A stretch of 64,000 bases of DNA, from the IMG/VR virus record IMGVR_UViG_3300020462_000004, positions 1 to 64,000 of that record; one strand, 5' to 3'. A program made the position numbers and the translations under genes. How positions within the stretch are numbered: the first letter of the stretch is position 1; each line of letters begins with the position of its first letter. The notes under the pieces are model-generated. The model did no database searches. It saw only the letters and a list, made by a program, of their open reading frames with translations, and was not told the origin of the DNA. Positions 1-64,000 of this stretch are shown here, one piece after another. The DNA is from a virus.

Positions 1-2
1 CT

Positions 3-224
3 TCAATGGGAATCTGCACAATGGCATTCAACCTTAACGGTTTCAACTTCAACCAATCAGTTGTAGATGCAAACGGAAAAGTAATTCCTACATGGGCTGA
101 TGTTCTTAACAGACAGAGTTTAGGTATGGAAGTAATGCACGAGAGAAATGCTCACAACTTCCCTCTCGATCTAGCATGTGCTGAATCTACTTCAGTCGCT
201 CTAACTGCACCAGCAGTAGGTTGA
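3..224 (+). CDS. psbA: Photosystem II D1 protein, C-terminal part (5' end outside window)
   Basis: This is the last 73 codons of D1, the reaction-centre core protein that carries phage-sustained photosystem II activity during infection. The sequence contains the conserved stretch [13 protein letters not shown], then [17 protein letters not shown]. That segment carries the His332, Glu333, His337, Asp342 and Ala344 ligands of the oxygen-evolving Mn cluster (numbering from the family). A short extension after DLA ([15 protein letters not shown]) would be removed by the host CtpA protease. The reading frame is intact to the stop. The 5' part lies outside the window, so introns or the start cannot be judged. 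A strong terminator follows. Identification is essentially certain for this fragment. Confidence 0.97.
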
Positions 225-304
225 CTTTAGAGGTTTATTACCGCTAATCTAAGCAAGTGCATGGTTCCTCGAAACATGTATGTGTGCAAAGTAAAGTGAT
301 TTTC

Positions 305-335
305 GACCTAGAGGTGGTGCTCTAGGTCTTTTTTT
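305..335 (+). terminator. Rho-independent terminator after psbA
   Basis: ACCTAGAG and CTCTAGGT form a perfect 8-bp stem (306-313 with 320-327) around a GTGGTG loop, followed by a T-rich run. It lies 80 nt after the psbA stop, and the 225-375 gap shows no other feature I can support. Confidence 0.9.
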
Positions 336-375
336 ATGTATAGAAAGTACAATAGAGAAAAGATAATTAATTAAA

Positions 376-714
376 GTGGACCACGACGCAAAACTTTTTT
401 ATAGAGATTTAATAGAATTTGGAAGAGGAGTAGGATCTAAGGAGGGTAGAGAAAAATATATGATCGAGAAGAGAAATAGAGATGCTCTAGAAGAAATGAG
501 ATTGGATAATATTGCTATGTCTGAGGCCGATAAATATTTAAAAGCAGTTCAATTAGCTGGTGCATATACAACTAATCCTGATGCAACATTTATAAAAGAT
601 CCTGGAGGTTCAGGTAAGTTAATTAAAATTAATATGCCACTAGATTTAAGAAGTGTTGAAGAGAAGATGCAAAGCTATCCTTTTGTAGGAGCTGAAGGTA
701 GGTTTAGAGCATAG
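376..714 (+). CDS. Hypothetical phage protein, 112 aa
   Basis: The product is not recognised. It is a charged, mainly helical-looking protein that starts at GTG; no ATG gives a comparable length. It is the first gene after the psbA terminator and begins a run of closely spaced plus-strand genes reaching 2948, so it probably belongs to a late or virion-associated unit with its own promoter in the AT-rich 340-375 stretch. No membrane segment or metal motif is visible. Confidence 0.6.
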   Translation: MDHDAKLFYRDLIEFGRGVGSKEGREKYMIEKRNRDALEEMRLDNIAMSEADKYLKAVQLAGAYTTNPDATFIKDPGGSGKLIKINMPLDLRSVEEKMQSYPFVGAEGRFRA

Positions 715-742
715 TAGAATTAGAAAAACAGTATTTATAGAT

Positions 743-1189
743 ATGATGCAGGATTCAAAAAGTTTTTTAGATATGTTTATTTTTGATGAACCTCAAGCAA
801 AAATGGAAGAAGCTAAAAATGTACATCCGTTTGTTAAAAATGATGATGAGTTTTCGAAAATTGGATCATTAGGATCATTAGGATCATTAGCAGCTAACCA
901 AATGCAGATGAATAAAATGAATGGTATGTTCAGAGGGGATACTGGGGAATTAAGTCAAGGTGCTCAAGAGTTAGCTCAGAAAGTAGAGCAAAATGAAAAA
1001 ACTGGGATATTACAAAATGTAGCTGATAAAGTAAGGCAATTTTTAAGTAGACCTTTAATACCTGATACTACAGTTGAAGATCCTATAACAGGACAAAAAG
1101 TTCATCCAGACTTTCTTAAATTATTACAGAATCGTCCTGAATTAAGACAGAAATTTAATGAAACAGGATCAATTTATTCTGATATGTGA
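743..1189 (+). CDS. Hypothetical phage protein with short GSL repeat, 148 aa
   Basis: Unrecognised. Residues around 35-43 are a triple Gly-Ser-Leu repeat encoded by three tandem 9-bp units (about 862-888). The rest is Gln/Lys-rich and helical, with a segment resembling bacteriophage internal virion or scaffold-type proteins only in composition. The stop codon overlaps the start of the next gene, implying translational coupling. Function cannot be assigned. Confidence 0.6.
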   Translation: MMQDSKSFLDMFIFDEPQAKMEEAKNVHPFVKNDDEFSKIGSLGSLGSLAANQMQMNKMNGMFRGDTGELSQGAQELAQKVEQNEKTGILQNVADKVRQFLSRPLIPDTTVEDPITGQKVHPDFLKLLQNRPELRQKFNETGSIYSDM

Positions 1190-1467
1190 TGAGGATGGCT
1201 GCAGTTGGTTACTATCCAAGTTTTCCTGTTAAATATTCGAATATGTATAATGACTATTCGATGGTAACAGCAGGATTAGCTGACCCTTTTCAACCACAGA
1301 AAAAAGAAAAAGCAGATAAATGTAATTTTGTAGTTTCATATATAGGTCGTAATGAACCAAAATTTGAAATGAATAATCCTCACTACATGAGAGAGGTATC
1401 AAGATCATATTCCGATAATATTCCTCCTGTTATTCTTAATAAAGAGCCAATACAGAATAGATTTTAA
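1189..1467 (+). CDS. Hypothetical phage protein, 92 aa
   Basis: Unrecognised Tyr/Asn/Pro-rich protein. The ATG at 1189 overlaps the preceding TGA stop, which favours it over the in-frame GTG three bases upstream. Its own stop overlaps the ATG of the next gene. Tyr-rich composition and position inside a tightly coupled set suggest a virion or assembly component, but nothing specific is seen. Confidence 0.55.
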   Translation: MRMAAVGYYPSFPVKYSNMYNDYSMVTAGLADPFQPQKKEKADKCNFVVSYIGRNEPKFEMNNPHYMREVSRSYSDNIPPVILNKEPIQNRF

Positions 1468-1712
1468 TGGCACAAGACGATTCAAAATACACTAAACCTG
1501 CTTTAAGGAAAAGAATATTTAATCAGGTAAAGGCTGGATCAAAAGGAGGTAAGCCTGGTCAATGGTCAGCTAGAAAAGCACAGATGGTAGCACAAAAATA
1601 TAAAGCTCAAGGAGGAGGTTATAAGGGAGGTAAGGGTAAGAAACAAAAGGATCTTAAGAGATGGGGTAAAGAGAAATGGATGACTAGAAAAGAATATGAG
1701 AAGAAGGATTAG
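1467..1712 (+). CDS. Small basic protein of the 'GGKPGQWSARKAQ' family, 81 aa
   Basis: A strongly basic protein (Lys/Arg/Gly-rich). Residues about 24-37 carry the motif GGKPGQWSARKAQ, followed by GGGYKGGKG. I recognise this pattern from small proteins in marine phages and large algal viruses (I believe DUF5872). The function is unknown. The charge suggests contact with nucleic acid or DNA packing in the capsid, which is inference. Start and stop both overlap neighbouring genes. Confidence 0.75.
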   Translation: MAQDDSKYTKPALRKRIFNQVKAGSKGGKPGQWSARKAQMVAQKYKAQGGGYKGGKGKKQKDLKRWGKEKWMTRKEYEKKD

Positions 1713-1971
1713 ATGGTTATTGACACCTTTGATTTGGTTGAAGAATATTCTTGATCATGAATGGTGGGCAGATTTTATTGGTGAAAAGTCAGGAGCATAT
1801 GAACGTGCAAGAAGACCAAATAAATTTAAAGAATGGAAGTCAAAACAACCATTGTGGAAACAAGCATTTATAGAAATTTTATTATTTACATTGATAGCAT
1901 TAGCATTCGAACCATTATTAAACTTGTTAGGCATGTCGATGTTACCTTGGAGATGGGACTGGAGTGGTTAA
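1696..1971 (+). CDS. Putative membrane protein, 91 aa
   Basis: The product has a basic N-terminus with an aromatic stretch (WLLTPLIWL) and a clear hydrophobic segment at about residues 56-78, so one membrane segment is likely. It overlaps the preceding gene by 17 nt in another frame. The ATG at 1696 is the only good start. No family is recognised; size and topology would fit a holin or accessory membrane protein but do not show it. Confidence 0.6.
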   Translation: MRRRIRWLLTPLIWLKNILDHEWWADFIGEKSGAYERARRPNKFKEWKSKQPLWKQAFIEILLFTLIALAFEPLLNLLGMSMLPWRWDWSG

Positions 1972-1980
1972 AATAAAAGA

Positions 1981-2403
1981 ATGAAAACTAAAGTAACTAT
2001 TATTCTCAATAAAAAAGTTTCAGAGGTAAGTGAATCTTGTCCTACTGCGACCACTGATATAGAAGAGAATGCAAAAAATAGAAACTGGACTATAGATAAA
2101 TTTGGCTACGGACCTCTTAATCCAGATGCACCTGATCCTGGATTTTGGGAAAAGAAAGCTGATTTATGGAACAGTGATATTGATACTGTAAAGACTGCTA
2201 GGTGTGGTAATTGTGCAGCTTTTGATCAAACCAACAAGATAATGGATTGCATGATTAAAGGTATTAATGAAACTATGGCTGCAGATCCATATGATGTTTT
2301 AGACAGAGCCAACTTAGGATACTGTCAGTTGTTTAAATTTAAATGTGCAGCTGCTCGCACCTGTGATGCGTGGCTACATGGAGGACCTATTAGGGATTGT
2401 TAA
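1981..2403 (+). CDS. Cys-rich conserved phage protein, probably metal-binding, 140 aa
   Basis: The N-terminal third contains FGYGPLNPDAPDPGFW. It is followed by a Cys-rich part with CGNCAAFD, an isolated Cys, GYCQLF, then CAAARTCDAW near the C-terminus. The spacing of the cysteines and the RTCDAW ending resemble a family I associate with marine phages and, by pattern, with high-potential iron-sulfur proteins. A metal or Fe-S site is plausible but not demonstrated. It sits in the late-type plus-strand set downstream of psbA. Confidence 0.7.
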   Translation: MKTKVTIILNKKVSEVSESCPTATTDIEENAKNRNWTIDKFGYGPLNPDAPDPGFWEKKADLWNSDIDTVKTARCGNCAAFDQTNKIMDCMIKGINETMAADPYDVLDRANLGYCQLFKFKCAAARTCDAWLHGGPIRDC

Positions 2404-2405
2404 TT

Positions 2406-2543
2406 ATGCATCAAACTCCAAAGATTAAAAAAATTATTGGTGAGTTACATAAAGCATCTAGAACTCACAAAGGACAGGCTAAAAGACTTGAAAAAATACT
2501 TAAAGTCATGGAAAATGTAGACAAGAAAAAGAAAGATGACTGA
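2406..2543 (+). CDS. Hypothetical small basic protein, 45 aa
   Basis: A short Lys-rich, probably helical product starting three bases after the previous stop and overlapping the next start by 8 nt. Its place in a chain of coupled genes is the main support. Function unknown. Confidence 0.5.
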   Translation: MHQTPKIKKIIGELHKASRTHKGQAKRLEKILKVMENVDKKKKDD

Positions 2544-2748
2544 TAAAGCAATAGAACGAGGAAAGAAAAGTACAGAAAGGTATCTACCCAAAGCTGCTTG
2601 GGCTGCGATGTCTAAAGCTGAAAGAAAGAAGACTGATGACAAAAAGAAAAGAGAAAGTAGAAAAGGTAAACAATTTGTAGAAAATACCGATAAAGCAAAG
2701 AGAGCACGTAGAATGGCAAGTAAGAAAGCCAAGAGGAGTATTAAATGA
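2536..2748 (+). CDS. Small very basic protein, 70 aa
   Basis: About one third of residues are Lys or Arg, with an almost uninterrupted helical pattern (MSKAERKKTDDKKKRESRKG region). It resembles the small basic proteins at 1467 and 56284 in style but not in motif. Nucleic-acid binding is the obvious inference. ATG-stop overlaps on both sides indicate translational coupling. Confidence 0.6.
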   Translation: MTDKAIERGKKSTERYLPKAAWAAMSKAERKKTDDKKKRESRKGKQFVENTDKAKRARRMASKKAKRSIK

Positions 2749-2948
2749 GAGAACAATTAATTAAAGCACTTTTAGCTCATGCACATGGAGACATTCAAAA
2801 ACATGTGGCAAATGTGGAAGTCTATCTCACAAACCCTGCTGGTATTGGAGAACACTCGAATATTGTAGAAGCAATTGAACAAGAGTTAGATATGATTGCA
2901 AAGTATCAAGATCAGATAGATATAATAAATAAATACTTTAAAAAGTAA
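2745..2948 (+). CDS. Hypothetical protein, 67 aa
   Basis: An acidic to neutral helical protein with the ATG overlapping the previous TGA (ATGA). It closes the first plus-strand unit, and a weak inverted repeat lies just behind it before the converging minus-strand gene. The sequence is reminiscent of short coiled-coil phage proteins; no function is visible. Confidence 0.55.
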   Translation: MREQLIKALLAHAHGDIQKHVANVEVYLTNPAGIGEHSNIVEAIEQELDMIAKYQDQIDIINKYFKK

Positions 2949-2950
2949 AG

Positions 2951-2967
2951 ACCAATTATCTATTGGT
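2951..2967. terminator. Small hairpin between converging genes
   Basis: ACCAAT and ATTGGT form a 6-bp stem with a 5-nt loop between the plus-strand gene ending at 2948 and the minus-strand gene ending at 2980. There is no real T tract, so it is a weak, possibly bidirectional terminator. Confidence 0.35.
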
Positions 2968-2979
2968 TAATATATAAAC

Positions 2980-3351
2980 TTACGTGGAGGAAGAAGAAGT
3001 CTGAAGCTCTTCTAATACAGTCAGTTTTTTAATTTTAGATACATCTTTTAAACCATTAGCATCAAACCAAGGTGCATCTTTCCATGAGAAACCTTTACCG
3101 AAAGTATTATCTGGTGCCATGACATACCAGTGACAGGCTGAATCTGGAACATCAACTGCACATTTTGACCAGTCATCAGACCATTGTGGTACTTGTATCC
3201 ATAATGTTTGAGAAGTTTCAGCTAATACTGGTTTAGCTATAAAAGTAACAGTCAAAAAGGATAAACAAATAAATATTCTAGGAACATATCTTATGGAGAT
3301 TGGTCTACTATAAACCTCCATCACTTCACCGTAGGTTATATTTTTTTTCAT
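2980..3351 (-). CDS. Putative secreted or membrane-anchored protein, 123 aa
   Basis: A hydrophobic stretch at about residues 24-44 ends in LAE, looking like a signal-peptide core with a longer than usual N-terminal part. A later internal start would fit better but no clear ATG is seen closer than Met11. The mature part is Trp/Asp-rich with two Cys (WSKCAVDVPDSACHW), suggesting a disulfide in an exported domain. A phage gene with an export signal implies periplasmic action in the host. Family unknown. Confidence 0.6.
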   Translation of the reverse strand: MKKNITYGEVMEVYSRPISIRYVPRIFICLSFLTVTFIAKPVLAETSQTLWIQVPQWSDDWSKCAVDVPDSACHWYVMAPDNTFGKGFSWKDAPWFDANGLKDVSKIKKLTVLEELQTSSSST

Positions 3352-3360
3352 TTAATTTAT

Positions 3361-4353
3361 CTAATTTTTTTTATTTTTCTTTTGTGCTCGCTTTTTTTTG
3401 AAAGCTGCATGTCTTTTTCTAGCTGCATCTCTCATAGATTTTTTATTTTCAGATTTCGTTTGACTTATGGATTTTCCTGATAGTTTTCTATTTACAGCTG
3501 ATGCTTGAGCCCTAGCCCTAGCACTATTATTTGTTGCTACAGCTTTACCATCAGAATTGATGGAAACATTTGGATTTCTTTTAGCTATTGATTGAGCTTC
3601 TTTAAAATTACTAGCGGCTCTAAAGGCTGCTGCTTCTGTGGCTTTATAATTTGATGGTAAATTCGACATTCCACTTGCCGTATCTCTAAATTTTTCAGCT
3701 GCACGGAAGGCTGCTGCTTCTGTAGCTTTATAATCTGAGGGTAAATTTCCTATTCCTCTTACTGCACTTCCAAAATCTATCTTGCCATCTAAAACATCTG
3801 CTGCTGCTGGTTGTGTACCTGTTGCTGCATCAAATATAGAACCTGCAATTCTTTGGAGAATATTACCTTTTTCTTCTTTAGGTTTTGCTCGATTAAGTAA
3901 ACTGCCTTCTTTATATTTAATAGAGTCATCATTAAAACTATCATTTAAAATTCTTCTTCCTGTTCCTCCCATGTTTTTCCATGTTCTTGAATCTGTATCA
4001 AACCCATAAAATTTATTTAAGTAACCATCAAATTTTTCTTTACGTTCAAGATCCGCACTAGCTACTTTTACTTCACCAACTGAAAGGCTTGCTCTAGGTA
4101 AACCCATTGATTCTCTTAAATATCTAGTCTCACTTGGACGCATTTTATATGTTTCGGGATTCTTTAACATTTTGTCTGCTTGTTCAGGACTTACATAACC
4201 TCTACGTGAACCTGCATCAATATAGCCTCCATAACCACCAGAGGATAAGGAGGATGCTATTTGATCATCAGAATTATCTTTTTCACCAGCAAATCTACCT
4301 GATATTTGCTCATCAAAATTATCTCCAAAATTAAAAAATCCTTGACTAGACAC
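3361..4353 (-). CDS. Probable virion protein with internal duplication, 330 aa
   Basis: Starts at GTG. The N-terminal half is Gly/Ser/Asp-rich. Residues about 205-250 hold a tandem duplication built on the block YKATEAAAFRAA, present twice about 28 residues apart. The C-terminus is a long Lys/Arg-rich tail. An Ala-rich helical repeat plus basic tail is typical of internal or ejected phage proteins, which is inference only. The gene is isolated by short gaps on both sides. Confidence 0.6.
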   Translation of the reverse strand: MSSQGFFNFGDNFDEQISGRFAGEKDNSDDQIASSLSSGGYGGYIDAGSRRGYVSPEQADKMLKNPETYKMRPSETRYLRESMGLPRASLSVGEVKVASADLERKEKFDGYLNKFYGFDTDSRTWKNMGGTGRRILNDSFNDDSIKYKEGSLLNRAKPKEEKGNILQRIAGSIFDAATGTQPAAADVLDGKIDFGSAVRGIGNLPSDYKATEAAAFRAAEKFRDTASGMSNLPSNYKATEAAAFRAASNFKEAQSIAKRNPNVSINSDGKAVATNNSARARAQASAVNRKLSGKSISQTKSENKKSMRDAARKRHAAFKKKRAQKKNKKN

Positions 4354-4395
4354 AACCTGTAATTAAATTTACTATTAGATCTATTCTATCTTTAC

Positions 4396-4590
4396 CTAAC
4401 AATCAAACACTCTGAGGTCTTTTCTATATTCATTCAATCCTCTCTCATAACATAATAATTTAAATTCAGATATAGTTGTCTCATAAGGTATCAACCTCTC
4501 TTCTTTTAAAGTCACTAAAATATCTTTCAACTGCAGGAATTCTCCAGGGTCAGTTATCTGTGGGAAAGATGGAGTGATCACAACTTTCAT
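4396..4590 (-). CDS. Hypothetical protein, 64 aa
   Basis: Small soluble protein with no recognised family. Neighbouring minus-strand genes have similar short AT-rich leaders, so it probably has its own promoter or is part of a loosely spaced minus-strand unit. Confidence 0.5.
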   Translation of the reverse strand: MKVVITPSFPQITDPGEFLQLKDILVTLKEERLIPYETTISEFKLLCYERGLNEYRKDLRVFDC

Positions 4591-4622
4591 ACGAAAGTTT
4601 ATAAAGTTAATTTTATTTTAAC

Positions 4623-4874
4623 TTAATCCTCATTCTCAAACCAAGCAAACTTTTTGACATCTTTTTCATTCGCACTTGCACATGCTTGAATTAATTTAAG
4701 TTTTTTTTCTGCTGCTAATGCTCTTGAACTCCAGTGTTGTAGATGCTTGTTTTTACCATCTAATTGAGTCTCTAAAGCTATTTGAAATATTTGTGATGGA
4801 CTTATTTTTAAATCTGACTGTTTCCATTTAGCATTTAAGTCATCAGGAACGGAAACACTTACAACTACTGCCAT
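4623..4874 (-). CDS. Putative ribbon-helix-helix DNA-binding protein, 83 aa
   Basis: Residues 2-36 fit the ribbon-helix-helix plan: a short alternating strand (VVVSVSVPDDL), a helix, a turn with ISPSQ, and a second helix ending IALETQL. This fold is used by Arc/MetJ/CopG-type repressors and antitoxins. No toxin gene is recognisable next to it, so a transcription regulator is the better guess. The C-terminal part is helical and charged. Confidence 0.55.
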   Translation of the reverse strand: MAVVVSVSVPDDLNAKWKQSDLKISPSQIFQIALETQLDGKNKHLQHWSSRALAAEKKLKLIQACASANEKDVKKFAWFENED

Positions 4875-4916
4875 CTGATTTAATATATTCTATAAGTCAA
4901 GATAGCATAAAAATTA

Positions 4917-5114
4917 TTAATCACCAGTAGTAAGTCCGATTTTTACTTCCTCTGACATAATTACTGGTATTGGTTCACTAACAGTCAAAGATGTTGTAGC
5001 TCTAATACTGTTAGCAAAGTTTTCAGCATCGTCTATAGATTCGAACTGTGGAGCATGAGCACCAATTGTTTGGTTATGAACAAAAACGACATAAGAAGTT
5101 ATTGGAAATTGCAT
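4917..5114 (-). CDS. Hypothetical protein, 65 aa
   Basis: Small mixed alpha/beta-looking protein (MQFPITSYVVFVHNQTIG) with no recognised family. It is part of the series of individually spaced minus-strand genes. Confidence 0.5.
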   Translation of the reverse strand: MQFPITSYVVFVHNQTIGAHAPQFESIDDAENFANSIRATTSLTVSEPIPVIMSEEVKIGLTTGD

Positions 5115-5162
5115 TAAGTTGTATATCTTTCTTATGAAAAGATAGCGAATCCTATAGGAATT

Positions 5163-5336
5163 TCAACTTATATAGAAAGGTCCTGACTTATAAAATAAAT
5201 CTGGTTGTAAAGCCACAGTTTTATCTGCTTCTTGGTAGTCTGTAACTTTTATTACTTGACTTAATTGTGATCCTTTAGCTTTTGATAATATCGCCCAAGC
5301 TAGTTTGTTGTTTGCTGTTTGTTTTGTGTCTTCCAT
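5163..5336 (-). CDS. Hypothetical protein, 57 aa
   Basis: An open frame from the ATG at 5336 to TGA at 5163 encodes a 57-residue protein (starts MEDTKQTANNKLAWAILSKA). It fills an otherwise empty 220-nt gap with the same strand and spacing as its neighbours. No function recognised. Confidence 0.5.
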   Translation of the reverse strand: MEDTKQTANNKLAWAILSKAKGSQLSQVIKVTDYQEADKTVALQPDLFYKSGPFYIS

Positions 5337-5411
5337 TGTTTATTTTTTTACCTGCGTATTTTATTATGAAGTGAATATACTTGTATCGCACAAGTATTTG
5401 CACATGAAAAA

Positions 5412-5455
5412 ACCATTGCTATGACAAAGGTCTGGAACTTAATCGTAGCAATGGT
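5412..5455. repeat. Perfect 10-bp inverted repeat, intergenic
   Basis: ACCATTGCTA at 5412-5421 pairs perfectly with TAGCAATGGT at 5446-5455 across a 24-nt spacer. It lies between two minus-strand genes (start 5336, end 5486). It could be a terminator with a long loop for the 5486-5641 gene or a protein-binding site; no clean T tract follows on either strand. Confidence 0.6.
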
Positions 5456-5485
5456 AAGGGTTCTTGAAAAGGTCTGTTATAAAAT

Positions 5486-5641
5486 TTAATATTCTTCTAA
5501 TAATCCAGCTATCGGAGGGATACTTGGCATTTCTGGTGGAGCAATAAGATCGTCATCATAGAGAGGAGATCCAAAATTATATTCATATTCAAAGTCCTGA
5601 CCAGAGTTGCAATCTCTGTATTCAATTTTGATTCTTGGCAT
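5486..5641 (-). CDS. Hypothetical acidic protein, 51 aa
   Basis: Open frame with ATG at 5641 and TAA at 5486, encoding an acidic Tyr/Pro-rich peptide (YDDDLIAPPEMPSIPP near the C-terminus). It occupies the space between the 5412-5455 inverted repeat and the next gene. Function unknown. Confidence 0.5.
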   Translation of the reverse strand: MPRIKIEYRDCNSGQDFEYEYNFGSPLYDDDLIAPPEMPSIPPIAGLLEEY

Positions 5642-5664
5642 TTTTAAAAAGGTAAAGTGCCTTC

Positions 5665-5940
5665 CTATGATACATCAAAAGAGTTAGTTTCGAAACCAGG
5701 TGCTAATTCTGGGGGTGCATTTGGAGGTAAGAAATGTGATCTTATTCCATTAAATAGTTCAATTGTCTGATCAAGACTTAATTCCTGTTCCCCATGAATA
5801 TTTTCAATGAATAATGGATCTTCTCTTAATCCATCTATTGTGGAGAGAACACCATCTAATTTTTTTAAAATACTTGCGTGATGTTTTTTTAAATCAGTCT
5901 TTTCTTTTAGTTTCATAATAAAGAATGTATGTATATTCAT
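5665..5940 (-). CDS. Hypothetical protein, 91 aa
   Basis: A helical, charged protein. A start at Met1 or Met9 is possible; the upstream ATG is kept. No motif recognised. It lies immediately downstream of the large repeat protein on the same strand. Confidence 0.5.
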   Translation of the reverse strand: MNIHTFFIMKLKEKTDLKKHHASILKKLDGVLSTIDGLREDPLFIENIHGEQELSLDQTIELFNGIRSHFLPPNAPPELAPGFETNSFDVS

Positions 5941-5998
5941 ACTAAAGGTATTTATTATATTAAAACACTTTTTTAAATTTTGTCTTTATTCTCTTGTC

Positions 5999-7396
5999 TT
6001 AATCATAAAAACCAACAGTTTTTACAGAACCACGTTTACCTTGTACATCTCCAATATTAACTTCTCCTGCAGCATTATCTCTTTTGTTTTGTTCTCGCTT
6101 ATTTATTTGACTTATAGACTTTCTTTCTTCTCTTTTCATGCGATTGCTTTCTGCTTTTCTCGCTGCTTTATCAAGTAGCGTTTCTTGTGCCCTGAGTAAA
6201 GCTTGATTATAGCCATCATTTCTGTATGGATTTTCACCTGGTTCGAAAGTTTTGTATGGATCATTGTTAGTATTTTTACTTCCACCAGTTGTTTCACCAG
6301 TAGTCCCTCCATTTCCGCCATTTACTGGGGTTGTCCCTTCATTTACTGGAGTTGACCCATCATTTCCTGGCTTTGTAGTATTATCATCTGGAAGTTTCCC
6401 ACCATTTCCATCATTTATTGGAGTTGTATCGTCATCTTTTTTACCTCCAGGAGGATTGTTAGGATTCTCTATAGGTAATTCAATACTACCATTTTCATTT
6501 GTTTTCTTGATTGCAACGTCTTGCCTACCTTCACTAGCTCCATAATTTATAAAATGTTGACGAGCTGCTTCTTCATCATCACCAAAAGCATCCTGAAGAT
6601 CTACGTAATTTTCTAAATATGTTTTAGCATCAAAGGATTGTACGGATTCATCAGGAGCTTTTACACCTCCTTGTGGTGATCTACCTTCTTTTATTCCATG
6701 TTGTATGTAATGTTGTAAACCTGCCTGCCTATCATCTCCAAAAGCATCTTGTAGGTCTTTATATTGAGATAAATACTCTTCTACATTAATTTTATTTTTT
6801 GTATCTGTCCGTCCTTCTTTAACACCAAATTCTTTGTAGTGTTGTTTTGCTGCCTCTACATCATCACCAAAAGCCTCTTGAAGATCTTTGTAGTTTGATA
6901 AATATTGTTGAGCATCAAATGTAGCTCCTTCTTTACCAGCTAAAAAATCTGACCTTCTTTGTGCTGCTTCTGCCATTTGTTTTGCTTTTGCAGCCCTGTC
7001 CCCTGGAGTTGCTTCAACTATTTGTTGAACTAATGATTGTCGTTGATCTTCAGTTGCATCAGGTCCTAAATCTCGTAATTGATCTTGAAGTCCTCTCCTT
7101 GTTTCTGCTTGAGTTGCTACTCTCTCCTTAAATTCATCAGTAATGGCATCAGTTCTACCCTCTTCTTTACCATATTGACCATAGTGTTGTAATGCTGCAC
7201 CTTTGTCATCACCAAAAGCTTTTTGAAGGTCTGTATAATTTGCTAGGTATTGTTTAGCATTTATATCACTTCTACCCTCTTCTATTCCAAATTCTTTATA
7301 GTGCTGTTTAGCTTTATCCTCATCAGTACCAAAAGCTTTTTGAAGATCTGCATAATTTGCTAGATATTGTTTAGCGTTAAAGTTTTCCAACTCCAT
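5999..7396 (-). CDS. Repeat protein with five 'YLxNYxDLxxAFG' units, 465 aa
   Basis: Residues 1-290 hold five copies of a roughly 38-residue unit with the pattern YLxNYxDLQxAFGxD, then A..HY...G..EGR (two at the N-terminus, one near residue 165, then two more). I know this unit from large secreted or surface proteins of cyanobacteria and proteobacteria. A Gly/Pro/Thr/Asn-rich linker (about 305-375) follows, then a basic helical C-terminus. A single copy of the same unit occurs in the protein at 60776. A virion or adhesin-like role is inferred; no enzyme domain is seen. Confidence 0.75.
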   Translation of the reverse strand: MELENFNAKQYLANYADLQKAFGTDEDKAKQHYKEFGIEEGRSDINAKQYLANYTDLQKAFGDDKGAALQHYGQYGKEEGRTDAITDEFKERVATQAETRRGLQDQLRDLGPDATEDQRQSLVQQIVEATPGDRAAKAKQMAEAAQRRSDFLAGKEGATFDAQQYLSNYKDLQEAFGDDVEAAKQHYKEFGVKEGRTDTKNKINVEEYLSQYKDLQDAFGDDRQAGLQHYIQHGIKEGRSPQGGVKAPDESVQSFDAKTYLENYVDLQDAFGDDEEAARQHFINYGASEGRQDVAIKKTNENGSIELPIENPNNPPGGKKDDDTTPINDGNGGKLPDDNTTKPGNDGSTPVNEGTTPVNGGNGGTTGETTGGSKNTNNDPYKTFEPGENPYRNDGYNQALLRAQETLLDKAARKAESNRMKREERKSISQINKREQNKRDNAAGEVNIGDVQGKRGSVKTVGFYD

Positions 7397-7423
7397 TTTA
7401 AAAATTCAAACTTTTTTATTATT

Positions 7424-7618
7424 CTAATCCTTATTCTCCTCGACTTTAAATACCAGTAACTCTTCTCCAGGTTTTACATCTTTTAGTTCTGGATGGATGT
7501 TTCTGACTTTATCGTAGTCTCTTAGAGTTATGGTCATCATCCTCCACATAAAAGCAAAGGTAGCCCCGAAGACTACTCCAAAGCAGAGGAAATATATAAG
7601 GACTGTTATCTCGTTCAT
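7424..7618 (-). CDS. Single-pass membrane protein, 64 aa
   Basis: Residues about 5-27 form one hydrophobic segment (VLIYFLCFGVVFGATFAFMW); the rest is a charged cytosolic-type tail. No family recognised. It is upstream of the repeat protein on the same strand and may be cotranscribed with it. Confidence 0.6.
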   Translation of the reverse strand: MNEITVLIYFLCFGVVFGATFAFMWRMMTITLRDYDKVRNIHPELKDVKPGEELLVFKVEENKD

Positions 7619-7727
7619 TTGGTTTTTCGCACGTAATTATATTTTAACTTGGCTTATGGCTTTAAATTCTAAATATAACTTTATTAGTCGGATAAAGTTA
7701 ATTATGTACACCACAAAGGAACACACA

Positions 7728-7913
7728 ATGTCCACCAATACATACTCTGTAGAAGCAGAGATCACAAGAAACGTAGTAGTTGAGGTCGAAGCTACTAGTC
7801 AAGAAGAAGCAGAAGAGCTAGTTGGAAATGATCCAGACGCTCATAAGCTCATAAAAGATGATTGGGATGTAACCATAGGTTCCACTACTTGGACAGAAGT
7901 AGAAGCATTATGA
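7728..7913 (+). CDS. Hypothetical protein, 61 aa
   Basis: The start is placed at the ATG at 7728, preceded by AAAGGA at good spacing. A longer in-frame extension to 7530 crosses the promoter region of the divergent gene and is unlikely. The product alternates beta-like stretches (YSVEAEITRNVVVEVEA) with a helix, resembling small phage proteins of unknown role. It overlaps the next start by four bases. Confidence 0.6.
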   Translation: MSTNTYSVEAEITRNVVVEVEATSQEEAEELVGNDPDAHKLIKDDWDVTIGSTTWTEVEAL

Positions 7914-8101
7914 CTAGATTTAAATCATCAGCAAGGCAAGCCGTAGGGCTTGTCTTTTCTCATAATGAATATGGATTAGTTCATGAATCAGTTAAAGCTA
8001 CAATCAAAAGTTTTAAAGATAATCCAGAAGTTGCATATGAATTTCAATTAATATTGGAATCTATGGAGAAACAGGCAGAATGTATTGTAGATATTTATTG
8101 A
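7910..8101 (+). CDS. Hypothetical protein, 63 aa
   Basis: The start is the ATG at 7910, overlapping the previous TGA (ATGA coupling). An upstream in-frame start at 7862 lies inside the previous gene and is rejected. The product is helical, with no recognisable motif. These two genes form a small isolated plus-strand pair between minus-strand blocks. Confidence 0.55.
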   Translation: MTRFKSSARQAVGLVFSHNEYGLVHESVKATIKSFKDNPEVAYEFQLILESMEKQAECIVDIY

Positions 8102-8135
8102 AAAACGAAAGTAAAACAGCCTAAACGAAAGTAAA

Positions 8136-8216
8136 TTAGTGGGGATTATAAATTTTCATAAGGATGAGAATCCCTACTACACCTAGAGTTATAAGCAATC
8201 CAATAAGTAATACCAT
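8136..8216 (-). CDS. Tiny membrane peptide, 26 aa
   Basis: An ATG at 8216 opens a 26-codon frame that is almost wholly hydrophobic (LLIGLLITLGVVGILILM) with a short polar tail, so a single membrane helix. Its strand and position between two small genes fit a real micro-gene, but length alone cannot exclude chance. Confidence 0.45.
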   Translation of the reverse strand: MVLLIGLLITLGVVGILILMKIYNPH

Positions 8217-8245
8217 TTTTTTAATAAGTTTTTTAATTATAGGAG

Positions 8246-8524
8246 TTATACCCCCTCCCAAATTTTAAATTTTTCTTCTTTTTCTTTATTTAAATAAGTT
8301 CTACCTTCTAAATCTTCAATAAGTTCTAATAATACTTTTCTGTAGTATTCTTTTTTCTTCTCTTTAGAATGTTTTCCAAGATCTTGTTTATCTTCTTCAA
8401 TTCTTTCATAGGTGGTGAATTTAAAACCACACTCGCAGGTTCGAATCCTCCTTTGAGCATGGATATATTCTATAAATCTTGTAGCACTTGCCTTAGCTTT
8501 CTTATTACATTTAGGACATTTCAC
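8246..8524 (-). CDS. NrdR-like zinc-ribbon protein without ATP-cone, 92 aa
   Basis: Starts MKCPKCNKKA. The second half of the ribbon is RRIRTCECGFKFTTYE, which closely matches the zinc ribbon of NrdR (repressor of ribonucleotide reductase genes: CPxC...RRRxCxxCxxRFTTYE). The ATP-cone that follows in NrdR is absent; a short charged helix replaces it. Cys3, Cys6, Cys30 and Cys32 are the likely ligands. A DNA- or RNA-binding regulator is inferred. Its stop overlaps the start region of its neighbour, so the 8246-8769 pair is probably coexpressed. Confidence 0.7.
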   Translation of the reverse strand: MKCPKCNKKAKASATRFIEYIHAQRRIRTCECGFKFTTYERIEEDKQDLGKHSKEKKKEYYRKVLLELIEDLEGRTYLNKEKEEKFKIWEGV

Positions 8525-8769
8525 TATATAACCTCATGTTCAATTCTATGTCCTTGTATTTCAGTCAAACGTGATTGATTATCCCACAGTACTTGATAAT
8601 GAGTCACGCTTGCTCCAACACTATTCTTTTTGACATAAATTCCTTTAACCACACCTTTTCTAGTTTCGATTAATCTTTGTTGTCCGTTTCTATTTATATA
8701 TCCACCATGAATACGATAAGAGTTTCTTTCTTTTACTCTGTCATTAACTTTGTACTTAAATGTTGTCAT
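8524..8769 (-). CDS. Hypothetical small beta-rich protein, 81 aa
   Basis: A basic, beta-strand-rich sequence with DRVKERN, GVVKGIYV and YQVLWDNQ segments. This pattern resembles SH3/Tudor-like barrels used in nucleic-acid or protein binding. It abuts the zinc-ribbon gene (1-nt overlap), suggesting a two-gene unit. The assignment is structural impression only. Confidence 0.55.
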   Translation of the reverse strand: MTTFKYKVNDRVKERNSYRIHGGYINRNGQQRLIETRKGVVKGIYVKKNSVGASVTHYQVLWDNQSRLTEIQGHRIEHEVI

Positions 8770-8992
8770 AATTAAAAGGTGTATAGGTTTATAGTGGTTT
8801 GGGGTCTTACGAGATCACACTTAATGGCAGCCATGATAGGGACTCTTAGACCTTTGGTGCTACTACCATTCCTCGATGAGAACCTGTTATCGTGAATAGA
8901 TAAAAGTTACCTTAACCGCATAGACCGAGCAGTTACAATTATCTAATCAAGGCAGTATGAGAAAAGTACCATGAACTTCTCTGCCCCAGGAT
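8770..8992. other. 223-nt gap without a gene
   Basis: No convincing open frame or tRNA is seen. The right part separates the HTH-protein gene (ending 8993) from the gene starting at 8769. It probably contains the 3' end of one transcript and the promoter of the next; a small RNA cannot be excluded. Confidence 0.4.
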
Positions 8993-9457
8993 TTAGAAAG
9001 GAATCTCTCCCTCTGGCAATTCATTATCAAGTGCGTCAAGGTCACTATGTTTAACTTTCTTTTTAGCTTCAGAGAAATTCTTAAATAGATGATTGTCGTA
9101 AGCATCGTCCCAGCTTCCTACTTGATCAATGGTAGTTAACATCCCAACCATCTTAACCATGCCTCCTGTAGCCTTACCCTGCTCCTTGAGATTCTCCTCA
9201 CCTCTTGCATCTAATCTATCTTGCTCTAAGCAACTCATTACTTTGGAGAAGATAAAGGCACGATCGTTAGGTGCAATAGAATCTGTAAGAACTTTTCTAC
9301 CTTCTCTCACATAATCTCTAGCCTGTTGAGGACTTACACTATATTTCTTTGCAAGTTTCTTTACTATAACCATAGATCTTTCGCCTTTGGCTAATTGGTC
9401 AGCAGCATAATTAATACGCTGTTCTTTTTCTTCATTAGTTGATCTAAAGTTTGTCAT
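8993..9457 (-). CDS. HTH protein with SSB-like C-terminal tip, 154 aa
   Basis: Residues about 30-55 form a helix-turn-helix (VKKLAKKYSVSPQQARDYVR). The middle is helical, and the protein ends in an acidic tail with GEIPF. That ending resembles the acidic, hydrophobic-terminated tip of single-stranded-DNA-binding proteins, which recruits partners. The HTH plus helical core also resembles small terminase subunits, but a better terminase candidate lies directly upstream of the large terminase gene. A regulator or replication adaptor is the most cautious reading. Confidence 0.55.
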   Translation of the reverse strand: MTNFRSTNEEKEQRINYAADQLAKGERSMVIVKKLAKKYSVSPQQARDYVREGRKVLTDSIAPNDRAFIFSKVMSCLEQDRLDARGEENLKEQGKATGGMVKMVGMLTTIDQVGSWDDAYDNHLFKNFSEAKKKVKHSDLDALDNELPEGEIPF

Positions 9458-9461
9458 TGGA

Positions 9462-9731
9462 TTAAATAAGTTTTAGTTGTACAAATTTACCATAATTTTC
9501 TATAAATAATTTGGATTTTTTATTAAGAGAATCTTCAAGATTTTTTATTTCTTGTAAGTCTGAATCACAAATTTCCTGTAATCTTTTAGTTTCTTCTTTT
9601 GATTTTTGAAGGTGTTTCTCTGTAGCTTTCAAAAGATTTTTATTTACACATAAATTAGCGTGTAGCCTTTTAATTTCTCTCCAGTCTTCAAGAGCTTGTT
9701 TGTCAGTTTTTGTTGCTGTAATTGTGGTCAT
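9462..9731 (-). CDS. Hypothetical coiled-coil protein, 89 aa
   Basis: Long charged helix with heptad-like spacing of Leu (residues about 30-75) preceded by a Thr-rich N-terminus. No family recognised. Its ATG overlaps the stop of the upstream gene. Confidence 0.55.
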   Translation of the reverse strand: MTTITATKTDKQALEDWREIKRLHANLCVNKNLLKATEKHLQKSKEETKRLQEICDSDLQEIKNLEDSLNKKSKLFIENYGKFVQLKLI

Positions 9732-10006
9732 GATGCTTGTTGTGTTGGTAAAGGACAGTAACCATCATCGCATTTTTCGAATAGGTCTTTTGGTTTTGAA
9801 TCTTCAAATTTATTTTTAGCTTCCTCTGTTGAAATAATTTCACATCGGATTATCTTTACTTCATCTCCATGTTTAGGAAACAAAGTAGTTAAGGCTGATC
9901 TTGCACCATAGCAAGCACCTTCAACATCTTTATAGACTCCATGTATTTCTTCAACTCTTTCTCCAGAGCTAAAAATAACTACATATGAAAATTCTTTTTT
10001 TGTCAT
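9728..10006 (-). CDS. Hypothetical protein, 92 aa
   Basis: The start is placed at the ATG at 10006 (MTKKEFSYVVIFSSGERVEE), which overlaps the previous gene's TGA by four bases; a longer frame reaches back inside that gene and is unlikely. The product has an alternating beta-alpha look and an acidic C-terminus with two Cys. No known family. Confidence 0.55.
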   Translation of the reverse strand: MTKKEFSYVVIFSSGERVEEIHGVYKDVEGACYGARSALTTLFPKHGDEVKIIRCEIISTEEAKNKFEDSKPKDLFEKCDDGYCPLPTQQAS

Positions 10007-10233
10007 GGTGTTTCGGGAGTAAAAGTCCAATGAGTGTGTTTCATTGCTAGAAACTGTGTAGCTTCTGTAAATTGAATGATAGACCAACCTACATCTTTTC
10101 TGTATACCATAATCTTTCCATGAGGATCGACATCAGATTGTGTTGGTAACGAGTCTTCAGTTAACTTAAAAACATTTTCTGGTAGTACAGGTCTTAGTTT
10201 CATTTTATTTTTTTGGTACATAAGGTTGTGCAA
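10003..10233 (-). CDS. Hypothetical protein, 76 aa
   Basis: Unrecognised. A shorter start at Met11 (10203), right after the preceding gene's stop, is also possible and would remove a 29-nt overlap. ATGA overlap with the following gene supports an operon. Confidence 0.5.
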   Translation of the reverse strand: MHNLMYQKNKMKLRPVLPENVFKLTEDSLPTQSDVDPHGKIMVYRKDVGWSIIQFTEATQFLAMKHTHWTFTPETP

Positions 10234-10735
10234 AATTGATTTGATTATCTAAAAATTTATTAATTATTAGAAAATTTTTCTGGACTTCAAGTCTCTCAAT
10301 AATTGCTTCTTGAAAGTCTTCTTGGGAATCATAATCCCCTGGGGTCAGGGCAGTTGCAGAGATTAGCTTCTTTGCATCTACTAATAGTTTTCTAGCTTGC
10401 CAAAGGTTAGCAGTTAAATCTGTAACATCTTTTGGAGCTGTTGCATTGTAATTAGGTGCTGTCATTGTAATAACTTCTGTGGTGGAGGCGGAGAGGATCG
10501 GATACTGATGTATTAATTGAGAACATTCTTCATTAGTAAAATTAAAAACTTGAGTAAGATGTACAACTAAATCGTCATAAGTCCATTTAATTAGATCAGA
10601 AAATACATGACGAATAATTTTAATTTGTTCTTGTTCTGATAAATCATCTGTTAGTAAACTCCTTAAAAGTTTCTCGTCTAGCCTGTCTGATTCTGTCTGC
10701 TTGTAACTCGTCAAGTTCTTGATTGGTAAACTCAT
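10205..10735 (-). CDS. Hypothetical protein, about 176 aa, start uncertain
   Basis: The frame is open to 10828, but the first part lies inside the upstream gene. The ATG at 10735 still overlaps it by 92 nt, while an ATG at 10465 would give only 86 aa. The stretch between them (LLTDDLSEQEQIKIIRHVFS and onwards) looks like genuine helical protein, so a start before it, or ribosomal frameshifting from the upstream gene, is preferred. Function unknown. Confidence 0.45.
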   Translation of the reverse strand: MSLPIKNLTSYKQTESDRLDEKLLRSLLTDDLSEQEQIKIIRHVFSDLIKWTYDDLVVHLTQVFNFTNEECSQLIHQYPILSASTTEVITMTAPNYNATAPKDVTDLTANLWQARKLLVDAKKLISATALTPGDYDSQEDFQEAIIERLEVQKNFLIINKFLDNQINFAQPYVPKK

Positions 10736-11006
10736 ATTCATTAAAGAGCCAATCATCAAATTTGCAAGTCCATTGCTGTGGAGTGTTACAAGATTGATAC
10801 TGTCTTTGAGTATTAACATAATCAGCAAAAATTGGTTTCAGTTCACTAAGTAAACCTTGCTTTTTTTTAACCTTTGCGATAAGTCCTGGACCACCTTTTA
10901 ATTTGGCTAACTCTCTAGCTGTTAACCACTTCTTATGGTGGATATTATTTTTTGAGTAGATGTCGTATAGCTCTATAGCTATGTCTAAGTATTCTGATTG
11001 AAGCAT
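10644..11006 (-). CDS. Hypothetical protein, 120 aa
   Basis: A Lys/Tyr-rich N-terminal half with LAKLKGGPGLIAKVKKK followed by a Gln-rich, charged helical part. The C-terminal coding region overlaps the next frame extensively. The start shares one base with the upstream stop. No family recognised. Confidence 0.55.
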   Translation of the reverse strand: MLQSEYLDIAIELYDIYSKNNIHHKKWLTARELAKLKGGPGLIAKVKKKQGLLSELKPIFADYVNTQRQYQSCNTPQQWTCKFDDWLFNEYEFTNQELDELQADRIRQARRETFKEFTNR

Positions 11007-11179
11007 TAGTTGTCCTCCACTTTTTCTCGGTTGTCATAGTTGTCAATAGCTCTAAGAATTTCTTCATCAGTTCTATCTGGAAACATACGTTTCATTCTTT
11101 CGAATACAGTTTCGTGTTGGTATTCTTTCATAATACGTTTTCTTTCTAAACGTGTAATGATTTCATTAATGTTGTCCAT
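11006..11179 (-). CDS. Hypothetical small protein, 57 aa
   Basis: The start is placed at the ATG at 11179 (MDNINEIITRLERKRIMKEY) next to the preceding stop at 11181; a longer frame runs back into that gene. Helical and charged, with DRTDEEILRAI resembling short regulatory helices. Function unknown. Confidence 0.5.
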   Translation of the reverse strand: MDNINEIITRLERKRIMKEYQHETVFERMKRMFPDRTDEEILRAIDNYDNREKVEDN

Positions 11180-11180
11180 A

Positions 11181-11480
11181 TTAATATAAATACAAGTAAT
11201 CATAATTTTCTGGAGAATCAAGACAATATCCAGCCCATAACCATAGAACCCTACATCTGTTCTCGTAATGGTCTTTTAATTGCTCATCATCCCAATTTCC
11301 AAATCCGTCAAGATACTCTTTAAATTGATCTACAGGTCCATCAAAATTAAGTTTCTCAACCCAAAATTTAACGGTGTCGTATTGATCACCTGATGCACTA
11401 CACTCTGCTATACATTCTTGTGGTAGTGTTCTTGTTGATTCTCTACGGCTTTCATCAAACCAAATAATTTGTTTTGTCAT
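11181..11480 (-). CDS. Hypothetical protein, 99 aa
   Basis: Trp- and Tyr-rich acidic protein. The middle (DQFKEYLDGFGNWDDEQLKD) resembles helical domains of small phage proteins, but no family is recognised. It is adjacent to a single-pass membrane protein gene with a one-base overlap. Confidence 0.5.
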   Translation of the reverse strand: MTKQIIWFDESRRESTRTLPQECIAECSASGDQYDTVKFWVEKLNFDGPVDQFKEYLDGFGNWDDEQLKDHYENRCRVLWLWAGYCLDSPENYDYLYLY

Positions 11481-11662
11481 TAGAATAACTCCTTAATTTG
11501 TGTAGTAATAGTTTGATTTAAAATTTTAATTTCTTTAGACATCTGACGATAACCAGTACCAACATAGATTTGTCCTATAACTACAGCGATAGTTGCTGTA
11601 GCCCAGAAAATATAATATGGAGTGGACTTGACTTGATGTTTAAGGTTAGAAAATTTAGTCAT
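11480..11662 (-). CDS. Small single-pass membrane protein, 60 aa
   Basis: The start is the ATG at 11662; a GTG three codons earlier is possible. Residues about 15-37 are hydrophobic (IFWATATIAVVIGQIYVG) and the rest is polar helix. One membrane segment, no family recognised. Confidence 0.55.
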   Translation of the reverse strand: MTKFSNLKHQVKSTPYYIFWATATIAVVIGQIYVGTGYRQMSKEIKILNQTITTQIKELF

Positions 11663-11686
11663 TTTATTCACTTTTTTTAGATAGGA

Positions 11687-11845
11687 TTAATGATTGCAAA
11701 ATTCTCCCTCCTTACAATTACTTTCTTCTGATTCTTTTATTAATGATTTAATTTTTTCAATTGCATCATAATAACTGTGTCCTTCTAAAATATATTCATC
11801 TCCATAGAGAAGAATAAATACTTCATGGATAAAAGCTTCTTTCAT
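11687..11845 (-). CDS. Hypothetical 52-aa protein, paralogue of the 12156 gene product
   Basis: The frame from ATG 11845 to TAA 11687 encodes MKEAFIHEVFILLYGDEY..., which aligns without gaps with the N-terminus of the protein at 12156-12500 (EKQFIEEVFRILYGD...YDEALEKL). The two are separated by one gene, so a local duplication with shortening is likely. The role is unknown. Confidence 0.6.
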   Translation of the reverse strand: MKEAFIHEVFILLYGDEYILEGHSYYDAIEKIKSLIKESEESNCKEGEFCNH

Positions 11846-12159
11846 TAGTTTTCCTCCTCATCATTTACTATGTGAAACACAGGTCTGTAAATTTCTAAGA
11901 ATTCTTTATCTTCCATGAGAGCCATAATGATATATCGAGATACCATTTTGCTATTTTTATTTTCACTATGTTGCATATTTACAAATGTGTCTAGAAGTTT
12001 TTTATCTCCTTCTTTAATACGTTTTATCTCTTCGTGGAATCTTATTCTTGTTGATTGTATAGTCAAAGACTTACAGTCTTCATGATCCCCACGATCGTGA
12101 CAAGTAGCAGCTTCATCAAGTAAAGCATTAACCAGTTTAGATCTTTGTTCTTCGTTCAT
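11845..12159 (-). CDS. Hypothetical protein, 104 aa
   Basis: Helical charged protein with two Cys near DEAATCHDRGDHEDCKSL, which might form a metal or disulfide pair. ATG/stop overlaps on both sides place it in a three-gene coupled set between two paralogous genes. No family recognised. Confidence 0.5.
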   Translation of the reverse strand: MNEEQRSKLVNALLDEAATCHDRGDHEDCKSLTIQSTRIRFHEEIKRIKEGDKKLLDTFVNMQHSENKNSKMVSRYIIMALMEDKEFLEIYRPVFHIVNDEEEN

Positions 12160-12500
12160 GAGTTTACCTCCTCTTTTACTTCTTCATTAAAAAGTTTAGA
12201 AAAATTATATTTTCTATCTAAATACAGATGATAATTTCTGATGGTTCTTGTCATACCTCCATTAGATTTTATTTTTTTTAAAAGACCAGAACCTTTTTTA
12301 TATTCCTCTATTTGTTTTTGTGTAGGGAATGAAAAAAGATTTAATTTGTTCTCTCTTAAAAAATTTAAAATATCCTCGTAAAGTTGATCTCCATATTTTA
12401 TGTTCCGAAGTTTCTCTAAAGCTTCATCGTAGCTTTTATTTTTGTAGATAATGTCTCCATATAAAATTCTGAAGACCTCTTCAATAAATTGTTTTTCCAT
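12156..12500 (-). CDS. Hypothetical protein, 114 aa
   Basis: The start is placed at the ATG at 12500 (MEKQFIEEVFRILYGDIIYK) because the matching start of its 52-aa paralogue at 11845 aligns there; an upstream extension crosses the leader. The C-terminal half is basic. It follows a hairpin and AT-rich leader, so it probably begins a transcript. Function unknown. Confidence 0.55.
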   Translation of the reverse strand: MEKQFIEEVFRILYGDIIYKNKSYDEALEKLRNIKYGDQLYEDILNFLRENKLNLFSFPTQKQIEEYKKGSGLLKKIKSNGGMTRTIRNYHLYLDRKYNFSKLFNEEVKEEVNS

Positions 12501-12532
12501 TGTTTTGGTTAAAGTAAAGTGAATAATAGAAA

Positions 12533-12556
12533 GGGATTTGAAAAATTCCAAACCCC
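12533..12556 (-). terminator. Hairpin separating two minus-strand units
   Basis: An 8-bp stem with one mismatch (GGGATTTG against CAAACCCC) lies between the stop of the 12566 gene and the leader of the 12156 gene. On the minus strand it is followed by TTTCTATTATT. It looks like a terminator directly joined to the next promoter. Confidence 0.5.
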
Positions 12557-12565
12557 CTGGAATGA

Positions 12566-13024
12566 CTAGCCTTTGAAGACTACGCTGTAATCAGTCTTGA
12601 TTAGTTCAGCTTTGTTTTCTCTAACAGCCTTTTCTTCTGATGCTTTTAGATCAGCTTGTAGGTTTTTAATCCTTGTACGCTTCTCTGCTAACCTGTCAGA
12701 ATATTTATAAGTGTTTCTTAGTTGTAGAAAAACTCTCATAGTCTTATCAGTATTGTGAGTGATCATAGGTCTGTCTTCAGAATCATCTAAGGCAGCTTTT
12801 AAATCATCCATGAAACTATCTTTAATAGTTTCTATCTTTGTCTTAGTGTCTTTCATCATTGCAACTAAATTAGATAGTTCTTCTAATCTGTCATTGATTG
12901 AGACTTCTGGATCGGAGATAACTGATCTCTTAGTAGTACCAGCTACGAATCTTCTTTGTGGTTTGTTGAAGATTTTTTGGGTTACTGTTTCGTTGTCAGT
13001 TATTTTGCGATTGCTTGTGGTCAT
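12566..13024 (-). CDS. Hypothetical coiled-coil protein, 152 aa
   Basis: The start is the ATG at 13024 (MTTSNRKITDNETVTQK); earlier in-frame Met codons lie in the leader. Two long helices (about 45-85 and 105-140) show coiled-coil character (LAEKRTRIKNLQADLKASEE). The protein resembles no enzyme family I know. A structural or adaptor role is possible. It has its own leader containing an ACACCTATTCATTAT-type sequence. Confidence 0.55.
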   Translation of the reverse strand: MTTSNRKITDNETVTQKIFNKPQRRFVAGTTKRSVISDPEVSINDRLEELSNLVAMMKDTKTKIETIKDSFMDDLKAALDDSEDRPMITHNTDKTMRVFLQLRNTYKYSDRLAEKRTRIKNLQADLKASEEKAVRENKAELIKTDYSVVFKG

Positions 13025-13111
13025 TGTGATAATGAATAGGTGTGCAATTGATGAGTTTAAGGACATCTCAGGTCGCATGGTTAAAAGTGTACCCCATACT
13101 GTAGTACTTGT

Positions 13112-13372
13112 CTATATTTTTATTCCTCTTAGTTTTAAATATTGAAGAAGACTTTCTGCTTCTGAAGCTAATTTTTTATCCTTACAATTTTTCTGTTTAA
13201 TTAATTCATAGATAACTGTTTTATCCGTTTTAGCTTTCTCTAATAAATGTGGATAGCATTCATCTATTAATTGGTAGATAAGAGATATCGACTCTTCAAC
13301 GTGACCTTGTTCGTTAAAGGTAAATGCAAGACTAGCTATGGTTTTTAATTTTTCAGAATTAATTTTTTTCAT
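13112..13372 (-). CDS. Hypothetical helical protein, 86 aa
   Basis: Helical repeats reminiscent of a TPR-like hairpin (IASLAFTFNEQGHVEESISL) but only one clear unit, so not enough to call. Single gene with an AT-rich leader upstream. Function unknown. Confidence 0.5.
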   Translation of the reverse strand: MKKINSEKLKTIASLAFTFNEQGHVEESISLIYQLIDECYPHLLEKAKTDKTVIYELIKQKNCKDKKLASEAESLLQYLKLRGIKI

Positions 13373-13456
13373 GGCAAATTAAAGGATTTTGTAAGGATGG
13401 ATTGTATTCAAGAGTTTTTTCATCGGCCTTGTAGAGCCTTATAGACCCCTGTTTTT

Positions 13457-13663
13457 TTAGGATTTTTCAAAATTTTCTGAAATTCCAGGCGGAGACTGGT
13501 TTTGTTCCCAATCTTCCTTGTTAATGATGAGAAAGACTTGAATTAGATAACCAAACTCTCCATCATCCATTTTGACTTGTGATACTGGTTTATCAATAAA
13601 CACACCTTCGATAGGGCATTTGCTAATCCAATCATCGAATAGAACTTTTTGTGAATAATTCAT
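13457..13663 (-). CDS. Hypothetical protein, 68 aa
   Basis: Small acidic protein beginning MNYSQKVLFDDWISKCPIEG, not recognised. The start is three bases after the stop of the gene at 13666. It is the last gene of a coupled set running from 15.3 kb. Confidence 0.5.
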   Translation of the reverse strand: MNYSQKVLFDDWISKCPIEGVFIDKPVSQVKMDDGEFGYLIQVFLIINKEDWEQNQSPPGISENFEKS

Positions 13664-13665
13664 AG

Positions 13666-13845
13666 TTAATCGTAAACTTTGATCTCAAGTTCAGCATCAT
13701 CAGATGTGTTGATACCTTCTTTCTCTAATGCTTCCCATATTTGAGTGATGATAGGAAATAAAACTTTGTCAGGTAATACCTCACAGATATTAATTTCATT
13801 TTCAGTAATTAATTCTCCGTTTTTTAAATAGATTGTGTTTGACAT
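13666..13845 (-). CDS. Hypothetical protein, 59 aa
   Basis: A frame from ATG 13845 to TAA 13666 encodes an acidic peptide beginning MSNTIYLKNGELITENEINI. Neighbouring genes abut on both sides with 2-nt gaps, which supports it as a real gene. No family. Confidence 0.5.
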   Translation of the reverse strand: MSNTIYLKNGELITENEINICEVLPDKVLFPIITQIWEALEKEGINTSDDAELEIKVYD

Positions 13846-13847
13846 GA

Positions 13848-14171
13848 TTAACCCTCCATACCATTAGCAAAGTAACCTTCAAATTCACACCAATAGGTCT
13901 TTCTCTTTTCTCCTGTGTAATAGAACTCACAGCCACCCCCTGTATAAAAGATGACCGCAGCTTCTATTACATCACGATTTTTTTCAATGAAAGTTTTAGT
14001 GAGTTTTACTCTGTTTCCATATTTCCAATGTTCTTTGTTAACAACGACATTAAAAGCTATTGTAAGTTCCTTGTTGGTGTAACCCCTATAGATTTTTTTA
14101 ACGTCATCAAGATCAGCAAGCTCATCTTTCTGTCTTGCTTTCTCTTCAACTTGTGTGTTTAGTGAAATCAT
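13848..14171 (-). CDS. Hypothetical protein, 107 aa
   Basis: N-terminal helix rich in Lys/Asp, then a mixed region ending with FYTGGGCEFYYTGEKRKTYW, an aromatic beta-like block. No family recognised. It lies two bases before the next gene, so it is probably cotranscribed. Confidence 0.5.
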   Translation of the reverse strand: MISLNTQVEEKARQKDELADLDDVKKIYRGYTNKELTIAFNVVVNKEHWKYGNRVKLTKTFIEKNRDVIEAAVIFYTGGGCEFYYTGEKRKTYWCEFEGYFANGMEG

Positions 14172-14189
14172 TTTAATAGTGAAATAAGT

Positions 14190-14402
14190 TTAATAATTAG
14201 AAATTTGTAAAAGTAGATCAACACAATCAGAGGGTGTACCTCCTTGATTAATTGACTCTTCGATAGTGTCATTAAATCTATTGTTGTTGATACTATTTAT
14301 AGTCCTCCTTATATGAGGTTGAACTGTATCTGGAGAAAGTTTAAGTAACTCTCTCATGTCTTTTATGACATCCTTTTTAAAATCAATAAATTCGTTGTTC
14401 AT
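14190..14402 (-). CDS. Hypothetical protein, 70 aa
   Basis: Helical small protein starting MNNEFIDFKKDVIKDMREL. Its ATG overlaps the upstream TGA (ATGA), indicating coupling. No recognisable motif. Confidence 0.5.
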   Translation of the reverse strand: MNNEFIDFKKDVIKDMRELLKLSPDTVQPHIRRTINSINNNRFNDTIEESINQGGTPSDCVDLLLQISNY

Positions 14403-14539
14403 TTGGAATCACCTCCGTTGAGATAAGTTTTAAATAAATTTATTATCTCTTCTAAATGATCATCATCATATGCTTTCTCCCAATAATTTTTCTCAAGTTC
14501 TCTGATGATTATCAGTATTTGATCTTTATCTAGTTCCAT
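14399..14539 (-). CDS. Hypothetical protein, 46 aa
   Basis: An open frame from ATG 14539 to TGA 14399 encodes an acidic helical peptide (MELDKDQILIIIRELEKNYW). It bridges two genes with overlaps at both ends, the layout expected of a real coupled gene. Confidence 0.5.
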   Translation of the reverse strand: MELDKDQILIIIRELEKNYWEKAYDDDHLEEIINLFKTYLNGGDSK

Positions 14540-14702
14540 TTGAGTACTCCATTTGTAAATAAGTTTCTAATAATTTTTCATTTATCAAAGAATTTTTATT
14601 CAAATCTTGTTCAAGGATATTTTTAATGTTTTCATCCCAAACAACTTCTCCAACATGAACTCCCATAGAGTCACATATCTTTTTGTATGTTTCAAATTTC
14701 AT
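14526..14702 (-). CDS. Hypothetical protein, 58 aa
   Basis: The start is placed at the ATG at 14702 (MKFETYKKICDSMGVHVGEV), two bases after the preceding stop; a slightly longer frame overlaps that gene. Resembles small helical regulators, without a clear HTH. Confidence 0.5.
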   Translation of the reverse strand: MKFETYKKICDSMGVHVGEVVWDENIKNILEQDLNKNSLINEKLLETYLQMEYSNGTR

Positions 14703-14704
14703 GA

Positions 14705-14962
14705 TTAACACCTCATTACTGGTATGGTTGATAGCTCTTCATTATTTATGACATAAATAGATCCAGATTCATTACCTTCGTCATCAGATTGTGGACATAA
14801 GACTGTTCCATCATCCAGTATTAAAAGAATTGGTTGATAGTACCAATAGGATTCTTTGGATTCTTCTGGAGTCATGTATCGTACTTCTACGATCTTTCTT
14901 CCTACAAGTTGCTTTGCAATTTTGTCTTCCCATGTTTGGGTTGTTGATTTTGTTTTAGGCAT
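14705..14962 (-). CDS. Hypothetical protein, 85 aa
   Basis: Beta-rich: VGRKIVEVRYMTPEESKESY followed by LLILDDGTVLCPQSDDEG. The 'ILDDGTVLxPxxDxEGN' run looks like a small beta-sheet domain seen in phage proteins of unknown role. Overlaps the upstream gene end by 8 nt. Confidence 0.55.
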   Translation of the reverse strand: MPKTKSTTQTWEDKIAKQLVGRKIVEVRYMTPEESKESYWYYQPILLILDDGTVLCPQSDDEGNESGSIYVINNEELSTIPVMRC

Positions 14963-15104
14963 TGATTAGCTCCTGAGATAATTTTTTTTGAATTGAATTA
15001 AAGTGATTTCTATCTGTACTATCCATATTTCTTACGTCACAGTAGTACCATGCATCACGCATAAGTAACCTAAGAAATACTTGTTCTTCTTTAGTTAGAT
15101 TCAT
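14955..15104 (-). CDS. Hypothetical protein, 49 aa
   Basis: An ATG at 15104 overlaps the upstream stop (ATGA) and the frame ends inside the next start. The product is MNLTKEEQVFLRLLMRDAWY and a helical tail. A true small gene by layout; function unknown. Confidence 0.5.
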   Translation of the reverse strand: MNLTKEEQVFLRLLMRDAWYYCDVRNMDSTDRNHFNSIQKKLSQELINA

Positions 15105-15277
15105 TCTTCTTCTTCCTTATCCATCTGTAATAGATCAGCGATCTCATTCATAACAGATTCAGTTGATGAATCCCACCTATCTCTACCCCACCAAAGGTCT
15201 TGAAATAAAGCAATTAATCTTTTACCTTCTGTATCAACTTTAAAAATACCTTCTTCTTTTGTTGAAACTATTTTCAT
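15101..15277 (-). CDS. Hypothetical protein, 58 aa
   Basis: Starts directly before the stop of the gene at 15278 and overlaps the next by four bases. Contains LFQDLWWGRDRWDSS and ends in a run of Glu. No family recognised. Confidence 0.5.
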   Translation of the reverse strand: MKIVSTKEEGIFKVDTEGKRLIALFQDLWWGRDRWDSSTESVMNEIADLLQMDKEEEE

Positions 15278-15487
15278 TTATATATCCTCCCCTCCATTGG
15301 TTTGTTCCCATAGCTTGATGTAGTTACCTAACCAGTTTTGTTGATACTGAGTTAGTGAATCAATTTCTGCATACATATGACCATACAATAGGTCATCTGC
15401 TGATAGATAGTCACTACCATCTTCATTCCAAGGTAGGTCGTGTTTAGTGCAGAAATCATTGTAGATTTCCTTGAGAAATTCGTGCAT
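15278..15487 (-). CDS. Hypothetical protein, 69 aa
   Basis: The start is set at the ATG at 15487 (MHEFLKEIYNDFCTKHDLPW); in-frame sequence further upstream covers the AT-rich leader with TTGCACACTTTATTATTC, which looks like a promoter. It is the first gene of a coupled set of small genes continuing to 13457. Acidic, helical; function unknown. Confidence 0.55.
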   Translation of the reverse strand: MHEFLKEIYNDFCTKHDLPWNEDGSDYLSADDLLYGHMYAEIDSLTQYQQNWLGNYIKLWEQTNGGEDI

Positions 15488-15619
15488 GATTTTGAATAAT
15501 AAAGTGTGCAATTTAAAATTCCACCAAAAACCAGGCTGGCACAAGGGTATGCCACAAACCTAAAGGTTGAAAGGAATTATTTGTTTGATCAGTTTAAAGA
15601 CTTGATCAGGTCATATTGT
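15488..15619 (-). promoter_or_regulatory. Leader region with direct and inverted repeats
   Basis: Between the methyltransferase-like gene and the 15487 start lie two TTGATCAG copies spaced 9 bp apart, a TGGCA...TGCCA hairpin, and the AT-rich sequence TTGCACACTTTATTATTC close to the start codon. The last part resembles leaders in front of 12500, 13024 and 17843. A terminator-plus-promoter role is inferred. Confidence 0.45.
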
Positions 15620-16201
15620 CTACCCCCATTGATCTGCCATAGCATCTGCAATGCCTTGATAAGTTTTGCTTCTTAACTTCCATCTATCTTTTGATGGTGG
15701 TAAGTAATGAAGTCTCTGTACATCCTTCTTGGGTAACCCTGAGACATCAATTATATTTGTTGGAGTTAAGTTAGGTAATCCTTTTAACCATAAGCCAGTC
15801 TTCTTCTGTTCTGGATGATTGAACATAAAGGGTTGTACATATTGACTGGGCTTACCCATTCTTGATCTAGTTGATAATGCTCCTACGGGATTCTCGATAC
15901 ATATAAGAGGGCAATCAGCATCCCATATAGAAAGTACGAAATCAATAGCAGCTTGTTGCTTACCATTAGCTTGAAGTTTTTTCCAGTTCTTACTATTGCT
16001 TACAGTAAGGAAAGTACAGGGAGGATGCCCTATTATCAAATCCCATTTTTGACTAGCAATAGCTTCAAGGCAATCTCCTTGAATGTGTTTATCACTTGGT
16101 ATATCTGTAGGTAATAGATCACATGACCATGCGTCATGACCTTTCTTTGCGAAAGCTTCTCTTACTGTTCCGCTGTATTCACAGGCAACTAATACTCTCA
16201 T
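15620..16201 (-). CDS. Cytosine-C5 DNA methyltransferase-like protein, 193 aa
   Basis: The fold is a Rossmann-like methyltransferase. MRVLVACEYSGTVREAF is the SAM-binding motif I region, GHPPCTFLT matches motif IV with the Pro-Cys nucleophile, and ENPVGALSTR fits the motif VI ENP region. It is short for a complete C5 methyltransferase: the target-recognition domain is reduced. I know such compact proteins from phages. The likely role is protecting or marking phage DNA against host nucleases. The start at 16201 overlaps the previous stop; an upstream extension is not needed. Confidence 0.75.
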   Translation of the reverse strand: MRVLVACEYSGTVREAFAKKGHDAWSCDLLPTDIPSDKHIQGDCLEAIASQKWDLIIGHPPCTFLTVSNSKNWKKLQANGKQQAAIDFVLSIWDADCPLICIENPVGALSTRSRMGKPSQYVQPFMFNHPEQKKTGLWLKGLPNLTPTNIIDVSGLPKKDVQRLHYLPPSKDRWKLRSKTYQGIADAMADQWG

Positions 16202-16326
16202 TATGCACCCTCCGTAAATCTGTGTGTTGCTATATCTTCCCATTCTTTTGTGGAAAGATTAGGAAAGTCTTCTTGAACTTCTTCATAAATAGTTTCAAGA
16301 ATTTCTTCGTTAATTAGATCTTCCAT
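16201..16326 (-). CDS. Hypothetical acidic protein, 41 aa
   Basis: A frame from ATG 16326 to TAA 16201 encodes MEDLINEEILETIYEEVQED and a short tail. Its stop overlaps the methyltransferase-like ATG, and its start overlaps the upstream stop, so coupling supports a real gene. Function unknown. Confidence 0.5.
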   Translation of the reverse strand: MEDLINEEILETIYEEVQEDFPNLSTKEWEDIATHRFTEGA

Positions 16327-16529
16327 TAGTTTCCCTCCTCCTCAATGATGTAGTCCATAGCTTTATGTGACTTGTAAAGCATTCCTAACTCCCATACTGT
16401 TTCTTGATATTCAGTAAAGTGTCTTTCAAAATTTTCATCAATTTTATCTAAGTATGCTTGCTTAGATAGAACTTCTCTTTGCTTTTCTGCTAAGAGAGTG
16501 TTGATGTACTGGGCTAGTTCTTTGTTCAT
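16326..16529 (-). CDS. Hypothetical coiled-coil protein, 67 aa
   Basis: Almost entirely helical, acidic, with an evenly spaced Leu/Ala pattern. Overlaps neighbours by one base at each end in the run 16201-17016. No family recognised. Confidence 0.5.
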   Translation of the reverse strand: MNKELAQYINTLLAEKQREVLSKQAYLDKIDENFERHFTEYQETVWELGMLYKSHKAMDYIIEEEGN

Positions 16530-16669
16530 TAGTTTTTCTCCTGTAATTTTTTGTCAAAGATTTCAATAAATTGACCTAAAGTAATTTGGTCGTTATCCCA
16601 TTTACTCACAACTTTGTAGCCAACAATTTTAACTATTTGAGTGTAAGTATATTTTTTATATCTAGTCAT
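16529..16669 (-). CDS. Hypothetical protein, 46 aa
   Basis: A frame from ATG 16669 to TAA 16529 encodes MTRYKKYTYTQIVKIVGYKV and a basic tail. Its start and stop each overlap neighbouring genes by one base. Real by layout; function unknown. Confidence 0.5.
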   Translation of the reverse strand: MTRYKKYTYTQIVKIVGYKVVSKWDNDQITLGQFIEIFDKKLQEKN

Positions 16670-17016
16670 TATTTTTTCTCCATTTTATAAACTGTTCCCA
16701 TTTCATCATCTTCTTCATCTACTGACCAACAGAGACAGTATGAGCCGAAGCTATATAGTGAACCATGCATTGACACACTTAAAGATGTTTTAGCTGTCTC
16801 AAGGTCACGAAACTCTTCTAGATATTCAATATCTTCTTCAGTATTAAATTCTTCATTAAAATAGTATTCAATAATCTTATCGAAAATCTCCCTAGTAAAT
16901 AAAGGGGTATGCCATCCATTCCATCTTTGGGAGGGGTCATAGTAACCTTCAAAACTTGGGGCATATTCGTCCCCATTTCTAGAAGGGCATGGCAGAGAAA
17001 ATGTTGCCTTTTCCAT
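16669..17016 (-). CDS. Hypothetical protein, 115 aa
   Basis: Aromatic and acidic, with two Cys (SYCLCWSVDEED) near the C-terminus and a Tyr/Trp/Gly-rich N-terminus (FEGYYDPSQRWNGWHTPLF). Not recognised. It starts the run of coupled genes that ends at the methyltransferase-like gene, and follows a region with a palindromic operator-like site. Confidence 0.5.
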   Translation of the reverse strand: MEKATFSLPCPSRNGDEYAPSFEGYYDPSQRWNGWHTPLFTREIFDKIIEYYFNEEFNTEEDIEYLEEFRDLETAKTSLSVSMHGSLYSFGSYCLCWSVDEEDDEMGTVYKMEKK

Positions 17017-17078
17017 TGTGTGTGTTCCTCAAATAAATAGGTTTGAAATAAAGGTTGGTGTCCTTTTGATAATTAATG

Positions 17079-17095
17079 TACCACACTTTGTGGTA
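17079..17095. promoter_or_regulatory. Perfect 7-3-7 palindrome, possible operator
   Basis: TACCACA, three bases, TGTGGTA. It lies 60-80 nt upstream of the start of the minus-strand gene at 17016, where a promoter is expected. Another perfect 7-3-7 palindrome of different sequence is found at 20106. A repressor-binding site is inferred. Confidence 0.5.
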
Positions 17096-17215
17096 ACTGT
17101 CCATGACTAGGGTTTTTAAAAAAATTTCGCCCCAGCCAGGTTTTTGCAGGCAGGGGTATCCCTCAGAATAATTTGTAAATTTCTGATTTGAAAATTTTAT
17201 TTTGGGAGGTAAGGT

Positions 17216-17407
17216 TTAGCTTTTCCTATTCCTATGAACCATGCCCAGATTTAAATCATGAATCGGAGTTTGACCCCTTTGTTTAATTCGACAATGCACT
17301 ATGTCAAACTTTTTAAAATCTGCATAGGCTTCAAGAGTTTTATAAACATCTTGGAGATCAGATAGACCTCCTGATATTTTGAACCTTATGGAGTCGTTGT
17401 TATTCAT
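17216..17407 (-). CDS. Hypothetical protein, 63 aa
   Basis: The start is placed at the ATG at 17407 (MNNNDSIRFKISGGLSDLQD), with 8 nt overlap to the upstream gene; a longer frame extends well inside that gene and is rejected. The product looks like a small alpha/beta domain. Function unknown. Confidence 0.5.
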   Translation of the reverse strand: MNNNDSIRFKISGGLSDLQDVYKTLEAYADFKKFDIVHCRIKQRGQTPIHDLNLGMVHRNRKS

Positions 17408-17843
17408 AGTCGTAATCCTCGTCATAATCGGTTGATAAAGCCATGCACCCATAGCCATTGTGGAAAGCTTCAATAATGTCTAATTGTTCTTGATTTAAGG
17501 ACGTATCTACCTCTAAAACTTCATCTCTAATCTTTTCTAACTCCTCTAATGTTTCATGATTTTCATAGAGGGCAGCTTCCCAATTAATTAGATAGGCATC
17601 CCCATCTATTTTGTATTCCAACTCAACAAACAATGTTGGGAGGTCAGCAGAATAAACCTTAGTCTCACCAATTTGATAAGACCAATGTTTTGCTGTTTTA
17701 GATTTTAAATTTTTAACGTGTTCTTTTGGAGTACCATCCTTTTTAAATAGATGATCACTCTCCCAAGAATCTTGTTTAACGGTTTTTAAATAGGCATGAG
17801 AGCTTATTAAAAAGCACTCCCCATAATCGGTTGCAGTAGTCAT
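17400..17843 (-). CDS. Hypothetical protein, 147 aa
   Basis: Acidic protein with a mixed fold; the C-terminal part is helical and ends in a very acidic Asp/Tyr/Glu tail (DYDEDYDYE). Acidic tails of this kind occur in DNA mimics and inhibitor proteins of phages, but this is only composition. It has its own leader with a terminator-like hairpin at 17871 and a TACACTTTATTT sequence, so it likely starts a transcript. Confidence 0.55.
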   Translation of the reverse strand: MTTATDYGECFLISSHAYLKTVKQDSWESDHLFKKDGTPKEHVKNLKSKTAKHWSYQIGETKVYSADLPTLFVELEYKIDGDAYLINWEAALYENHETLEELEKIRDEVLEVDTSLNQEQLDIIEAFHNGYGCMALSTDYDEDYDYE

Positions 17844-17870
17844 AATAAGAGACTAAATAAAGTGTACAAA

Positions 17871-17888
17871 GAAAGGGTTAAACCTTTC
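17871..17888 (-). terminator. Short hairpin before an AT-rich leader
   Basis: GAAAGG and CCTTTC form a 6-bp stem with a 6-nt loop, followed on the minus strand by TTTGT. It lies between the stop of the 17928 gene and the 17843 start, so it probably ends the first transcript just before the next promoter. Confidence 0.45.
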
Positions 17889-17927
17889 ATATAACCAACA
17901 CTAAGGATGGCTATAAGCAAGGATTAA

Positions 17928-18134
17928 TTAATTTTCTGGTGTATAGTATCCTTCAAAATTATTAAAGCCATAATCAGCAATTACTGAATCAATAGCCTCT
18001 AATTGTTTTGAGGTTAAATTTTCGGATAGGTCAGCAAGAAAAATATAAATCCTATCAAGGTCGGCAGTCTGTACCATAGCAATTAATTTTTCATTGACTC
18101 TAGACTCTAGTTTTTTGCGGTCGGATTTTTTCAT
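17928..18134 (-). CDS. Hypothetical protein, 68 aa
   Basis: Helical; begins MKKSDRKKLESRVNEKLIAM. It is preceded by a leader CTTATTATG-like sequence shared with the 17843 and 18467 genes. No family recognised. Confidence 0.5.
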   Translation of the reverse strand: MKKSDRKKLESRVNEKLIAMVQTADLDRIYIFLADLSENLTSKQLEAIDSVIADYGFNNFEGYYTPEN

Positions 18135-18164
18135 AATAAATAAAATAATTTTGAATTTTTAAAA

Positions 18165-18467
18165 TTAATCGTTTAAATATTCTTGATATTCTTTATCAAG
18201 TTTTTTGAGTGTATTAAATACCTCATCTTGATTATGAGGAATAAAAGGACTCTCAGAGAGCTTACAATCGTCCCAAGGTTCACAACTTAAAACACCACTA
18301 TTATATTGAGCATTTTTTGCCCAGTAGCAAGAAATATCATCATAGTAATCTGATTTATAAAATAACCAGTTACCTCTAACCCTTATCTGATTAGGTCGAA
18401 CATCTTCGCCTATTCTCTCACCAAATGAGACAGCTAATTTTTTAATAGTGTGGGTAATTTTTTTCAT
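18165..18467 (-). CDS. Hypothetical protein, 100 aa
   Basis: Central part is aromatic and Cys-containing (YKSDYYDDISCYWAKNAQY, then LSCEPWDDCKL); C-terminus helical. Possibly a small metal- or disulfide-containing domain. Unrecognised. Its leader shares TCTTATTATG with the 17843 gene. Confidence 0.5.
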   Translation of the reverse strand: MKKITHTIKKLAVSFGERIGEDVRPNQIRVRGNWLFYKSDYYDDISCYWAKNAQYNSGVLSCEPWDDCKLSESPFIPHNQDEVFNTLKKLDKEYQEYLND

Positions 18468-18560
18468 AATAAGAGAAAAATAAATTTGAATTTAAAAGGT
18501 TTATAAGCCTTTCAAGGATACAAATATATAAATGTATCCTAGTAAGGTTTAATAAGGTTT

Positions 18561-19424
18561 CTAAGCTATACAGAATTCTAATCTTTGCTCTTTAGTTTGA
18601 TTTGGTGTTCTTTTGATTCTTAAACCAGCAATATAAGTTTTATCATTGTTATCTAGTGGGCGAAAATCTGTTTTATCAGCATCAAATATATAATATTTTT
18701 TGCTATCTATTATTATAAATTCTGGAAAATCTTGAGATTTTTTAATATCAAAAGCCGCTGCATAATTTAGTTTTAATTCTGTAGCTTTAGCAAGTGTATT
18801 AAATTTACTACCATGAGATAAAGTTAAATGGTAATTTAATTTTCTACATTTTTCCCAGTCTCTATCGATTCTCTTTGTATAATCGTACGCAATTAATTTA
18901 GTACTAATTGATTGATTTAATTTAGTATCTAATCCTTTTAAAATAGCTTCTAAGATACTTGTATATCTAATTGGTTCGATATATACACCGAATTGTTTTA
19001 ACAGATAATCAGAATCATTTGAAGTAATAGTTACAGGCACATTTTCCCATGAATAGTCACTAGTACCATTAAGTCTTAAACCTAAATTTTTATAGTCTCT
19101 ATTTTTGGAATAAAAACGAATTGTTTCTAATACTAAATTTCTAAGAAATAAATTAAAATCTTGCATAAATGCATTATTCCTTCTTTGCCTACATTTAATT
19201 TTATTATTCAAATAAGCTGGGTTACCAGCCATATTTAAACAAATTTTTCTACAAGTCCCAGCGGCTGGGCATGCTTTAACAGTAGGCAATAAATACAAAA
19301 CCAAAGTAGGTGCATTTGATACAGTTAAATTTTTCATTACTTTAGGACTAGTTAAAGTAAATGTATTTGTACTGTTTAGATTCCATTTTGTACGGAATTC
19401 TTTTAAATCGTTTGATAATTTCAT
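18561..19424 (-). CDS. GP88-like phage protein, 287 aa
   Basis: Matches my recollection of the phage 'gene product 88' family. The Cys cluster KACPAAGTCRKICLNMAGNP is followed by RRNNAFMQDF, then LRLNGTSDYSWE and later IAYDYTKR. The conserved Cys set near residue 57 suggests a metal or Fe-S site. The biochemical role is not known to me; it is commonly found in early regions of phages. It is preceded by a 32-bp leader identical to that of the gene at 19472, implying shared control. Confidence 0.7.
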   Translation of the reverse strand: MKLSNDLKEFRTKWNLNSTNTFTLTSPKVMKNLTVSNAPTLVLYLLPTVKACPAAGTCRKICLNMAGNPAYLNNKIKCRQRRNNAFMQDFNLFLRNLVLETIRFYSKNRDYKNLGLRLNGTSDYSWENVPVTITSNDSDYLLKQFGVYIEPIRYTSILEAILKGLDTKLNQSISTKLIAYDYTKRIDRDWEKCRKLNYHLTLSHGSKFNTLAKATELKLNYAAAFDIKKSQDFPEFIIIDSKKYYIFDADKTDFRPLDNNDKTYIAGLRIKRTPNQTKEQRLEFCIA

Positions 19425-19453
19425 TTGAGTTACCTTTAATAAATAGGATTGAA
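19422..19453 (-). repeat. 32-bp leader repeat, copy 1
   Basis: Plus-strand sequence beginning at the start codon complement (CAT TTGAGTTACCTTTAATAA...) and running through AATAGGATTGAA is identical to 19667-19698. Read on the minus strand it contains AGGTAA near the ATG as ribosome-binding site and a TATTTATT box. It is a duplicated promoter and leader. Confidence 0.85.
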
Positions 19454-19462
19454 TAATAAAAA

Positions 19463-19488
19463 GATCAAACCCTAAAAAGGATTTGACC
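19463..19488 (-). terminator. Terminator-like hairpin
   Basis: On the minus strand, a 10-base stem with two mismatches (GGTCAAATCC with GGGTTTGATC) and a 6-nt loop is followed by TTTTTATT. It overlaps the stop codon of the 19472 gene and lies just before the 19424 leader. Confidence 0.6.
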
Positions 19489-19669
19489 AGTTATTCACTT
19501 GATTATCTGTAAGTATTCCATCTTTATTTAACATATCAACGTAAATTGACCAATCGTACCTTAAATCACATTTAGAGAAAGCTTTCTTATATGCTCTCAT
19601 ATTTTTATAACTTTGTAGAATTTCTTCTTTATAGTTTAAATAAGTTTGTTTCTTAGTCTGTTTGATCAT
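19472..19669 (-). CDS. Hypothetical protein, 65 aa
   Basis: A basic, Lys/Tyr-rich small protein (MIKQTKKQTYLNYKEEILQS) with an N-terminal helix. It is the first gene of the minus-strand block, starting at the divergent control region. Its leader is identical to that of the GP88-like gene, so the two are probably expressed together in time. Function unknown. Confidence 0.55.
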   Translation of the reverse strand: MIKQTKKQTYLNYKEEILQSYKNMRAYKKAFSKCDLRYDWSIYVDMLNKDGILTDNQVNNWSNPF

Positions 19670-19698
19670 TTGAGTTACCTTTAATAAATAGGATTGAA
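19667..19698 (-). repeat. 32-bp leader repeat, copy 2
   Basis: Identical to 19422-19453 including the start-codon complement, the purine-rich ribosome site and the TATTTATT box. Located at the boundary of the minus-strand gene block and the divergent control region. Confidence 0.85.
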
Positions 19699-19994
19699 AT
19701 AAGAGTGATTAAACTCTATAGAAATAGTATAAATGTTTGTATACATAATAGCAAGCAAAATTAATAAGTTTAGAAATTTTAAGTATTCCACAGTGTTTTC
19801 CACATGCGGATATTCAGGTCGTAAGGCCGAGATTGTTTACAATTTTTCGCAAAAAAGGGATAAAAAGAGGGTAAATTGTCAATATTTCGGGCAAAATCGT
19901 TACAAAACCAGGAAAAACTTTACATTTAGTTGTAAATCTGCTTATTTGTGGAGAAAAATATAACAATTAATGTTACAAACGAGATTTTAAAGTT

Positions 19995-20010
19995 ACATTT
20001 ACATAAATGT
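19995..20010. promoter_or_regulatory. Palindrome ACATTTA-CA-TAAATGT
   Basis: Perfect 7-bp arms separated by two bases. One of three palindromes in the control region; operator-like by size. Confidence 0.5.
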
Positions 20011-20105
20011 GTCTAAAATGTATCAGATTTCGCCTTATTTAGCAGTACTGTCTCTATGACAGTTCTACAATCTGTGATATTTCGCCAAAAATCCTGTCAA
20101 ATGCC

Positions 20106-20122
20106 TGTTACACACTGTAACA
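20106..20122. promoter_or_regulatory. Palindrome TGTTACA-CAC-TGTAACA
   Basis: Perfect 7-bp arms with a 3-bp centre, the same geometry as the site at 17079. A related half site TGTTACA follows about 45 bases later. Fits a dimeric repressor site. Confidence 0.55.
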
Positions 20123-20240
20123 ATGCCCCTATATATTCTTTTTTTTGTTACAATGCAACATTTTGTTAAGGCTTCGCCTGATACCCCCAATTTTTTTTAC
20201 CCCAAATTGACCTTTTTTAAGGCGTTCTAGGGGGCGAATG

Positions 20241-20265
20241 TATAGAACTTAAAATTAGTTCTATA
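20241..20265. promoter_or_regulatory. Inverted repeat TATAGAAC/GTTCTATA with TATAAATG box
   Basis: Perfect 8-bp arms separated by 9 bases, about 20 nt upstream of the first virion-block gene. The right arm runs into TATAAATG, which resembles the T4-type late -10 box (TATAAATA). The promoter reading is tentative. Confidence 0.45.
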
Positions 20266-20284
20266 AATGCCATGATTTTTGATA

Positions 20285-21814
20285 ATGCCTGTTTCGCCAC
20301 GAGATTTTGAACTATATTCCCGGATGACTGGTGCTCCAATGCCTTCTGATGCTATGTCTCGCATGCAAATGGCTCCTGAAGTATTTGAATTTACCAAAAA
20401 TTTTGCAAGAAAACCAAATTTATTAGAAAAAACAGGGAATTTAGTAAAAAATATTGGAAAAACTGCTGTTATGGCTATAGGAGCACCGATGGTTGCTGAA
20501 AGTATGGCAGAACAAGCAAGAATGCAAGAACAATTACGGAATGAGCAAGCTAAAACAAATACTGAAATAGCAACAGTTACTGAATCTCCTGAGCAACAGG
20601 CAGATACACCTGCAATGGCAAAAATAAGACTAGGAATGGAAGCAGAAGCTCAAAAACAAGCAAATAGACTAGAAATAGAGAATATAAGGGATGAAAGAGC
20701 AGCAAGAGCTGCAGGTGGAGTTGTAAAAACCGATTTAAATACACAACAACCAACAACTGCTGATGCTTATAAGCAAGATTATGTACCAAATCAGACTGCA
20801 TCAAACATTATTGATCAAAAAATGGTACAGGGATCACAGATAGGAGATAAAACTCCTAATGTCGCAGAAGTTTTAAGTGAGTCTCAGGATAGTATGCCTA
20901 TGTCTATGTTTAGACCTATACAAATACCTACTACAGGAGCTCTTCATGCAGCAACACCAGTAGTTGGAAGTGGGGTTTCTGATTCAGGTAATGAAGTCAA
21001 TATCATTAAAGGTGCAGAAGAAAAGGTACTTGGTTCTGGTGTCACATCAGATAAAGTTCAAAACTTTTTAAATAAAATGGGAGGTACGGATGAAGGATCA
21101 AAACTAGACGTAGCTTTACTTGCAGCAATGCAAGATAGAGATAAAAAAGAAAGATTTTATTTAGGAGAAAATTCAGGAGACCCAGCTTTAGATAATTCAC
21201 CATTATTAGATCATCCTGATATTGTTGGTGGCGAAGATGATATAAATCTTCCTAGTAGTACTAATACTGGATCAACTACAAATTTAGAAGATCATTATAG
21301 AGAAATGAGAAGGTTAGATGCTCAAGCGAGAATTAAAGACCTGGCTCCTAGTGAAAAACAAGTAAGAATGAATAATCCTGCTTTTGATGATCCTAGTCAT
21401 CATTCAAATGCTGGAAATAGAATAGACCCAAGTTTATTTAATAAAGTACCTGCAGGATATGAGGTTAATTATGGACATCCTGTTTTTAAAGATGATGATA
21501 TTATTGTCCCAACAACTACTCAAAAAGTAGAAGCATTTACCAATAAAATTATGCCTAATAAACCTAGCTCATTTGTAGAGTCAATGTCTTTAGATTCATC
21601 AGCAGATAAGGCTCCTACAGCTACTTTTAATATTAGTAAAAAAGAAGGAGGAACAAGCCCTTATAATGTTCAGCTAAGTAGTCCAATGGCTGTATCTTTA
21701 GGCATGATGGCTGAGGATGACTCTTTGAAAGAAGAATCTTTTGGAAAGTTATTTAATCTTGCTAAAAAATCTATAAAAGATGGATCAGGAATGGCTTTTG
21801 GTATAGATCAATAA
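20285..21814 (+). CDS. Large virion-type protein, 509 aa
   Basis: The start is the ATG at 20285; a TTG two codons earlier is also open. An N-terminal helix with Met/Ala-rich stretch (GKTAVMAIGAPMVAESMAEQ) is followed by long polar, probably disordered sequence with Asp/Ser/Asn. Residues about 256-266 contain DKVQNFLNKMGG, closely similar to DRVDDFLNRMG at the end of the 63726 gene product. GVSDS also recurs in the 22041 product. First gene of the virion block; an internal or ejected protein is inferred. Confidence 0.6.
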   Translation: MPVSPRDFELYSRMTGAPMPSDAMSRMQMAPEVFEFTKNFARKPNLLEKTGNLVKNIGKTAVMAIGAPMVAESMAEQARMQEQLRNEQAKTNTEIATVTESPEQQADTPAMAKIRLGMEAEAQKQANRLEIENIRDERAARAAGGVVKTDLNTQQPTTADAYKQDYVPNQTASNIIDQKMVQGSQIGDKTPNVAEVLSESQDSMPMSMFRPIQIPTTGALHAATPVVGSGVSDSGNEVNIIKGAEEKVLGSGVTSDKVQNFLNKMGGTDEGSKLDVALLAAMQDRDKKERFYLGENSGDPALDNSPLLDHPDIVGGEDDINLPSSTNTGSTTNLEDHYREMRRLDAQARIKDLAPSEKQVRMNNPAFDDPSHHSNAGNRIDPSLFNKVPAGYEVNYGHPVFKDDDIIVPTTTQKVEAFTNKIMPNKPSSFVESMSLDSSADKAPTATFNISKKEGGTSPYNVQLSSPMAVSLGMMAEDDSLKEESFGKLFNLAKKSIKDGSGMAFGIDQ

Positions 21815-21849
21815 ACCTTTGCTAAATTATAAGTATTAACAAAAAAATT

Positions 21850-22038
21850 ATGACTAAGTTTTTATTACCAATCGCAATTAACGTAATCAACAAAGCAGTT
21901 GATAAAATTCCTGAAGATCTAGATGATCTAATAAAGAAATTCGTAATTTCCGTTTTAAAAAAAGCATCCGCTAAAACTGGTAACAAAGTAGATGATTTAC
22001 TAGTTGCACAATTAGAGAAAGCATTATTTGAATCTTAA
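21850..22038 (+). CDS. Hypothetical helical protein, 62 aa
   Basis: Amphipathic helices with no membrane segment (LPIAINVINKAVDKIPEDLD). Sits between two virion-type genes, two bases before the next start. Function unknown. Confidence 0.55.
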   Translation: MTKFLLPIAINVINKAVDKIPEDLDDLIKKFVISVLKKASAKTGNKVDDLLVAQLEKALFES

Positions 22039-22040
22039 GT

Positions 22041-22520
22041 ATGGTCGTTTTTACTAACCTTAATAGAAGATTAGATTCACCGCAAGACAAGGCTTATGTG
22101 GAGAATAGAGCCATTGATCAAGGTATTGCTGGTCCGTCAAAAGTTACTCAGAATTTTAGAAAACCAAATCCTTTTTTAGGTAAGTTTGATGAGAATGTCA
22201 GAAGTGATCAGTTTTATCAAGAGTTTAAAGATGACTCAGCTGAAACTTCACGAGCAGATTATGATTTTAAGGCAAAATATGGTGGTAATACCTTTCAAGA
22301 TTCTAATATTGCTGAAAGAGTTGATAATTGGATGTCTAAATATGACCCTTATTACGGACCTGATACAGCTGGAGGCAGAGGATTAGTTGAGTCTGATAGA
22401 CTAATAACACAGGATAGTATGGCTCCAATGGGCTTAGTATCGCAGCCAGCAACAAGTGGAAATGGAGTGTCAGATTCAAATGTAGCTGGTAAATTCCCAA
22501 GTAACTCAGTGGCAGTGTAA
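22041..22520 (+). CDS. Virion-type protein, 159 aa
   Basis: Polar, Asn/Asp/Arg-rich, with little predicted regular structure. Its C-terminal part has GNGVSDSN, echoing SGVSDSG in the 20285 product, so the two may share a maturation or binding motif. It starts three bases after the previous stop. Not recognised. Confidence 0.55.
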   Translation: MVVFTNLNRRLDSPQDKAYVENRAIDQGIAGPSKVTQNFRKPNPFLGKFDENVRSDQFYQEFKDDSAETSRADYDFKAKYGGNTFQDSNIAERVDNWMSKYDPYYGPDTAGGRGLVESDRLITQDSMAPMGLVSQPATSGNGVSDSNVAGKFPSNSVAV

Positions 22521-22522
22521 TT

Positions 22523-23068
22523 ATGAACCAAGTAGCAAAAAGTTTTTTAAGAACCGCTGGAGGTCAACTTGGCGGATATTTAGATAAAGCTTTGAATATT
22601 GGTGGAAAGGTAGGACAAGATGCTGCAACAGCTGCTTTAAATTATGGAGTCCAAAGGTTTGCTCCAAAATTAGCAGGAAAAGTTGGGAAAGAAGTTCCAA
22701 GATTACTCAGGAATAATCCTAGTTCTGTAGTTCCGCAGGTAGGTAAATTAGCTGGTCAAGCAGCAGTGATAGGAACAGGTTTCGCAGCAGCTAATATGCT
22801 GGATCAACAATCTGAATATAGTCAACCCATGACCACTGGATTAGGAAATTCTGAAGTACAGTCTTTTTTACAGCAGCAGCAATTACAGAACCAGAAGTTT
22901 ATGCATGACATGGCTTTGGTACAGGCAAGAGCTGAATCTAGAATCCCTGGTGCTCAATACCCCGGATCATTATATGGGGGCATGGGAGATAGAGCTTTTG
23001 AAAAGAGTATCCTAGATGAAGTTGGTGTCTTTGGTAGAGGCTTATATGGAACTGGACTTCGTGCATAG
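22523..23068 (+). CDS. Ejection-type virion protein, 181 aa
   Basis: Gly/Ala-rich, with hydrophobic runs (GQAAVIGTGFAAANML) followed by a Gln-rich helix (FLQQQQLQNQKFMHDM). Such Ala/Gly-rich amphipathic proteins before the terminase genes resemble internal virion proteins ejected into the host to form a membrane conduit. That is an inference from composition and position. Confidence 0.5.
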   Translation: MNQVAKSFLRTAGGQLGGYLDKALNIGGKVGQDAATAALNYGVQRFAPKLAGKVGKEVPRLLRNNPSSVVPQVGKLAGQAAVIGTGFAAANMLDQQSEYSQPMTTGLGNSEVQSFLQQQQLQNQKFMHDMALVQARAESRIPGAQYPGSLYGGMGDRAFEKSILDEVGVFGRGLYGTGLRA

Positions 23069-23100
23069 TGATTTTATAATTTTAAAAAAGGTTTAGAAAA

Positions 23101-23670
23101 ATGTTAGGTAGTATTGACACTGGTGGATTTTCTGAGGCAGGTAAAGCTGCCATGATGGATTCTGATTATTTTAACCCAAAAAAAGGATCTAAAGGTTTTG
23201 CATCAGGTGCAAGAGATTTTTTAGGTCAGGCTATAAATGATGCGTTCATAGATAAAGAGTCACCATACTATTTTGATCAGGAAAAAAAATCATATAGAGA
23301 AGAAGAAAAAGCAAGTCTTGAGGACAGAATTGCTCAATATCTTGACAAATTTGAGAGTGGTGGTGGAGATGCTTTTTCTAATGTTGGTCCTGGATTTTTT
23401 GTTAGTAATCCAAACAATTCTGCTAGAGATGCAGCAATACTCCAACAAAATCAAGCTGAACTACAAAAAGAACCTAGTGTTGTTAGAAAAGCTGGAAGTG
23501 CTTTAGTCAATGCTGGTATTGGTGCATTAGCAACTAAAGCATTATCTTTCCTTCCTTTTTTCTGTGATATTAGATTAAAAGAGGATATTGCTCCACTTTG
23601 TGTATCTGATGTAAATGACCAATTATCAGAATGTGCGTTCTTTGTAAAAGCTTTAAATGAGTGCTCTTGA
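23101..23670 (+). CDS. Virion protein ending in the start of an S74 chaperone domain, 189 aa
   Basis: Residues 1-150 are polar virion-type sequence. The C-terminal part is FFCDIRLKEDIAPL, the first block of the S74 intramolecular chaperone domain, which folds phage spike and fibre proteins and then cleaves itself. The usual Ser before D-R-L-K is Cys here. The frame then runs to a stop after VKALNECS, while the remainder of the domain continues in the next frame (23657). Either two polypeptides assemble, or a ribosomal frameshift or sequence error joins them. Confidence 0.65.
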   Translation: MLGSIDTGGFSEAGKAAMMDSDYFNPKKGSKGFASGARDFLGQAINDAFIDKESPYYFDQEKKSYREEEKASLEDRIAQYLDKFESGGGDAFSNVGPGFFVSNPNNSARDAAILQQNQAELQKEPSVVRKAGSALVNAGIGALATKALSFLPFFCDIRLKEDIAPLCVSDVNDQLSECAFFVKALNECS

Positions 23671-23881
23671 GAAGTTAAGACAATTAGAACCTATTCAGTT
23701 TAGGTATAAAAAAGAACTAGATCCAGAACAAAGACTTAGAGGAGGTTTCTCTGCACAGCAAGTACAAAAAATCATTCCAGAGGCTGTTGTAGAAGTAGAA
23801 GGTATTTTGATGTTAGATATGAATGTTTTAAATAAATATATGATAGAAGCAAAAGAAGAACTAAAGTCTAAGAATAGTTAA
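23657..23881 (+). CDS. C-terminal part of S74 chaperone domain in a separate frame, 74 aa
   Basis: Contains ALEKLRQLEPIQFRYKK and GGFSAQQVQKIIPEAV, then LMLDMNVLNKYMIEA: the second half of the S74 domain, in proper order. The ATG at 23657 follows an in-frame TAA immediately, so as drawn it is a free-standing product coupled to the preceding gene by a 14-nt overlap. A +1 shift near the TCT TGA end of the first gene would restore one domain. Frame and homology are clear; the mechanism is open. Confidence 0.7.
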   Translation: MSALEKLRQLEPIQFRYKKELDPEQRLRGGFSAQQVQKIIPEAVVEVEGILMLDMNVLNKYMIEAKEELKSKNS

Positions 23882-23919
23882 TTTAGAATATTTCTAACAA
23901 GAATTTTATAAAAGAGAAA

Positions 23920-24684
23920 ATGGCAATTCCGTTAGCAGGTATGTTTATGCCAGCATTATCTAAAGTAGGAGCTTTAAATTTACCTTTACTTCTTAGAGCA
24001 GCTGGTATTACTGCAGGTGCAGCCCCTTCATTGATGAGAGGAGATTTAGGAGGAGCAGTAGTTGGTGGTGGATTAGGAGCTTTAGGTACTACTGGATTAG
24101 GTAAGACTGCAGCTAACCTTGGGACAAAAGCTGGAATGAAAGCTGCACAAATGGCTGGTGGTGAAGGTCTTAAAGCAACCGCTGCAGGTATTTTAGGTAG
24201 AGCAGCTGTACCCTTGGGATTAGGTGCTGTAGCTGGAGGATCAACAGCGAATGTTTTAGGTGGACCAGCTAAGAATGTTGCTAGTGGAGCTGCTGGATTA
24301 GCAGGATATGGAACAATTGGAAATGAAGGTATGGGAGGAGTCCCTTTACCACTTGGAATGAGTCCTTATGGAACTGTGGGTCCAACAGGTCTTCCTCTTG
24401 ATGTTATTAATCCACTTGGTTACGATGCTGGTAGAAGACTAAGAACTCAAAAAGATGCTGAATCTCTAAGAGATGCAACAAACATTGTTCTGCCAACACT
24501 ACGTAAGTTTTCTGAGCAAGCTAAAAAAGATGACTTTGCAAGAAGTATGGCTTCAAGAGGTATTGCTCAAAATATTGCAACTAATGCACTATTGACTCAA
24601 GGAATGGCTGAAGCTGCAAGAAACTTGGGAACTACAGCTGCTCAGCAAGCTGGTCAGGCTTTGACAAATCAGTACATCTACTAA
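23920..24684 (+). CDS. Gly/Ala-rich ejection-type protein, 254 aa
   Basis: Long Gly/Ala/Leu-rich stretches from residue 30 to 135 (GGAVVGGGLGALGTTGLGKT) suggest several membrane-active helices; the C-terminal third is polar helix ending AQQAGQALTNQYIY. A protein delivered with the DNA to pass the cell envelope is a reasonable inference. No enzyme domain seen. It stops one base before the next start codon. Confidence 0.55.
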   Translation: MAIPLAGMFMPALSKVGALNLPLLLRAAGITAGAAPSLMRGDLGGAVVGGGLGALGTTGLGKTAANLGTKAGMKAAQMAGGEGLKATAAGILGRAAVPLGLGAVAGGSTANVLGGPAKNVASGAAGLAGYGTIGNEGMGGVPLPLGMSPYGTVGPTGLPLDVINPLGYDAGRRLRTQKDAESLRDATNIVLPTLRKFSEQAKKDDFARSMASRGIAQNIATNALLTQGMAEAARNLGTTAAQQAGQALTNQYIY

Positions 24685-24685
24685 A

Positions 24686-25573
24686 ATGAGTATTTTTGAT
24701 CAACTTTTAGAAACCACTGGAATTGACTTTGGGACTGCTCAAAGAGGTGTTCAGCCAATGAAAGAAGCAGTAAAAAAAATGAGTATAGAAGATTTATCTG
24801 AACTTGCTAAAGTTTATGGTGGATTAGATAAAATTCCAGATAGCCTAAAAGCTTTTAACACTACTCAAGAAGGTGGAATAAAAAAAATTGACTCAAGATT
24901 TAATATAAAAGGGTTAGGTAAAGATGAAGAGCTTAGATTATTACCGGGTACCGATAGTTTTGGTAAAGAAGGTAAATATTATGTAAGTAAAAAAGACGCA
25001 CCAAAACTTGGTGGACTTGGAAGTGTAGCTGGAGGGATAGTTGATACAATAACTCTCCAAAATACAGATTTAGATAGATTAGGCACGGATTTTGGTGCTA
25101 AACCAAAGATAGTTGATATAAATAATCCTTCTAATTATTTAGTTAGTCAAGCTCAAAAATCTGCAATTGCTAATGCTTTAGAACAAGCAGGAGTAGATAC
25201 AGGTTTAAGTGAAACTTCCAATCCCTTGGGTAACGCAGAGGCTCAATTAAATTTTTTAGAAAAGAATGCTGATCGAATAGATAAATTATATAGAGATCGG
25301 GCAAAAGGAGCTGCTTTTGATGAATTTTTGAATTATACTTTGACGGAACCAGCTAGACGAAAGAATTTAGAAAAAGCAAGAGCTATTGCGATAAACCAAG
25401 ATATTCAGGCACAATTAGCAAAACAAGCGTTGCCAAATGAGCTACAGTCACGTTTGTTGGCAGCTGATTCAGGGTTTGCTCAAAAAGCTGCTGCACTTGC
25501 AGGTCAAGCCGATGCAGCTTCAAGAATGGCTGCGGTTGGTGTATTCCCAAGAAACGTAGGTTTCAGTGTATAA
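24686..25573 (+). CDS. Virion-type protein, 295 aa
   Basis: Mostly helical, charged, with Gly-rich spacer (LGGLGSVAGGIVDTITL) and a C-terminal Ala/Gln-rich helix pair. It ends in FPRNVGFSV. Unrecognised; the neighbouring genes suggest an internal or ejected virion protein. Confidence 0.55.
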   Translation: MSIFDQLLETTGIDFGTAQRGVQPMKEAVKKMSIEDLSELAKVYGGLDKIPDSLKAFNTTQEGGIKKIDSRFNIKGLGKDEELRLLPGTDSFGKEGKYYVSKKDAPKLGGLGSVAGGIVDTITLQNTDLDRLGTDFGAKPKIVDINNPSNYLVSQAQKSAIANALEQAGVDTGLSETSNPLGNAEAQLNFLEKNADRIDKLYRDRAKGAAFDEFLNYTLTEPARRKNLEKARAIAINQDIQAQLAKQALPNELQSRLLAADSGFAQKAAALAGQADAASRMAAVGVFPRNVGFSV

Positions 25574-25614
25574 AATAGTCTAAGTTAAAATTGAAATATT
25601 AGTTTAAGAAAAAA

Positions 25615-26490
25615 ATGGAAGAAGAAGCATTAGGTAACATAGTTGTTCAAGTACCAACTCAGTCTGCAGACATGCAGTTACTTTTGAATGAAACTGCTCA
25701 AAAACAACAAAGAAATAATCAAGCATTTGGGGCAGAGTTAGATCGAATAAATGCGGAATTCTTTTCTGATTTAGATATACAGAGAACACAGGCAACTGGA
25801 GCAGAAAATAGATTAACAACAATGACTGCTGGACAAGAGGCCAGAGACACAGAAACAAATAGAGCTTTACAAGAGAGAGCTACTTCAGCTCAAATAGCAG
25901 GACAACAAGAAAGACAAATAGGTTTAAGAGGTCAAGAAGAAAGAGCTATTCTACGAACACAAGGGACTGAATCAAGAGATTTAAGAAGAACAGAAGGTCA
26001 ACAGACACGTTTGACCGAAGAGAGAAGAGGTTTAGAGCAAAGAGCTGGAATAAGAGAAACAGGACTACAAGATCGTCTTGGACAAGTAGAGGCTGGAAGA
26101 CAGCAAAGAGCAGGAATTAGAACTACTGGACAAGAAACTAGAGCTTCAACAAGAGTTACAGGAGAAGAGCAGAGAGCTGGTATGAGAACTACTGGACAGG
26201 AAACTAGAGCGACTACCAGAGTAACTGGACAAGAGCAGAGAGCAGGTATCAGAACAACTGGAGAACAAGATAGAGCTTTAAGAAGAACCTCTGGAGAAGA
26301 AACTAGAGCTACTACCAGAGTTACTGGAGAAGAACAGAGAGCTGGCATTAGAACTACTGGTCAAGAACAAAGACAAACTGTTAGCAGAACAGCACAAGAA
26401 CAAAGAACTTCAGACTTGCAAAGAGAGATGTTTAGACGCTATAAAGAAAATAGAGATTTCGAACAAGCAACAGGTTCCTATAGAGTATGA
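25615..26490 (+). CDS. Arg-rich 11-residue repeat protein, 291 aa
   Basis: Residues about 99-263 consist of tandem 11-residue units with the consensus xxxRAxxRTTG, for example EEQRAGIRTTG alternating with QETRATTRVTG. An 11-residue period is typical of long, right-turning coiled coils or helical bundles. Units before residue 100 are more diverged. A rod-like fibre, internal core or ejected helix bundle is inferred. Its stop overlaps the small-terminase-like start by four bases. Confidence 0.65.
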   Translation: MEEEALGNIVVQVPTQSADMQLLLNETAQKQQRNNQAFGAELDRINAEFFSDLDIQRTQATGAENRLTTMTAGQEARDTETNRALQERATSAQIAGQQERQIGLRGQEERAILRTQGTESRDLRRTEGQQTRLTEERRGLEQRAGIRETGLQDRLGQVEAGRQQRAGIRTTGQETRASTRVTGEEQRAGMRTTGQETRATTRVTGQEQRAGIRTTGEQDRALRRTSGEETRATTRVTGEEQRAGIRTTGQEQRQTVSRTAQEQRTSDLQREMFRRYKENRDFEQATGSYRV

Positions 26491-26972
26491 AGAAATGGAT
26501 TCAGTCTTTAAATAATAAAGATCGTGAATCCTTTCTTGAATTTTGCAAAAAGTCATCATCTCCAATACAGATATATTTATTTGCTCGATTTTTAGGATTT
26601 CAAGGGACGATAGTGGAATGTAATGAATGGTCGGAAAAAGAATTTAAAAAGAGAAATTTTCATTTAGTTTTAGAGAGTGAAATAGATAATATGCAAGATG
26701 ATATTTCAAAATTGAGGCAAGCTATTGATATGGGTTTAGTTAAACAGGATATGGGTGCTGCAAGGATTGCTATGCTCCAAAAAGAATTACGTGGAGCAAT
26801 AAAACAATTAGATGATAAAAAAGTTCTTATGGATAAACAAGGATTAATTCTTGCTGGAGCTGATAGAGCATTAAGAGAAATGTTATCTATCTTTAGAGAT
26901 GATCCTATTGAAGGACCATTACAGGAAGCATCTATGGGAGTATGGACAAAAATACTTCAAGAAGAATCTTAA
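26487..26972 (+). CDS. Probable small terminase subunit, 161 aa
   Basis: An N-terminal HTH-like region (residues 20-55: SPIQIYLFARFLGFQGTIVE) is followed by a long coiled-coil helix (about 64-115) and a C-terminal helical domain. This layout and its place directly upstream of the large terminase gene fit a TerS, which recognises packaging sites and regulates TerL. No direct sequence signature proves it. Alternative: an unrelated structural protein. Confidence 0.6.
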   Translation: MKKWIQSLNNKDRESFLEFCKKSSSPIQIYLFARFLGFQGTIVECNEWSEKEFKKRNFHLVLESEIDNMQDDISKLRQAIDMGLVKQDMGAARIAMLQKELRGAIKQLDDKKVLMDKQGLILAGADRALREMLSIFRDDPIEGPLQEASMGVWTKILQEES

Positions 26973-26996
26973 GAGAAAATAGGCTATGCTACGAAC

Positions 26997-28520
26997 ATGG
27001 CAGGTACAAGTATTTACAGCGTCTATAGACGCACAGCTAGAGCAGCTGCAAAACAACAGGTTGTTAAAAAAACTTCTAATGTAGATGTTGAAAAGGCTAG
27101 AAAAAATTTTGCATATTTTTGTGATGTTGTAGGGGGGAAGCCTCCAGCTGAACACCATCTTGAATGGCATAAATATCTCTGTACAGGTGATGATAGTGTT
27201 TGTCTAAAAAGTATTGCCGGTCCAAATATAGATATACTTGCTCCAAGAGGATCTGCTAAATCTACAGTTTTAGGTTTATATACAGCCTGGTCTATTGGCA
27301 TACATGCTTTAAATAAAATGCCTTTAAAAATTTTATATATTTCTTATACTGTTGATGTAGCTAGACCTAAGAGTGCAGCAATAAAAAGAATTATCGAAGA
27401 GAGTAAAATTTATAAAGAAATTTTTCCGATGGTAAAGATTGCTAAGGGAATAAATTCTAACGAATATTGGAGTATAGATTGGAAATTTGCAGGAATAAAA
27501 TCCACTGGTGAAGAAGAGTTCAGTGTATGTTGTGCTGGATTGAAAGGTGCAGTTACATCAAAAAGATCACACCTCTGCATAATTGATGACGCAATAAAAA
27601 GTTCAGACGATATTAAAAATAAAGACATAAGACAAGCTATGGAAGATAACTGGAATGCTGTTATTGTTCCAACTATGTTTGAAGGTGCAAGAGCTATTTG
27701 TTTAGGAACTAGATTTAGACATGATGATATTCACAGCACAACTTTCTTACCTTCTAGTGGATGGAAACAAATAGTACAATCTGCCATAACTGTAGATGAA
27801 GAAGGAGAAGAAACATCTTACTGGCCGGATATGTGGTCACTTGAATATTTAAGTGAAAGAAGAAGAACTGCTCCAGTTGCATTTAGTTTTCAATATCAAA
27901 ATCAAATTGTTCAGACTAGTGAATTATCTCTTTCTCCTGATCTGATTGTTAAAGGAACTATATCTACAGAGTTTGATACTTTAGGAGTTGGAGTAGATTT
28001 ATCGGCTGGTGTTAGAGAACAAAATGATTATACAGTTTTTGTTATGGGTGGAAGAGTAAAAGATAAAATTCACATCATAGATTGTAAAAGAGTGAGAGTT
28101 ATGGGGAATTTAGAAAAATTAGAACTTTTAATGGAAATGATGGAGGAGTGGGGAATAATTCATAAAGATGGAAAAAATTATTTTCCTACAGGTAGTTCAA
28201 TAGATGTTTGGTCAGAAGCTGTTGCATATCAAGCTTCGTTAGAAGCAGATTTTAAAAGGATTTGTTTACAGGAACAAGGTTTATACAATTTAATTTGGCA
28301 TCCAGTAAAAGGTTTTCGTGGAGATAAAGTTGCAAGATTTCGAGGAATTATGGGACTTTTTGAACAAAGAAAAATCATTTTTAATAAATATCGAAAAATG
28401 ACTTATTTAACAGATGAGATTGTAAATTTCGGGGTTAGCTCACATGATGATTGTGTAGATGCCTTAGTGTGGCTATGTAATGGGTTAATGACTCGTGGAA
28501 AACTTGAGTTAGAGTATTGA
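26997..28520 (+). CDS. terL: Large terminase subunit (packaging ATPase/nuclease), 507 aa
   Basis: The ATPase part shows a Walker A-type loop LAPRGSAKST at about residue 80 and Walker B LCIIDD near residue 192. The nuclease part has GVDLSAG at about 330 followed by NDYTVFVMGG, and SSHDDCVDALVWL near the C-terminus, the usual acidic metal-binding clusters. It cuts and pumps DNA into the prohead through the portal. Length fits the family. The upstream gene is a likely small subunit; the portal gene follows after one small gene. Confidence 0.9.
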   Translation: MAGTSIYSVYRRTARAAAKQQVVKKTSNVDVEKARKNFAYFCDVVGGKPPAEHHLEWHKYLCTGDDSVCLKSIAGPNIDILAPRGSAKSTVLGLYTAWSIGIHALNKMPLKILYISYTVDVARPKSAAIKRIIEESKIYKEIFPMVKIAKGINSNEYWSIDWKFAGIKSTGEEEFSVCCAGLKGAVTSKRSHLCIIDDAIKSSDDIKNKDIRQAMEDNWNAVIVPTMFEGARAICLGTRFRHDDIHSTTFLPSSGWKQIVQSAITVDEEGEETSYWPDMWSLEYLSERRRTAPVAFSFQYQNQIVQTSELSLSPDLIVKGTISTEFDTLGVGVDLSAGVREQNDYTVFVMGGRVKDKIHIIDCKRVRVMGNLEKLELLMEMMEEWGIIHKDGKNYFPTGSSIDVWSEAVAYQASLEADFKRICLQEQGLYNLIWHPVKGFRGDKVARFRGIMGLFEQRKIIFNKYRKMTYLTDEIVNFGVSSHDDCVDALVWLCNGLMTRGKLELEY

Positions 28521-28548
28521 CCAATTAAACTATTAGTATTAACAAACA

Positions 28549-28731
28549 ATGGCACCAACGTATTACAAAATTGAATTAGAGCAAGATGCTTATGGGTCTG
28601 CTGTAATTCCTCTTCCTGATGAACTATGCCACGATCTGGCACTTGAACCTAATGAAAGGTTTGAAGTAGAATGTGAGGGAGATGTGATCACATTAAAACG
28701 TGTTCACGCTGGATACACCATTGATCAGTAA
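28549..28731 (+). CDS. AbrB/MazE-like swapped-hairpin protein, 60 aa
   Basis: The pattern SAVIPLPDELCHDLALEPNE followed by RFEVECEGDVITLKRV fits the AbrB/SpoVT/MazE beta-hairpin fold: a short strand, PxEL helix, then two strands with G-D turn. Such proteins are usually small DNA-binding regulators or antitoxins. No toxin gene is nearby; its place between terminase and portal genes suggests late expression. Function in the phage is open. Confidence 0.55.
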   Translation: MAPTYYKIELEQDAYGSAVIPLPDELCHDLALEPNERFEVECEGDVITLKRVHAGYTIDQ

Positions 28732-28748
28732 ACTAGGTTCTTAATCTA

Positions 28749-30992
28749 ATGAGTGAAAGTAATAGCAAATCTGTTCTGGAGGATATGATTAAATCCGTCA
28801 TTAATAAGGACGGTAAGGGAACTGCAGACACCATGCTAATTAGTTCTCATTTATCCCAGATGAAGATGTTTGGGATTAGACAGGGTGTTGAATATTATCC
28901 ACTGCAGGATAATCTGGGAACTCAGAGATTTGATTTCATACAACAAGTAATTAAATTTAATCAGTTGGATGCAAGATTAGATGCAATATGGGATAGATTT
29001 TTAGTTTACGGAAAAGGATTATTTTATATAAGACCAACAGAAAAATCCTACAGACTTTATTGGTTTAACAAAGATTCTTATAGGACATATTATTCTCCAG
29101 AAGGAGAGCTTGAAGAAGTAATTATTATTTATCCTTATAAGGTTAGATCATCTAAAGGATTTTCTGGAGTTGGTTTAAATACAGATAAAAGATATATGAG
29201 ATTGAAAATAACTGCAAAAGAAGTAGAAGAATTTCATAGTGAACAAGAAATAACATTTGAACAAGAAAATATAAATTTTGCGACCTTTGATAAAAAAGTT
29301 GTAGAAAATACTATGGAGTTTATTCCATGTGTAGAAGTATTTAATAATCCAGATGCTTTTGGAACTGACGGATCAGGCGAGTTTGATTTTTTATCAAATC
29401 AAATTGTTGCTCATGATGAAATGGTTAAAAATATAAGAGCAAATTTATCATTCTTTGGTAATCCAACTTTATTATCTTCTCGACCAAAACAGGACATTGT
29501 AGAGAATGATGATACAGCAGTTCAAAGACCTAGCATATCAAGTCAGTCTGGGTTTGCTTCAGATGTCAATCTTTTCAGTTCTACATATAAATCAGATCCC
29601 GTAACAAGATCTCCTGCTGGTTACACTGGAAAGCCAGGATCTGGTATGAGAGTTCCAAGAGTTATTGCTAATTTGGAGCCTTCAGATCGTGTAGGATTTA
29701 TAACTCCTAATCCTGTTGGTTCAGATCAAGCTAGATATACAGAACAATTAAGAAGTGAAATTAGATTAGCTCTTGGTGGTATTGATGATCTCAGTATTAC
29801 TAACGTAACAGCAACTGAAATTAAATCAGCATATGGTCGAGTAAGTGCCACTGCTAAAAAGAAATGTTTACAGATTTATACCTATGGAATTTGTAGATGC
29901 TTCGAATTAATGATTTTTCATGAAGAACAAATTTTTAGAAAATCACTTGCTTTTTCTGTAGGTCTAAAAGTACCTGTTCCACCAGAAGATGTAGAAGATC
30001 AAAAACAAGTAGATAAATTTAGAAAACAAAAAGCAAAATACGAACAAAAATTACAAGAGGCTATTGATCTTGCAATAGATACACAAGAGATTCCAAATAA
30101 TGTTGTAGGGCTTGCTCCCGATGGAGATAGGACGGTACTTTGGAGATGGATGGGTCCTGTGTATGAAGATACGGCACAGGATAAATTAAACCAATCTATC
30201 TTTACAAGAAACCTTCAAGAATTGGGGGTTGATAGTATAGAAGCACTGAAGTATTTATTTCCTTCTAAAACTGATGACGAAATTGCTGGGATGCTTTCCG
30301 GCTTTCCATTCAGAATGGTAGGAGAGGTACAAAGGGCGTATTCATCATTTATTGATCTAATAAATCAAGAGATGAGGACTCCGCACCCACAACAGCCAAA
30401 CCTACCAATGGCCGCAGATCCTCGTCTTGATCTAACTCCATTTTTATACAGAACATTAGAATCATTACAGAAAGAGGTAACTTATGCAGGACGCTACCGC
30501 AGCTCAGACCCAATCAGCACCCCAAGTATCCCAGACCCCACAGACCAGCTACGTGGCTCCTCAGACAGCAGCCCAAGCACCTTCCGTAGGGACTTCCCCC
30601 CAATGGGTGGCACCGACAACAGCACAGGTGGCACCAGCACCACAAGTGCAAGCCCAGATGGGGGTTCAGGGTTACCAATCAACCCCTACAGCGTACAGCC
30701 CCCAAGTACCACAGGCGACTCCACAAGCGGAGAACCCTTACAAGGACGCATTTACGAAGGTGGTAGGGCTCCTGAGTTCACCAGTCCAATTCCCGTTCCA
30801 GGGTCAACAGTCTCCAAACACACCAGCAGTAGACCAGGGCAACTACGGATACCCACAAACAACCCAGTACAGCAATCCGGCTCAGCAGACTTATACGCCT
30901 TCGAGCAACAACAGCCAGGGGTACTCCAGCAACTCTTCCCAAGTTTCTTCGGAGATAACAGACCAGCAGCTAAGGGCAAACGGAGTAAGTGA
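28749..30992 (+). CDS. Portal protein, 747 aa, with a dual-coding tail
   Basis: Residues 1-575 read as a portal: helical wing and clip regions, a conserved core (DNLGTQRFDFIQQVIKFNQL), and the block VTATEIKSAYGRVSATAKKK characteristic of portal stems. It is placed between terminase and capsid genes, as in P22-like phages, whose portals are similarly long. The final 169 residues (579-747) are Ser/Pro/Gly/Thr-rich and overlap the scaffold-like gene in another frame. The portal tail may be disordered. Start ATG at 28749. Confidence 0.8.
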   Translation: MSESNSKSVLEDMIKSVINKDGKGTADTMLISSHLSQMKMFGIRQGVEYYPLQDNLGTQRFDFIQQVIKFNQLDARLDAIWDRFLVYGKGLFYIRPTEKSYRLYWFNKDSYRTYYSPEGELEEVIIIYPYKVRSSKGFSGVGLNTDKRYMRLKITAKEVEEFHSEQEITFEQENINFATFDKKVVENTMEFIPCVEVFNNPDAFGTDGSGEFDFLSNQIVAHDEMVKNIRANLSFFGNPTLLSSRPKQDIVENDDTAVQRPSISSQSGFASDVNLFSSTYKSDPVTRSPAGYTGKPGSGMRVPRVIANLEPSDRVGFITPNPVGSDQARYTEQLRSEIRLALGGIDDLSITNVTATEIKSAYGRVSATAKKKCLQIYTYGICRCFELMIFHEEQIFRKSLAFSVGLKVPVPPEDVEDQKQVDKFRKQKAKYEQKLQEAIDLAIDTQEIPNNVVGLAPDGDRTVLWRWMGPVYEDTAQDKLNQSIFTRNLQELGVDSIEALKYLFPSKTDDEIAGMLSGFPFRMVGEVQRAYSSFIDLINQEMRTPHPQQPNLPMAADPRLDLTPFLYRTLESLQKEVTYAGRYRSSDPISTPSIPDPTDQLRGSSDSSPSTFRRDFPPMGGTDNSTGGTSTTSASPDGGSGLPINPYSVQPPSTTGDSTSGEPLQGRIYEGGRAPEFTSPIPVPGSTVSKHTSSRPGQLRIPTNNPVQQSGSADLYAFEQQQPGVLQQLFPSFFGDNRPAAKGKRSK

Positions 30993-31497
30993 AGCCAGCC
31001 TTGAAGTCATTAATCATTTTGGTGCTGATGCTCCAGCAGTTTTAAATAATTATGCCTGTCAGATTGAAGATTCACTAATAACAACTAATCAGCAATTAAG
31101 TGAAGCTGTAAGTCTACTAAAAGAAATGTCACAAGAGCATAAAGCTTATGAACAGATCTTGACAGACCCAGATGTATTAGCTGATTACACATGTGAGTTC
31201 TTTGGACAAAATGGACCATATCCAGTAGAAGAAGATCAGGCTGCACCTAAGCAGGCTCCCTCATTTGCAGGTCAACAGTTCCAAAATCCACAGGCTCAGG
31301 CTCAAGCACAAACTCAGGCTCCTGTAAGACCAGATATGCCTGTACCTCCAGCTCCACAGACTCCAGCTGATCCTGGTGACTTCTGGAAGGACTTCGGAGG
31401 AGCTACTGATAGAGATCCTCAGAACGCATGGAGATATTTAAATGCTGCTCAACAAAATCCTGAAGTATTCCGTCAGAAACTTCTTGTGATGGAGTAA
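30484..31497 (+). CDS. Probable scaffold/assembly protein overlapping the portal gene, 337 aa
   Basis: The ATG at 30484 has AAAGAGGTAAC upstream, a good ribosome site. Residues 1-160 are Gln/Pro/Ala/Thr-rich and disordered; residues 170-225 are helical (ANGVSEASLEVINHF, LSEAVSLLKEMSQEHK), and a Gln/Pro/Ala linker leads to a C-terminal helical tail (WRYLNAAQQNPEVFRQKLL). Position between portal and major capsid genes and the helical/acidic ending fit a scaffold. The first 169 codons are read from DNA that also encodes the portal tail. A strong terminator follows. Confidence 0.7.
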   Translation: MQDATAAQTQSAPQVSQTPQTSYVAPQTAAQAPSVGTSPQWVAPTTAQVAPAPQVQAQMGVQGYQSTPTAYSPQVPQATPQAENPYKDAFTKVVGLLSSPVQFPFQGQQSPNTPAVDQGNYGYPQTTQYSNPAQQTYTPSSNNSQGYSSNSSQVSSEITDQQLRANGVSEASLEVINHFGADAPAVLNNYACQIEDSLITTNQQLSEAVSLLKEMSQEHKAYEQILTDPDVLADYTCEFFGQNGPYPVEEDQAAPKQAPSFAGQQFQNPQAQAQAQTQAPVRPDMPVPPAPQTPADPGDFWKDFGGATDRDPQNAWRYLNAAQQNPEVFRQKLLVME

Positions 31498-31505
31498 AGC
31501 TAAAA

Positions 31506-31535
31506 GGGGTGGGCTTCCACCCCATTTTATTTTTT
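31506..31535 (+). terminator. Strong terminator after the scaffold-like gene
   Basis: GGGGTGG and CCACCCC form a perfect 7-bp GC stem (31506-31512 with 31517-31523) around GCTT, followed by ATTTTATTTTTTA. It divides the portal-scaffold part from the following small genes and capsid gene. Confidence 0.9.
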
Positions 31536-31538
31536 AAT

Positions 31539-31964
31539 ATGAAAAAGAAAAAAAGTACAACTGAAAAAACTGATAAATTTTTGACAGGTTTAGGAACTGC
31601 TGGTGGAGCTATTGGTTCTCCACAGTTAGTTGGTTTTGGTGGTGCTGATGTTCAAAGACAAGTTATGTCTGGAAATATAGATGAATATCAAAATATAAGA
31701 ATGAGACAGGGAGATACAAGAATAGGTGAAGCACTTCCGATGCCTTCTGACTTAGACGCATCATATTTAAAATTAAATTTACCCGGATCTCCTTTACCTC
31801 AAAATGCTTTATTAGCTTCCAGTAATATCAATAGAGCTCAACAGATACAAGAAATGGTTATGTCACAAGGTCAAATGTTCTTAACACAATATTTACCTGC
31901 TGCAGGATTGAGTCAATTACCTGTAGGTCAGCCTCCATTAGAATCAAAAAAAGGTAAGAAGTAA
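31539..31964 (+). CDS. Hypothetical virion-region protein, 141 aa
   Basis: The ATG at 31539 (MKKKKSTTEKTDKFLTGLGT) is chosen; an in-frame GTG at 31509 lies within the terminator hairpin. A basic N-terminus, Gly-rich segment (GLGTAGGAIGSPQLVGFGG) and a helical C-terminal half ending in KKGKK. Not recognised; position suggests capsid assembly. Confidence 0.55.
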   Translation: MKKKKSTTEKTDKFLTGLGTAGGAIGSPQLVGFGGADVQRQVMSGNIDEYQNIRMRQGDTRIGEALPMPSDLDASYLKLNLPGSPLPQNALLASSNINRAQQIQEMVMSQGQMFLTQYLPAAGLSQLPVGQPPLESKKGKK

Positions 31965-32189
31965 ATGGAACACAAAAAAGCTAAAAAAGCAAAAAAAATG
32001 GCAGAAGATGCTATAAGAATGATGGCTCTTGAAGAACAAATGGCTCAAATGAATCAACCTGATTTACAGCCAGAAGATGGATATATCAACCCAATGGGAA
32101 GAATAGGAACTGTACCTCCTTCTACATATTCTTTAGGAAATATGTTAAATGGAACTACAACTCAATCGGTGATAAATCCAGAAACTTAA
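31965..32189 (+). CDS. Hypothetical protein, 74 aa
   Basis: Lys-rich N-terminus followed by a Met/Gln/Ala helix (AIRMMALEEQMAQMNQPDL) and a polar tail. Starts immediately after the previous stop. No family recognised; capsid-region neighbour. Confidence 0.5.
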   Translation: MEHKKAKKAKKMAEDAIRMMALEEQMAQMNQPDLQPEDGYINPMGRIGTVPPSTYSLGNMLNGTTTQSVINPET

Positions 32190-32226
32190 ATAAGTAGAAT
32201 ATTAAGTCAATTTATAATTATAACTA

Positions 32227-32307
32227 ATGGAATTTATTTTCCAGTATACAGAGCACATTCAGTGTTCGCAATCAGCAAACCTAGCTGAAATTCAAAAATG
32301 TTTATAG
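32227..32307 (+). CDS. 26-aa open frame overlapping the capsid start
   Basis: An ATG at 32227 opens MEFIFQYTEHIQCSQSANLA... and stops at 32307, 10 nt past the capsid ATG. The overlap could couple translation of a leader peptide to the capsid gene. It may also be chance. Confidence 0.35.
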   Translation: MEFIFQYTEHIQCSQSANLAEIQKCL

Positions 32308-33443
32308 ATAACGATTTTCCGAAGCTGCTGGGTGCCGAGTTATATAGACCACATCCTGCGTATATCGTAGAAATGGCTTCCGAGCCAGTTGTGGTACATG
32401 ACTTCACCAAGCAGCCAGGTCAGACCGTTCAATTAGATCGCTACCGCTTCTTTGGTAATCCTGGTACTAAGACCTCTAGAGAGAGGACTCAGGATCAGAC
32501 TATCGGAACAGCAAACAGCAGATCTATCGTAAAGGACAAGGTACTTGTATCTCTTAGGGAATATACAGGTCCTGCTGACCCTAACAATTCAAATCTTCCT
32601 AGCACATTTAAAATTGCTAGAGAAACCCTAATGACAGCTCAGCGTTTACTTCTTGATACTGGAAACTTAAATATGTTCCATCAATCAATTGGTTCGTTGA
32701 CACTGTTAGACGATTACCGTAGATGGAGAGACAGAGTATTCATTGATGAGCTATTCAAATCTGAATCTCGTGGTGCTGCATCTGATACACAGGGTGGTTA
32801 CTACTATCCAAATGGTAAGACAAAATCTAACTCAACAACACTAAACTCATACTCTGCTACAGAATATGCTTCTGAGCGTTTCAAGTTTAATGTAAAGACT
32901 GACCTTCTTGAGGTAGTTAAGAGTCTAAGAAAACGTCACGTACCTGTATTCTCAGACGGATATTATCGTTGTATAGCTGACCCTTCACTAATGAAGGATC
33001 TCAGAGCAGATCAAGGCTTCCGTGAGGTAGCTAGATATCCAGGAATGGGCCAAGGTTCACCTTTAATGGGTTCAATGGCACCTAACCAAGCTATTTATGG
33101 CGGTGGTCAGTATGGACAGGCTCAGTTCGTAGCTGGTGAACCAGTTATGCCTTCTGGATTCGTATTTGAAGGAGTAAGATTCTTTGAATCTACAAACTTC
33201 CCATCTAAAACAATAACGGTCGATATTGGAGATGGAAATGGAGCTGTATCTAAGACAACTCCAGCAGGACTATTTTTTGGTCCTCAAGCTATCGGTGTTG
33301 GTATCGGTGGTCCTAACGCTCAAGTTTTAATCAATAACAATGATGACTTCTCAAGATTCATCATCCTTATATGGCAGCTATATGCTGGTTTTGCGAACTT
33401 GAATAAGGACTTCATTACCACTGCCTTCACAATTACAGAGTAA
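32298..33443 (+). CDS. Major capsid protein, 381 aa
   Basis: Strong virion features: RERTQDQTIGTANSRSIVKD near the N-terminus, a helical spine with LDDYRRWRDRVFIDELF, and the stretch YRCIADPSLMKDLRADQGF followed later by FVFEGVRFFESTNF. That ordering (a 'Pxx..DLR..' block, then '..GVRFxES') resembles the N4-gp56-type major capsid family with HK97 fold. It follows the portal-scaffold part and precedes a probable decoration protein. It forms the capsid shell. Subfamily assignment is tentative. Confidence 0.75.
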   Translation: MFIDNDFPKLLGAELYRPHPAYIVEMASEPVVVHDFTKQPGQTVQLDRYRFFGNPGTKTSRERTQDQTIGTANSRSIVKDKVLVSLREYTGPADPNNSNLPSTFKIARETLMTAQRLLLDTGNLNMFHQSIGSLTLLDDYRRWRDRVFIDELFKSESRGAASDTQGGYYYPNGKTKSNSTTLNSYSATEYASERFKFNVKTDLLEVVKSLRKRHVPVFSDGYYRCIADPSLMKDLRADQGFREVARYPGMGQGSPLMGSMAPNQAIYGGGQYGQAQFVAGEPVMPSGFVFEGVRFFESTNFPSKTITVDIGDGNGAVSKTTPAGLFFGPQAIGVGIGGPNAQVLINNNDDFSRFIILIWQLYAGFANLNKDFITTAFTITE

Positions 33444-33445
33444 TA

Positions 33446-33451
33446 GGAGGT
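33446..33451 (+). promoter_or_regulatory. Strong ribosome binding site (AGGAGG)
   Basis: AGGAGG about 8 nt before the ATG at 33460, directly after the capsid stop. It is much closer to consensus than the sites of most neighbours, which fits high expression of a capsid-partner protein. Confidence 0.8.
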
Positions 33452-33459
33452 ATTAACTA

Positions 33460-34275
33460 ATGGCAACTTACAAGAGTGACTCAGGAGCAATCCTTACACC
33501 CGGTAATCAGATCAACAAGCTATCCGCATTTAACCATGAGGGTGTACTTGGTTGGCCTGGAATTGAACTCTTCGAACAGGTTGGTTATGCAAAAGTAACT
33601 AACTTATCAGCTGCTCAAGCTAGTAACAAGAGTTTTAGTATCACTGTACCTTCTCCAGATAGAAGAGTAAGTGACAGGGTAAGAGATGACCGCACAAGCT
33701 TAGTGGTCAAAGCAAGTTCAGATAGACCTGCATATGTTTATGGAGCTTCTATAGCTATTGCACAAGACGTACCTTCTGGTGGTCTTCCTAGCTTCCCAGC
33801 ATCTCCTATAACAGCAGATCTTGGTGGTACAACTGGTGAAATCCTACTTTTAGGACCTGATAATGCTGGAGCTCCACTTGGTGTTCCTTCATCACAATTA
33901 AATGGTTTAGCAGCTGCATCTAGTTCTATAACTGCAGCTAACTCACTATTTTCTCAGGGTTCAGCAGATACAACAACTGGAGATTTTCCAGCTTGGACAT
34001 CTGTGACTAGTACAATAGCAGCGTCTGACGCAGCTAATTCCATGATGTACAAAGTAACAGCGGATACTACTTTTAAAGTGTATAACTTAAACGCTATTGC
34101 TAATACTACAATCACTGGTGATGGAGTATTCATCTCACAAGCCGATTCAGATGCAGGTAAAGCAGGTTATATCGTATGTAGAGTTAACTACTTACGCCCA
34201 GCTGCTGCTGTATCTTGGAGTGACGTTTCTTCTTTCGTGGACTTTGCTTCACAAGTAGGCGGAACAGACTCATAA
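33460..34275 (+). CDS. Probable capsid decoration or second structural protein, 271 aa
   Basis: Ala/Ser/Thr-rich beta-type sequence without charged helices. Its strong ribosome site, position right after the major capsid gene and terminator behind it suggest an abundant head protein. Residues about 114-137 contain PSFPASPITADLGGTTGE. Not recognised as a named family. Alternative: a head fibre. Confidence 0.6.
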   Translation: MATYKSDSGAILTPGNQINKLSAFNHEGVLGWPGIELFEQVGYAKVTNLSAAQASNKSFSITVPSPDRRVSDRVRDDRTSLVVKASSDRPAYVYGASIAIAQDVPSGGLPSFPASPITADLGGTTGEILLLGPDNAGAPLGVPSSQLNGLAAASSSITAANSLFSQGSADTTTGDFPAWTSVTSTIAASDAANSMMYKVTADTTFKVYNLNAIANTTITGDGVFISQADSDAGKAGYIVCRVNYLRPAAAVSWSDVSSFVDFASQVGGTDS

Positions 34276-34302
34276 TCTATATCTTTATAGATTTATCAAA
34301 AG

Positions 34303-34326
34303 GCGAGTCTCTCGACTCGCTTTTTT
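34303..34326 (+). terminator. Strong terminator after the head genes
   Basis: GCGAGTC and GACTCGC form a perfect 7-bp stem (34303-34309 with 34314-34320) with a TCTC loop, followed by six T residues. It ends the capsid transcript. Confidence 0.95.
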
Positions 34327-34381
34327 ATTGTCAATAAAAAATTATTAAGGTAAGCTTAATTAGAAGAAAACAATTTTAATT

Positions 34382-34822
34382 ATGCTATATCAACACAAAG
34401 TAACTGGTGGTTTAGTTGAGAAGATATCTCAGCACGGAGATGGAATCTTCATGGTTGTGAATGCGAATGATGAAGTAGATTATGTTCATGAAGATGATTT
34501 AATTCCGCATTTAGAAGCAACTAATGAAAAAATAAAAACAGAAGAAAGATTAACTGCAGAATTAAAATCCACTGGTGATAAGAGTGCAAAACCAACTAAC
34601 AAAGAAACTTTCCCTCTTGATAGACGGTTAAATATTAACACTGCCAGTGCAAGACAAATTGCGGATAGCCTACCTGGTGTAGGGTTGAAAACAGCAAGAG
34701 ATATAAAAGATTTACAAACAACAATGACAGGAGAGAGATATACAAAATTAGAGCAACTTAAAGGAATCAAAAGAATTGATTGGGATGCAATATTTAAAGA
34801 GAACTTAGTGAGAGTAGACTAG
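34382..34822 (+). CDS. Helix-hairpin-helix protein in the connector region, 146 aa
   Basis: N-terminal 50 residues look like a small barrel (LYQHKVTGGLVEKISQHGDG). A charged linker leads to LNINTASARQIADSLPGVGL, a helix-hairpin-helix DNA-binding motif of the ComEA type (residues about 83-108: INTAS...LPGVG...A..I). A DNA-contacting protein in this place may sit at the portal or tail entrance. Function inferred. Confidence 0.65.
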   Translation: MLYQHKVTGGLVEKISQHGDGIFMVVNANDEVDYVHEDDLIPHLEATNEKIKTEERLTAELKSTGDKSAKPTNKETFPLDRRLNINTASARQIADSLPGVGLKTARDIKDLQTTMTGERYTKLEQLKGIKRIDWDAIFKENLVRVD

Positions 34823-34847
34823 TAACAGGTATATTTTACTTGTTTGA

Positions 34848-35327
34848 ATGAAGCTCGATACCTTTTTACAATCAAAAGTACGTTGGCATTTAGGTTATAA
34901 CATAACTTCCATACCAGCTGGTGACCAAGCTCGACTAGAAGAAGCACTTAATAATGTTCAAGATTCTTTTTGGGTAAGTAAAATAGTAGAGCAAATTGGT
35001 AGGTGTGATGAAGCTGAAAAAAGAACTGATATGACTGGTAGTATTAACAATAATAATATTCCAAAAAATAGAATAGAAAGTATACTTGGTGATGTTGATC
35101 GTACTGTTTCAACTTCTGATTTCAGACAAACTTTAAAAACTTGGACGGAAATTTATATTTATGAAACAGATAGACTTGCTATGCACCTCTACGTACCTAA
35201 TTACCGCAATCCAGAGCAGGCTAGATATAGATTTAATAGAGAAGGTGCAGAGTTTATACAAGCCCTACCAGGACCAGCTGACGTTGCTGTAGGGACACGT
35301 TTATTTTTAGAGTCAAATCATAGGTAA
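34848..35327 (+). CDS. Putative head-tail connector protein, 159 aa
   Basis: Helical N-terminus of the kind seen in connector/adaptor proteins (DTFLQSKVRWHLGYNITSIP), then mixed fold and ETDRLAMHLYVPNYRNPEQA. Located directly behind the capsid set and a HhH protein. The call rests on gene order and overall look, not on a decisive motif. Confidence 0.5.
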   Translation: MKLDTFLQSKVRWHLGYNITSIPAGDQARLEEALNNVQDSFWVSKIVEQIGRCDEAEKRTDMTGSINNNNIPKNRIESILGDVDRTVSTSDFRQTLKTWTEIYIYETDRLAMHLYVPNYRNPEQARYRFNREGAEFIQALPGPADVAVGTRLFLESNHR

Positions 35328-35334
35328 AAAAACA

Positions 35335-35682
35335 ATGGCAGTAAATCACTTTCAAGATACAATATTTTTTACTGATGCAACTCTAATTGCTCCAGGAGAT
35401 GGAACATCTTTACAAGTAGCTTTAAACAATTTTTTCTCTACAAAAAGCTATACTTTTATGGTCACGGTTACTGAGATTGATACTAATGTTGTTGTTCGTC
35501 TAGATGGAAGTATTGATGGAACAAACTATGCTCCAATTATTTCAACTCAAACTATAACTTCAAATGGAACTTATGTATATAGTGTTTCAGATAGACCAGT
35601 TAAATTTATAAAAGGTGTATTTGTAAGTGAGTCTGGTGGAGATAATTCTGCAACAGTAACTTTTAATTTAGCTGCTTTATAA
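35335..35682 (+). CDS. Small structural protein, 115 aa
   Basis: Beta-rich, with a Thr/Val/Asp pattern (YTFMVTVTEIDTNVVVRLDG) and periodic turns, typical of a small head-tail joining or tail barrel protein. It starts after an AAAAAAC spacer 7 nt behind the previous stop, and its stop abuts the next ATG. Not recognised by name. Confidence 0.55.
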   Translation: MAVNHFQDTIFFTDATLIAPGDGTSLQVALNNFFSTKSYTFMVTVTEIDTNVVVRLDGSIDGTNYAPIISTQTITSNGTYVYSVSDRPVKFIKGVFVSESGGDNSATVTFNLAAL

Positions 35683-35943
35683 ATGTCTGTTTTACCTAGA
35701 ACAAAACTTGGTTATACATTAGGTATAAAAAGAGATAAAAATATTTATGGACAGGGAGAAAAGATTGCTAGAAACCCTTTTGAGGAAAGTAGGGGTCGTA
35801 CTAGAATGGCAGGTGACAGACGAGTAGATATCTTCACCGCAGAAAGGGATTATATGAGAGCCCCAACTGTTAGAGGAGATTATCTCCCTAATCGTTTTGT
35901 AGCATCCGTACCTGTATCTAGATTGGAGAAAACTGATGGCTAA
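35683..35943 (+). CDS. Hypothetical protein, 86 aa
   Basis: Basic, Arg/Tyr-rich, little regular structure (YTLGIKRDKNIYGQGEKIAR). Starts without spacer after the previous gene. The last 8 nt overlap the next gene's start. Likely a virion assembly component by position. Confidence 0.5.
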   Translation: MSVLPRTKLGYTLGIKRDKNIYGQGEKIARNPFEESRGRTRMAGDRRVDIFTAERDYMRAPTVRGDYLPNRFVASVPVSRLEKTDG

Positions 35944-36103
35944 AGGAAAAATGCCTCCCCAGCTTCTTGAATATTTTAAGAACAAAAACAATAAAAAAGA
36001 AGATGGCAGTGGTGAAAAGATGTCCGATAAAGAAAAGCGTAAAGAAGCTTTAGATAAAGCTAGAGATGCTAAAAATAAAAAAGGGAAAAAAGAAGAAAAA
36101 TAG
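35936..36103 (+). CDS. Small charged protein (KMPPQLLEYF), 55 aa
   Basis: The ATG at 35936 overlaps the previous stop. The sequence begins MAKGKMPPQLLEYFKNKNNK and continues as an extremely Lys/Glu-rich tail. The KMPPQLLEYF start is familiar to me from short genes between head and tail genes of marine phages. Function unknown. Confidence 0.6.
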   Translation: MAKGKMPPQLLEYFKNKNNKKEDGSGEKMSDKEKRKEALDKARDAKNKKGKKEEK

Positions 36104-36151
36104 GAAAAAAACCTTCCTATATAATTAAAGTAAGTTTCTTAAAAAGTAAAA

Positions 36152-36943
36152 GTGTCAAGTAGTAGTTCAAACAAACAACCTTTAATGGTGGATCGCCCAG
36201 CAACCGCTTCCACATTATGCACGGTTTCTTCGGGTCAGTCTTTTCTAACAAGTTTGATACCAACATCAGTTGGTGGAGCTACAAAAGTATTTGATGTTGA
36301 TTCAGGATTAACAGATACTGCAATTAGTGGAGCATATATAGATGAAATATTTTTTAGGTATACAAAAAGAAGTATTCAGGCTATAGATTCTTCAGCAGTT
36401 ACAGCAGGTACATACTCTGCAGATAGCACTACTTGCACAGTAACAATAGCTAATGGGCATAATTTAGAAATAGGACAAAATGTATTTTTAGATTTTTCGA
36501 CATATAGTTCAGGAACTGTTCCAAAAGATGATACTTTTGAGGTAAAAAACACAACTAACTTTACTTCTACAACATTCGATGTTGACATTCCTTCGTTAAG
36601 TGGACCAATTACAGGTAATGTAAATGCATCTCTACCTACCGATTTTTGTTTTTATCTTGTAAGTACTGGAACAGTAACAAATGTAAATCAATTTTTTCCT
36701 TTATTTATAGCAAGTATAGATTCTAGTCAGCAATATTACAGTTTAACTCTAAATGAGATACTGCCTCTCATAAATCATCCTACTGTTCAGGCAGGATCTA
36801 ATTTTGGATCAGGTAATAATGAAATAGCTCCAAAACAAAGAGGTTTGATGTTGAAGAGAGGACAAGCTTTGTATGTAGCTGCGAGTGGAGCCACTGCTTT
36901 AACAAATGGATTTTATTGTAATGTACAGGGCGGTTTCTATTAA
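36152..36943 (+). CDS. Virion protein with one beta-repeat domain, 263 aa
   Basis: Starts at GTG. Residues about 88-160 form one copy of a beta-domain unit (GHNLEIGQNVFLDFSTYSSG then FEVKNTTNFTSTTFDV) that is present three times in the next gene. The rest is Ser/Thr-rich with a final block RGLMLKRGQALYVAAS seen in fibre and tail proteins. A tail or neck component is inferred. Confidence 0.6.
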   Translation: MSSSSSNKQPLMVDRPATASTLCTVSSGQSFLTSLIPTSVGGATKVFDVDSGLTDTAISGAYIDEIFFRYTKRSIQAIDSSAVTAGTYSADSTTCTVTIANGHNLEIGQNVFLDFSTYSSGTVPKDDTFEVKNTTNFTSTTFDVDIPSLSGPITGNVNASLPTDFCFYLVSTGTVTNVNQFFPLFIASIDSSQQYYSLTLNEILPLINHPTVQAGSNFGSGNNEIAPKQRGLMLKRGQALYVAASGATALTNGFYCNVQGGFY

Positions 36944-36948
36944 ACATA

Positions 36949-39225
36949 ATGGCATTCGAAATAAGAGATTTTGGTAAATCATCAAATTTCGATTTTAATA
37001 AAAAATTTAAAAATTTTGATAATAAACCAAAAGAACCAAGTATTTATCCAAGAGGATCTGATGGCTATGAATTAGAGAGTGAAGTAAAATTTTATAATCA
37101 AGATTCTTTGTGGACTAGATGGAGAAGAGGATACGAACTATATGTAATGATGCAGACAATATTAGGATCTACTTCTAAAGAAAGAGATAAACGAGGAGAT
37201 TACAGATTATTTTTTACATTTCAACAGTTTCCCGGAGTTTTTATTCCTGCAAGAATATTTACTTTTCCCTCTAAAAATAAAGAGTTAGGTGAACATGTTT
37301 GTGGAATGAGAGATACAGATGGATTCAGTTTTTATGATTTTGGATTACCAATACTTGCTGTAAGATATTTAGCACCTTCAGTAGATGCAACTTATCAACA
37401 AAGTGGAACAACTTTAATTGTAACTAAAACAGATCATGGCTTATTTCCCGGTGACGATGTTTTCTTAGATATTTCTACTGGAAATGCAATAGATGAGACT
37501 TTACAAATTGTAAGTAAAACACAGAATACATTTACTGTTACAGCGACTAATTCTCTAACAACTTCGGGTGATGTTACATATCACAATTCAACAGCAATTA
37601 ATGATACAAGATGGAGATTTGTGAGAGTTCAATTAAGAACTTTACCTACAGAAGTAGCTTTTCTTACTGGTGAAAGAATGGCAGATCGAATAATTGAAAA
37701 AGATCCCGGAATTTCTTCTACATATACAAGGTCAGGTTCAGAGGTAATTGTAACTTGTAGTTCAGTACATGGATTATCAACAGGTAATAAAGTGTTTTTA
37801 GATGTTAGTACTGGTAATGTTTCTTCTGGAAGATATACAATAGAAGTCACATCAAGTACTGAGTTTAAAGTTACTACAATAACAAGCGGAACCACTTCAG
37901 GAAATCTTACTTTAAGTAGATTACTAAGAGGATTTAGGTATGACGATTATGTAGGATATACAGTTACAGGATCTGATGCAAATACTAATGAAATTATTTT
38001 TCAAAAGAAAGATAGTTATGGAGCAAAAACTGTAGATACAATTGCTAAAACAACAGTACCAGCTCATAGAGGTTTTGCAGTAGGTAGATTTTTAACAACA
38101 GAATTAAGATGGAATTGTTCGTGTCAGGATTTTTCTAGAAGAGACAGTTATGATTTATTTAAAAGATCAAATAATTCAAGATTTCCTGTTACTCCTATAA
38201 GAGATACAAAACCCGGAAATGTTTTACAGCCAGATGGAACTCTGAGTGATGAAAGAGACATACCTGGTACTTTTAGAGATTTAGGTTATGTAACTATAAA
38301 TAATTTTTATGAACTACCAGAATATGAAGATGAAAAAGAAAATTCTTTTCAAAATTTACAATATTATCAGCTTCGTTGGTGTAAACATATTTACGCAGCT
38401 ATGTGGTCGTTAGTTCATGATGAAGGTAATGAGCCATTAAAATTAGCAGCAAAATATTCTCAATCAGGAGTAAATATAACTGTAAACTTCGAAGAACATA
38501 ATTTAAATAAAAACGATAAAATCCAATTAAATTTTACAAGTGGAAATGCTATTTCTGGAGAATACACAATAACTGATGTACCTGACCCAAATAGTTTCGT
38601 TGTTATTTATCCATTTGATGAAACAACAAGTGGTTATGTAACTGTTGAAAATTTAAAAAAACATGAATATGTAGGAGCATGGTTATTAGAACCTAGTGAT
38701 AAACCTGTAGGCAAAGGTCTTGAATCGTGGGAAAGAAATTGGAGAAAAGAACAAGAAAAACTTAAAGAATCTGCAGAGATATTTGCTCTATATAATCGTT
38801 CAACAAAATGGGAAGGAAATAAAGAAATTATTGGTAACTTTAACAATAAACAAAAAGTAGCTAATTTTGATCCATCTGTTGTAGCTATGACATTAACAGA
38901 TAGTTTGAAAAGAGATTCACAAGGAGAATTAGATAGATCTGGAAAATCTTTAAATACAACAAATAGAATGATTGCAATGGTAAATAAATTATTTAATAAA
39001 TCTCCAACTGTTTTAGATGATGTAAAGTTTGGAATTATAAACAAACCTCTTATTGAATTCACTGATATTTTTGAATCAGGATTAATTAATTCAGGTGATT
39101 ATATAAATGGTGAGTTTGTTGATTCTTCTGAGAACACAAGTAATCTTGATGCAAGTACTTATAATCCAGATACTAATCAGGATACAGTAGTAGATGCAGG
39201 ATTATATGTAAATGTAGAGAGCTAA
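36949..39225 (+). CDS. Large virion structural protein with SWIM-type CxC...CxH signature, 758 aa
   Basis: Contains three copies (about residues 145-212, 258-324, 500-566) of a 65-residue beta-unit with the plan 'Y..SG....VT...HGL..GD.VFLD.STGNA..G.Y.I.......FTV......TSG.VT'. Between copies two and three, WNCSCQDFSRRDSYDLF (Cys390, Cys392) and LRWCKHIYAAMWSL (Cys478, His480) make the CxC...CxH pattern of the SWIM zinc finger, here with an 85-residue insert. The protein is likely a tail component; its zinc site would be structural or binding. A zinc-free role is possible. It is the largest gene in this part. Confidence 0.7.
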   Translation: MAFEIRDFGKSSNFDFNKKFKNFDNKPKEPSIYPRGSDGYELESEVKFYNQDSLWTRWRRGYELYVMMQTILGSTSKERDKRGDYRLFFTFQQFPGVFIPARIFTFPSKNKELGEHVCGMRDTDGFSFYDFGLPILAVRYLAPSVDATYQQSGTTLIVTKTDHGLFPGDDVFLDISTGNAIDETLQIVSKTQNTFTVTATNSLTTSGDVTYHNSTAINDTRWRFVRVQLRTLPTEVAFLTGERMADRIIEKDPGISSTYTRSGSEVIVTCSSVHGLSTGNKVFLDVSTGNVSSGRYTIEVTSSTEFKVTTITSGTTSGNLTLSRLLRGFRYDDYVGYTVTGSDANTNEIIFQKKDSYGAKTVDTIAKTTVPAHRGFAVGRFLTTELRWNCSCQDFSRRDSYDLFKRSNNSRFPVTPIRDTKPGNVLQPDGTLSDERDIPGTFRDLGYVTINNFYELPEYEDEKENSFQNLQYYQLRWCKHIYAAMWSLVHDEGNEPLKLAAKYSQSGVNITVNFEEHNLNKNDKIQLNFTSGNAISGEYTITDVPDPNSFVVIYPFDETTSGYVTVENLKKHEYVGAWLLEPSDKPVGKGLESWERNWRKEQEKLKESAEIFALYNRSTKWEGNKEIIGNFNNKQKVANFDPSVVAMTLTDSLKRDSQGELDRSGKSLNTTNRMIAMVNKLFNKSPTVLDDVKFGIINKPLIEFTDIFESGLINSGDYINGEFVDSSENTSNLDASTYNPDTNQDTVVDAGLYVNVES

Positions 39226-39227
39226 TT

Positions 39228-39662
39228 ATGGCAGTACAAATTCAAACAAGAAGATCAAGCACAGCTCATGACAGACCTTTCCCTACAAGATTAGGAACTG
39301 GTGAGTTAGCTTTAAATAATAATGATGTAAGCCCTGGATTATTTTTCGCTGATAATACAGCCTCACCAAGTACAGGATTAATAAAAGTAGGTCCTGTGCA
39401 TATTGGTAATACTGCACCAAATAGTTCTGCAACTGGATTCACATCATCAAGCAAGGGTGAGACTTGGCTAGATACAGCAAGCACTCATATTTTTAAAATT
39501 TTTGATGGAACGTCATTTCAATCTGTAAAAGCAGTAGCATCAGTATCTTCTGGACAACCTGCTAATCCAGTTGATGGACAATTACATTGGGATACATCTG
39601 GTGGTGGTAGTGGGGTATTAAAAATATATCTATCTTCCAGTTCTGCTTGGGTTAATGTCTAA
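39228..39662 (+). CDS. Tail-fibre N-terminal/anchor type protein, 144 aa
   Basis: Begins MAVQIQTRRSSTAHDRPFPT, the pattern '(I/V)Q.RR.(S/T)...(H/W)' plus GELALNNNDV that marks anchor domains of phage fibres and the Bordetella-phage tropism determinant. Short for a fibre, so probably an adaptor or attachment subunit. The gene is three bases after the previous stop. Confidence 0.6.
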   Translation: MAVQIQTRRSSTAHDRPFPTRLGTGELALNNNDVSPGLFFADNTASPSTGLIKVGPVHIGNTAPNSSATGFTSSSKGETWLDTASTHIFKIFDGTSFQSVKAVASVSSGQPANPVDGQLHWDTSGGGSGVLKIYLSSSSAWVNV

Positions 39663-39907
39663 TTTGTGTGATTTAACAGATGATCTAAAATTCTATCTAA
39701 TTTAGTATGTACACCTTGCATTTCTCTTAAAAAATCTTCTTTTAAAACATAATCGTGAATTACACTGTTTTTTAAATCATCTACTTCTCGTTGAATTTTA
39801 TCAAATTTTCTATCTAATTTTTTATTGAAATTACCCAAAGCCCTTGATATACCAGCAAAAGCTCCAATACTTCCTGAAATAATAGCAGCTATGACTTGAG
39901 GTTCCAT
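39659..39907 (-). CDS. Antisense-placed small membrane protein, possible holin, 82 aa
   Basis: Residues about 4-22 are hydrophobic (VIAAIISGSIGAFAGIS), followed by a charged coiled-coil (FNKKLDRKFDKIQREVDDLK). Single membrane anchor with cytosolic coiled coil resembles small phage proteins sometimes proposed as holins. It lies antisense between two plus-strand fibre genes and overlaps the upstream stop by 4 nt. Role uncertain. Confidence 0.55.
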   Translation of the reverse strand: MEPQVIAAIISGSIGAFAGISRALGNFNKKLDRKFDKIQREVDDLKNSVIHDYVLKEDFLREMQGVHTKLDRILDHLLNHTN

Positions 39908-39961
39908 ACTTTTATTATAATGGTAGGCACAGTTTAAAATAGATAATTATATATAATTAAC

Positions 39962-40492
39962 ATGGCAACAGGATACGAACCAAATATACAAGGAGCTATC
40001 TCTGTATTAAGAGACTTGATGGTAGCTAATAGTGTGAATATGACTCGTGAACCATACGATCCTAATTACAGAGGATTAGTGGATGCAGTTATTGATTTGA
40101 AAGAAGGGTTTACAACATTTGCTCCTGCCAAAGTTACTTTTAATGCTATTGCTTTTGAGGATATAACGGAAGGTGATGCTTTATATATGAGAACAAGTGA
40201 TGGTCAAGTAGGAAAAGCTAGTGCTGCAGACGGAAGTATAGAAAATGCATTTGTAATTGGATTTGCAAACATTTCTGGTTTAGCAAATGAAACTATACAA
40301 GTTGTTGTAGCTGGTTTGAAAGAGATTTCAGGTTTAAATGCAGGGGATTTATTCTTTTTATCTCCTACAACAGCTGGTGCAATAACTGTAACTCCTCCTT
40401 CATCCGCAGGTCAAGCAGTCGTAAGAATAGGTGAAGCTGCAAGTACAACTCTATTGTCTATTCAAATTGAACCTCCAGTGAAATTAAGCTAA
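39962..40492 (+). CDS. Fibre-region protein, paralogue of the next gene, 176 aa
   Basis: A beta-barrel-like core (FNAIAFEDITEGDALYMRTS, DGQVGKASAADG, VIGFANISGLANETIQVVVA) with the ending VVRIGEAASTTLLSIQIEPP. The pattern resembles DUF2190-like capsid/fibre components. The next gene shares the same plan, so the two are tandem paralogues. Their ATGs and stops overlap. Confidence 0.65.
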   Translation: MATGYEPNIQGAISVLRDLMVANSVNMTREPYDPNYRGLVDAVIDLKEGFTTFAPAKVTFNAIAFEDITEGDALYMRTSDGQVGKASAADGSIENAFVIGFANISGLANETIQVVVAGLKEISGLNAGDLFFLSPTTAGAITVTPPSSAGQAVVRIGEAASTTLLSIQIEPPVKLS

Positions 40493-40944
40493 TGTCTTAT
40501 CAACCTTATCCCCCTAATGCTCAAGGTTTTACTGAGTCATTAATAGATTTAAAAACAAATTATCCAGGACAAATAACTAATAAAGTAAACGGATTTGAAG
40601 CTGAGGCTTTTGAAAATGTAGTTCAAGGTGATGCTGTTTTTTCAAGAGCTAGTGATGGAAAATTAGGAAAAGCAATAGCAAATGATACCCAAGATAAAGC
40701 AAGAGTAGTTGGTTTTGTGGAAACAACTACGTCTGCAGGTAATCTAGTCCGCTGTATTGTAGAAGGTGTTACTCCAATAACAGGATTAGAGTCTGGTAAA
40801 AAATATTTTTTATCAGCTAATTCTGCAGGATCAATAACAAAAAATCCTCCAGTAAACTCAGGACATTATGTTACAAGAGTAGGACAAGCTGCTACTACTG
40901 CTTCATTAATAGTAAAGACAGAACCACCTGTTGAGTTAAGTTAA
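40492..40944 (+). CDS. Fibre-region protein, paralogue of the previous gene, 150 aa
   Basis: Same plan as the 39962 product: EAEAFENVVQGDAVFSRASD, DGKLGKA, ARVVGFVET, LESGKKYFLSANSAGSITKN, VTRVGQAATTASLIVKTEPP, ending VELS against KLS. The copies differ strongly at the N-terminus, so they have diverged while keeping the fold. Probably surface or decoration-type subunits of the fibre or tail. Confidence 0.65.
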   Translation: MSYQPYPPNAQGFTESLIDLKTNYPGQITNKVNGFEAEAFENVVQGDAVFSRASDGKLGKAIANDTQDKARVVGFVETTTSAGNLVRCIVEGVTPITGLESGKKYFLSANSAGSITKNPPVNSGHYVTRVGQAATTASLIVKTEPPVELS

Positions 40945-41010
40945 CAATTTAGTGGGATTAAAATAAATATAAATAAGTTCTTTTGAACGAGAATCTAATC
41001 TAGATATAAG

Positions 41011-42399
41011 ATGGCAACTAGAAAATCATTAGTGCTTGTTTCAGGGCTTTTTGAGGAGTTAGATTCATCTTCTGATAAATTAGATTTTGCTGGTAATACA
41101 ACTGCAGATTTAACTGAAAATACTAATCTTTATTACACTGATGCAAGATCAAGGGCTGCCGTATCTGTAACTGATTCTGGGGGTGATGGTAGTCTTTTAT
41201 ATAACAGTTCAACAGGAGTAATTACATATACAGGACCTTCAGCATCTGAAGTAAGAGCTCATATTAGTGTGGCATCTGGTTCAGGCTTAACTTTTTCTGG
41301 TGGTGAGATCGGGACATCTGCTATACCAAATTCCCAATTAGCAAATTCATCTTTGACAGTTGGAAGTACTTCTATTAATTTAGGAGCTACTGCAACAACG
41401 ATTGCAGGTTTATCTGCTCTTACTTCCACCACTTTGACTGCAACAACTTTAATTTCTGGAGTAGCAGACGCAGCAAACGCTATATCTATAGCTGGGGGAA
41501 ATATAACTTTTGAAGGGTCAAGTGCTGATACTGACGAAATAATATTAACAGCAGCTGATGCATCAGGTGGAGACAAAACAATTACTCTTCCTAACACAAC
41601 TGGAACCGTTGCATTAACTAGTGATATTGTCTATCCAGTCACTTTGACAAATTCTGTTACGTTAACAAATAAAACATTAGCTCTCGGCTCTAACACAATA
41701 TCTGGTACAACCGCAGAATTTAATACTGCATTGACTGACGGTTCGTTTGCTACACTAGCTGGTTCTGAAACTTTAACAAATAAAAGCCTTACTGCTCCAA
41801 CTTTAACTGGGTCTTCTACTTCTGCTGGTAGCATAATTTTTAAAGAAGATACAGATAATGGAACTAATTCAGCAACATTATTAGGACCTGCTTCCACAGC
41901 TGATGTGATAATAACATTACCAGCCGAAACAGGTACTGTGTTAACAACTGCCTCTTCAATTGCTAATAGTAATCTTGCAAATAGCACAATAACTATAGGA
42001 AGTTCTTCTGTTGCATTAGGATCTAGTCAAACTACATTTACTGGATTAGCTTCTATTACTTCAACTGCTGTAGTAACAAATGATAGTGGATTTAGAGTTA
42101 GAAATAACAGCGACAATACAAAAATAGTTGCACTTGATTGTTCTGGAATTACAGGAAGTACAACAAGGACATTAACAATACCTGATCAGGATGGAACAAT
42201 TGCTTTAGTTGGGGGTGGATCAACTGAGTTTGCAGATGATGTTTTCAGAGTTACTGACAATGGTGATTCAAGCAAAAAATTAGCTTTTGAATGTTCTGGG
42301 ATTACAGGTAGTACAACAAGAACCATGACTGTCCCTGACAGTGATGGGACAATAAGTACGGAGAGTTTTGCTACCGCAATAGCAGTAGCGTTAGGATAG
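41011..42399 (+). CDS. Tail fibre protein, repeat-rich, 462 aa
   Basis: N-terminal motif LTENTNLYYTDARSRAAVS is a typical cyanophage fibre start. The body is Ser/Thr/Gly-rich with fibre repeats ('SETLTNKSL...', 'LTLPAETGTVLTTAS'-type turns). The C-terminal third has two units with CSGITGSTTRT and '(D/N)xDGTI', 60-70 residues apart. It likely forms trimeric beta-spiral fibres for receptor binding. The next gene is an anchor-type protein. Confidence 0.8.
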   Translation: MATRKSLVLVSGLFEELDSSSDKLDFAGNTTADLTENTNLYYTDARSRAAVSVTDSGGDGSLLYNSSTGVITYTGPSASEVRAHISVASGSGLTFSGGEIGTSAIPNSQLANSSLTVGSTSINLGATATTIAGLSALTSTTLTATTLISGVADAANAISIAGGNITFEGSSADTDEIILTAADASGGDKTITLPNTTGTVALTSDIVYPVTLTNSVTLTNKTLALGSNTISGTTAEFNTALTDGSFATLAGSETLTNKSLTAPTLTGSSTSAGSIIFKEDTDNGTNSATLLGPASTADVIITLPAETGTVLTTASSIANSNLANSTITIGSSSVALGSSQTTFTGLASITSTAVVTNDSGFRVRNNSDNTKIVALDCSGITGSTTRTLTIPDQDGTIALVGGGSTEFADDVFRVTDNGDSSKKLAFECSGITGSTTRTMTVPDSDGTISTESFATAIAVALG

Positions 42400-42403
42400 T
42401 ATT

Positions 42404-42808
42404 ATGGCAACTCAAGTTCAATTTAGAAGAGGAACAACAGCTGAGCACAACAATTTTAGAGGTGCTGATGGAGAAGTAACTGTAGATACTTCTATAAAAA
42501 CTGTTGTAGTACATGACGCAGTAACAGTAGGTGGATTCCCTTTATTAAGACAAGATGCTTCTAATTCTCAATTAGAAAGAGGTTCTTCTACTAATTGTGC
42601 TTTAAAATTTGCTGGAGATTTTGACACAGGGATTATAAGTCCGGCTTCTGACGAGTTAGCTTTAGTTACTGGTGGGTCTAGTCGTCTTACAATAGATTCT
42701 AATGGAGCTGCGACCTTTACAGGTAATGTCCAAATTAATGGACAATTATCAATTACTGGTAATGTAAACTCTGAGGAAAACTTAGCACTAATTATTGCTT
42801 TAGGATAA
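42404..42808 (+). CDS. Fibre anchor/tip-type protein, 134 aa
   Basis: Starts MATQVQFRRGTTAEHNNFRG, the '(V)QFRRGTTAEH' anchor pattern of phage fibre genes, then GADGEVTVDTSIKTVVVHD. The C-terminal half has beta-turn repeats (SSRLTIDSNGAATFTGNVQI) seen before chaperone domains of fibres. Likely part of the first fibre module. Confidence 0.7.
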   Translation: MATQVQFRRGTTAEHNNFRGADGEVTVDTSIKTVVVHDAVTVGGFPLLRQDASNSQLERGSSTNCALKFAGDFDTGIISPASDELALVTGGSSRLTIDSNGAATFTGNVQINGQLSITGNVNSEENLALIIALG

Positions 42809-42809
42809 T

Positions 42810-43151
42810 ATGGCAAACACCTTCAAAGTTGATACGAAATCAAGTTGTGTAACTGATGCACATAGCAGCACTAATGCAAATGTTTTAACAGCCGGTAGCT
42901 CTGCAACATTAGTTCTTTTGAGTATATTAGTTTCCAATAAAACAGCATCTAGTGCTGATGTAGATGTTTTTTTAGTTACTAATACAGGAGATGATGTATT
43001 TCTTTTAAGAAATGCCCCAGTTCCAGCTGGATCTTCTCTTGAATTAATTAGTGGATCAAAAGTTATTATGGAATCTAATGATGTTTTGAGAATAAGAACT
43101 GATACTGCAAGCACTCTTGATGTAGCTGTAAGTTACTTAGAACAGACTTAA
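42810..43151 (+). CDS. Small fibre-module protein, 113 aa
   Basis: Beta-rich protein with regular strand pattern (LVLLSILVSNKTASSADVDV, then VPAGSSLELISGSKVIMESN). The 'ADVDVFLV' to 'PAGSSLEL' arrangement looks like a small beta-sandwich often found as an accessory in fibre clusters. Function unclear. Confidence 0.6.
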   Translation: MANTFKVDTKSSCVTDAHSSTNANVLTAGSSATLVLLSILVSNKTASSADVDVFLVTNTGDDVFLLRNAPVPAGSSLELISGSKVIMESNDVLRIRTDTASTLDVAVSYLEQT

Positions 43152-43152
43152 A

Positions 43153-43470
43153 ATGGGATTATCAGTTAATAATGATCTTGTAACTTTATCAAATAATTTT
43201 GAAAGTCTTAAAGCAAAAGTTGAGGCTATCGAAATTATAGTTTATGGTGAAAAAGTTTTAGAACTAGATGATTCTTCTTGGGAAAATATTAGAAAAAAAC
43301 GAGATTATATTTTAAAATCTACAGACTGGACTGTCACTCCAGGTTGTTCTGTTGATCAGGCTCAGTGGTCTGCTTACCGACAAAACCTTAGAGATATACC
43401 TCAAACATATACTGTAATTAATGACGTAGTTTGGCCTACTCAGCCATCTAAATTAGGACCTAATAGTTAG
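43153..43470 (+). CDS. Phage tail assembly chaperone-like protein, 105 aa
   Basis: The C-terminal block IRKKRDYILKSTDWTVTP... WSAYRQNLRDIPQTY... VVWPTQP matches the Phage_tail_APC pattern: 'R..RD.LL..TDW.......W..YRQ.LRDIP....WP..P'. Two further genes (49332, 51085) carry the same block. The N-terminal helix may bind the fibre. It closes the first fibre module. Known family members assist tail fibre assembly. Confidence 0.75.
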   Translation: MGLSVNNDLVTLSNNFESLKAKVEAIEIIVYGEKVLELDDSSWENIRKKRDYILKSTDWTVTPGCSVDQAQWSAYRQNLRDIPQTYTVINDVVWPTQPSKLGPNS

Positions 43471-43537
43471 AAAGTCTCCATATTTACTAAGCTTAAAATG
43501 ATTAAAGAAATTAAGAAGAATTCTGGATTAATCTGCT

Positions 43538-44278
43538 ATGCCATATATTGGAAATAATATTCGTTCTGCTGATGATTACAGATTAATTGATGATGTAAGC
43601 AGTAGTTTTAACGGAAGCACTACGAGTTTTCCTTTACAAGTTTCAGGAGTTTCACCTGCACCTTTTCCAAAATCACCACAACAAGTCCTAATATCTGTAA
43701 ACGGTGTTATTCAGGAACCTGATCCTACTGGAACTGCAGGATTTAATATTGTAGGAAATAATATAGTTTTTAGTTCAGCTCCAGCGAATGGACAAGCATT
43801 TTTTGGAATAATATATGCAACAGCTGATTACATAAATGCAGGAGGAACATTTCCTGCTGGTTCGAGTAATCTTCCTTCTATAACTTTTTCTGCAGATACA
43901 GATACAGGATTATATAGAAAGGCATCTGGTACTGTTGGATTTGTTTCAGACGGTACTGAGGTAGGAAGTTTTGATAGTAATGGAATAAATAGTAGTGCAC
44001 TGAATATAACAGGTACTGTCAGCAGTAATGCAATGAGTGTAACAGGCACCGTTACTGCAAATGCTTTTTCAGGAGATGGATCGTCCTTAACGAATTTACC
44101 ATCATCAGGAGGTACAGTTGGTCCAGGAACTGAAAAGTTATTTGTTGAAGCAGAAAACCAAATGGATGCCAGTTTTGCGACACAACAAAATTTTAATTAT
44201 GTAGCAGCAAGTCCTATGACTATTGCTTCAGGGGCTGTTCTTACAGTGAGTGCAAACTCTACCATGACGTTTGTCTAA
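43538..44278 (+). CDS. Tail fibre protein, module 2, 246 aa
   Basis: N-terminus NIRSADDYRLIDDVSSSFNG, with the VSSSFNGSTTSFPLQVSG anchor block also present in the 49828 product. The body has beta turns and 'VSNAMSVTGTVTANAFSGDG' repeats leading to a final fibre tip. Probably a fibre tip or accessory. Starts a larger module reaching 49784. Confidence 0.7.
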   Translation: MPYIGNNIRSADDYRLIDDVSSSFNGSTTSFPLQVSGVSPAPFPKSPQQVLISVNGVIQEPDPTGTAGFNIVGNNIVFSSAPANGQAFFGIIYATADYINAGGTFPAGSSNLPSITFSADTDTGLYRKASGTVGFVSDGTEVGSFDSNGINSSALNITGTVSSNAMSVTGTVTANAFSGDGSSLTNLPSSGGTVGPGTEKLFVEAENQMDASFATQQNFNYVAASPMTIASGAVLTVSANSTMTFV

Positions 44279-44299
44279 CAACTTTCTTATTTAAAAATC

Positions 44300-44995
44300 A
44301 TGTCAAAAGTTATTGTTGATGAAATCCAAACTGATACCACGAATGGGAATGTAAGAGTCATTCCTAATGGTACTGGAGCATTAGAGGTAAAAGGTGCTGG
44401 TGGTGATGATGCAATGCTTCAATTAAACTGCTCTGCCCAATCACATGGTGTAAAGATAAAATCCCCTGCTCATAGTGCTGGACAATCTTATACAATGATT
44501 TTGCCTGATAATAACGTAACAGCAGACAAAGTTTTAAAAGTAAAAAGTATTACAGGTAGTGGAGCAACAGCAATCGGGCAGTTAGAGTTTGGTGATGCTG
44601 GGGATCTTTCTGGGTTACTTAAAGAAGGTGTGAAAATAACTGCTGGTAAATTAAGTGATAATTTAAATATTGATTTAGCAGATGGAATGGTTCATTATTT
44701 TACAACTCAAGAAACAACTACATCTACACCTAATATTAGATTCAGCAGTTCCGCTACTCTCGACTCTAATATGAGTGTTGGAGAAGCTATATCAGTAACG
44801 CTTATCACAACTGCTGCAGCTGCTGCTTATTCTGCACAACTAACAATTGATGGTGCTGCGGTTACAGAGAATTGGGTTGGAGGGTCTGCTCCTTCGGATG
44901 GAGGTTCAAGTGGTGTTGATATTCACGCTTACACAATTATTAAAACAGGATCAGCAACTTTTACTGTAATTGCAAATCAAAGTAAAACATCATAA
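44300..44995 (+). CDS. Tail fibre protein, module 2, 231 aa
   Basis: Starts MSKVIVDEIQTDTTNGNVRV, a short N-terminal anchor also present in the 46190 and 47892 products ('(V/I)(K/I)VDDIQ'). The rest is mixed beta sequence with GSAPSDGGSSGVDIHA. Fits an individual receptor-binding or fibre segment in a multi-gene fibre. Confidence 0.65.
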   Translation: MSKVIVDEIQTDTTNGNVRVIPNGTGALEVKGAGGDDAMLQLNCSAQSHGVKIKSPAHSAGQSYTMILPDNNVTADKVLKVKSITGSGATAIGQLEFGDAGDLSGLLKEGVKITAGKLSDNLNIDLADGMVHYFTTQETTTSTPNIRFSSSATLDSNMSVGEAISVTLITTAAAAAYSAQLTIDGAAVTENWVGGSAPSDGGSSGVDIHAYTIIKTGSATFTVIANQSKTS

Positions 44996-45001
44996 TTCAA
45001 A

Positions 45002-46141
45002 ATGAAATTTGAGCATTCATTATATCAAAAGCCTTTGTCAATGACTGGGTTTGGTGGTGGTGCTACCTCACTTTCTGTTGCTGGTGCTGCTGGTGGTAAT
45101 CCATTTGATAACATGAGTAATTTTCCTGGTGCAACTAGAGTTGGTACTACTAATGTAATTTATTACTCTAGTGCTGGAACTACATACTCATTTACAGATC
45201 CCAATGGAGGGGCATCAACATTCAGATTTACAGCGGTTGGTGGAGGTGGGTCATCAAATGGAGATGCTGGTGGTTGGTATGGAGTAATTGGCGGTGGCGG
45301 TGGCGGTGCTGCTAGAGGAGAAATACAGACTTCTCAAACATTAAATATCAATGTTGGTTATGGTGGGGGTAGTCCAGCTCAGGGAGGTCTTACCGGAACT
45401 GCCGGTAATAATTCTACCTATGTCAGTGATAGTGTAACTGGACAGTTTAATAATTATGATCGTGTACGTGGAAGAGGTGGAGTTTCATATGTATCAAATG
45501 CAACATCAGGTACTTGGTTAATTTATGGTACAGGCGGAATGCCAGGGCTATATGGATATCCCCCAACTGCTCAGGGAGATTTACAAAGTGCACACTCCAC
45601 TGGATATGGAGTTCGTAATGGTGGAAGAGGATTTTGGGAGAATGGTGGATATGGAACCATTGCTTCTGGCGGAGGTGTTACTGTAAATAATGGATCTACT
45701 GAAGCTGGTGGAACTGGTGGATGTGCTGCTCATAAAGATAGTGGTAGTTTAAGTTATACAAGACATCCTCTTGATTTGTATAATACATACTCAAGTCATG
45801 CCAGTTTTATAGCTACTGCTGGTCAAAATACTACATATGCTGGACCAGGAGGAGGGGGTGGTTCAGATTATGAAGAAAGTTATGAAAATGCAAGTCAAGT
45901 CAACACTAATGTAGCTGGTGCTGCAGGTGGAACTGCCTCTGGATTAAACACATTATTATCTGGGTCTGGGTTATCAAGTGCAGGTGGTAATGGTGCTAAT
46001 TCAGGATCAAATGGGACTCAGGCAACTAGAGGTACAGTTGGAGGTGGTAGTGGAGGAAACTCTAGACACAATGCTAATAGTACTTGGGATGATAATTTTG
46101 TTGAAGGAAATGGAATCATAATTGTAGAATATCTTGGATAA
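45002..46141 (+). CDS. Gly-rich adhesin-type fibre tip, 379 aa
   Basis: Long runs of Gly/Ser/Asn/Tyr (AVGGGGSSNGDAGGWY and GGGGSDYEESYEN) with short aromatic spacers. This resembles the polyglycine sandwich domains of phage adhesins such as the gp38 type, and the glycine-rich protein family. Variable Gly-rich loops in such adhesins bind host surface receptors. No signal peptide. A receptor-binding tip is inferred. Confidence 0.65.
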   Translation: MKFEHSLYQKPLSMTGFGGGATSLSVAGAAGGNPFDNMSNFPGATRVGTTNVIYYSSAGTTYSFTDPNGGASTFRFTAVGGGGSSNGDAGGWYGVIGGGGGGAARGEIQTSQTLNINVGYGGGSPAQGGLTGTAGNNSTYVSDSVTGQFNNYDRVRGRGGVSYVSNATSGTWLIYGTGGMPGLYGYPPTAQGDLQSAHSTGYGVRNGGRGFWENGGYGTIASGGGVTVNNGSTEAGGTGGCAAHKDSGSLSYTRHPLDLYNTYSSHASFIATAGQNTTYAGPGGGGGSDYEESYENASQVNTNVAGAAGGTASGLNTLLSGSGLSSAGGNGANSGSNGTQATRGTVGGGSGGNSRHNANSTWDDNFVEGNGIIIVEYLG

Positions 46142-46170
46142 AATTAGACAATTTAAACTAGATATTATAA
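46138..46170 (+). repeat. Intergenic fibre-cluster repeat, copy 1
   Basis: ATAAAATTAG then ...TTTAAACTAGATAT: the same element as at 47841 and 49781, with an extra base and a few changes. It lies just after the stop of the Gly-rich gene. Confidence 0.65.
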
Positions 46171-46189
46171 GAAAATTATTTTTTTAGAT

Positions 46190-46693
46190 ATGTCAACAAT
46201 AAAGGTAGATGATATACAATCTAGGCAAAGTACAGATGATGCAATATCACTTGCGTCTGATTCTTCTGTTTCTCTAAAACACTCAGCATCCGCTAAATTA
46301 ACTACGACAGCTACAGGCGTAAGTATTACTGGAGCGTGTTCTGCAACATCAGTTACAGCTACATCAGTTGAAGATTCAAAAGGAAATTTACGTTCTATTC
46401 CAAATAGAAATGAATCCTCAGCTTATACACTTGTAGCTGCTGATGCTGGTAAATGTATAACAGCTGATGATGGTGTGACTGTACCAGCCAACGTGTTTGC
46501 TGCTGGCGATTTAGTAACAATTATCAATAATGCAGGTTCAGACAAAACAATAACCCAAGGATCAGGATTAACAATGAGAGATACAGGTAATGATGGTGCT
46601 ACTGGAAACGTATCTGTAAAAACATATTCAATGTCTACACTTCTTTTTATAAGTACAACTCTTTGTTATTTTTCAACCACTAATAAAGCATAA
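46190..46693 (+). CDS. Tail fibre protein, module 2, 167 aa
   Basis: Anchor start MSTIKVDDIQSRQSTDDAIS, then SLKHSASAKLTTTATGVSIT shared with the 47892 product. The C-terminal half (VPANVFAAGDLVTIINNAGS, TMRDTGNDGATGNVSV) resembles a beta-sandwich tail domain. A fibre subunit. Confidence 0.65.
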   Translation: MSTIKVDDIQSRQSTDDAISLASDSSVSLKHSASAKLTTTATGVSITGACSATSVTATSVEDSKGNLRSIPNRNESSAYTLVAADAGKCITADDGVTVPANVFAAGDLVTIINNAGSDKTITQGSGLTMRDTGNDGATGNVSVKTYSMSTLLFISTTLCYFSTTNKA

Positions 46694-46704
46694 AATTTTA
46701 AGTT

Positions 46705-47838
46705 ATGCCGAGTTCACAAATTTTATTAGCAACAACTAAATCTTCAGGCGTTGATCCAGTTGTTCCCTTTAACCTTACATTAAATGGACTATATACTTCA
46801 AACCCTAGGCTTGGAGACACTACTTCAGAGCAAAGTACTTGGTGGGGCACTCAAACTTATGATGCTGTTTTTGCTTCGAACATTGGACAGCAATCATATC
46901 AGGGATTTTATGCATTTACAGCAGGAAAAAATGCTACATTGACCGCAACTTTGGGAGGTGCATCAGGGTGGGCTTATACTAGAGGTAGATCAATAACTGC
47001 AACTTTTTCTATATCTGTAGGTGATCGAATTGTATTTTTTGCTGGCAAGTCTGGTAACACTGGAACAAACGCTAATCAAGGAGGAGCTGGAGGAGCAAGT
47101 TGTTTAATGAAATATGGTAGTTCACTTTCTAGTGATGCCGATTATGTAAATGGTTTTGTTCCTTTAATAATTGCAGCAGGAGGTGGAGGTGGAGATGTAG
47201 CTAATGGTTCACAAGCTAACGAATTAGCTTCCGCTGCACCACCATTATCAACTACGACAAGTAACACTGCTACTCAAATTATGGCTGTAAGAAACAATTT
47301 TTATCCAAGTGCAAATTTAGTTGCTAAACAGGGCGGTGCTGGAAGAGATGATAATGCTGGTGGGGGGTATATGGCACATACTGGAGGTAATGGCTGGGCA
47401 GGTCCATCTAGACATCACTTGACAGGAAATGCCACTGACATAAATCTTTCTGGCATAAGTTACCCAGCTGTAGGTATAGCTTATGGTGCAAAGGGAAATA
47501 TTAAATTAGATGCTACTAGTGGCGATGGTGGTTTTGGTGGTGGTGGATCAGATTATGGGAACAATAGTTATGGTTCTGGTGGTGGAGGATATTATGGTGG
47601 CAATGAAAGTGTAGGAGCTAATAGTATACTAAACAATGCTTACACTGCGTATACTTATTATGATGCTGCTGGTAATCAACACCAAACAGAAGGCGACATG
47701 AGACATGGTTCTTTATCTTTTGTACATAGTAGTGGAAGTAGTGTAACTGACAATGGACTCTATGGTGCTGGTTCTAATTATGGTGTCTCTACACTCTCTG
47801 GGCAACAACAAGGTAGAGTTTATTTATCATTTACATAG
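46705..47838 (+). CDS. Gly-rich adhesin-type fibre tip, 377 aa
   Basis: An N-terminal beta part is followed by GGAGGASCLMKYGSS and IIAAGGGGGDVANGSQ, the core of a glycine-rich domain as in the Gly_rich family, then more Gly/Asn/Tyr loops. Same architecture as the 45002 product, with diverged loops, suggesting alternative receptor-binding tips. Strong inference for host recognition. Confidence 0.65.
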   Translation: MPSSQILLATTKSSGVDPVVPFNLTLNGLYTSNPRLGDTTSEQSTWWGTQTYDAVFASNIGQQSYQGFYAFTAGKNATLTATLGGASGWAYTRGRSITATFSISVGDRIVFFAGKSGNTGTNANQGGAGGASCLMKYGSSLSSDADYVNGFVPLIIAAGGGGGDVANGSQANELASAAPPLSTTTSNTATQIMAVRNNFYPSANLVAKQGGAGRDDNAGGGYMAHTGGNGWAGPSRHHLTGNATDINLSGISYPAVGIAYGAKGNIKLDATSGDGGFGGGGSDYGNNSYGSGGGGYYGGNESVGANSILNNAYTAYTYYDAAGNQHQTEGDMRHGSLSFVHSSGSSVTDNGLYGAGSNYGVSTLSGQQQGRVYLSFT

Positions 47839-47840
47839 AT

Positions 47841-47870
47841 ATAAAATTAGCTATTTTAAACTAGATATAA
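47841..47870 (+). repeat. Intergenic fibre-cluster repeat, copy 2
   Basis: 30-bp element ATAAAATTAGCTATTTTAAA plus CTAGATATAA. Identical to 49781-49810 except one base. The AT boxes could be a promoter (TTTAAA / TATAA spacing) for the following fibre gene. Confidence 0.8.
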
Positions 47871-47891
47871 TACAAGTTAATTAGTATTTAT

Positions 47892-48452
47892 ATGTCAACA
47901 GTAAAAGTCGAAGAAATACAACATCCATCTAACTCTAATAATGCAGTATCTATTGCATCAGATTCAAGTGTTAGTCTTAAACATAGTGGATCTGCAAAGT
48001 TGGCAACTACATCAACAGGTGTAAGTATTACTGGAACATGTACTGCAACATCATTTAGTGGAGATGGTTCGGCATTGTCCCCTGCTCCAGCAGATGCAAC
48101 AAAAATGCCATTAGCAGGCGGTACGTTTACAGGTTCAGTTACTTTTGAAGATGCTATAAATGAAACCGTATATGCTATCACTGATGCTGCATCTGTAGCC
48201 CTAGATCCTGATAATGGAATGGTGCAGACATGGACATTAGGAGCAAATAGAACTGCAACTGATAGTTTAACTACAGGTCAATCTATGCTTCTTATAGTCA
48301 CTGCAACTGCATCTGCCTATACTTTGACTTGGCCTACTATGAAGTGGAACGGTGGGTCTGCTCCTACACTTGGCGGTGCTAACGCTACAGCAATAGAATT
48401 ATTTAAAGTAGGTAGTCAATTATATGGAGCTTCAGTTGGAGATCTTTCATGA
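47892..48452 (+). CDS. Tail fibre protein, module 2, 186 aa
   Basis: MSTVKVEEIQHPSNSNNAVS anchor start, SLKHSGSAKLATTSTGVSIT repeat, then TFTGSVTFEDAINETVYAIT and a final fold with AYTLTWPTMKWNGGSAPTLG, a WNGGSAP motif common in fibre domains. Overlaps the next gene by ATGA. Fibre subunit. Confidence 0.65.
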   Translation: MSTVKVEEIQHPSNSNNAVSIASDSSVSLKHSGSAKLATTSTGVSITGTCTATSFSGDGSALSPAPADATKMPLAGGTFTGSVTFEDAINETVYAITDAASVALDPDNGMVQTWTLGANRTATDSLTTGQSMLLIVTATASAYTLTWPTMKWNGGSAPTLGGANATAIELFKVGSQLYGASVGDLS

Positions 48453-49315
48453 CATTATCGCACCAACTTCGTGCTGCTGCTGGTAATAGTGGAGGAGGAG
48501 CTGCAACTCCTGTATTTCACTATGATTTCGGTGATACTTCTTCTTGGGATGGAAGTAGTACCACAATAAACGATTTATCTGGTAATGGAAATAATACTTC
48601 TTTTAGTAATACAAATGGTCTATCGAGAAGTCCTATTGGTTCTGCTTTTACCCTTTTATCAAGTACTGATTATTGTGTTAATAGAGGTACTTATACCACG
48701 CCCTCTGGTGTTGGAAACAGTGTAGGAACAGGAGATTACGCAATTCAATTTGTGTGGAATGTTTATCTACGCCCTCATGGAGCTAATTATTATTATTCCA
48801 CTCAACAAATGCGTCTTTTGAACAATAGTAGTGGAAGTCCTGGATTTAGTTGGCTTGAAGGTGGTCTACTGTGGATTACTGGTGTATCTGGTAATTCCTA
48901 TACTCCTGCATTCCCTACTGCTCACAATGCAGCTAGTAATGCTTCTCCTGCACATACAGTAAATGCACCTTATCCTTCAACACCAGCGACATATACTTCA
49001 GGGTCACCACATAGAAATTCATCTCCTTATTATGGTTATTTTGGTTGGGAACATGTAATTATCACAAGAAGATCAGGAACTTTATATGTTTATAAAAATG
49101 GCACTCAAACCGCAAGTTATGTTAATAATGATAATTATACTACTTTTGGAGGGGCTACGGTTTTAGGTACTGGTGGGTTTACTGCTGCTAATTATTGTGG
49201 ATATAACAATTGGTTTTTAGGAGGATTAGCAATACACAAATTCTTTGATGTAGGATTAACTGATGCACAAGTAACGGCTATTTTCGATTCAGAAAAATCT
49301 CGTTTCAGTTTATAA
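48449..49315 (+). CDS. LamG/concanavalin-like lectin-type fibre protein, 288 aa
   Basis: Contains FHYDFGDTSSWDGSSTTIND and DLSGNGNN near the start, and GWEHVIITRRSGTLYVYKNG followed by FLGGLAIHKFFDVGLTDAQV at the end. That is the LamG/concanavalin-A-like lectin layout with a typical 'Y.NG' strand and '.LTDAQ' terminus. Such domains bind glycans, so a host polysaccharide receptor role is likely. Starts on the ATGA of the previous gene. Confidence 0.7.
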   Translation: MTLSHQLRAAAGNSGGGAATPVFHYDFGDTSSWDGSSTTINDLSGNGNNTSFSNTNGLSRSPIGSAFTLLSSTDYCVNRGTYTTPSGVGNSVGTGDYAIQFVWNVYLRPHGANYYYSTQQMRLLNNSSGSPGFSWLEGGLLWITGVSGNSYTPAFPTAHNAASNASPAHTVNAPYPSTPATYTSGSPHRNSSPYYGYFGWEHVIITRRSGTLYVYKNGTQTASYVNNDNYTTFGGATVLGTGGFTAANYCGYNNWFLGGLAIHKFFDVGLTDAQVTAIFDSEKSRFSL

Positions 49316-49331
49316 CAGTTAAAATATTATT

Positions 49332-49784
49332 ATGGAATACGCAATCATTGAAAATACAGCTGGTGGTACACCTACTGTAAAAAGCACTGGAAGTATTCAA
49401 GAGTTATTTCCTAATACAAGTTTCACCGCCTCTGGGCCTAATGCAAATTTTTTAGCAGAAAATAGTGTTGTTGAATTTGTAAAAACTCTAAGTTATACTT
49501 CACCGACACAAAAATTGGTTCCAGTAGAACCTTATATAGATAGTAGTAAAGTTTACAATGTCAAAGTAGAATCTACTACTACAGATGAACAAGCTGCTCT
49601 TACTAACACCCAATGGCAACTTGTAAGAACAGAAAGAAATGTTTTATTAGAACGAACAGATTGGAGAGCTGGTAGTGATTTAACTATTTCGGACGAATGG
49701 AAGACCTATCGCCAAGCTCTTAGAGATGTTCCTACACAATCTGATCCATTCAACATTACTTGGCCTACAGAACCAGTGGCATAA
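49332..49784 (+). CDS. Fibre protein ending in tail-assembly-chaperone block, 150 aa
   Basis: The N-terminal half is new, but the C-terminal part has RTERNVLLERTDWRAGSD... WKTYRQALRDVPTQSDPFNI... TWPTEP, the same Phage_tail_APC-like block as the 43153 and 51085 products. It closes fibre module 2. A role in assembling the preceding fibre is likely. Confidence 0.7.
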   Translation: MEYAIIENTAGGTPTVKSTGSIQELFPNTSFTASGPNANFLAENSVVEFVKTLSYTSPTQKLVPVEPYIDSSKVYNVKVESTTTDEQAALTNTQWQLVRTERNVLLERTDWRAGSDLTISDEWKTYRQALRDVPTQSDPFNITWPTEPVA

Positions 49785-49810
49785 AATTAGCCATTTTAAA
49801 CTAGATATAA
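49781..49810 (+). repeat. Intergenic fibre-cluster repeat, copy 3
   Basis: 29 of 30 bases identical to 47841-47870. It starts at the stop codon of the previous gene and precedes fibre module 3, so it may be a promoter or recombination-prone spacer. Confidence 0.8.
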
Positions 49811-49827
49811 AGTAATAGAAAATTTAG

Positions 49828-51084
49828 ATGGCATACATAGGGACAGAACCTAATTTCCTAAATCAGAATAGGGAGGTTGATGATATAAGCGGTAGTTTTA
49901 ACGGAAGTACTACGACTTTTAACTTACAAGTTTCTGGTCAGAATGTAAATCCAGAAAGTGTAAATAATATTTTAGTTTCTGTTGGTGGTGTATTACAAAA
50001 TCCAGGAACGGATTATACGATTAATGCAGCCACTATAGTTTTTGCAACAGCTCCAGCTAGTGGATTAGATTTTTGGGGATTGATATTAGGTGAATTAGTC
50101 AATATTGGATCTGTATCTGATGGAACAATAACAACGTCAAAAATTCTTGATGATGCTGTGACTGCTGGTAAATTAGCAGACACGTCAGTTACTGCTGGTA
50201 GTTATACAAATGCAAGTATTACAGTTGATGCACAGGGAAGACTCACAGCAGCCTCTTCTGGCTCTGGAGGAGGAATAACTGTACAAGATGAAGGTAGTGC
50301 GTTATCTACAGCTGCAACTACTCTAGATTTTGTTGGTGCTGGTGTCACTGCATCTGGTACTGGTGCGTCTAAAACAATTACAATTCCAGGTGGAGGAATT
50401 TCAGGTATCGATGTACAGGATGAAGGTAGTGCGTTATCTACAGCTGCGACTACTCTAGATTTTGTTGGTGCTGGTGTCACTGCTTCTGGTACTGGAGCTT
50501 CTAAAACAATTACTGTACCGGGCGGTGGTGGTGGTATGGAATTGATAAGTGCAACAGAAGTGACAAACAGTGCTACTACAGTAGATTTAACGGGGTTTTC
50601 AACTAATACTATGTATCAAATAGTTGGGATGTTAGATATGAATTATGGTGGGCTAACAAGTACTACTGGAAATGCTTCATATTCCACAACATTATATATG
50701 CAAGGTTATATAGGTAGTAGTCGGCAAACTGGTTCAGTCCATGCCATGAAATATTCCTACGGTAATAGTACTTGGGCTAATTCAAGCGAATCTTCTTGGA
50801 AATGGTATGCCGATAGTAATTATAGGTACATGATTTTTTATCTTGATTTTTCTACATACTCACCTTCTGGTTTACATGGACGTGGTTATTACATAGGTCA
50901 AAACAGATCTCCTAACAATTTGGCTACTGGTACTATGTATACTAGTATTAGTGAAACAGAAGTTTGGTTTCAGTATATGCCATCAGTATTTACTTCTAAC
51001 CTTTCAGGATTAAGGTTTTTCAACAGTCAAGGATCTTCGTTCCAAAATAGTAAATTCTTACTTTACAAATACAAGGAGAGTTAA
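49828..51084 (+). CDS. Tail fibre protein, module 3, 418 aa
   Basis: N-terminus with VDDISGSFNGSTTTFNLQVS, the anchor block also in the 43538 product. The middle has a 44-residue tandem repeat (132-bp DNA unit from 50281 and 50413; DEGSALSTAATTLDFVGAGV). The C-terminal part is beta-rich with aromatic residues (STWANSSESSWKWYADSNYR), a probable receptor-binding tip. Followed by an APC-like protein. Confidence 0.7.
   Translation: MAYIGTEPNFLNQNREVDDISGSFNGSTTTFNLQVSGQNVNPESVNNILVSVGGVLQNPGTDYTINAATIVFATAPASGLDFWGLILGELVNIGSVSDGTITTSKILDDAVTAGKLADTSVTAGSYTNASITVDAQGRLTAASSGSGGGITVQDEGSALSTAATTLDFVGAGVTASGTGASKTITIPGGGISGIDVQDEGSALSTAATTLDFVGAGVTASGTGASKTITVPGGGGGMELISATEVTNSATTVDLTGFSTNTMYQIVGMLDMNYGGLTSTTGNASYSTTLYMQGYIGSSRQTGSVHAMKYSYGNSTWANSSESSWKWYADSNYRYMIFYLDFSTYSPSGLHGRGYYIGQNRSPNNLATGTMYTSISETEVWFQYMPSVFTSNLSGLRFFNSQGSSFQNSKFLLYKYKES
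50281..50525 (+). repeat. Near-identical 132-bp tandem repeat inside a fibre gene
   Basis: The DNA starting at 50281 (GTACAAGATGAAGGTAGTGC) recurs at 50413 with only a few substitutions, and encodes two copies of the same 44-residue block. It keeps the frame and is a hotspot for length change by recombination. Confidence 0.85.
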
Positions 51085-51366
51085 ATGAACAAGTATGTAA
51101 ACGGTGTATTAGTTGAAATGACTGATGCAGAAATCGCAGAATTTAATGCGAGTCTACCAACAGATGCTGAACGTCTTGCAGAATCATGGCTACAGGTAAG
51201 AAACTATAGAAATCGTTTATTGTTAGAGACAGATTGGGTAGCAGCAAGAGCATCTGAAACAGGAGTTGCTGTAAGTGACGATTGGAAAACCTATCGCCAA
51301 GCTCTTAGAGATGTCCCAACACAATCCGATCCAAATAATATTACATGGCCTACAAAGCCTAGTTAA
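51085..51366 (+). CDS. Phage tail assembly chaperone-like protein, 93 aa
   Basis: Starts MNKYVNGVLVEMTDAEIAEF and ends with RNYRNRLLLETDWVAAR... DWKTYRQALRDVPTQSDPNN, the third copy of the Phage_tail_APC-like block. It is coupled to the fibre gene before it (no gap). It finishes fibre module 3. Confidence 0.75.
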   Translation: MNKYVNGVLVEMTDAEIAEFNASLPTDAERLAESWLQVRNYRNRLLLETDWVAARASETGVAVSDDWKTYRQALRDVPTQSDPNNITWPTKPS

Positions 51367-51435
51367 AACGAGATAGTTATTAGCAACTTGCAGTAATTAG
51401 ATCAATTTAGTAAAATTTAAATAAATACTAAAAAA

Positions 51436-51663
51436 ATGCAGAAAATTTTTAATGCAATAGCTGTTGCTTCAGGAGTACTCTCTTTAACAGTTGTAGGTAG
51501 TGGTTTGTTTGTTTACATCAATAAAGATGCAATAATAAACACTATAAAAGAAAAAGCTATGGAATCAATTACAGGTAATCTAGGGGGTGCTTTAGGAGAC
51601 TCTCTTCCTATACCTGATGTTACTGGTCCAGTAGTACCTAAACTTCCTTCAACTAATTTTTAA
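51436..51663 (+). CDS. Small single-pass membrane protein, 75 aa
   Basis: N-terminal hydrophobic segment at residues 6-28 (NAIAVASGVLSLTVVGSGLF), then a polar helix, and a Pro-rich C-terminus (PIPDVTGPVVPKLP). I associate similar genes with the post-fibre module of cyanophages, but no function is known to me. The next gene starts two bases later. Confidence 0.55.
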   Translation: MQKIFNAIAVASGVLSLTVVGSGLFVYINKDAIINTIKEKAMESITGNLGGALGDSLPIPDVTGPVVPKLPSTNF

Positions 51664-51665
51664 AA

Positions 51666-52424
51666 TTGTCTGATATTCCAGAAATTTTAATAAATACTGT
51701 AGTTATTCCTAAACTTGATAATTATTATTTTTCTACTGTACAATCATTACCGCAGAGTCCTCCAGTAACTTTACAGATTGGTAATCCAATCATAGATTTG
51801 CCAGGCTGTGTTAAATTTAATGATTTAAACAAAAAATCAAAAAATTTAGTAGATGAGGATGAGAGAGGTAATGTAGTTTTATGTGATGCTGGATCTCCTA
51901 CTTATGAAGCAATAGATTACCAGCCAGAAGAATTAATTTATGTTGAAGATGCTGTAGTTCCTAATGTACGAACTGCACCAAGAAAAGAACAAGAACAAGA
52001 AGAAGAAAAAAATAATGAAAGTGAATTAGGAACCCCTGATCCAAAATTAGATAATGTACCAAAAGATAATCAGAAAGAATGCCCAGCTCCAAATCAACCA
52101 AGAGTTGGAGATTTAACACGTAGTGGAGATGAGATAGTTGTAGGTCATGAATTACAAGGAAATATTTGTGTAATTTTGTATGAACCAAGTTCTAGTCTTG
52201 AAAAACTACTTCCAAATACATCACAAGTAAGCACTACAGCTGCAATCGCAGTCGTAGCAACGGCTTCGGCAGCTGCAACACCTATCTTATTAAAATTAAT
52301 AAAGCCCTTAATAAAGCAACTTATAAAGAGAATTAAAGGTTTATTAGGAAAAAAAGATAGAGAAAAATTTAAAGGATTGCAAAGAAAAAAGAAACTTATT
52401 TCGGAATCGAATGAAGATGATTAG
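51666..52424 (+). CDS. Membrane-tethered structural-type protein, 252 aa
   Basis: Starts at TTG. The N-terminal part has VIPKLDNYYFSTVQSLPQSP and GNPIIDLPGCVKFNDLNK, which resemble a conserved cyanophage protein pair with the preceding gene. A charged Glu-rich linker and a C-terminal hydrophobic segment (TAAIAVVATASAAATPIL) lead to a Lys-rich end. The converging minus-strand gene overlaps it by 29 nt. Function unknown; membrane placement inferred. Confidence 0.55.
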   Translation: MSDIPEILINTVVIPKLDNYYFSTVQSLPQSPPVTLQIGNPIIDLPGCVKFNDLNKKSKNLVDEDERGNVVLCDAGSPTYEAIDYQPEELIYVEDAVVPNVRTAPRKEQEQEEEKNNESELGTPDPKLDNVPKDNQKECPAPNQPRVGDLTRSGDEIVVGHELQGNICVILYEPSSSLEKLLPNTSQVSTTAAIAVVATASAAATPILLKLIKPLIKQLIKRIKGLLGKKDREKFKGLQRKKKLISESNEDD

Positions 52425-53208
52425 GAACAACACCATGAGGATTTGCAACTACAATATCGGCACAGATTTGAGCTGAAGGGCTAGTTTTTGCAAACGTCAC
52501 TCCCAACCGTTTTTGCTCGGCACAGTGCTTCAATCTTGCCATCTCAAAGTCTAATCTTTTATTAGCTAATATTTGTTTATTTATTTGATTCTGACTGCTG
52601 GAAGCACGTAGACAATTTTCATTGTGTCTTTTATCAAGAGGTATAGTTATATTCATACTGATACCCCATCCAATATTGTGATTTGTTTTTTGACCTGTTC
52701 TTACAGGTTTTTGATAAAGAACAGCCCCAGGATTGTCTAATATGCCATCATTATCGACATCTGAATTGTCGTACACATTATCAAGCCATTCAGATTCGTA
52801 AGGTTCTTTCCATGAATCCTGCAATGTAGCAAATGGAGTAATTGAAAGAGTAGATCCTTGACAGGAAACCCCACCTCCGTAAGTATTAGTTAGGTACGGT
52901 CCCGATAGATTTTGTACCGCCAAATTTGAGACTGACCCCGAAGAATTCGCAATCGGGTTTGCAGTAGCTGAAACCCCTCCCACCTCGTTTGCATATATAG
53001 GAGTACTAAATATATTTAAAGCTAAAAGTAAATATTTTACTGACTGAAGGTTGAAGTTGTATCTGTTACAGATTTTATGTCGGTAGTCCTCTGGATTATG
53101 GTCTGTGACTTCAACCCTGGCTGGCTCAGTGTAGTTGTCATCTGCCAAGGTTTTGTCTCGTCTATGATCGAGAAGTTTGGCATATTTGAGGAATCTAAAT
53201 TTGTCCAC
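52396..53208 (-). CDS. Exported protein, start problematic, 270 aa as drawn
   Basis: The frame opens at an ATG at 53208 inside the upstream gene. The first 57 residues look unrelated to the rest. A clear signal-type stretch (YLLLALNIFSTPIYANE) begins only at about residue 59, and no ATG, GTG or TTG lies just before it in frame. After that the protein has SDVDNDGILDNPG, a calcium-loop-like Asp-rich segment, and a C-terminal helical part. Either the start is non-canonical, the frame is joined by a shift from the 53037 gene, or a sequence error exists. Confidence 0.55.
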   Translation of the reverse strand: MDKFRFLKYAKLLDHRRDKTLADDNYTEPARVEVTDHNPEDYRHKICNRYNFNLQSVKYLLLALNIFSTPIYANEVGGVSATANPIANSSGSVSNLAVQNLSGPYLTNTYGGGVSCQGSTLSITPFATLQDSWKEPYESEWLDNVYDNSDVDNDGILDNPGAVLYQKPVRTGQKTNHNIGWGISMNITIPLDKRHNENCLRASSSQNQINKQILANKRLDFEMARLKHCAEQKRLGVTFAKTSPSAQICADIVVANPHGVVPNHLHSIPK

Positions 53209-53480
53209 GTTGAATTAACTCCATTTAGCGTTTGAGTAACACTTTTGGCTGGAGGAACCAAACTACTACTATCTGTCTTTATATTATTGCCAGTTACGGT
53301 ATATTGCCAGCCTGTTTGATAATCAATTACATTTATTGTCTCAGTCACTTTTGAAGTAGTCTCAGTATGAGACTGGAGTACACCTGTATTAAAGTTTGGA
53401 ACTACTGGTACTGCCTTCGCAGTCGTGCTCATCAGACTTAGAAAGATTACAGGTATTATTTTTCTCATCTGTCTCATCAT
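53037..53480 (-). CDS. Exported beta-rich protein, 147 aa
   Basis: An N-terminal signal peptide (RKIIPVIFLSLMSTTAKA) is followed by a Thr/Ser/Val-rich beta-type mature part (VTETINVIDYQTGWQYTVTG). It overlaps the next minus-strand frame by 172 nt. The family resembles a conserved set in cyanophages I remember but cannot name. A periplasmic or virion-export role is possible. Confidence 0.55.
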   Translation of the reverse strand: MMRQMRKIIPVIFLSLMSTTAKAVPVVPNFNTGVLQSHTETTSKVTETINVIDYQTGWQYTVTGNNIKTDSSSLVPPAKSVTQTLNGVNSTWTNLDSSNMPNFSIIDETKPWQMTTTLSQPGLKSQTIIQRTTDIKSVTDTTSTFSQ

Positions 53481-53519
53481 CTTCTTTTTCTTTTATTGCA
53501 AAGGCATGATCCTTTAGTC

Positions 53520-54017
53520 TCATTTTATTGAAATTTCGCTTACAAATTGACCTGTCGCAACTGTACCTGCTCCTCCGGCTGTTAGAGCTATTGTTGAAGA
53601 TGAATCAATTGTACCTGCTAATGTTCCTGCAACCCCTGCTGCAGTTGAAGTTTGATCGGAATAAGCAACCACGGCACCTGTACTTGGAGCACTTGTGGAT
53701 ATAGCATCTGCTTGTGTAAATGATTGAGTGAAACTCCAAGATTCACCTGCTGTGGCCTGTACTGCTGAAAGTGTAGGTATTGAACCAACTCCTGAAGCTA
53801 TTGTCAATGAGCCAATTGAGTTAGTAGCTGAACCACCTTCAGGTGTATACTGAGTAGTTACGTTGTTTCCAGAAACACTATAACTATTTCCGATTCGGGA
53901 TACTTGAGTGGCAGCAGCATTTACTTGTAGCTGTACACTGCTAGATAATTTATGAGTGATATCTGCTCTGGCTGCTGGGGCAAATATCAATATCAACAAA
54001 GGGAATAATTTCCGCAT
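53520..54017 (-). CDS. Exported Ser/Thr/Ala-rich protein, 165 aa
   Basis: Signal peptide MRKLFPLLILIFAPAARADI, then ITHKLSSSVQLQVNAAATQV and YSVSGNNVTTQYTPEGG, a start I associate with conserved exported proteins in cyanophages. The rest is Ser/Thr/Ala-rich beta-like, similar to a sheath or surface fibre. First gene of the minus-strand exported trio and divergent from the 54088 gene. Confidence 0.6.
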   Translation of the reverse strand: MRKLFPLLILIFAPAARADITHKLSSSVQLQVNAAATQVSRIGNSYSVSGNNVTTQYTPEGGSATNSIGSLTIASGVGSIPTLSAVQATAGESWSFTQSFTQADAISTSAPSTGAVVAYSDQTSTAAGVAGTLAGTIDSSSTIALTAGGAGTVATGQFVSEISIK

Positions 54018-54087
54018 TTTTAGTACCTTTTAATTACTATACATAAGTTTACATGAAGGTAGACTTAGTATGTATTGAGATTATAAA

Positions 54088-54537
54088 ATGACTGAAAATT
54101 CAAAAGAGTCTCCTAAGACACAAGAGAAAAAAAATGTTTTCTCAAAAATCAAAGAAAGCATTGATGACAAAGAAGAGCAACTTGCTATTGTAGGTGGTTT
54201 TGTTCGGTTAGGAGTTTTAGTTTGGAGTGGTTTTATTTTGACTCTTAACTATATAACAATTCCAGGATGGGAACAAAACAAGATCGATCCAACTTTTATC
54301 GCAAGTGTTTTTACAGGAACCCTAAGTACTTGGGGCGTTGCTACAGCTAAGAAAAGAGGCGATGGAACTATGAAGATGGATAAAAATAATGCTGCAAATG
54401 GTGTTTCAAGTTTAAGTAAAGTTGACCTTGAAAAGTTAATAGAGAAAGCATCTCAAACTGCTCCTACTCAGATCTTGCGTATCGAACAGGCTCCGATTAA
54501 AATAGTGACAGAGACTAGTCCTAAGAAAAATGTATAG
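54088..54537 (+). CDS. Putative holin-like membrane protein, 149 aa
   Basis: Two hydrophobic segments at about residues 36-58 (LAIVGGFVRLGVLVWSGFIL) and 67-91, with charged N- and C-terminal tails. Two-segment topology and place ahead of other lysis-type genes suit a holin, but other membrane proteins do too. The family is familiar from cyanophages without assigned function. Confidence 0.55.
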   Translation: MTENSKESPKTQEKKNVFSKIKESIDDKEEQLAIVGGFVRLGVLVWSGFILTLNYITIPGWEQNKIDPTFIASVFTGTLSTWGVATAKKRGDGTMKMDKNNAANGVSSLSKVDLEKLIEKASQTAPTQILRIEQAPIKIVTETSPKKNV

Positions 54538-55081
54538 CAGACCAAGTAAAAATTGGGGAATAATAGCTTTAGTATCTATCTTAGGGGTATCTAATATTTC
54601 TCTGATGAGTACTTTAGTTACTAATAAATTTAAAAGTCCATATCCTAATGTTAATTTTCCAGTAGGTCCGTATACTTCTTACAGTATTGTTGCATCTGAA
54701 GAAGGATATAGTATCAGATATAAAGCAAACGATCCAAAAGTTTTAAACCGAGTTAAGTTACTTACTGAGCCAAAAGGATTATTTGGTAATAAAGAGTCAA
54801 AATTAAGTTTGAGAGAAACTTATACAATGCAACGTGAATTAGGTAAAGATGGAGTAGAGGGAACCGTAATGACTGAGAAAGACATTGCTTGCATAAAAGT
54901 AGAAGGTAGTGGAAACGCTACAGGAAAAGTCGTAGGAGCCTCTGTAGGAGTTAAAGCTGCACCTGCATTTAGTAACATACCAATCGTTGGATGGCTTGCT
55001 GCAGGCTTTGTAACTATGTTTGCACAGGACAAAGGATCAGAGATAGGTGGACAGATAGCAAGAGACTACAATGATTGTTAA
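54530..55081 (+). CDS. Membrane protein with Gly-zipper-like C-terminus, 183 aa
   Basis: N-terminal membrane segment (GIIALVSILGVSNISLM) and a C-terminal Gly/Ala-rich hydrophobic stretch (GKVVGASVGVKAAPAFSNI), with a polar soluble domain between. Starts within the previous gene's end (ATG overlapping TAG), so coupled. Function unknown; a partner of the holin-like protein is possible. Confidence 0.5.
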   Translation: MYSRPSKNWGIIALVSILGVSNISLMSTLVTNKFKSPYPNVNFPVGPYTSYSIVASEEGYSIRYKANDPKVLNRVKLLTEPKGLFGNKESKLSLRETYTMQRELGKDGVEGTVMTEKDIACIKVEGSGNATGKVVGASVGVKAAPAFSNIPIVGWLAAGFVTMFAQDKGSEIGGQIARDYNDC

Positions 55082-55124
55082 TAGATAATTCTAGGGTTAT
55101 ACTCAAAGTAGTTACATACTAAAA

Positions 55125-55352
55125 ATGTCTTGCGGAGTATCATTAGAAAATCTTAAAAATTTTGATAAGCAAATAGATGAGCAGGCTTCGACATTATCAA
55201 AACAAATACAGCAATTAGAATCTCAACTTATAACAGCTAAAAATTCTTATTTAAAAGTTTTAGGTGCTAAAGAAATTATAGAAATACAGATTAAAGAAGC
55301 AGAATCTGTTGAGAGCACTCCAGTATTAGTTCCAGAGGCAAGTGGTGATTAA
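55125..55352 (+). CDS. Coiled-coil protein, 75 aa
   Basis: Heptad pattern over residues 5-65 (LSKQIQQLESQLITAKNSYL). A dimeric coiled coil is likely. No family recognised. The stop is 1 nt before the next start. Confidence 0.55.
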   Translation: MSCGVSLENLKNFDKQIDEQASTLSKQIQQLESQLITAKNSYLKVLGAKEIIEIQIKEAESVESTPVLVPEASGD

Positions 55353-55353
55353 G

Positions 55354-55578
55354 ATGTTAAAGGAGATGAATAGAGACAGATATAAAGCCTTACAATTACT
55401 AGCAGATCATTTACGCACTCCGTCAAAAGATTTATCTCTTAATGCAATTTTTAATGATGTAAAGGATGAAGATCTTAAATGGGTGACAGAAAAAATTCAT
55501 TATTATTTATTAAGACTTCTTGAAGAAGCAGACTATGAAAAAGAAGAGGATGTAGAGCTAGTTTCATTATTGGATTAA
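55354..55578 (+). CDS. Hypothetical acidic helical protein, 74 aa
   Basis: The ATG at 55354 is chosen over GTGs at 55342 and 55345 that lie within the previous gene. A small helical protein with acidic tail (ADYEKEEDVELVSLLD). Unrecognised. Confidence 0.5.
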   Translation: MLKEMNRDRYKALQLLADHLRTPSKDLSLNAIFNDVKDEDLKWVTEKIHYYLLRLLEEADYEKEEDVELVSLLD

Positions 55579-55636
55579 CCACTACATTTGTGTAAGTTTA
55601 TGCAGCATAAAGTTTCTACAAGGTTGCAAGGTACAT

Positions 55637-56044
55637 GTGATTCACTGCGAGCAAGATTTACTAGCAAATTTAATTGAACTCTCTCCAAAAAATGCTCGCC
55701 ATAAATTTCGACAATGTATATTTCAATCTTGGGATTGGAAATGTGCTTATTGTGATAAAGAATTAAACAAAGATACTGCGACGATTGACCATATACTTCC
55801 AAAATTCAAAGGTGGACATAATGTTAAAACTAATATGATTTGTTCCTGTTCTAAATGTAATAGATTAAAAGGATCAAATCTTTTAGAAGATTGGTACAAT
55901 CCTGAATTTAAATTTTTTCAAAAGGAGAGACTTGATAAGATAAAACAGTGGATGGATCAAAACAGCTCTATTAAAATCCTACCCTCAGATAAAGCAACAC
56001 CTTATATAACAAATGACTTCTACATCGGATGGGTCGCTTCCTGA
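55637..56044 (+). CDS. HNH endonuclease with zinc site, 135 aa
   Basis: Starts at GTG. Residues about 38-41 WKCAYCDKELNK, then ATIDHILPKFKGGHNVKTNM, and ICSCSKCNRLKGSNL: the HNH finger with CxxC pairs for zinc and D-H-I-x-P motif. Single-copy HNH, so a homing-type or packaging-associated nuclease. Neighbours are membrane proteins and hypotheticals, so its target is not shown. Overlaps the next gene by 32 nt. Confidence 0.8.
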   Translation: MIHCEQDLLANLIELSPKNARHKFRQCIFQSWDWKCAYCDKELNKDTATIDHILPKFKGGHNVKTNMICSCSKCNRLKGSNLLEDWYNPEFKFFQKERLDKIKQWMDQNSSIKILPSDKATPYITNDFYIGWVAS

Positions 56045-56222
56045 AGACCAAGCAAAAGCATTTGCAAGACAATATGCTGAAGAATTACAAGCAGAAAAAA
56101 TTTCTAAGAATAATGAATTAGTGAATAGCAGAATTCAAGAAGCAGGAGATGACGCTTTATATGGCATGCGTGGTATGGATCTAGTATCTAAAGTGAGAGC
56201 AGGAGAAGTCAATTTTATTTAG
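56013..56222 (+). CDS. Hypothetical protein, 69 aa
   Basis: Helical with an Ala/Glu-rich middle (DQAKAFARQYAEELQAEKIS). Begins inside the HNH gene's end, in a different frame, so coupled. No family. Confidence 0.5.
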   Translation: MTSTSDGSLPEDQAKAFARQYAEELQAEKISKNNELVNSRIQEAGDDALYGMRGMDLVSKVRAGEVNFI

Positions 56223-56283
56223 TAATAAAATCAATAGCATCTAAGAGTTAGAATTATTTATATAAGTATTAAGAAAAAGACTG

Positions 56284-56571
56284 ATGTCTAAAAGGGCAAA
56301 AGCTAAAAAACTTTCAAAAGAGCACTTGAAATGTAATAAGCCTAAAAAGACTCCCAGTCATAAAACAAAGTCTCATGTTGTAAAAGCATGTGAAGATGGC
56401 AAGGAAAAATTAATAAGATTTGGTCAACAAGGAGTAAAAGGTGCTGGTAAAAATCCAAAAACCGCTAAAGAAAAAGCTAGAAAAAAATCATATTATGCGA
56501 GACATGATGCTCAAGACAAAAATCCTGACAAAATGTCAGCTAGATACTGGTCACATAAAGTAAAGTGGTAA
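56284..56571 (+). CDS. Small very basic phage protein, 95 aa
   Basis: Lys-rich throughout. The ending (KLIRFGQQGVKGAGKNP, KKSYYARHDAQDKN, SARYWSHKVKW) resembles a motif I know from cyanophage proteins: 'K.V.FG......R.SF.ARH......ARYWS..W'. A DNA-associated or capsid-internal role is inferred from charge. Function unknown. Confidence 0.65.
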   Translation: MSKRAKAKKLSKEHLKCNKPKKTPSHKTKSHVVKACEDGKEKLIRFGQQGVKGAGKNPKTAKEKARKKSYYARHDAQDKNPDKMSARYWSHKVKW

Positions 56572-56597
56572 AATAAAATTAAATACAAAAAGTACCT

Positions 56598-56696
56598 ATG
56601 GAAGTGATTGCTATCAGTTTTGTTATTTTATTTGGCGGAACATATGGAGTGGGAACACTTTTATTAGGACGAACAAGTTCTGATAAATATAATTAA
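56598..56696 (+). CDS. Tiny single-pass membrane protein, 32 aa
   Basis: An ATG at 56598 opens MEVIAISFVILFGGTYGVGT and LLLGRTSSDKYN. One Gly-spaced membrane helix. Size and topology fall in the range of small photosynthetic subunits, but no match is recognised. Position in front of an NblA-like gene is interesting but not proof. Confidence 0.5.
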   Translation: MEVIAISFVILFGGTYGVGTLLLGRTSSDKYN

Positions 56697-56746
56697 TTGC
56701 TCATTAATTCACTGTTGGTAATATATGTATAAAGGTTTTTATTTAT

Positions 56747-56959
56747 ATGGATCTTAACCTTCCAACAAATGTTGAATTTTCTATTCATGCTGCATCTTTA
56801 GCAATACAATCTTTAGATAGAGTAGAATTAGAAGAGGCATTCATTGAGCTTTTACATCAGAAAGCATTAGATCGTCAGATGTTTTACGGCATCATGAAGG
56901 ATCATGGCATTGATGCCAACATTCAATTCCAGCTCTCTACTGAAGGGCAAATTTCTTAA
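56747..56959 (+). CDS. Probable NblA-like phycobilisome degradation adaptor, 70 aa
   Basis: Ungapped comparison from memory with the NblA pattern: N-terminal 'xxxFSI', then 'QxLxRxELEEAFIELLHQKALDRQMFYGIMKDHGID', matching NblA's 'M....QA..FL..LY.QM.VRE..Y...LK...GL'. NblA is a small helical-hairpin protein that binds phycobiliproteins and directs them to Clp protease. A phage copy would release amino acids or change light harvesting. Strong pattern, no search done. Confidence 0.55.
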   Translation: MDLNLPTNVEFSIHAASLAIQSLDRVELEEAFIELLHQKALDRQMFYGIMKDHGIDANIQFQLSTEGQIS

Positions 56960-56964
56960 GAAAC

Positions 56965-57348
56965 ATGGCTACAAGAACAATTGAGGCAACTCTAGACAAA
57001 TTCAGTGTTGATGCTGGATCAGAAATTACATATCTTGGACCTACAGCAGCAGGTAATAAAGGCGATGCAGTAAGGGGATTTAGAGTCAATCCTGGAGGTA
57101 CAGGAGACATTAAGGTAACTCTTGATAGATCTGAAGGTGTAAATACAATGCAAATTTTTCAAGAGGATGCATTTGCAACAGGAGATGCACCTACTGGTTA
57201 TTATAAATTCTTTGATATAGCTAAAGCAGGTAAAGGTAAGGGAGCTGTTGGTGTTACAGTTACTAACGCAGCTAAAAACTATGTTGTACTTTTAGAATTA
57301 GATGGTTATTCTGAAGTAAGCTATAACGGATCTGTTGTCGTCCCATAA
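56965..57348 (+). CDS. Small structural-type protein, 127 aa
   Basis: Beta-rich without signal peptide: TLDKFSVDAGSEITYLGPTA, GGTGDIKVTLDRSEGVNTM, NYVVLLELDGYSEVSYNGSV. Resembles small virion decoration or fibre-tip folds, but no named family. The last 14 nt overlap the endolysin frame. Role not assigned. Confidence 0.5.
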   Translation: MATRTIEATLDKFSVDAGSEITYLGPTAAGNKGDAVRGFRVNPGGTGDIKVTLDRSEGVNTMQIFQEDAFATGDAPTGYYKFFDIAKAGKGKGAVGVTVTNAAKNYVVLLELDGYSEVSYNGSVVVP

Positions 57349-58051
57349 ATATTTATTATTTACAGAAAAAGGCTATAAATTAACAAAAAAATATACTGTT
57401 CCTAGAACTTATTTAGGAATGGGTAGATATGCAGCGTATAAAGATTTTGGTGAAAGTATTTGGAGGATAGGCTATGGAAGTGAAACTATTGATGATCATT
57501 ATTTAGATGCTAATGATAAAGCTATTCAAGAAGATATAGATAAACAATTCTATGAGGATTTAAAAAGTTTCTCAAGCGAAGCCGAAAAATATGTTTTTGT
57601 AAATTTAAACATAAATAAAAGAGCTGCTTTACTTAGTTTTGCTCATAGTATTGGTATAAATTCATTTAAATCTAGTAGATTACTTGATTTAATAAATAGT
57701 TATGCAACTAAAAATAAGATAATAAAAGAGTGGAGTCCCTATATAAACCATATATGGATGTCAGGAGGGGATCTAATGACCGATAGAAGGCGTACAGAGC
57801 TTGATATGTACTTTGCACCAGATAAAGAGATACCAACCTTCTATCGTCATAAATGCCACACTAAGGTTTGTTTGTTAAATATTGCCGAAACTTATAACGG
57901 ATCTGCTACACAGATAAAGGGAATTGAGTATTTAGAAAAGAAACTTAAAGAACTTGATCCGTCTGGAGAGGTTCTTCGGAAGTTTTTTCGATATTGGAAC
58001 AGTACTCCAAGTGGTCTAGGATCTCCTTTGCGTCGTAAGGTCGATCCTTAA
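57335..58051 (+). CDS. GH24 (T4-lysozyme-type) endolysin, 238 aa
   Basis: Starts at TTG, which places the catalytic Glu at position 11 (LLFTEKGYKL), as in T4 lysozyme. AYKDFGESIWRIGYGSETI is the D...IGYG region; RAALLSFAHSIGINSFKSSR matches R.AL.SF..N.G...F..S, and WMSGGDLMTDRRRTELDMYF the GG...L..RR..E block. It cuts peptidoglycan glycan chains for lysis. A C-terminal extension of about 60 residues may bind the cell wall. No signal peptide, so a holin is needed. Confidence 0.8.
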   Translation: MSSHKYLLFTEKGYKLTKKYTVPRTYLGMGRYAAYKDFGESIWRIGYGSETIDDHYLDANDKAIQEDIDKQFYEDLKSFSSEAEKYVFVNLNINKRAALLSFAHSIGINSFKSSRLLDLINSYATKNKIIKEWSPYINHIWMSGGDLMTDRRRTELDMYFAPDKEIPTFYRHKCHTKVCLLNIAETYNGSATQIKGIEYLEKKLKELDPSGEVLRKFFRYWNSTPSGLGSPLRRKVDP

Positions 58052-58199
58052 GCCAATCAAGACAATCCATGATTAAAAGCTCTCTTGAGTAATTTTTTTC
58101 GAATTCGTCCCATTTTATTACTGGATCAGGTATAGAAGGTGATTTGACCTGACTTAAATCCTTTTCCATAGATTGAACTTGCTGATTCGAGTATTTCAT
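57945..58199 (-). CDS. Hypothetical protein, 84 aa, overlapping the endolysin end
   Basis: Helical, Asp/Glu-rich (WDEFEKNYSRELLIMDCLDW). Its 3' part lies antisense over the last 107 nt of the endolysin gene, and its start lies in the MazG-like gene end. The amount of overlap lowers confidence, but amino acid composition looks real. Function unknown. Confidence 0.45.
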   Translation of the reverse strand: MKYSNQQVQSMEKDLSQVKSPSIPDPVIKWDEFEKNYSRELLIMDCLDWLKDRPYDAKEILDHLEYCSNIEKTSEEPLQTDQVL

Positions 58200-58476
58200 T
58201 GTTTTTATCTTTAGCCATACTTATTTTTAACAGTACTAAATATCCAATCAAGTCATTTATAACATCTTCATCGGTTGCTAATAAACCTGCTCCCTTCATA
58301 ATTCTGTTTAATTTATCATCAATACGTACTAATAGTTGCTCTGAAGCTGAAGCTTTACTAAAAACTCGACATGGTTTTAAAGCAGAATCACCATATTTTC
58401 TATTTTTGTCAATTAAAAGATCTTTTATATCATCACAAATGCCGCTAATTTTTAATTCAGTTTCATTCATAGTCAT
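58126..58476 (-). CDS. MazG/DUF1599-like nucleotide pyrophosphohydrolase family protein, 116 aa
   Basis: The ATG at 58476 has GGAG at the right distance. The sequence DLLIDKNRKYGDSALKPCRV, ASASEQLLVRIDDKLNRIMK and DEDVINDLIGYLVLLKI match the helical pattern of DUF1599 (nucleotide-modification-associated, MazG-related). The 'K..KYG.S...' and 'D..DLIGY' parts are the metal-site helices. A role in nucleotide-pool control or modified bases is inferred. Nearby genes include an adenine-methyltransferase-like protein. Confidence 0.7.
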   Translation of the reverse strand: MTMNETELKISGICDDIKDLLIDKNRKYGDSALKPCRVFSKASASEQLLVRIDDKLNRIMKGAGLLATDEDVINDLIGYLVLLKISMAKDKNNEILESASSIYGKGFKSGQITFYT

Positions 58477-58500
58477 GTGTAGCTCCAATACAATAGATGT

Positions 58501-58698
58501 ATGAAACCTCAGTCTACTTCAAGTTACGACGTTGACAATCGTTACAGATTTTATAAGTCGTTAAATTCAAGAGAAGATATTTCTCCTGAAAGGAGAGGGG
58601 TCAGACCTGGTGTTGATAATAATAGCTCTCAAAATTTTTTGAGATCTTATATAGCACAATTAAGGGACATGAATTTTCCTCGGCAAATGATTGATTAG
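58501..58698 (+). CDS. Hypothetical protein, 65 aa
   Basis: Arg/Ser/Asn-rich, polar, starts with KPQSTSSYDVDNRYRFYKSL. Divergent from the MazG-like gene and ends within the stop of the minus-strand methyltransferase-like gene. Unrecognised. Confidence 0.5.
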   Translation: MKPQSTSSYDVDNRYRFYKSLNSREDISPERRGVRPGVDNNSSQNFLRSYIAQLRDMNFPRQMID

Positions 58699-59315
58699 CA
58701 GATTACTTTGCCAATATGAGAAAATATATTTTTAAATCTTTCTGTTTGATTAAAACCTAAATCTATTTTAGGCAAATAAATAAAATATCCCCAACTTATA
58801 GGTGATTCTAAACATTCGTATTTTTTACCATGTATTAAATTAGCTCGATTAGTAGGAACACAAACTGGGAAATCCCACATTTCTGGACACGTTCTTATCA
58901 TTTCAGAATATGTAGTAAAAAACAAAGCTTCTGATATATTTCTTAATTTCCATTCTTTTAATAATCTTCTAAACCATATTACAGATGGAGCTTTTGCTCC
59001 TTGACCTGCAGATAAACTCCATCTCCACGTACCTCTTTTTTTCGCAAAAGAACATCTTCCGAAGGTAGGAGGGAATAAATAAGTTTTACCAGTCCAAGGC
59101 TCCTCAATATTTAAACCATCTATCTCATATGTATATATTTTTTTTGCTCTTAAAAATTGATTATTTGCATCATATGTAGAGCAAGGATCTAAGTCTATAG
59201 TTCTTAATAAGGCATCTATATAAGGTAAATATTCACAAGGTGTTAACCAATCATGAGTTATGTGGTCTACTTGTGCTAATGATCTTCTACTAGCACCCCA
59301 TGATCCTTTAGTCAC
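58695..59315 (-). CDS. Phage DNA N6-adenine methyltransferase-like protein, 206 aa
   Basis: Fits the compact phage Dam family: DWLTPCEYLPYIDALLRTID, LDPCSTYDANNQFLRAKKIY, DGLNIEEPWTGKTYLFPPTF. In the usual enzymes the catalytic motif is (D/N)PPY; here it reads FPPTFG, so activity may be altered or lost. The order of motifs (TP...D.DPC...A...DGL..W....PP) is right. It overlaps the upstream gene by four bases. Possible DNA-protection role. Confidence 0.65.
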   Translation of the reverse strand: MTKGSWGASRRSLAQVDHITHDWLTPCEYLPYIDALLRTIDLDPCSTYDANNQFLRAKKIYTYEIDGLNIEEPWTGKTYLFPPTFGRCSFAKKRGTWRWSLSAGQGAKAPSVIWFRRLLKEWKLRNISEALFFTTYSEMIRTCPEMWDFPVCVPTNRANLIHGKKYECLESPISWGYFIYLPKIDLGFNQTERFKNIFSHIGKVIC

Positions 59316-59719
59316 ATTTGTTTGAAGCTTGCACCTTCACTATCAATTTTGTAGTGAACCAGAGACATCTCTTTATCATCTTGAATAATAAATAAAGCTT
59401 CTTTATCAGGATCTAATTTTTCTGCTCGAACTATTGCCTGTTTCATTACATCTGCAGCACCTTCTAAATCATTTTTATTAAGGTCATCTATAGCATTAAT
59501 AAGGTTATTAACCGTTAAATAAAACATAGATTTCTTCTCATCTTCATGAGTTGGAACATATACCATCGCCCCTGGACCATCATTATGATAAAACTTGTAA
59601 TAGAATTCACACATATCAGCACATACTCGTTCAATAGTAAGTTGATAAAGTTTTTTTTCATCTTCACCTAATGCAGTTCCAATTAATTTTTTCAATAACC
59701 GATTTCTTCTGCTAGTCAT
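59312..59719 (-). CDS. Hypothetical protein, 135 aa
   Basis: Helical with Asp/Lys-rich segments; NNLINAIDDLNKNDLEGAAD is a regular helix pair. Coupled to neighbours on both sides by ATGA overlaps. No family recognised; neighbours suggest DNA modification or metabolism. Confidence 0.5.
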   Translation of the reverse strand: MTSRRNRLLKKLIGTALGEDEKKLYQLTIERVCADMCEFYYKFYHNDGPGAMVYVPTHEDEKKSMFYLTVNNLINAIDDLNKNDLEGAADVMKQAIVRAEKLDPDKEALFIIQDDKEMSLVHYKIDSEGASFKQM

Positions 59720-60321
59720 TTAGTTTCCCCAACTGTTACATTGTTATCATTTTTTTTATCTTTGTCAATTTTTATAAGATCTTTGAGCCCTGATTTTTTA
59801 AGTGTCTCCAATAATTTTGGTAGTGGTCTATAAAGAACAACAGCCTTTTGCATATTTCCAATTTTTTTTATTAATTTGCCGTTTTTATCTCTTAATTTTG
59901 TAAGTTCTCCCTGTCTAATTAAATATTCTGCAACACATCTATATCTTCTTTTTTCAGCTAAATTTATCTCTGGATACCTATCGCAGATTGTACTAGTTTT
60001 CATATCACTGAAAGTAAGTCTTATCTGATCAGCCAGTGATAATCCAAGTATTAAGTCTTTTGTGCTTGTTTCATAGCTTGAAACTAATTCTAAATACCTT
60101 CTAAGATCTTGATTATTAAAACTACCAGATGGAGGTATAAATATTTCTACTTGTTCAATAAGTGATTTACACAATTTTTTTCTATAATTTCTAGTTGTGA
60201 CTGAATTTATATCTAAATCAACAAATCTGTAACTCTGATAGAGATTGTCAGGATCTTTATGTGGTGCATAATTTGTTGTATCTAAGATATCTACCCAGTC
60301 CTCTAATTGTTGTGCTTCCAT
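59716..60321 (-). CDS. Hypothetical, possibly DNA-binding protein, 201 aa
   Basis: A charged helical protein. ICDRYPEINLAEKRRYRCVA followed by EYLIRQGELTKLRDKNGKLI could form a winged-helix-like unit with a beta wing near KNGKLIKKI. The C-terminus is Lys-rich. The possible role in replication or regulation is inferred. Coupled to the following genes. Confidence 0.5.
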   Translation of the reverse strand: MEAQQLEDWVDILDTTNYAPHKDPDNLYQSYRFVDLDINSVTTRNYRKKLCKSLIEQVEIFIPPSGSFNNQDLRRYLELVSSYETSTKDLILGLSLADQIRLTFSDMKTSTICDRYPEINLAEKRRYRCVAEYLIRQGELTKLRDKNGKLIKKIGNMQKAVVLYRPLPKLLETLKKSGLKDLIKIDKDKKNDNNVTVGETK

Positions 60322-60350
60322 TCGAGGACACTATCTATTCAAATACTAGC

Positions 60351-60719
60351 CTACTTTTTAAGATGATTCCATTGTTGTCTATGACTAATTAGTAAAGCCC
60401 AAATATAGTAATGTTTTATGCTTATAAAATGGTCTTTAAGTTTTACATGTTCATACCAGTCTTCACCATATAATTCAGTCAATCTTTTTTTACATTTTTC
60501 TAATGAACCACTATAGTTTGTTGATTCCCAACATGATTTAGCTAATAACATTTCTTGGATTGTACATAGACCTTGTAGTTCAAGAGTAGACAGACTATGT
60601 AAAAGTTGGCTAATATCGGAGAGATATGGATATTGTTCATCATGCGTCGCCCTATTACTTACGCTGAGTTGATTTTGATTTTGTTCCTTCTCCCTATTGG
60701 GTATATCGGAGTTAATCAT
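60351..60719 (-). CDS. Hypothetical protein, 122 aa
   Basis: Helical, with a Gln/Asn-rich N-terminus and an aromatic C-terminal half (FISIKHYYIWALLISHRQQW). Its N-terminal coding part is antisense to the small plus-strand gene at 60642 over 78 nt. Unrecognised. Confidence 0.5.
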   Translation of the reverse strand: MINSDIPNREKEQNQNQLSVSNRATHDEQYPYLSDISQLLHSLSTLELQGLCTIQEMLLAKSCWESTNYSGSLEKCKKRLTELYGEDWYEHVKLKDHFISIKHYYIWALLISHRQQWNHLKK

Positions 60720-60776
60720 TTGTATGAGTTTGTTTCAGATAGAATCACTATAGAAGTTAAATTTAAAGAACCATAA
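60642..60776 (+). CDS. Small single-pass membrane protein, 44 aa
   Basis: The ATG at 60642 opens MRRPITYAELILILFLLPIG and a polar end (SDRITIEVKFKEP). It has one membrane segment and its TAA overlaps the next ATG (TAATG), so translation is coupled to the 60776 gene. The 5' half is antisense to the minus-strand gene. The product looks authentic. Confidence 0.55.
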   Translation: MRRPITYAELILILFLLPIGYIGVNHLYEFVSDRITIEVKFKEP

Positions 60777-61486
60777 TGTCAAGTTTTTTTGGAGGGGGAT
60801 CATCACCACAAATTATGATTCCTGATCAGCAAAAATCAAAAGCATTTCAGACTATAATACCGCAACAGACTTTTCAAAATGCAGCGGAATACATGGGAAG
60901 ATTGGATGATGAATACAATAGAACACTTGATAGACAATATGATCAAGTAGGAACTTCTGCCGAAATGGGAGCTAGAGCAAAAGGAAGACAGCTGCAAGGC
61001 CGTTCATCTTATCTATCATCATTACCATATACTGCTGGACAAGATGTAAGAGATGTAGCAGAAACAAGAGAAGGTGATGCAAAACTTGCTTATAAAGATG
61101 CTTTAGACAGAGCTAAAACGTCTGAGCGTAAATACGCACCTGTAACTAAATCAGGATTTGATAGCAGGCAATATTTAGAAAATTATCGAGATCTAAGAGA
61201 TGCTTTTGGTAATGATTTAGAAAAAGCTAAACAACATTATATAGACTTTGGAAAGGATGAAGGCAGAACTGATGAAGATATTCATGGATTAAATAAAGGA
61301 GTACCAGGCTTTGCTAGATCTACTGAATCTTCATTTCTCCCAAGAGAAGCAAATGTAACTAATGCAACTAATGCAACTAATGCAACTCAGTCCAACATTG
61401 ATGAAACTCAGTCCAAGCAAATAGAAGATTTATATAAAAAATATCAACCTAAGACCGCCTATAGTTATATGAATAAAGAAAACTAA
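60776..61486 (+). CDS. Virion-type protein with one 'YLxNYxDLxxAFG' unit, 236 aa
   Basis: Residues about 125-160 contain YLENYRDLRDAFGNDLEKAK followed by QHYIDFGKDEGRT, one copy of the unit repeated five times in the 5999 product. The N-terminal half is polar and virion-like; a short NAT tandem (NVTNATNATNATQ) comes from 9-bp DNA repeats at 61353-61387. Likely a partner of the other repeat protein. Role inferred only. Confidence 0.6.
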   Translation: MSSFFGGGSSPQIMIPDQQKSKAFQTIIPQQTFQNAAEYMGRLDDEYNRTLDRQYDQVGTSAEMGARAKGRQLQGRSSYLSSLPYTAGQDVRDVAETREGDAKLAYKDALDRAKTSERKYAPVTKSGFDSRQYLENYRDLRDAFGNDLEKAKQHYIDFGKDEGRTDEDIHGLNKGVPGFARSTESSFLPREANVTNATNATNATQSNIDETQSKQIEDLYKKYQPKTAYSYMNKEN

Positions 61487-61501
61487 TAGAAGTTAATTTT
61501 T

Positions 61502-62179
61502 TTATAGAATGACTTTACCAAAATTCACGGAATCTTTTATATTGTCAGTAATTTGACCAAAATTAATTTGTTCTTCAACAGTTTCTACTGTAAATCTCCA
61601 ATCTGTCACTGATACATTCAATCCAATAGAGTAAGTCGTTTCTAAATATCTAATATCATTTGTGATTACGAATAAATATTTACCTTTTTGTAATAATGAA
61701 GATGGATAATCATTTAATAAAATCCCAGTGTCATCATCTTCATAATCTATTGCTGAATCACGAAACACATATCCATCATTATTTATAGGTAATTCTTGTC
61801 TATGCCCATTTTCATCAATTTCATAAAAGGCTAATAAAGTATTTCTATTAGTTTGATTTTCATATGAAGTAGCAGAAAATTCTTGAGTAAATTGAATTGA
61901 TCTGGGCAAAGATAAATTTATTTCATAAAATGTGCTTTGTTTTCTTGATAAACCACCATGAGTATTAGTTATAACTTTTGTTTTAAATGTTTCTGTGAAA
62001 TCTCCAAGATCTATTGGGTTATTTAAATTATCTCCTTGTTCTGCAGGTCTAGGATCAGAACCAAAATAAGAAGTAGGTCCGTATGCAGTAGGTCCTGCTC
62101 CACCTGTGGGGTAAGCTTCAACAGTACCTAAATTAAAAAACCCTAAATTAGTTGGGATAGTAGTAAGAAATCTTGCCAC
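61502..62179 (-). CDS. Beta-rich surface-type protein, possible PPC-like domain, 225 aa
   Basis: N-terminal Gly/Pro-rich (FFNLGTVEAYPTGGAGPTAY), then NNPIDLGDFTETFKTKV, YEINLSLPRSIQFTQEF, LLAFYEIDENGHRQELPINN, LLQKGKYLFVITNDIRY. This series resembles the pre-peptidase C-terminal (PPC) beta-sandwich. No signal peptide is seen. A fibre or virion surface role is inferred, on the opposite strand to the neighbouring 60776 gene. Confidence 0.5.
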   Translation of the reverse strand: MARFLTTIPTNLGFFNLGTVEAYPTGGAGPTAYGPTSYFGSDPRPAEQGDNLNNPIDLGDFTETFKTKVITNTHGGLSRKQSTFYEINLSLPRSIQFTQEFSATSYENQTNRNTLLAFYEIDENGHRQELPINNDGYVFRDSAIDYEDDDTGILLNDYPSSLLQKGKYLFVITNDIRYLETTYSIGLNVSVTDWRFTVETVEEQINFGQITDNIKDSVNFGKVIL

Positions 62180-62180
62180 T

Positions 62181-63374
62181 TTAAGTTTGTTTATTCCTAT
62201 CTCTATGATACTGCAGAATATTTTCGTGATGAAGTTTAATGTCTTTAATAGATTTACATTCAGGTATTTCTTTTACACCTTTAATCATCAAATGCTTAGG
62301 ATTACAGCAAAATGCTGTGCATTCTGGTTTATTAAAAATACGATATTTACCTGTATATCCACGACTTAGCCAAAAAGCAATACGTGGAGCAGATTGTGTT
62401 TTACCTGAGTGAAAAGGAGAGGGAAAATATGCAGTAGATTCTGTCCCATTTTTTCTAGTAGCTCCTTGCCATACCCAACAATCATCTTCTTCTTTAATAT
62501 CTACTTGTTCCCAAAACCTCTTTACTTGCCAATACCATTTCATTTCGAATTCTCTAACATCTACTGTGCATCTAGCTTTTTTTATTTCTTCCATACAATC
62601 AAGGCACTCTCCCATTAATCCAAAGTTACCTTTATGTTTGTTAGTTCCTTGTATATGCCAAGGACATTCGTAGTGTTGAGTTTCTGTCACGACTCCTCTA
62701 AAATTTTTTGCTTCATTTGGATGAGCTCTCATTAAATTTACACAAGTGTCTGAGAGATTTGACCAAATCTTTTCCTCATTATATTGATCTTCTTTATCTT
62801 CGACATTCTCATATGTCTCTCCAGAACAAATTCTTCTTACTGAATGATATGGTAAACGATAATGTTTAGATAATTTTCTACTACTTACACCACTTTGATT
62901 TTCGTTTCTCAACTTAGTTATTAAGTCAATATTTATAGATTTTTCACTAACTTTTGCATTTTCATAAGCTACATCTTTTCTTGTTCCCCAATAGTAATGA
63001 GAAGGGTTAAGACAAAATTGAGATTCACATTCACTTCTTTTTACAATTATTGGTTCTTCTTCCGAATAATTTCTTCCTGTCATATTTAATATTAGAGGTC
63101 TAGCATCATGTCCTTTATACATAAGTTTTGTTTTTTTACTTGTAGTAAAACCTTTAAATCCAGCATTATTCATCTTCGTCAGACACCAACAAGATTCTTT
63201 ACCAAAGTGTTCTAAAGCTGTTTGAAAAGCTCGTACAAATAATATTTGATCATATGCAGTCAGATTCTTATATAAGAATGCATCACTATTCTTCATGCAA
63301 AGTAGGGGGTAGGTGTACTCGTAAGCATACATCCCTTTAATAGCAATGGCAATCGTTGAACACCCAAATACCAA
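62181..63374 (-). CDS. Double HNH-type homing-nuclease-like protein with central HTH, 397 aa
   Basis: Two HNH-like halves: SECESQFCLNPSHYYWGTRK at about residue 113, and DDCWVWQGATRKNG near 290, continuing to FCCNPKHLMIKG. Both carry the C.NP.H zinc/catalytic ending of intron-type HNH nucleases. Between them, GVSSRKLSKHYRLPYHSVRR is a helix-turn-helix. The start may be at Met27 (63296), since the first 26 residues cover regulatory repeats. Likely a mobile endonuclease with a duplicated domain. Confidence 0.7.
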   Translation of the reverse strand: MVFGCSTIAIAIKGMYAYEYTYPLLCMKNSDAFLYKNLTAYDQILFVRAFQTALEHFGKESCWCLTKMNNAGFKGFTTSKKTKLMYKGHDARPLILNMTGRNYSEEEPIIVKRSECESQFCLNPSHYYWGTRKDVAYENAKVSEKSINIDLITKLRNENQSGVSSRKLSKHYRLPYHSVRRICSGETYENVEDKEDQYNEEKIWSNLSDTCVNLMRAHPNEAKNFRGVVTETQHYECPWHIQGTNKHKGNFGLMGECLDCMEEIKKARCTVDVREFEMKWYWQVKRFWEQVDIKEEDDCWVWQGATRKNGTESTAYFPSPFHSGKTQSAPRIAFWLSRGYTGKYRIFNKPECTAFCCNPKHLMIKGVKEIPECKSIKDIKLHHENILQYHRDRNKQT

Positions 63375-63672
63375 AAAATTTTCTCTATTTATATTACTTT
63401 TATAGAGGATGAGGTTAGGTATATGACTGTTTTACTTTATATACACTCACTTACCTAACCACCGCATACATGAAGATAAGTAAAATGCTATTATTTTTTA
63501 GGAACTTGGGTGTTCATAGTAAACCTCAGTCATACAAATCTATTTGAAACGCAAAGTACAAATATTTGCACTAACCCTACCACTATTTTTTGATAAAAAA
63601 TGCGGAAAAAGTTTTTTAAGGTTTTGGGTTAGGTAGATGACTGTTTAAAAAAGGTATACACTCATGTATCTA
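63358..63672. repeat. Repeat-dense intergenic region
   Basis: Two similar elements of about 40 bp (63413-63449 and 63627-63664) share GGTTAGGTA, ATGACTGTTT and TATACACTCA in the same order and strand. In addition, GGTTAGGTA pairs with TACCTAACC (63413 and 63452), and GAACACCCAA (63358) pairs with TTGGGTGTTC (63506). An inverted CAGTCATA lies between. No gene is present. It fits promoters, a nuclease target or a packaging signal. Confidence 0.65.
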
Positions 63673-63725
63673 GTCTCAAAGTCTTGTCGATGATATTATT
63701 TAAATAACAACTTTTGTAAATATAA

Positions 63726-63962
63726 ATGCCAGGATACCCAATGCAAGGAGGATTTGATCAATCTGGATTAAATGATGTGGTTGATCCGACTAGACAATCA
63801 AGATTACCAGGTGGTTATGCTACTCAGGGACAGGCAGTCAGTGCTCCTTATGGTCAAGCTATGAAAGAAGCAGCTTCGAAAACTAATCCTATGAATGCTA
63901 AATCACAAGAAACACCAGTAGGTGATAGAGTTGATGATTTTTTAAATAGAATGGGTGCATAA
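63726..63962 (+). CDS. Virion-type protein, 78 aa
   Basis: Polar, Gly/Gln-rich, ending in DRVDDFLNRMGA, matching DKVQNFLNKMGG in the 20285 product. That common ending suggests related virion functions (binding or processing site). Its stop is one base before the next start. Confidence 0.55.
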   Translation: MPGYPMQGGFDQSGLNDVVDPTRQSRLPGGYATQGQAVSAPYGQAMKEAASKTNPMNAKSQETPVGDRVDDFLNRMGA

Positions 63963-63963
63963 A

Positions 63964-64000
63964 ATGGGAGATAATGATTTTCCAGCTGTAATGGCAAATG
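63964..64000 (+). CDS. Start of a further gene, cut by the window edge
   Basis: The ATG at 63964 begins MGDNDFPAVMAN and runs off the end. It starts immediately behind the previous stop. Too short to identify. Confidence 0.4.
   Translation, partial: MGDNDFPAVMAN

What the first reader, a model, noticed from the sequence alone, without database searches (positions are those of the whole stretch)
30484..30992. 509-nt two-frame overlap between portal and scaffold-like genes with a local GC spike
The portal frame runs to 30992 while a second frame opens at 30484 behind a good ribosome site (AAAGAGG) and continues to 31497. Both translate to plausible low-complexity proteins: a Ser/Pro/Gly/Thr portal tail and a Gln/Pro/Ala scaffold head. 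By direct count, bases 30541-30600 are 38/60 G+C, against 15/60 at 29401-29460. Such a long overlap of two assembly genes is unusual, and the base composition suggests this segment arose by overprinting or was acquired. A fused or co-regulated portal/scaffold ratio is an inferred consequence.
Basis: partly seen in the sequence, partly recalled or inferred. Interest (0 to 1): 0.8.

Follow-up and report, generated by a model that had tools for sequence, protein, structure and literature searches.

The report
Phage portal and scaffold genes overlap
In a widespread lineage of cyanobacterial viruses, about 500 letters of DNA are read in two frames at once, giving both the tail of the DNA-gate (portal) protein and the front half of the next head-assembly protein, and this double use is kept in every intact relative found, although the only isolated member's database record lacks it.

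Summary
The overlap is real and exactly where reported: the portal ORF (28749-30992) and a +1-frame ORF (30484-31497) share 509 nt, the most G+C-rich 509-nt stretch of the window. The window is part of a 67-kb virus related to Synechococcus phage S-EIV1. The overlap (about 455-640 nt) is present in all intact relatives found, about 250 loci in five deep lineages (portal identity down to 45-48%); the few exceptions are broken contigs. There are no stops in either frame in 136 non-redundant loci. Synonymous change at four-fold sites falls from 0.31-0.41 in the portal body to 0.04-0.09 in the overlap, and from 0.24-0.36 to 0.12-0.17 for the second frame. Start site, Shine-Dalgarno and protein motifs in both frames are conserved. 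This is true dual coding. The G+C spike follows from losing the free, AT-rich wobble position and from G+C-rich amino acids; it is not foreign DNA. The portal is confirmed by fold. The second protein is probably the scaffold, by gene position and helical/disordered make-up only. S-EIV1's GenBank record misses the overlapping half. Portal/scaffold fusion or ratio control has no support. A further 23-nt element at 30228-30250 is conserved at wobble level and unexplained.

The parts
28749..30483 (+). portal gene, single-coding part (578 aa, portal fold)
   Evidence: ORF; PHROG 20475 E=1.7e-213; AlphaFold model residues 8-474 match solved portals, Z up to 16.1
30484..30992 (+). 509-nt dual-coding overlap: portal residues 579-747 and second-frame residues 1-169
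30484..31497 (+). second (+1) frame gene, 337 aa, probable scaffolding protein; N-terminal half lies inside the portal gene
   Evidence: ORF; conserved in all intact relatives; helical, largely disordered model of low confidence
30471..30477 (+). Shine-Dalgarno AAAGAGG of the second frame, conserved in lineages A-C
   Evidence: not evident in lineage D
30478..30480 (+). in-frame stop TAA one codon before the second-frame ATG
30733..30774 (+). NPYKDAF...GL helix of the second protein (conserved N-P-[WY]-x-x-A motif), inside the overlap
   Evidence: alignments A2, A3 and lineage D sequences; predicted helix residues 85-97
30783..30806 (+). SPIPVPGS motif of the portal tail, inside the overlap
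   Evidence: invariant P682, P684, G685 in 88 sequences
30879..30935 (+). GSADL...PG.LxxLFP motif of the portal tail, inside the overlap
   Evidence: G711, D714 nearly invariant and P723 invariant; GSADL also in lineage D
30228..30250 (+). GTTGATAGNATNGAAGCACTGAA, an element inside the portal body conserved at wobble level, function unknown
   Evidence: exact in about 195 of 297 loci, single copy in the window
31506..31523 (+). hairpin followed by T-run, terminator-like, just after the second gene
   Evidence: terminator-like in 25 of 39 lineage-A loci; 2 of 53 in B, 6 of 44 in C
32298..33443 (+). major capsid protein gene (context)
   Evidence: PHROG 1357 major head protein, E=2.7e-15

Best explanation
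One mRNA segment encodes two proteins by independent initiation. The portal gene continues past its folded core into a disordered Ser/Pro/Gly/Thr tail of 169 residues. Inside that tail's coding sequence a second ribosome-binding site starts the next head-assembly gene, probably the scaffolding protein, in the +1 frame; its first 169 residues are a disordered Gln/Pro/Ala segment with one conserved short helix. Selection acts on both proteins. Shown: conserved open frames, start and Shine-Dalgarno in lineages A-C, and the dual-coding substitution pattern. Inferred: that both products are made in infection, that the second protein is the scaffold, and that both disordered segments act in head assembly, for example as short linear binding motifs. 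The high G+C is a by-product of having no free third codon position together with G+C-rich amino acids.
For: Overlap kept in 192 of 193 untruncated loci from the first scans, in all but one of the untruncated loci of the second deep lineage, and in 54 of 56 loci from a sampling anchored on the capsid gene rather than on portal or scaffold, including a fourth and a fifth lineage. No stops in either frame in 136 non-redundant loci, with 6.6 per sequence in the third frame. Portal third-position divergence falls from 0.24-0.35 to 0.07-0.12 in the overlap, while its first and second positions change more than in the core, so the segment is not simply slow-evolving. Four-fold sites: portal 0.305/0.310/0.406 upstream against 0.057/0.044/0.088 in the overlap; second frame 0.242/0.265/0.357 downstream against 0.123/0.125/0.170. 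Amino-acid identity in each frame is 22-29 points above a null that keeps only the other frame's protein. Gap-free pairs alone give 0.030 against 0.336 (these pairs were chosen with low overlap divergence, so the contrast is inflated). Start and Shine-Dalgarno conserved. Portal fold.
Against: No protein or ribosome data. The scaffold name rests on position before the capsid gene and on a low-confidence helical model (pLDDT 44), with no family or solved-structure match. In lineage D the ATG lies 12 nt further downstream and no clear Shine-Dalgarno precedes it. Wobble constraint also extends about 270 nt upstream of the overlap (strongly in lineage B), so the DNA or RNA here carries at least one more signal.
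Confidence: 0.93

Rival explanations
1. Only one frame is translated across the segment (the portal tail, with the next gene starting after the portal stop, as S-EIV1 is annotated); the other frame is open because of composition.
For: S-EIV1's record annotates only a 402-nt gene after the portal. In the window alone, synonym permutation leaves the second frame open in 24% of trials. Low-complexity, G+C-rich sequence has few stops.
Against: The portal frame's four-fold sites are 5-7 times less variable in the overlap, which portal coding alone cannot give. Start, Shine-Dalgarno and a helix motif of the second frame are conserved. Zero stops in 136 loci.
Confidence: 0.03
2. The segment is an acquired, foreign G+C-rich insert.
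For: Highest G+C of the window.
Against: Present at the same place with the same G+C rise in relatives whose own G+C varies. Explained by loss of the AT-rich third position. Enrichment in C and in proline and serine is the reported signature of viral overlapping genes (PMC6195259).
Confidence: 0.02
3. Synonymous constraint reflects RNA structure or a DNA signal rather than a second protein.
For: Constraint extends about 270 nt upstream, with a 23-nt wobble-conserved element.
Against: Inside the overlap the substitutions follow the second frame's codon positions (second-frame position 3 changes most), which structure would not give. Consensus folds differ between lineages and show little covariation; folding z-scores of the tested 101-nt stretches are mostly weak, the strongest being -2.8 upstream in S-EIV1. 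This may explain the upstream stretch but not the overlap.
Confidence: 0.03
4. The two genes make a portal-scaffold fusion by programmed frameshifting in the overlap.
For: A +1 shift anywhere in the overlap would join the frames.
Against: An own start with conserved Shine-Dalgarno and a stop just upstream is kept; no dedicated search for a slippery site was made.
Confidence: 0.03

Closest known systems
Synechococcus phage S-EIV1 (KJ410740) head module
   Same: Same gene order and the same overlap (portal to 59840, second frame from 59287; portal 52% and second protein 38.5% identical to the window)
   Different: The public annotation shows only the last 133 codons of the second gene, as a separate ORF after the portal
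Terminal out-of-frame overlaps in phages (phiX174 A/K; reviewed in PMC8227390)
   Same: 3' end of one gene and 5' start of the next share DNA in different frames, with dual selection
   Different: Here a tailed dsDNA phage with a 67-88 kb genome, about 500 nt, between portal and next head gene; no such pair was found in the papers searched
Lambda C/Nu3 (from general knowledge, not tested here)
   Same: Scaffold start lies inside an upstream head gene
   Different: Nu3 is in the same frame as C, so they share protein sequence; here the frames differ and the proteins share none
phiX174 D/E and lambda Rz/Rz1 (general knowledge)
   Same: Functional gene inside another in a different frame
   Different: Those are nested lysis genes; this is an end-to-start overlap of head-assembly genes

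Membership tests
Phage portal protein | Portal fold | tested here: met
   Foldseek top PDB hits are all portals, E down to 2.1e-9; VIA-align Z 16.1 over 306 residues, model 8-474
Phage portal protein | Gene between large terminase and capsid genes | tested here: met
   Terminase 26997-28520, portal, then MCP 32298-33443
Phage scaffolding protein | Gene between portal and major capsid protein | tested here: met
   two small ORFs also lie between
Phage scaffolding protein | Elongated helical protein with disordered parts | tested here: inconclusive
   Predicted helices 183-227 and 300-335, disordered N-half, but pLDDT only 44
Phage scaffolding protein | Sequence relation to a known scaffold | tested here: inconclusive
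   No significant match in PHROGs, Pfam or PDB sequences; scaffolds diverge fast, so absence is weak evidence
Phage scaffolding protein | Present in procapsid, absent from virion | not testable with these tools
   needs procapsid and virion proteomics
Dual-coding overlapping gene pair | Both frames open beyond chance across homologues | tested here: met
   0 stops in 136 loci against 2.8 and 3.5 expected
Dual-coding overlapping gene pair | Reduced synonymous change in each frame | tested here: met
Dual-coding overlapping gene pair | Both proteins produced | not testable with these tools
   needs proteomics or ribosome profiling

The most novel reading that the evidence does not exclude
The overlap is an ancient, obligatory feature of this whole virus lineage in which the disordered portal tail and the scaffold's disordered front half work together at the portal vertex (for example as binding partners that start head assembly at the portal), with an additional conserved signal about 235 nt upstream (30228-30250) controlling scaffold expression from inside the portal gene.
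Probability: 0.15. Interest if true: 0.82.

Novelty: new variant of a known kind. Interest (0 to 1): 0.66.

Why it matters
Long out-of-frame overlaps with proven selection on both proteins are best known from small-genome viruses; here one of about 500 nt is fixed in a tailed dsDNA phage lineage with genomes of 67-88 kb, in genes for the DNA gate and (probably) the scaffold. Genome compression is an unlikely reason at that size, so the question why it is kept becomes directly testable with S-EIV1. It also shows that standard gene calling dropped half of a head-assembly gene in the only isolate, and so probably in many metagenome annotations.

Tried and rejected
Acquired DNA: rejected. Loci lacking the overlap: L017/L378 are the same contig with a 134-bp deletion at a short repeat; L038 has a portal stop upstream of the overlap with no indel there, and the second frame is intact; L295 and L328 are broken elsewhere as well. 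Slow evolution or recent common ancestry of the segment: rejected for the overlap because first and second portal positions change more there than in the core; not excluded for the 270 nt upstream in lineage B, where haplotype blocks look mosaic. RNA structure for the upstream stretch: fold_alignment on lineages A and B gave different structures with little covariation; Rfam found nothing at gathering thresholds. Another ORF over the upstream stretch: stops occur in the other plus-strand and minus-strand frames in most loci. Sigma-70-like promoter at the element: not among the consensus hits. Age and direction by outgroup: no relative without the overlap found. Codon usage to date the frames: uninformative. 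Foldseek on the second protein was not run because the model is too poor. The S-EIV1 paper (PMC4542036) is not held, so published virion proteomics could not be checked.

Full report
OBSERVATION. The portal ORF spans 28749-30992 and a second ORF in the +1 frame spans 30484-31497, sharing 509 nt. The start has AAAGAGG 6 nt upstream and an in-frame TAA one codon before the ATG. G+C counts are as stated; the overlap is the G+C maximum of the window at this scale and the only same-strand overlap of 200 nt or more between ORFs of at least 100 aa.

CONTEXT. The window lies in a 67,392-base virus record. Order: large terminase (26997-28520, PHROG 38), small ORF, portal, second gene, two small ORFs, major capsid protein (32298-33443, PHROG 1357). 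The only isolate with a clearly related portal in the phage collection is Synechococcus phage S-EIV1, a cyanophage group also seen in ocean viromes (PMC5332604).

CONSERVATION. Scans of IMG/VR with three portal queries, and of genome contigs, gave hundreds of relatives. Of 193 untruncated loci, 192 hold the overlap (464-641 nt). A second deep lineage (portal about 47% identical) holds it too in all untruncated loci but L295, with a GTG start one codon further on behind a near-invariant AAGGAG..AAGTTACA. To avoid bias from searching with the portal, loci were also sampled by a pattern in the capsid gene: 54 of 56 loci with both genes have the overlap, including a fourth lineage (nine loci, portal 45-48%) and a fifth (L382, 55%). 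The exceptions are the same contig as L017, and a multiply broken locus. The overlap therefore predates the common ancestor of every member found.

DUAL CODING. (a) No stop in either frame in 136 non-redundant loci, against 2.8 and 3.5 expected per sequence from synonym permutation; the third frame has 6.6. (b) By position: upstream portal p1/p2/p3 divergence 0.05/0.02/0.24 (lineage A); in the overlap 0.13/0.05/0.09 for the same portal positions, i.e. the wobble is suppressed and the other positions are relaxed, the pattern expected when every base serves two codons; lineages B and C agree. (c) Four-fold sites: portal 0.31-0.41 upstream against 0.04-0.09; second frame 0.24-0.36 downstream against 0.12-0.17. 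(d) With one frame's protein fixed and its codons resampled, the other frame would be 53-66% identical between pairs; it is 81-91%. (e) Gap-free pairs give the same contrast, inflated by the way those pairs were chosen. (f) Motifs: NP[WY]xxA in the second protein across the lineages aligned; SPIPVPGS and GSADL in the portal tail. The second frame is under somewhat stronger constraint than the portal frame (second-frame position 3, which is portal position 1, is the most variable).

G+C SPIKE. In single-coding parts third-position G+C is about 19-24%; in the overlap all three positions are 45-61% G+C. Both encoded segments are rich in Pro, Ala, Ser, Thr, Gly and Gln. Published overlapping genes of viruses are enriched in C and in proline and serine and depleted in A and T (PMC6195259). 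No foreign origin is needed.

WHAT THE PROTEINS ARE. The portal model matches solved portals (T7, P22, SPP1, 80alpha, cyanophage portals) over residues 8-474; the overlap-encoded residues 579-747 lie outside any match and are predicted disordered. The second protein is predicted as disordered N-half with one short helix (85-97, inside the overlap), a long helix 183-227 and C-terminal helices, at low confidence. Its position before a capsid gene that shows no obvious N-terminal scaffold domain makes scaffold the best guess (inference, about 70%).

MECHANISM. Independent internal initiation is the simplest reading (conserved start; Shine-Dalgarno in lineages A-C; stop just upstream). In lineage D the start shifts 12 nt downstream and lacks a clear Shine-Dalgarno, so translational coupling may help there. 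Fusion or ratio control is unsupported. Which frame was added to the other cannot be told: both overlap-encoded segments are appendages to otherwise complete-looking domains.

UNEXPECTED. Wobble constraint continues about 270 nt upstream of the overlap in lineage B, and in lineages A and B a 23-nt element GTTGATAGNATNGAAGCACTGAA (30228-30250) is near-invariant including its wobble bases, single copy, about 235 nt before the scaffold start. It is not explained by protein conservation alone (equally conserved protein stretches elsewhere vary freely at wobble sites), nor by another ORF, nor by a consensus RNA fold.

STATUS. Shown by computation: overlap, conservation, dual selection, portal identity. 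Inferred: expression of both, scaffold identity, function of the disordered segments. Not found in the papers searched, though the original S-EIV1 paper was not available.

Noticed in passing
window 30228-30250 (and about 30214-30483): Single-copy 23-nt element GTTGATAGNATNGAAGCACTGAA inside the portal gene, conserved at wobble positions in lineages A and B; in lineage B the whole 270 nt before the scaffold start has suppressed synonymous change. Possible promoter, packaging or RNA signal.
   Followed up: partly
L081:9314-10465 (KJ410740.1 60859-62010): The S-EIV1 major capsid protein (384 codons with GTG start, 71% identical to the window's) is misannotated: the record shows a minus-strand CDS 60784-61545 over it and only its C-terminal part as a plus-strand CDS.
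   Followed up: yes
L081:7742-8716 (KJ410740.1 59287-60264): The S-EIV1 record annotates only the last 402 nt of the second (scaffold-like) gene; the overlapping N-terminal part is missing.
   Followed up: yes
L214:4566-5504: A 312-aa ORF that reads like a sigma-70-family factor lies between the scaffold-like gene and the capsid gene in a lineage-C relative; seen by eye only, no family search was run.
   Followed up: no
window 31506-31528: Terminator-like hairpin directly after the scaffold-like gene; terminator-like sites follow the gene in most lineage-A loci but rarely in lineages B and C.
   Followed up: partly
window 34382-34822: 146-aa ORF in the head module with a helix-hairpin-helix match (PF12836, 26.8 bits against a cut-off of 27).
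   Followed up: no
window 18564-19424, minus strand: 287-aa ORF matching Pfam GP88 (PF17338, E=3.9e-15).
   Followed up: no
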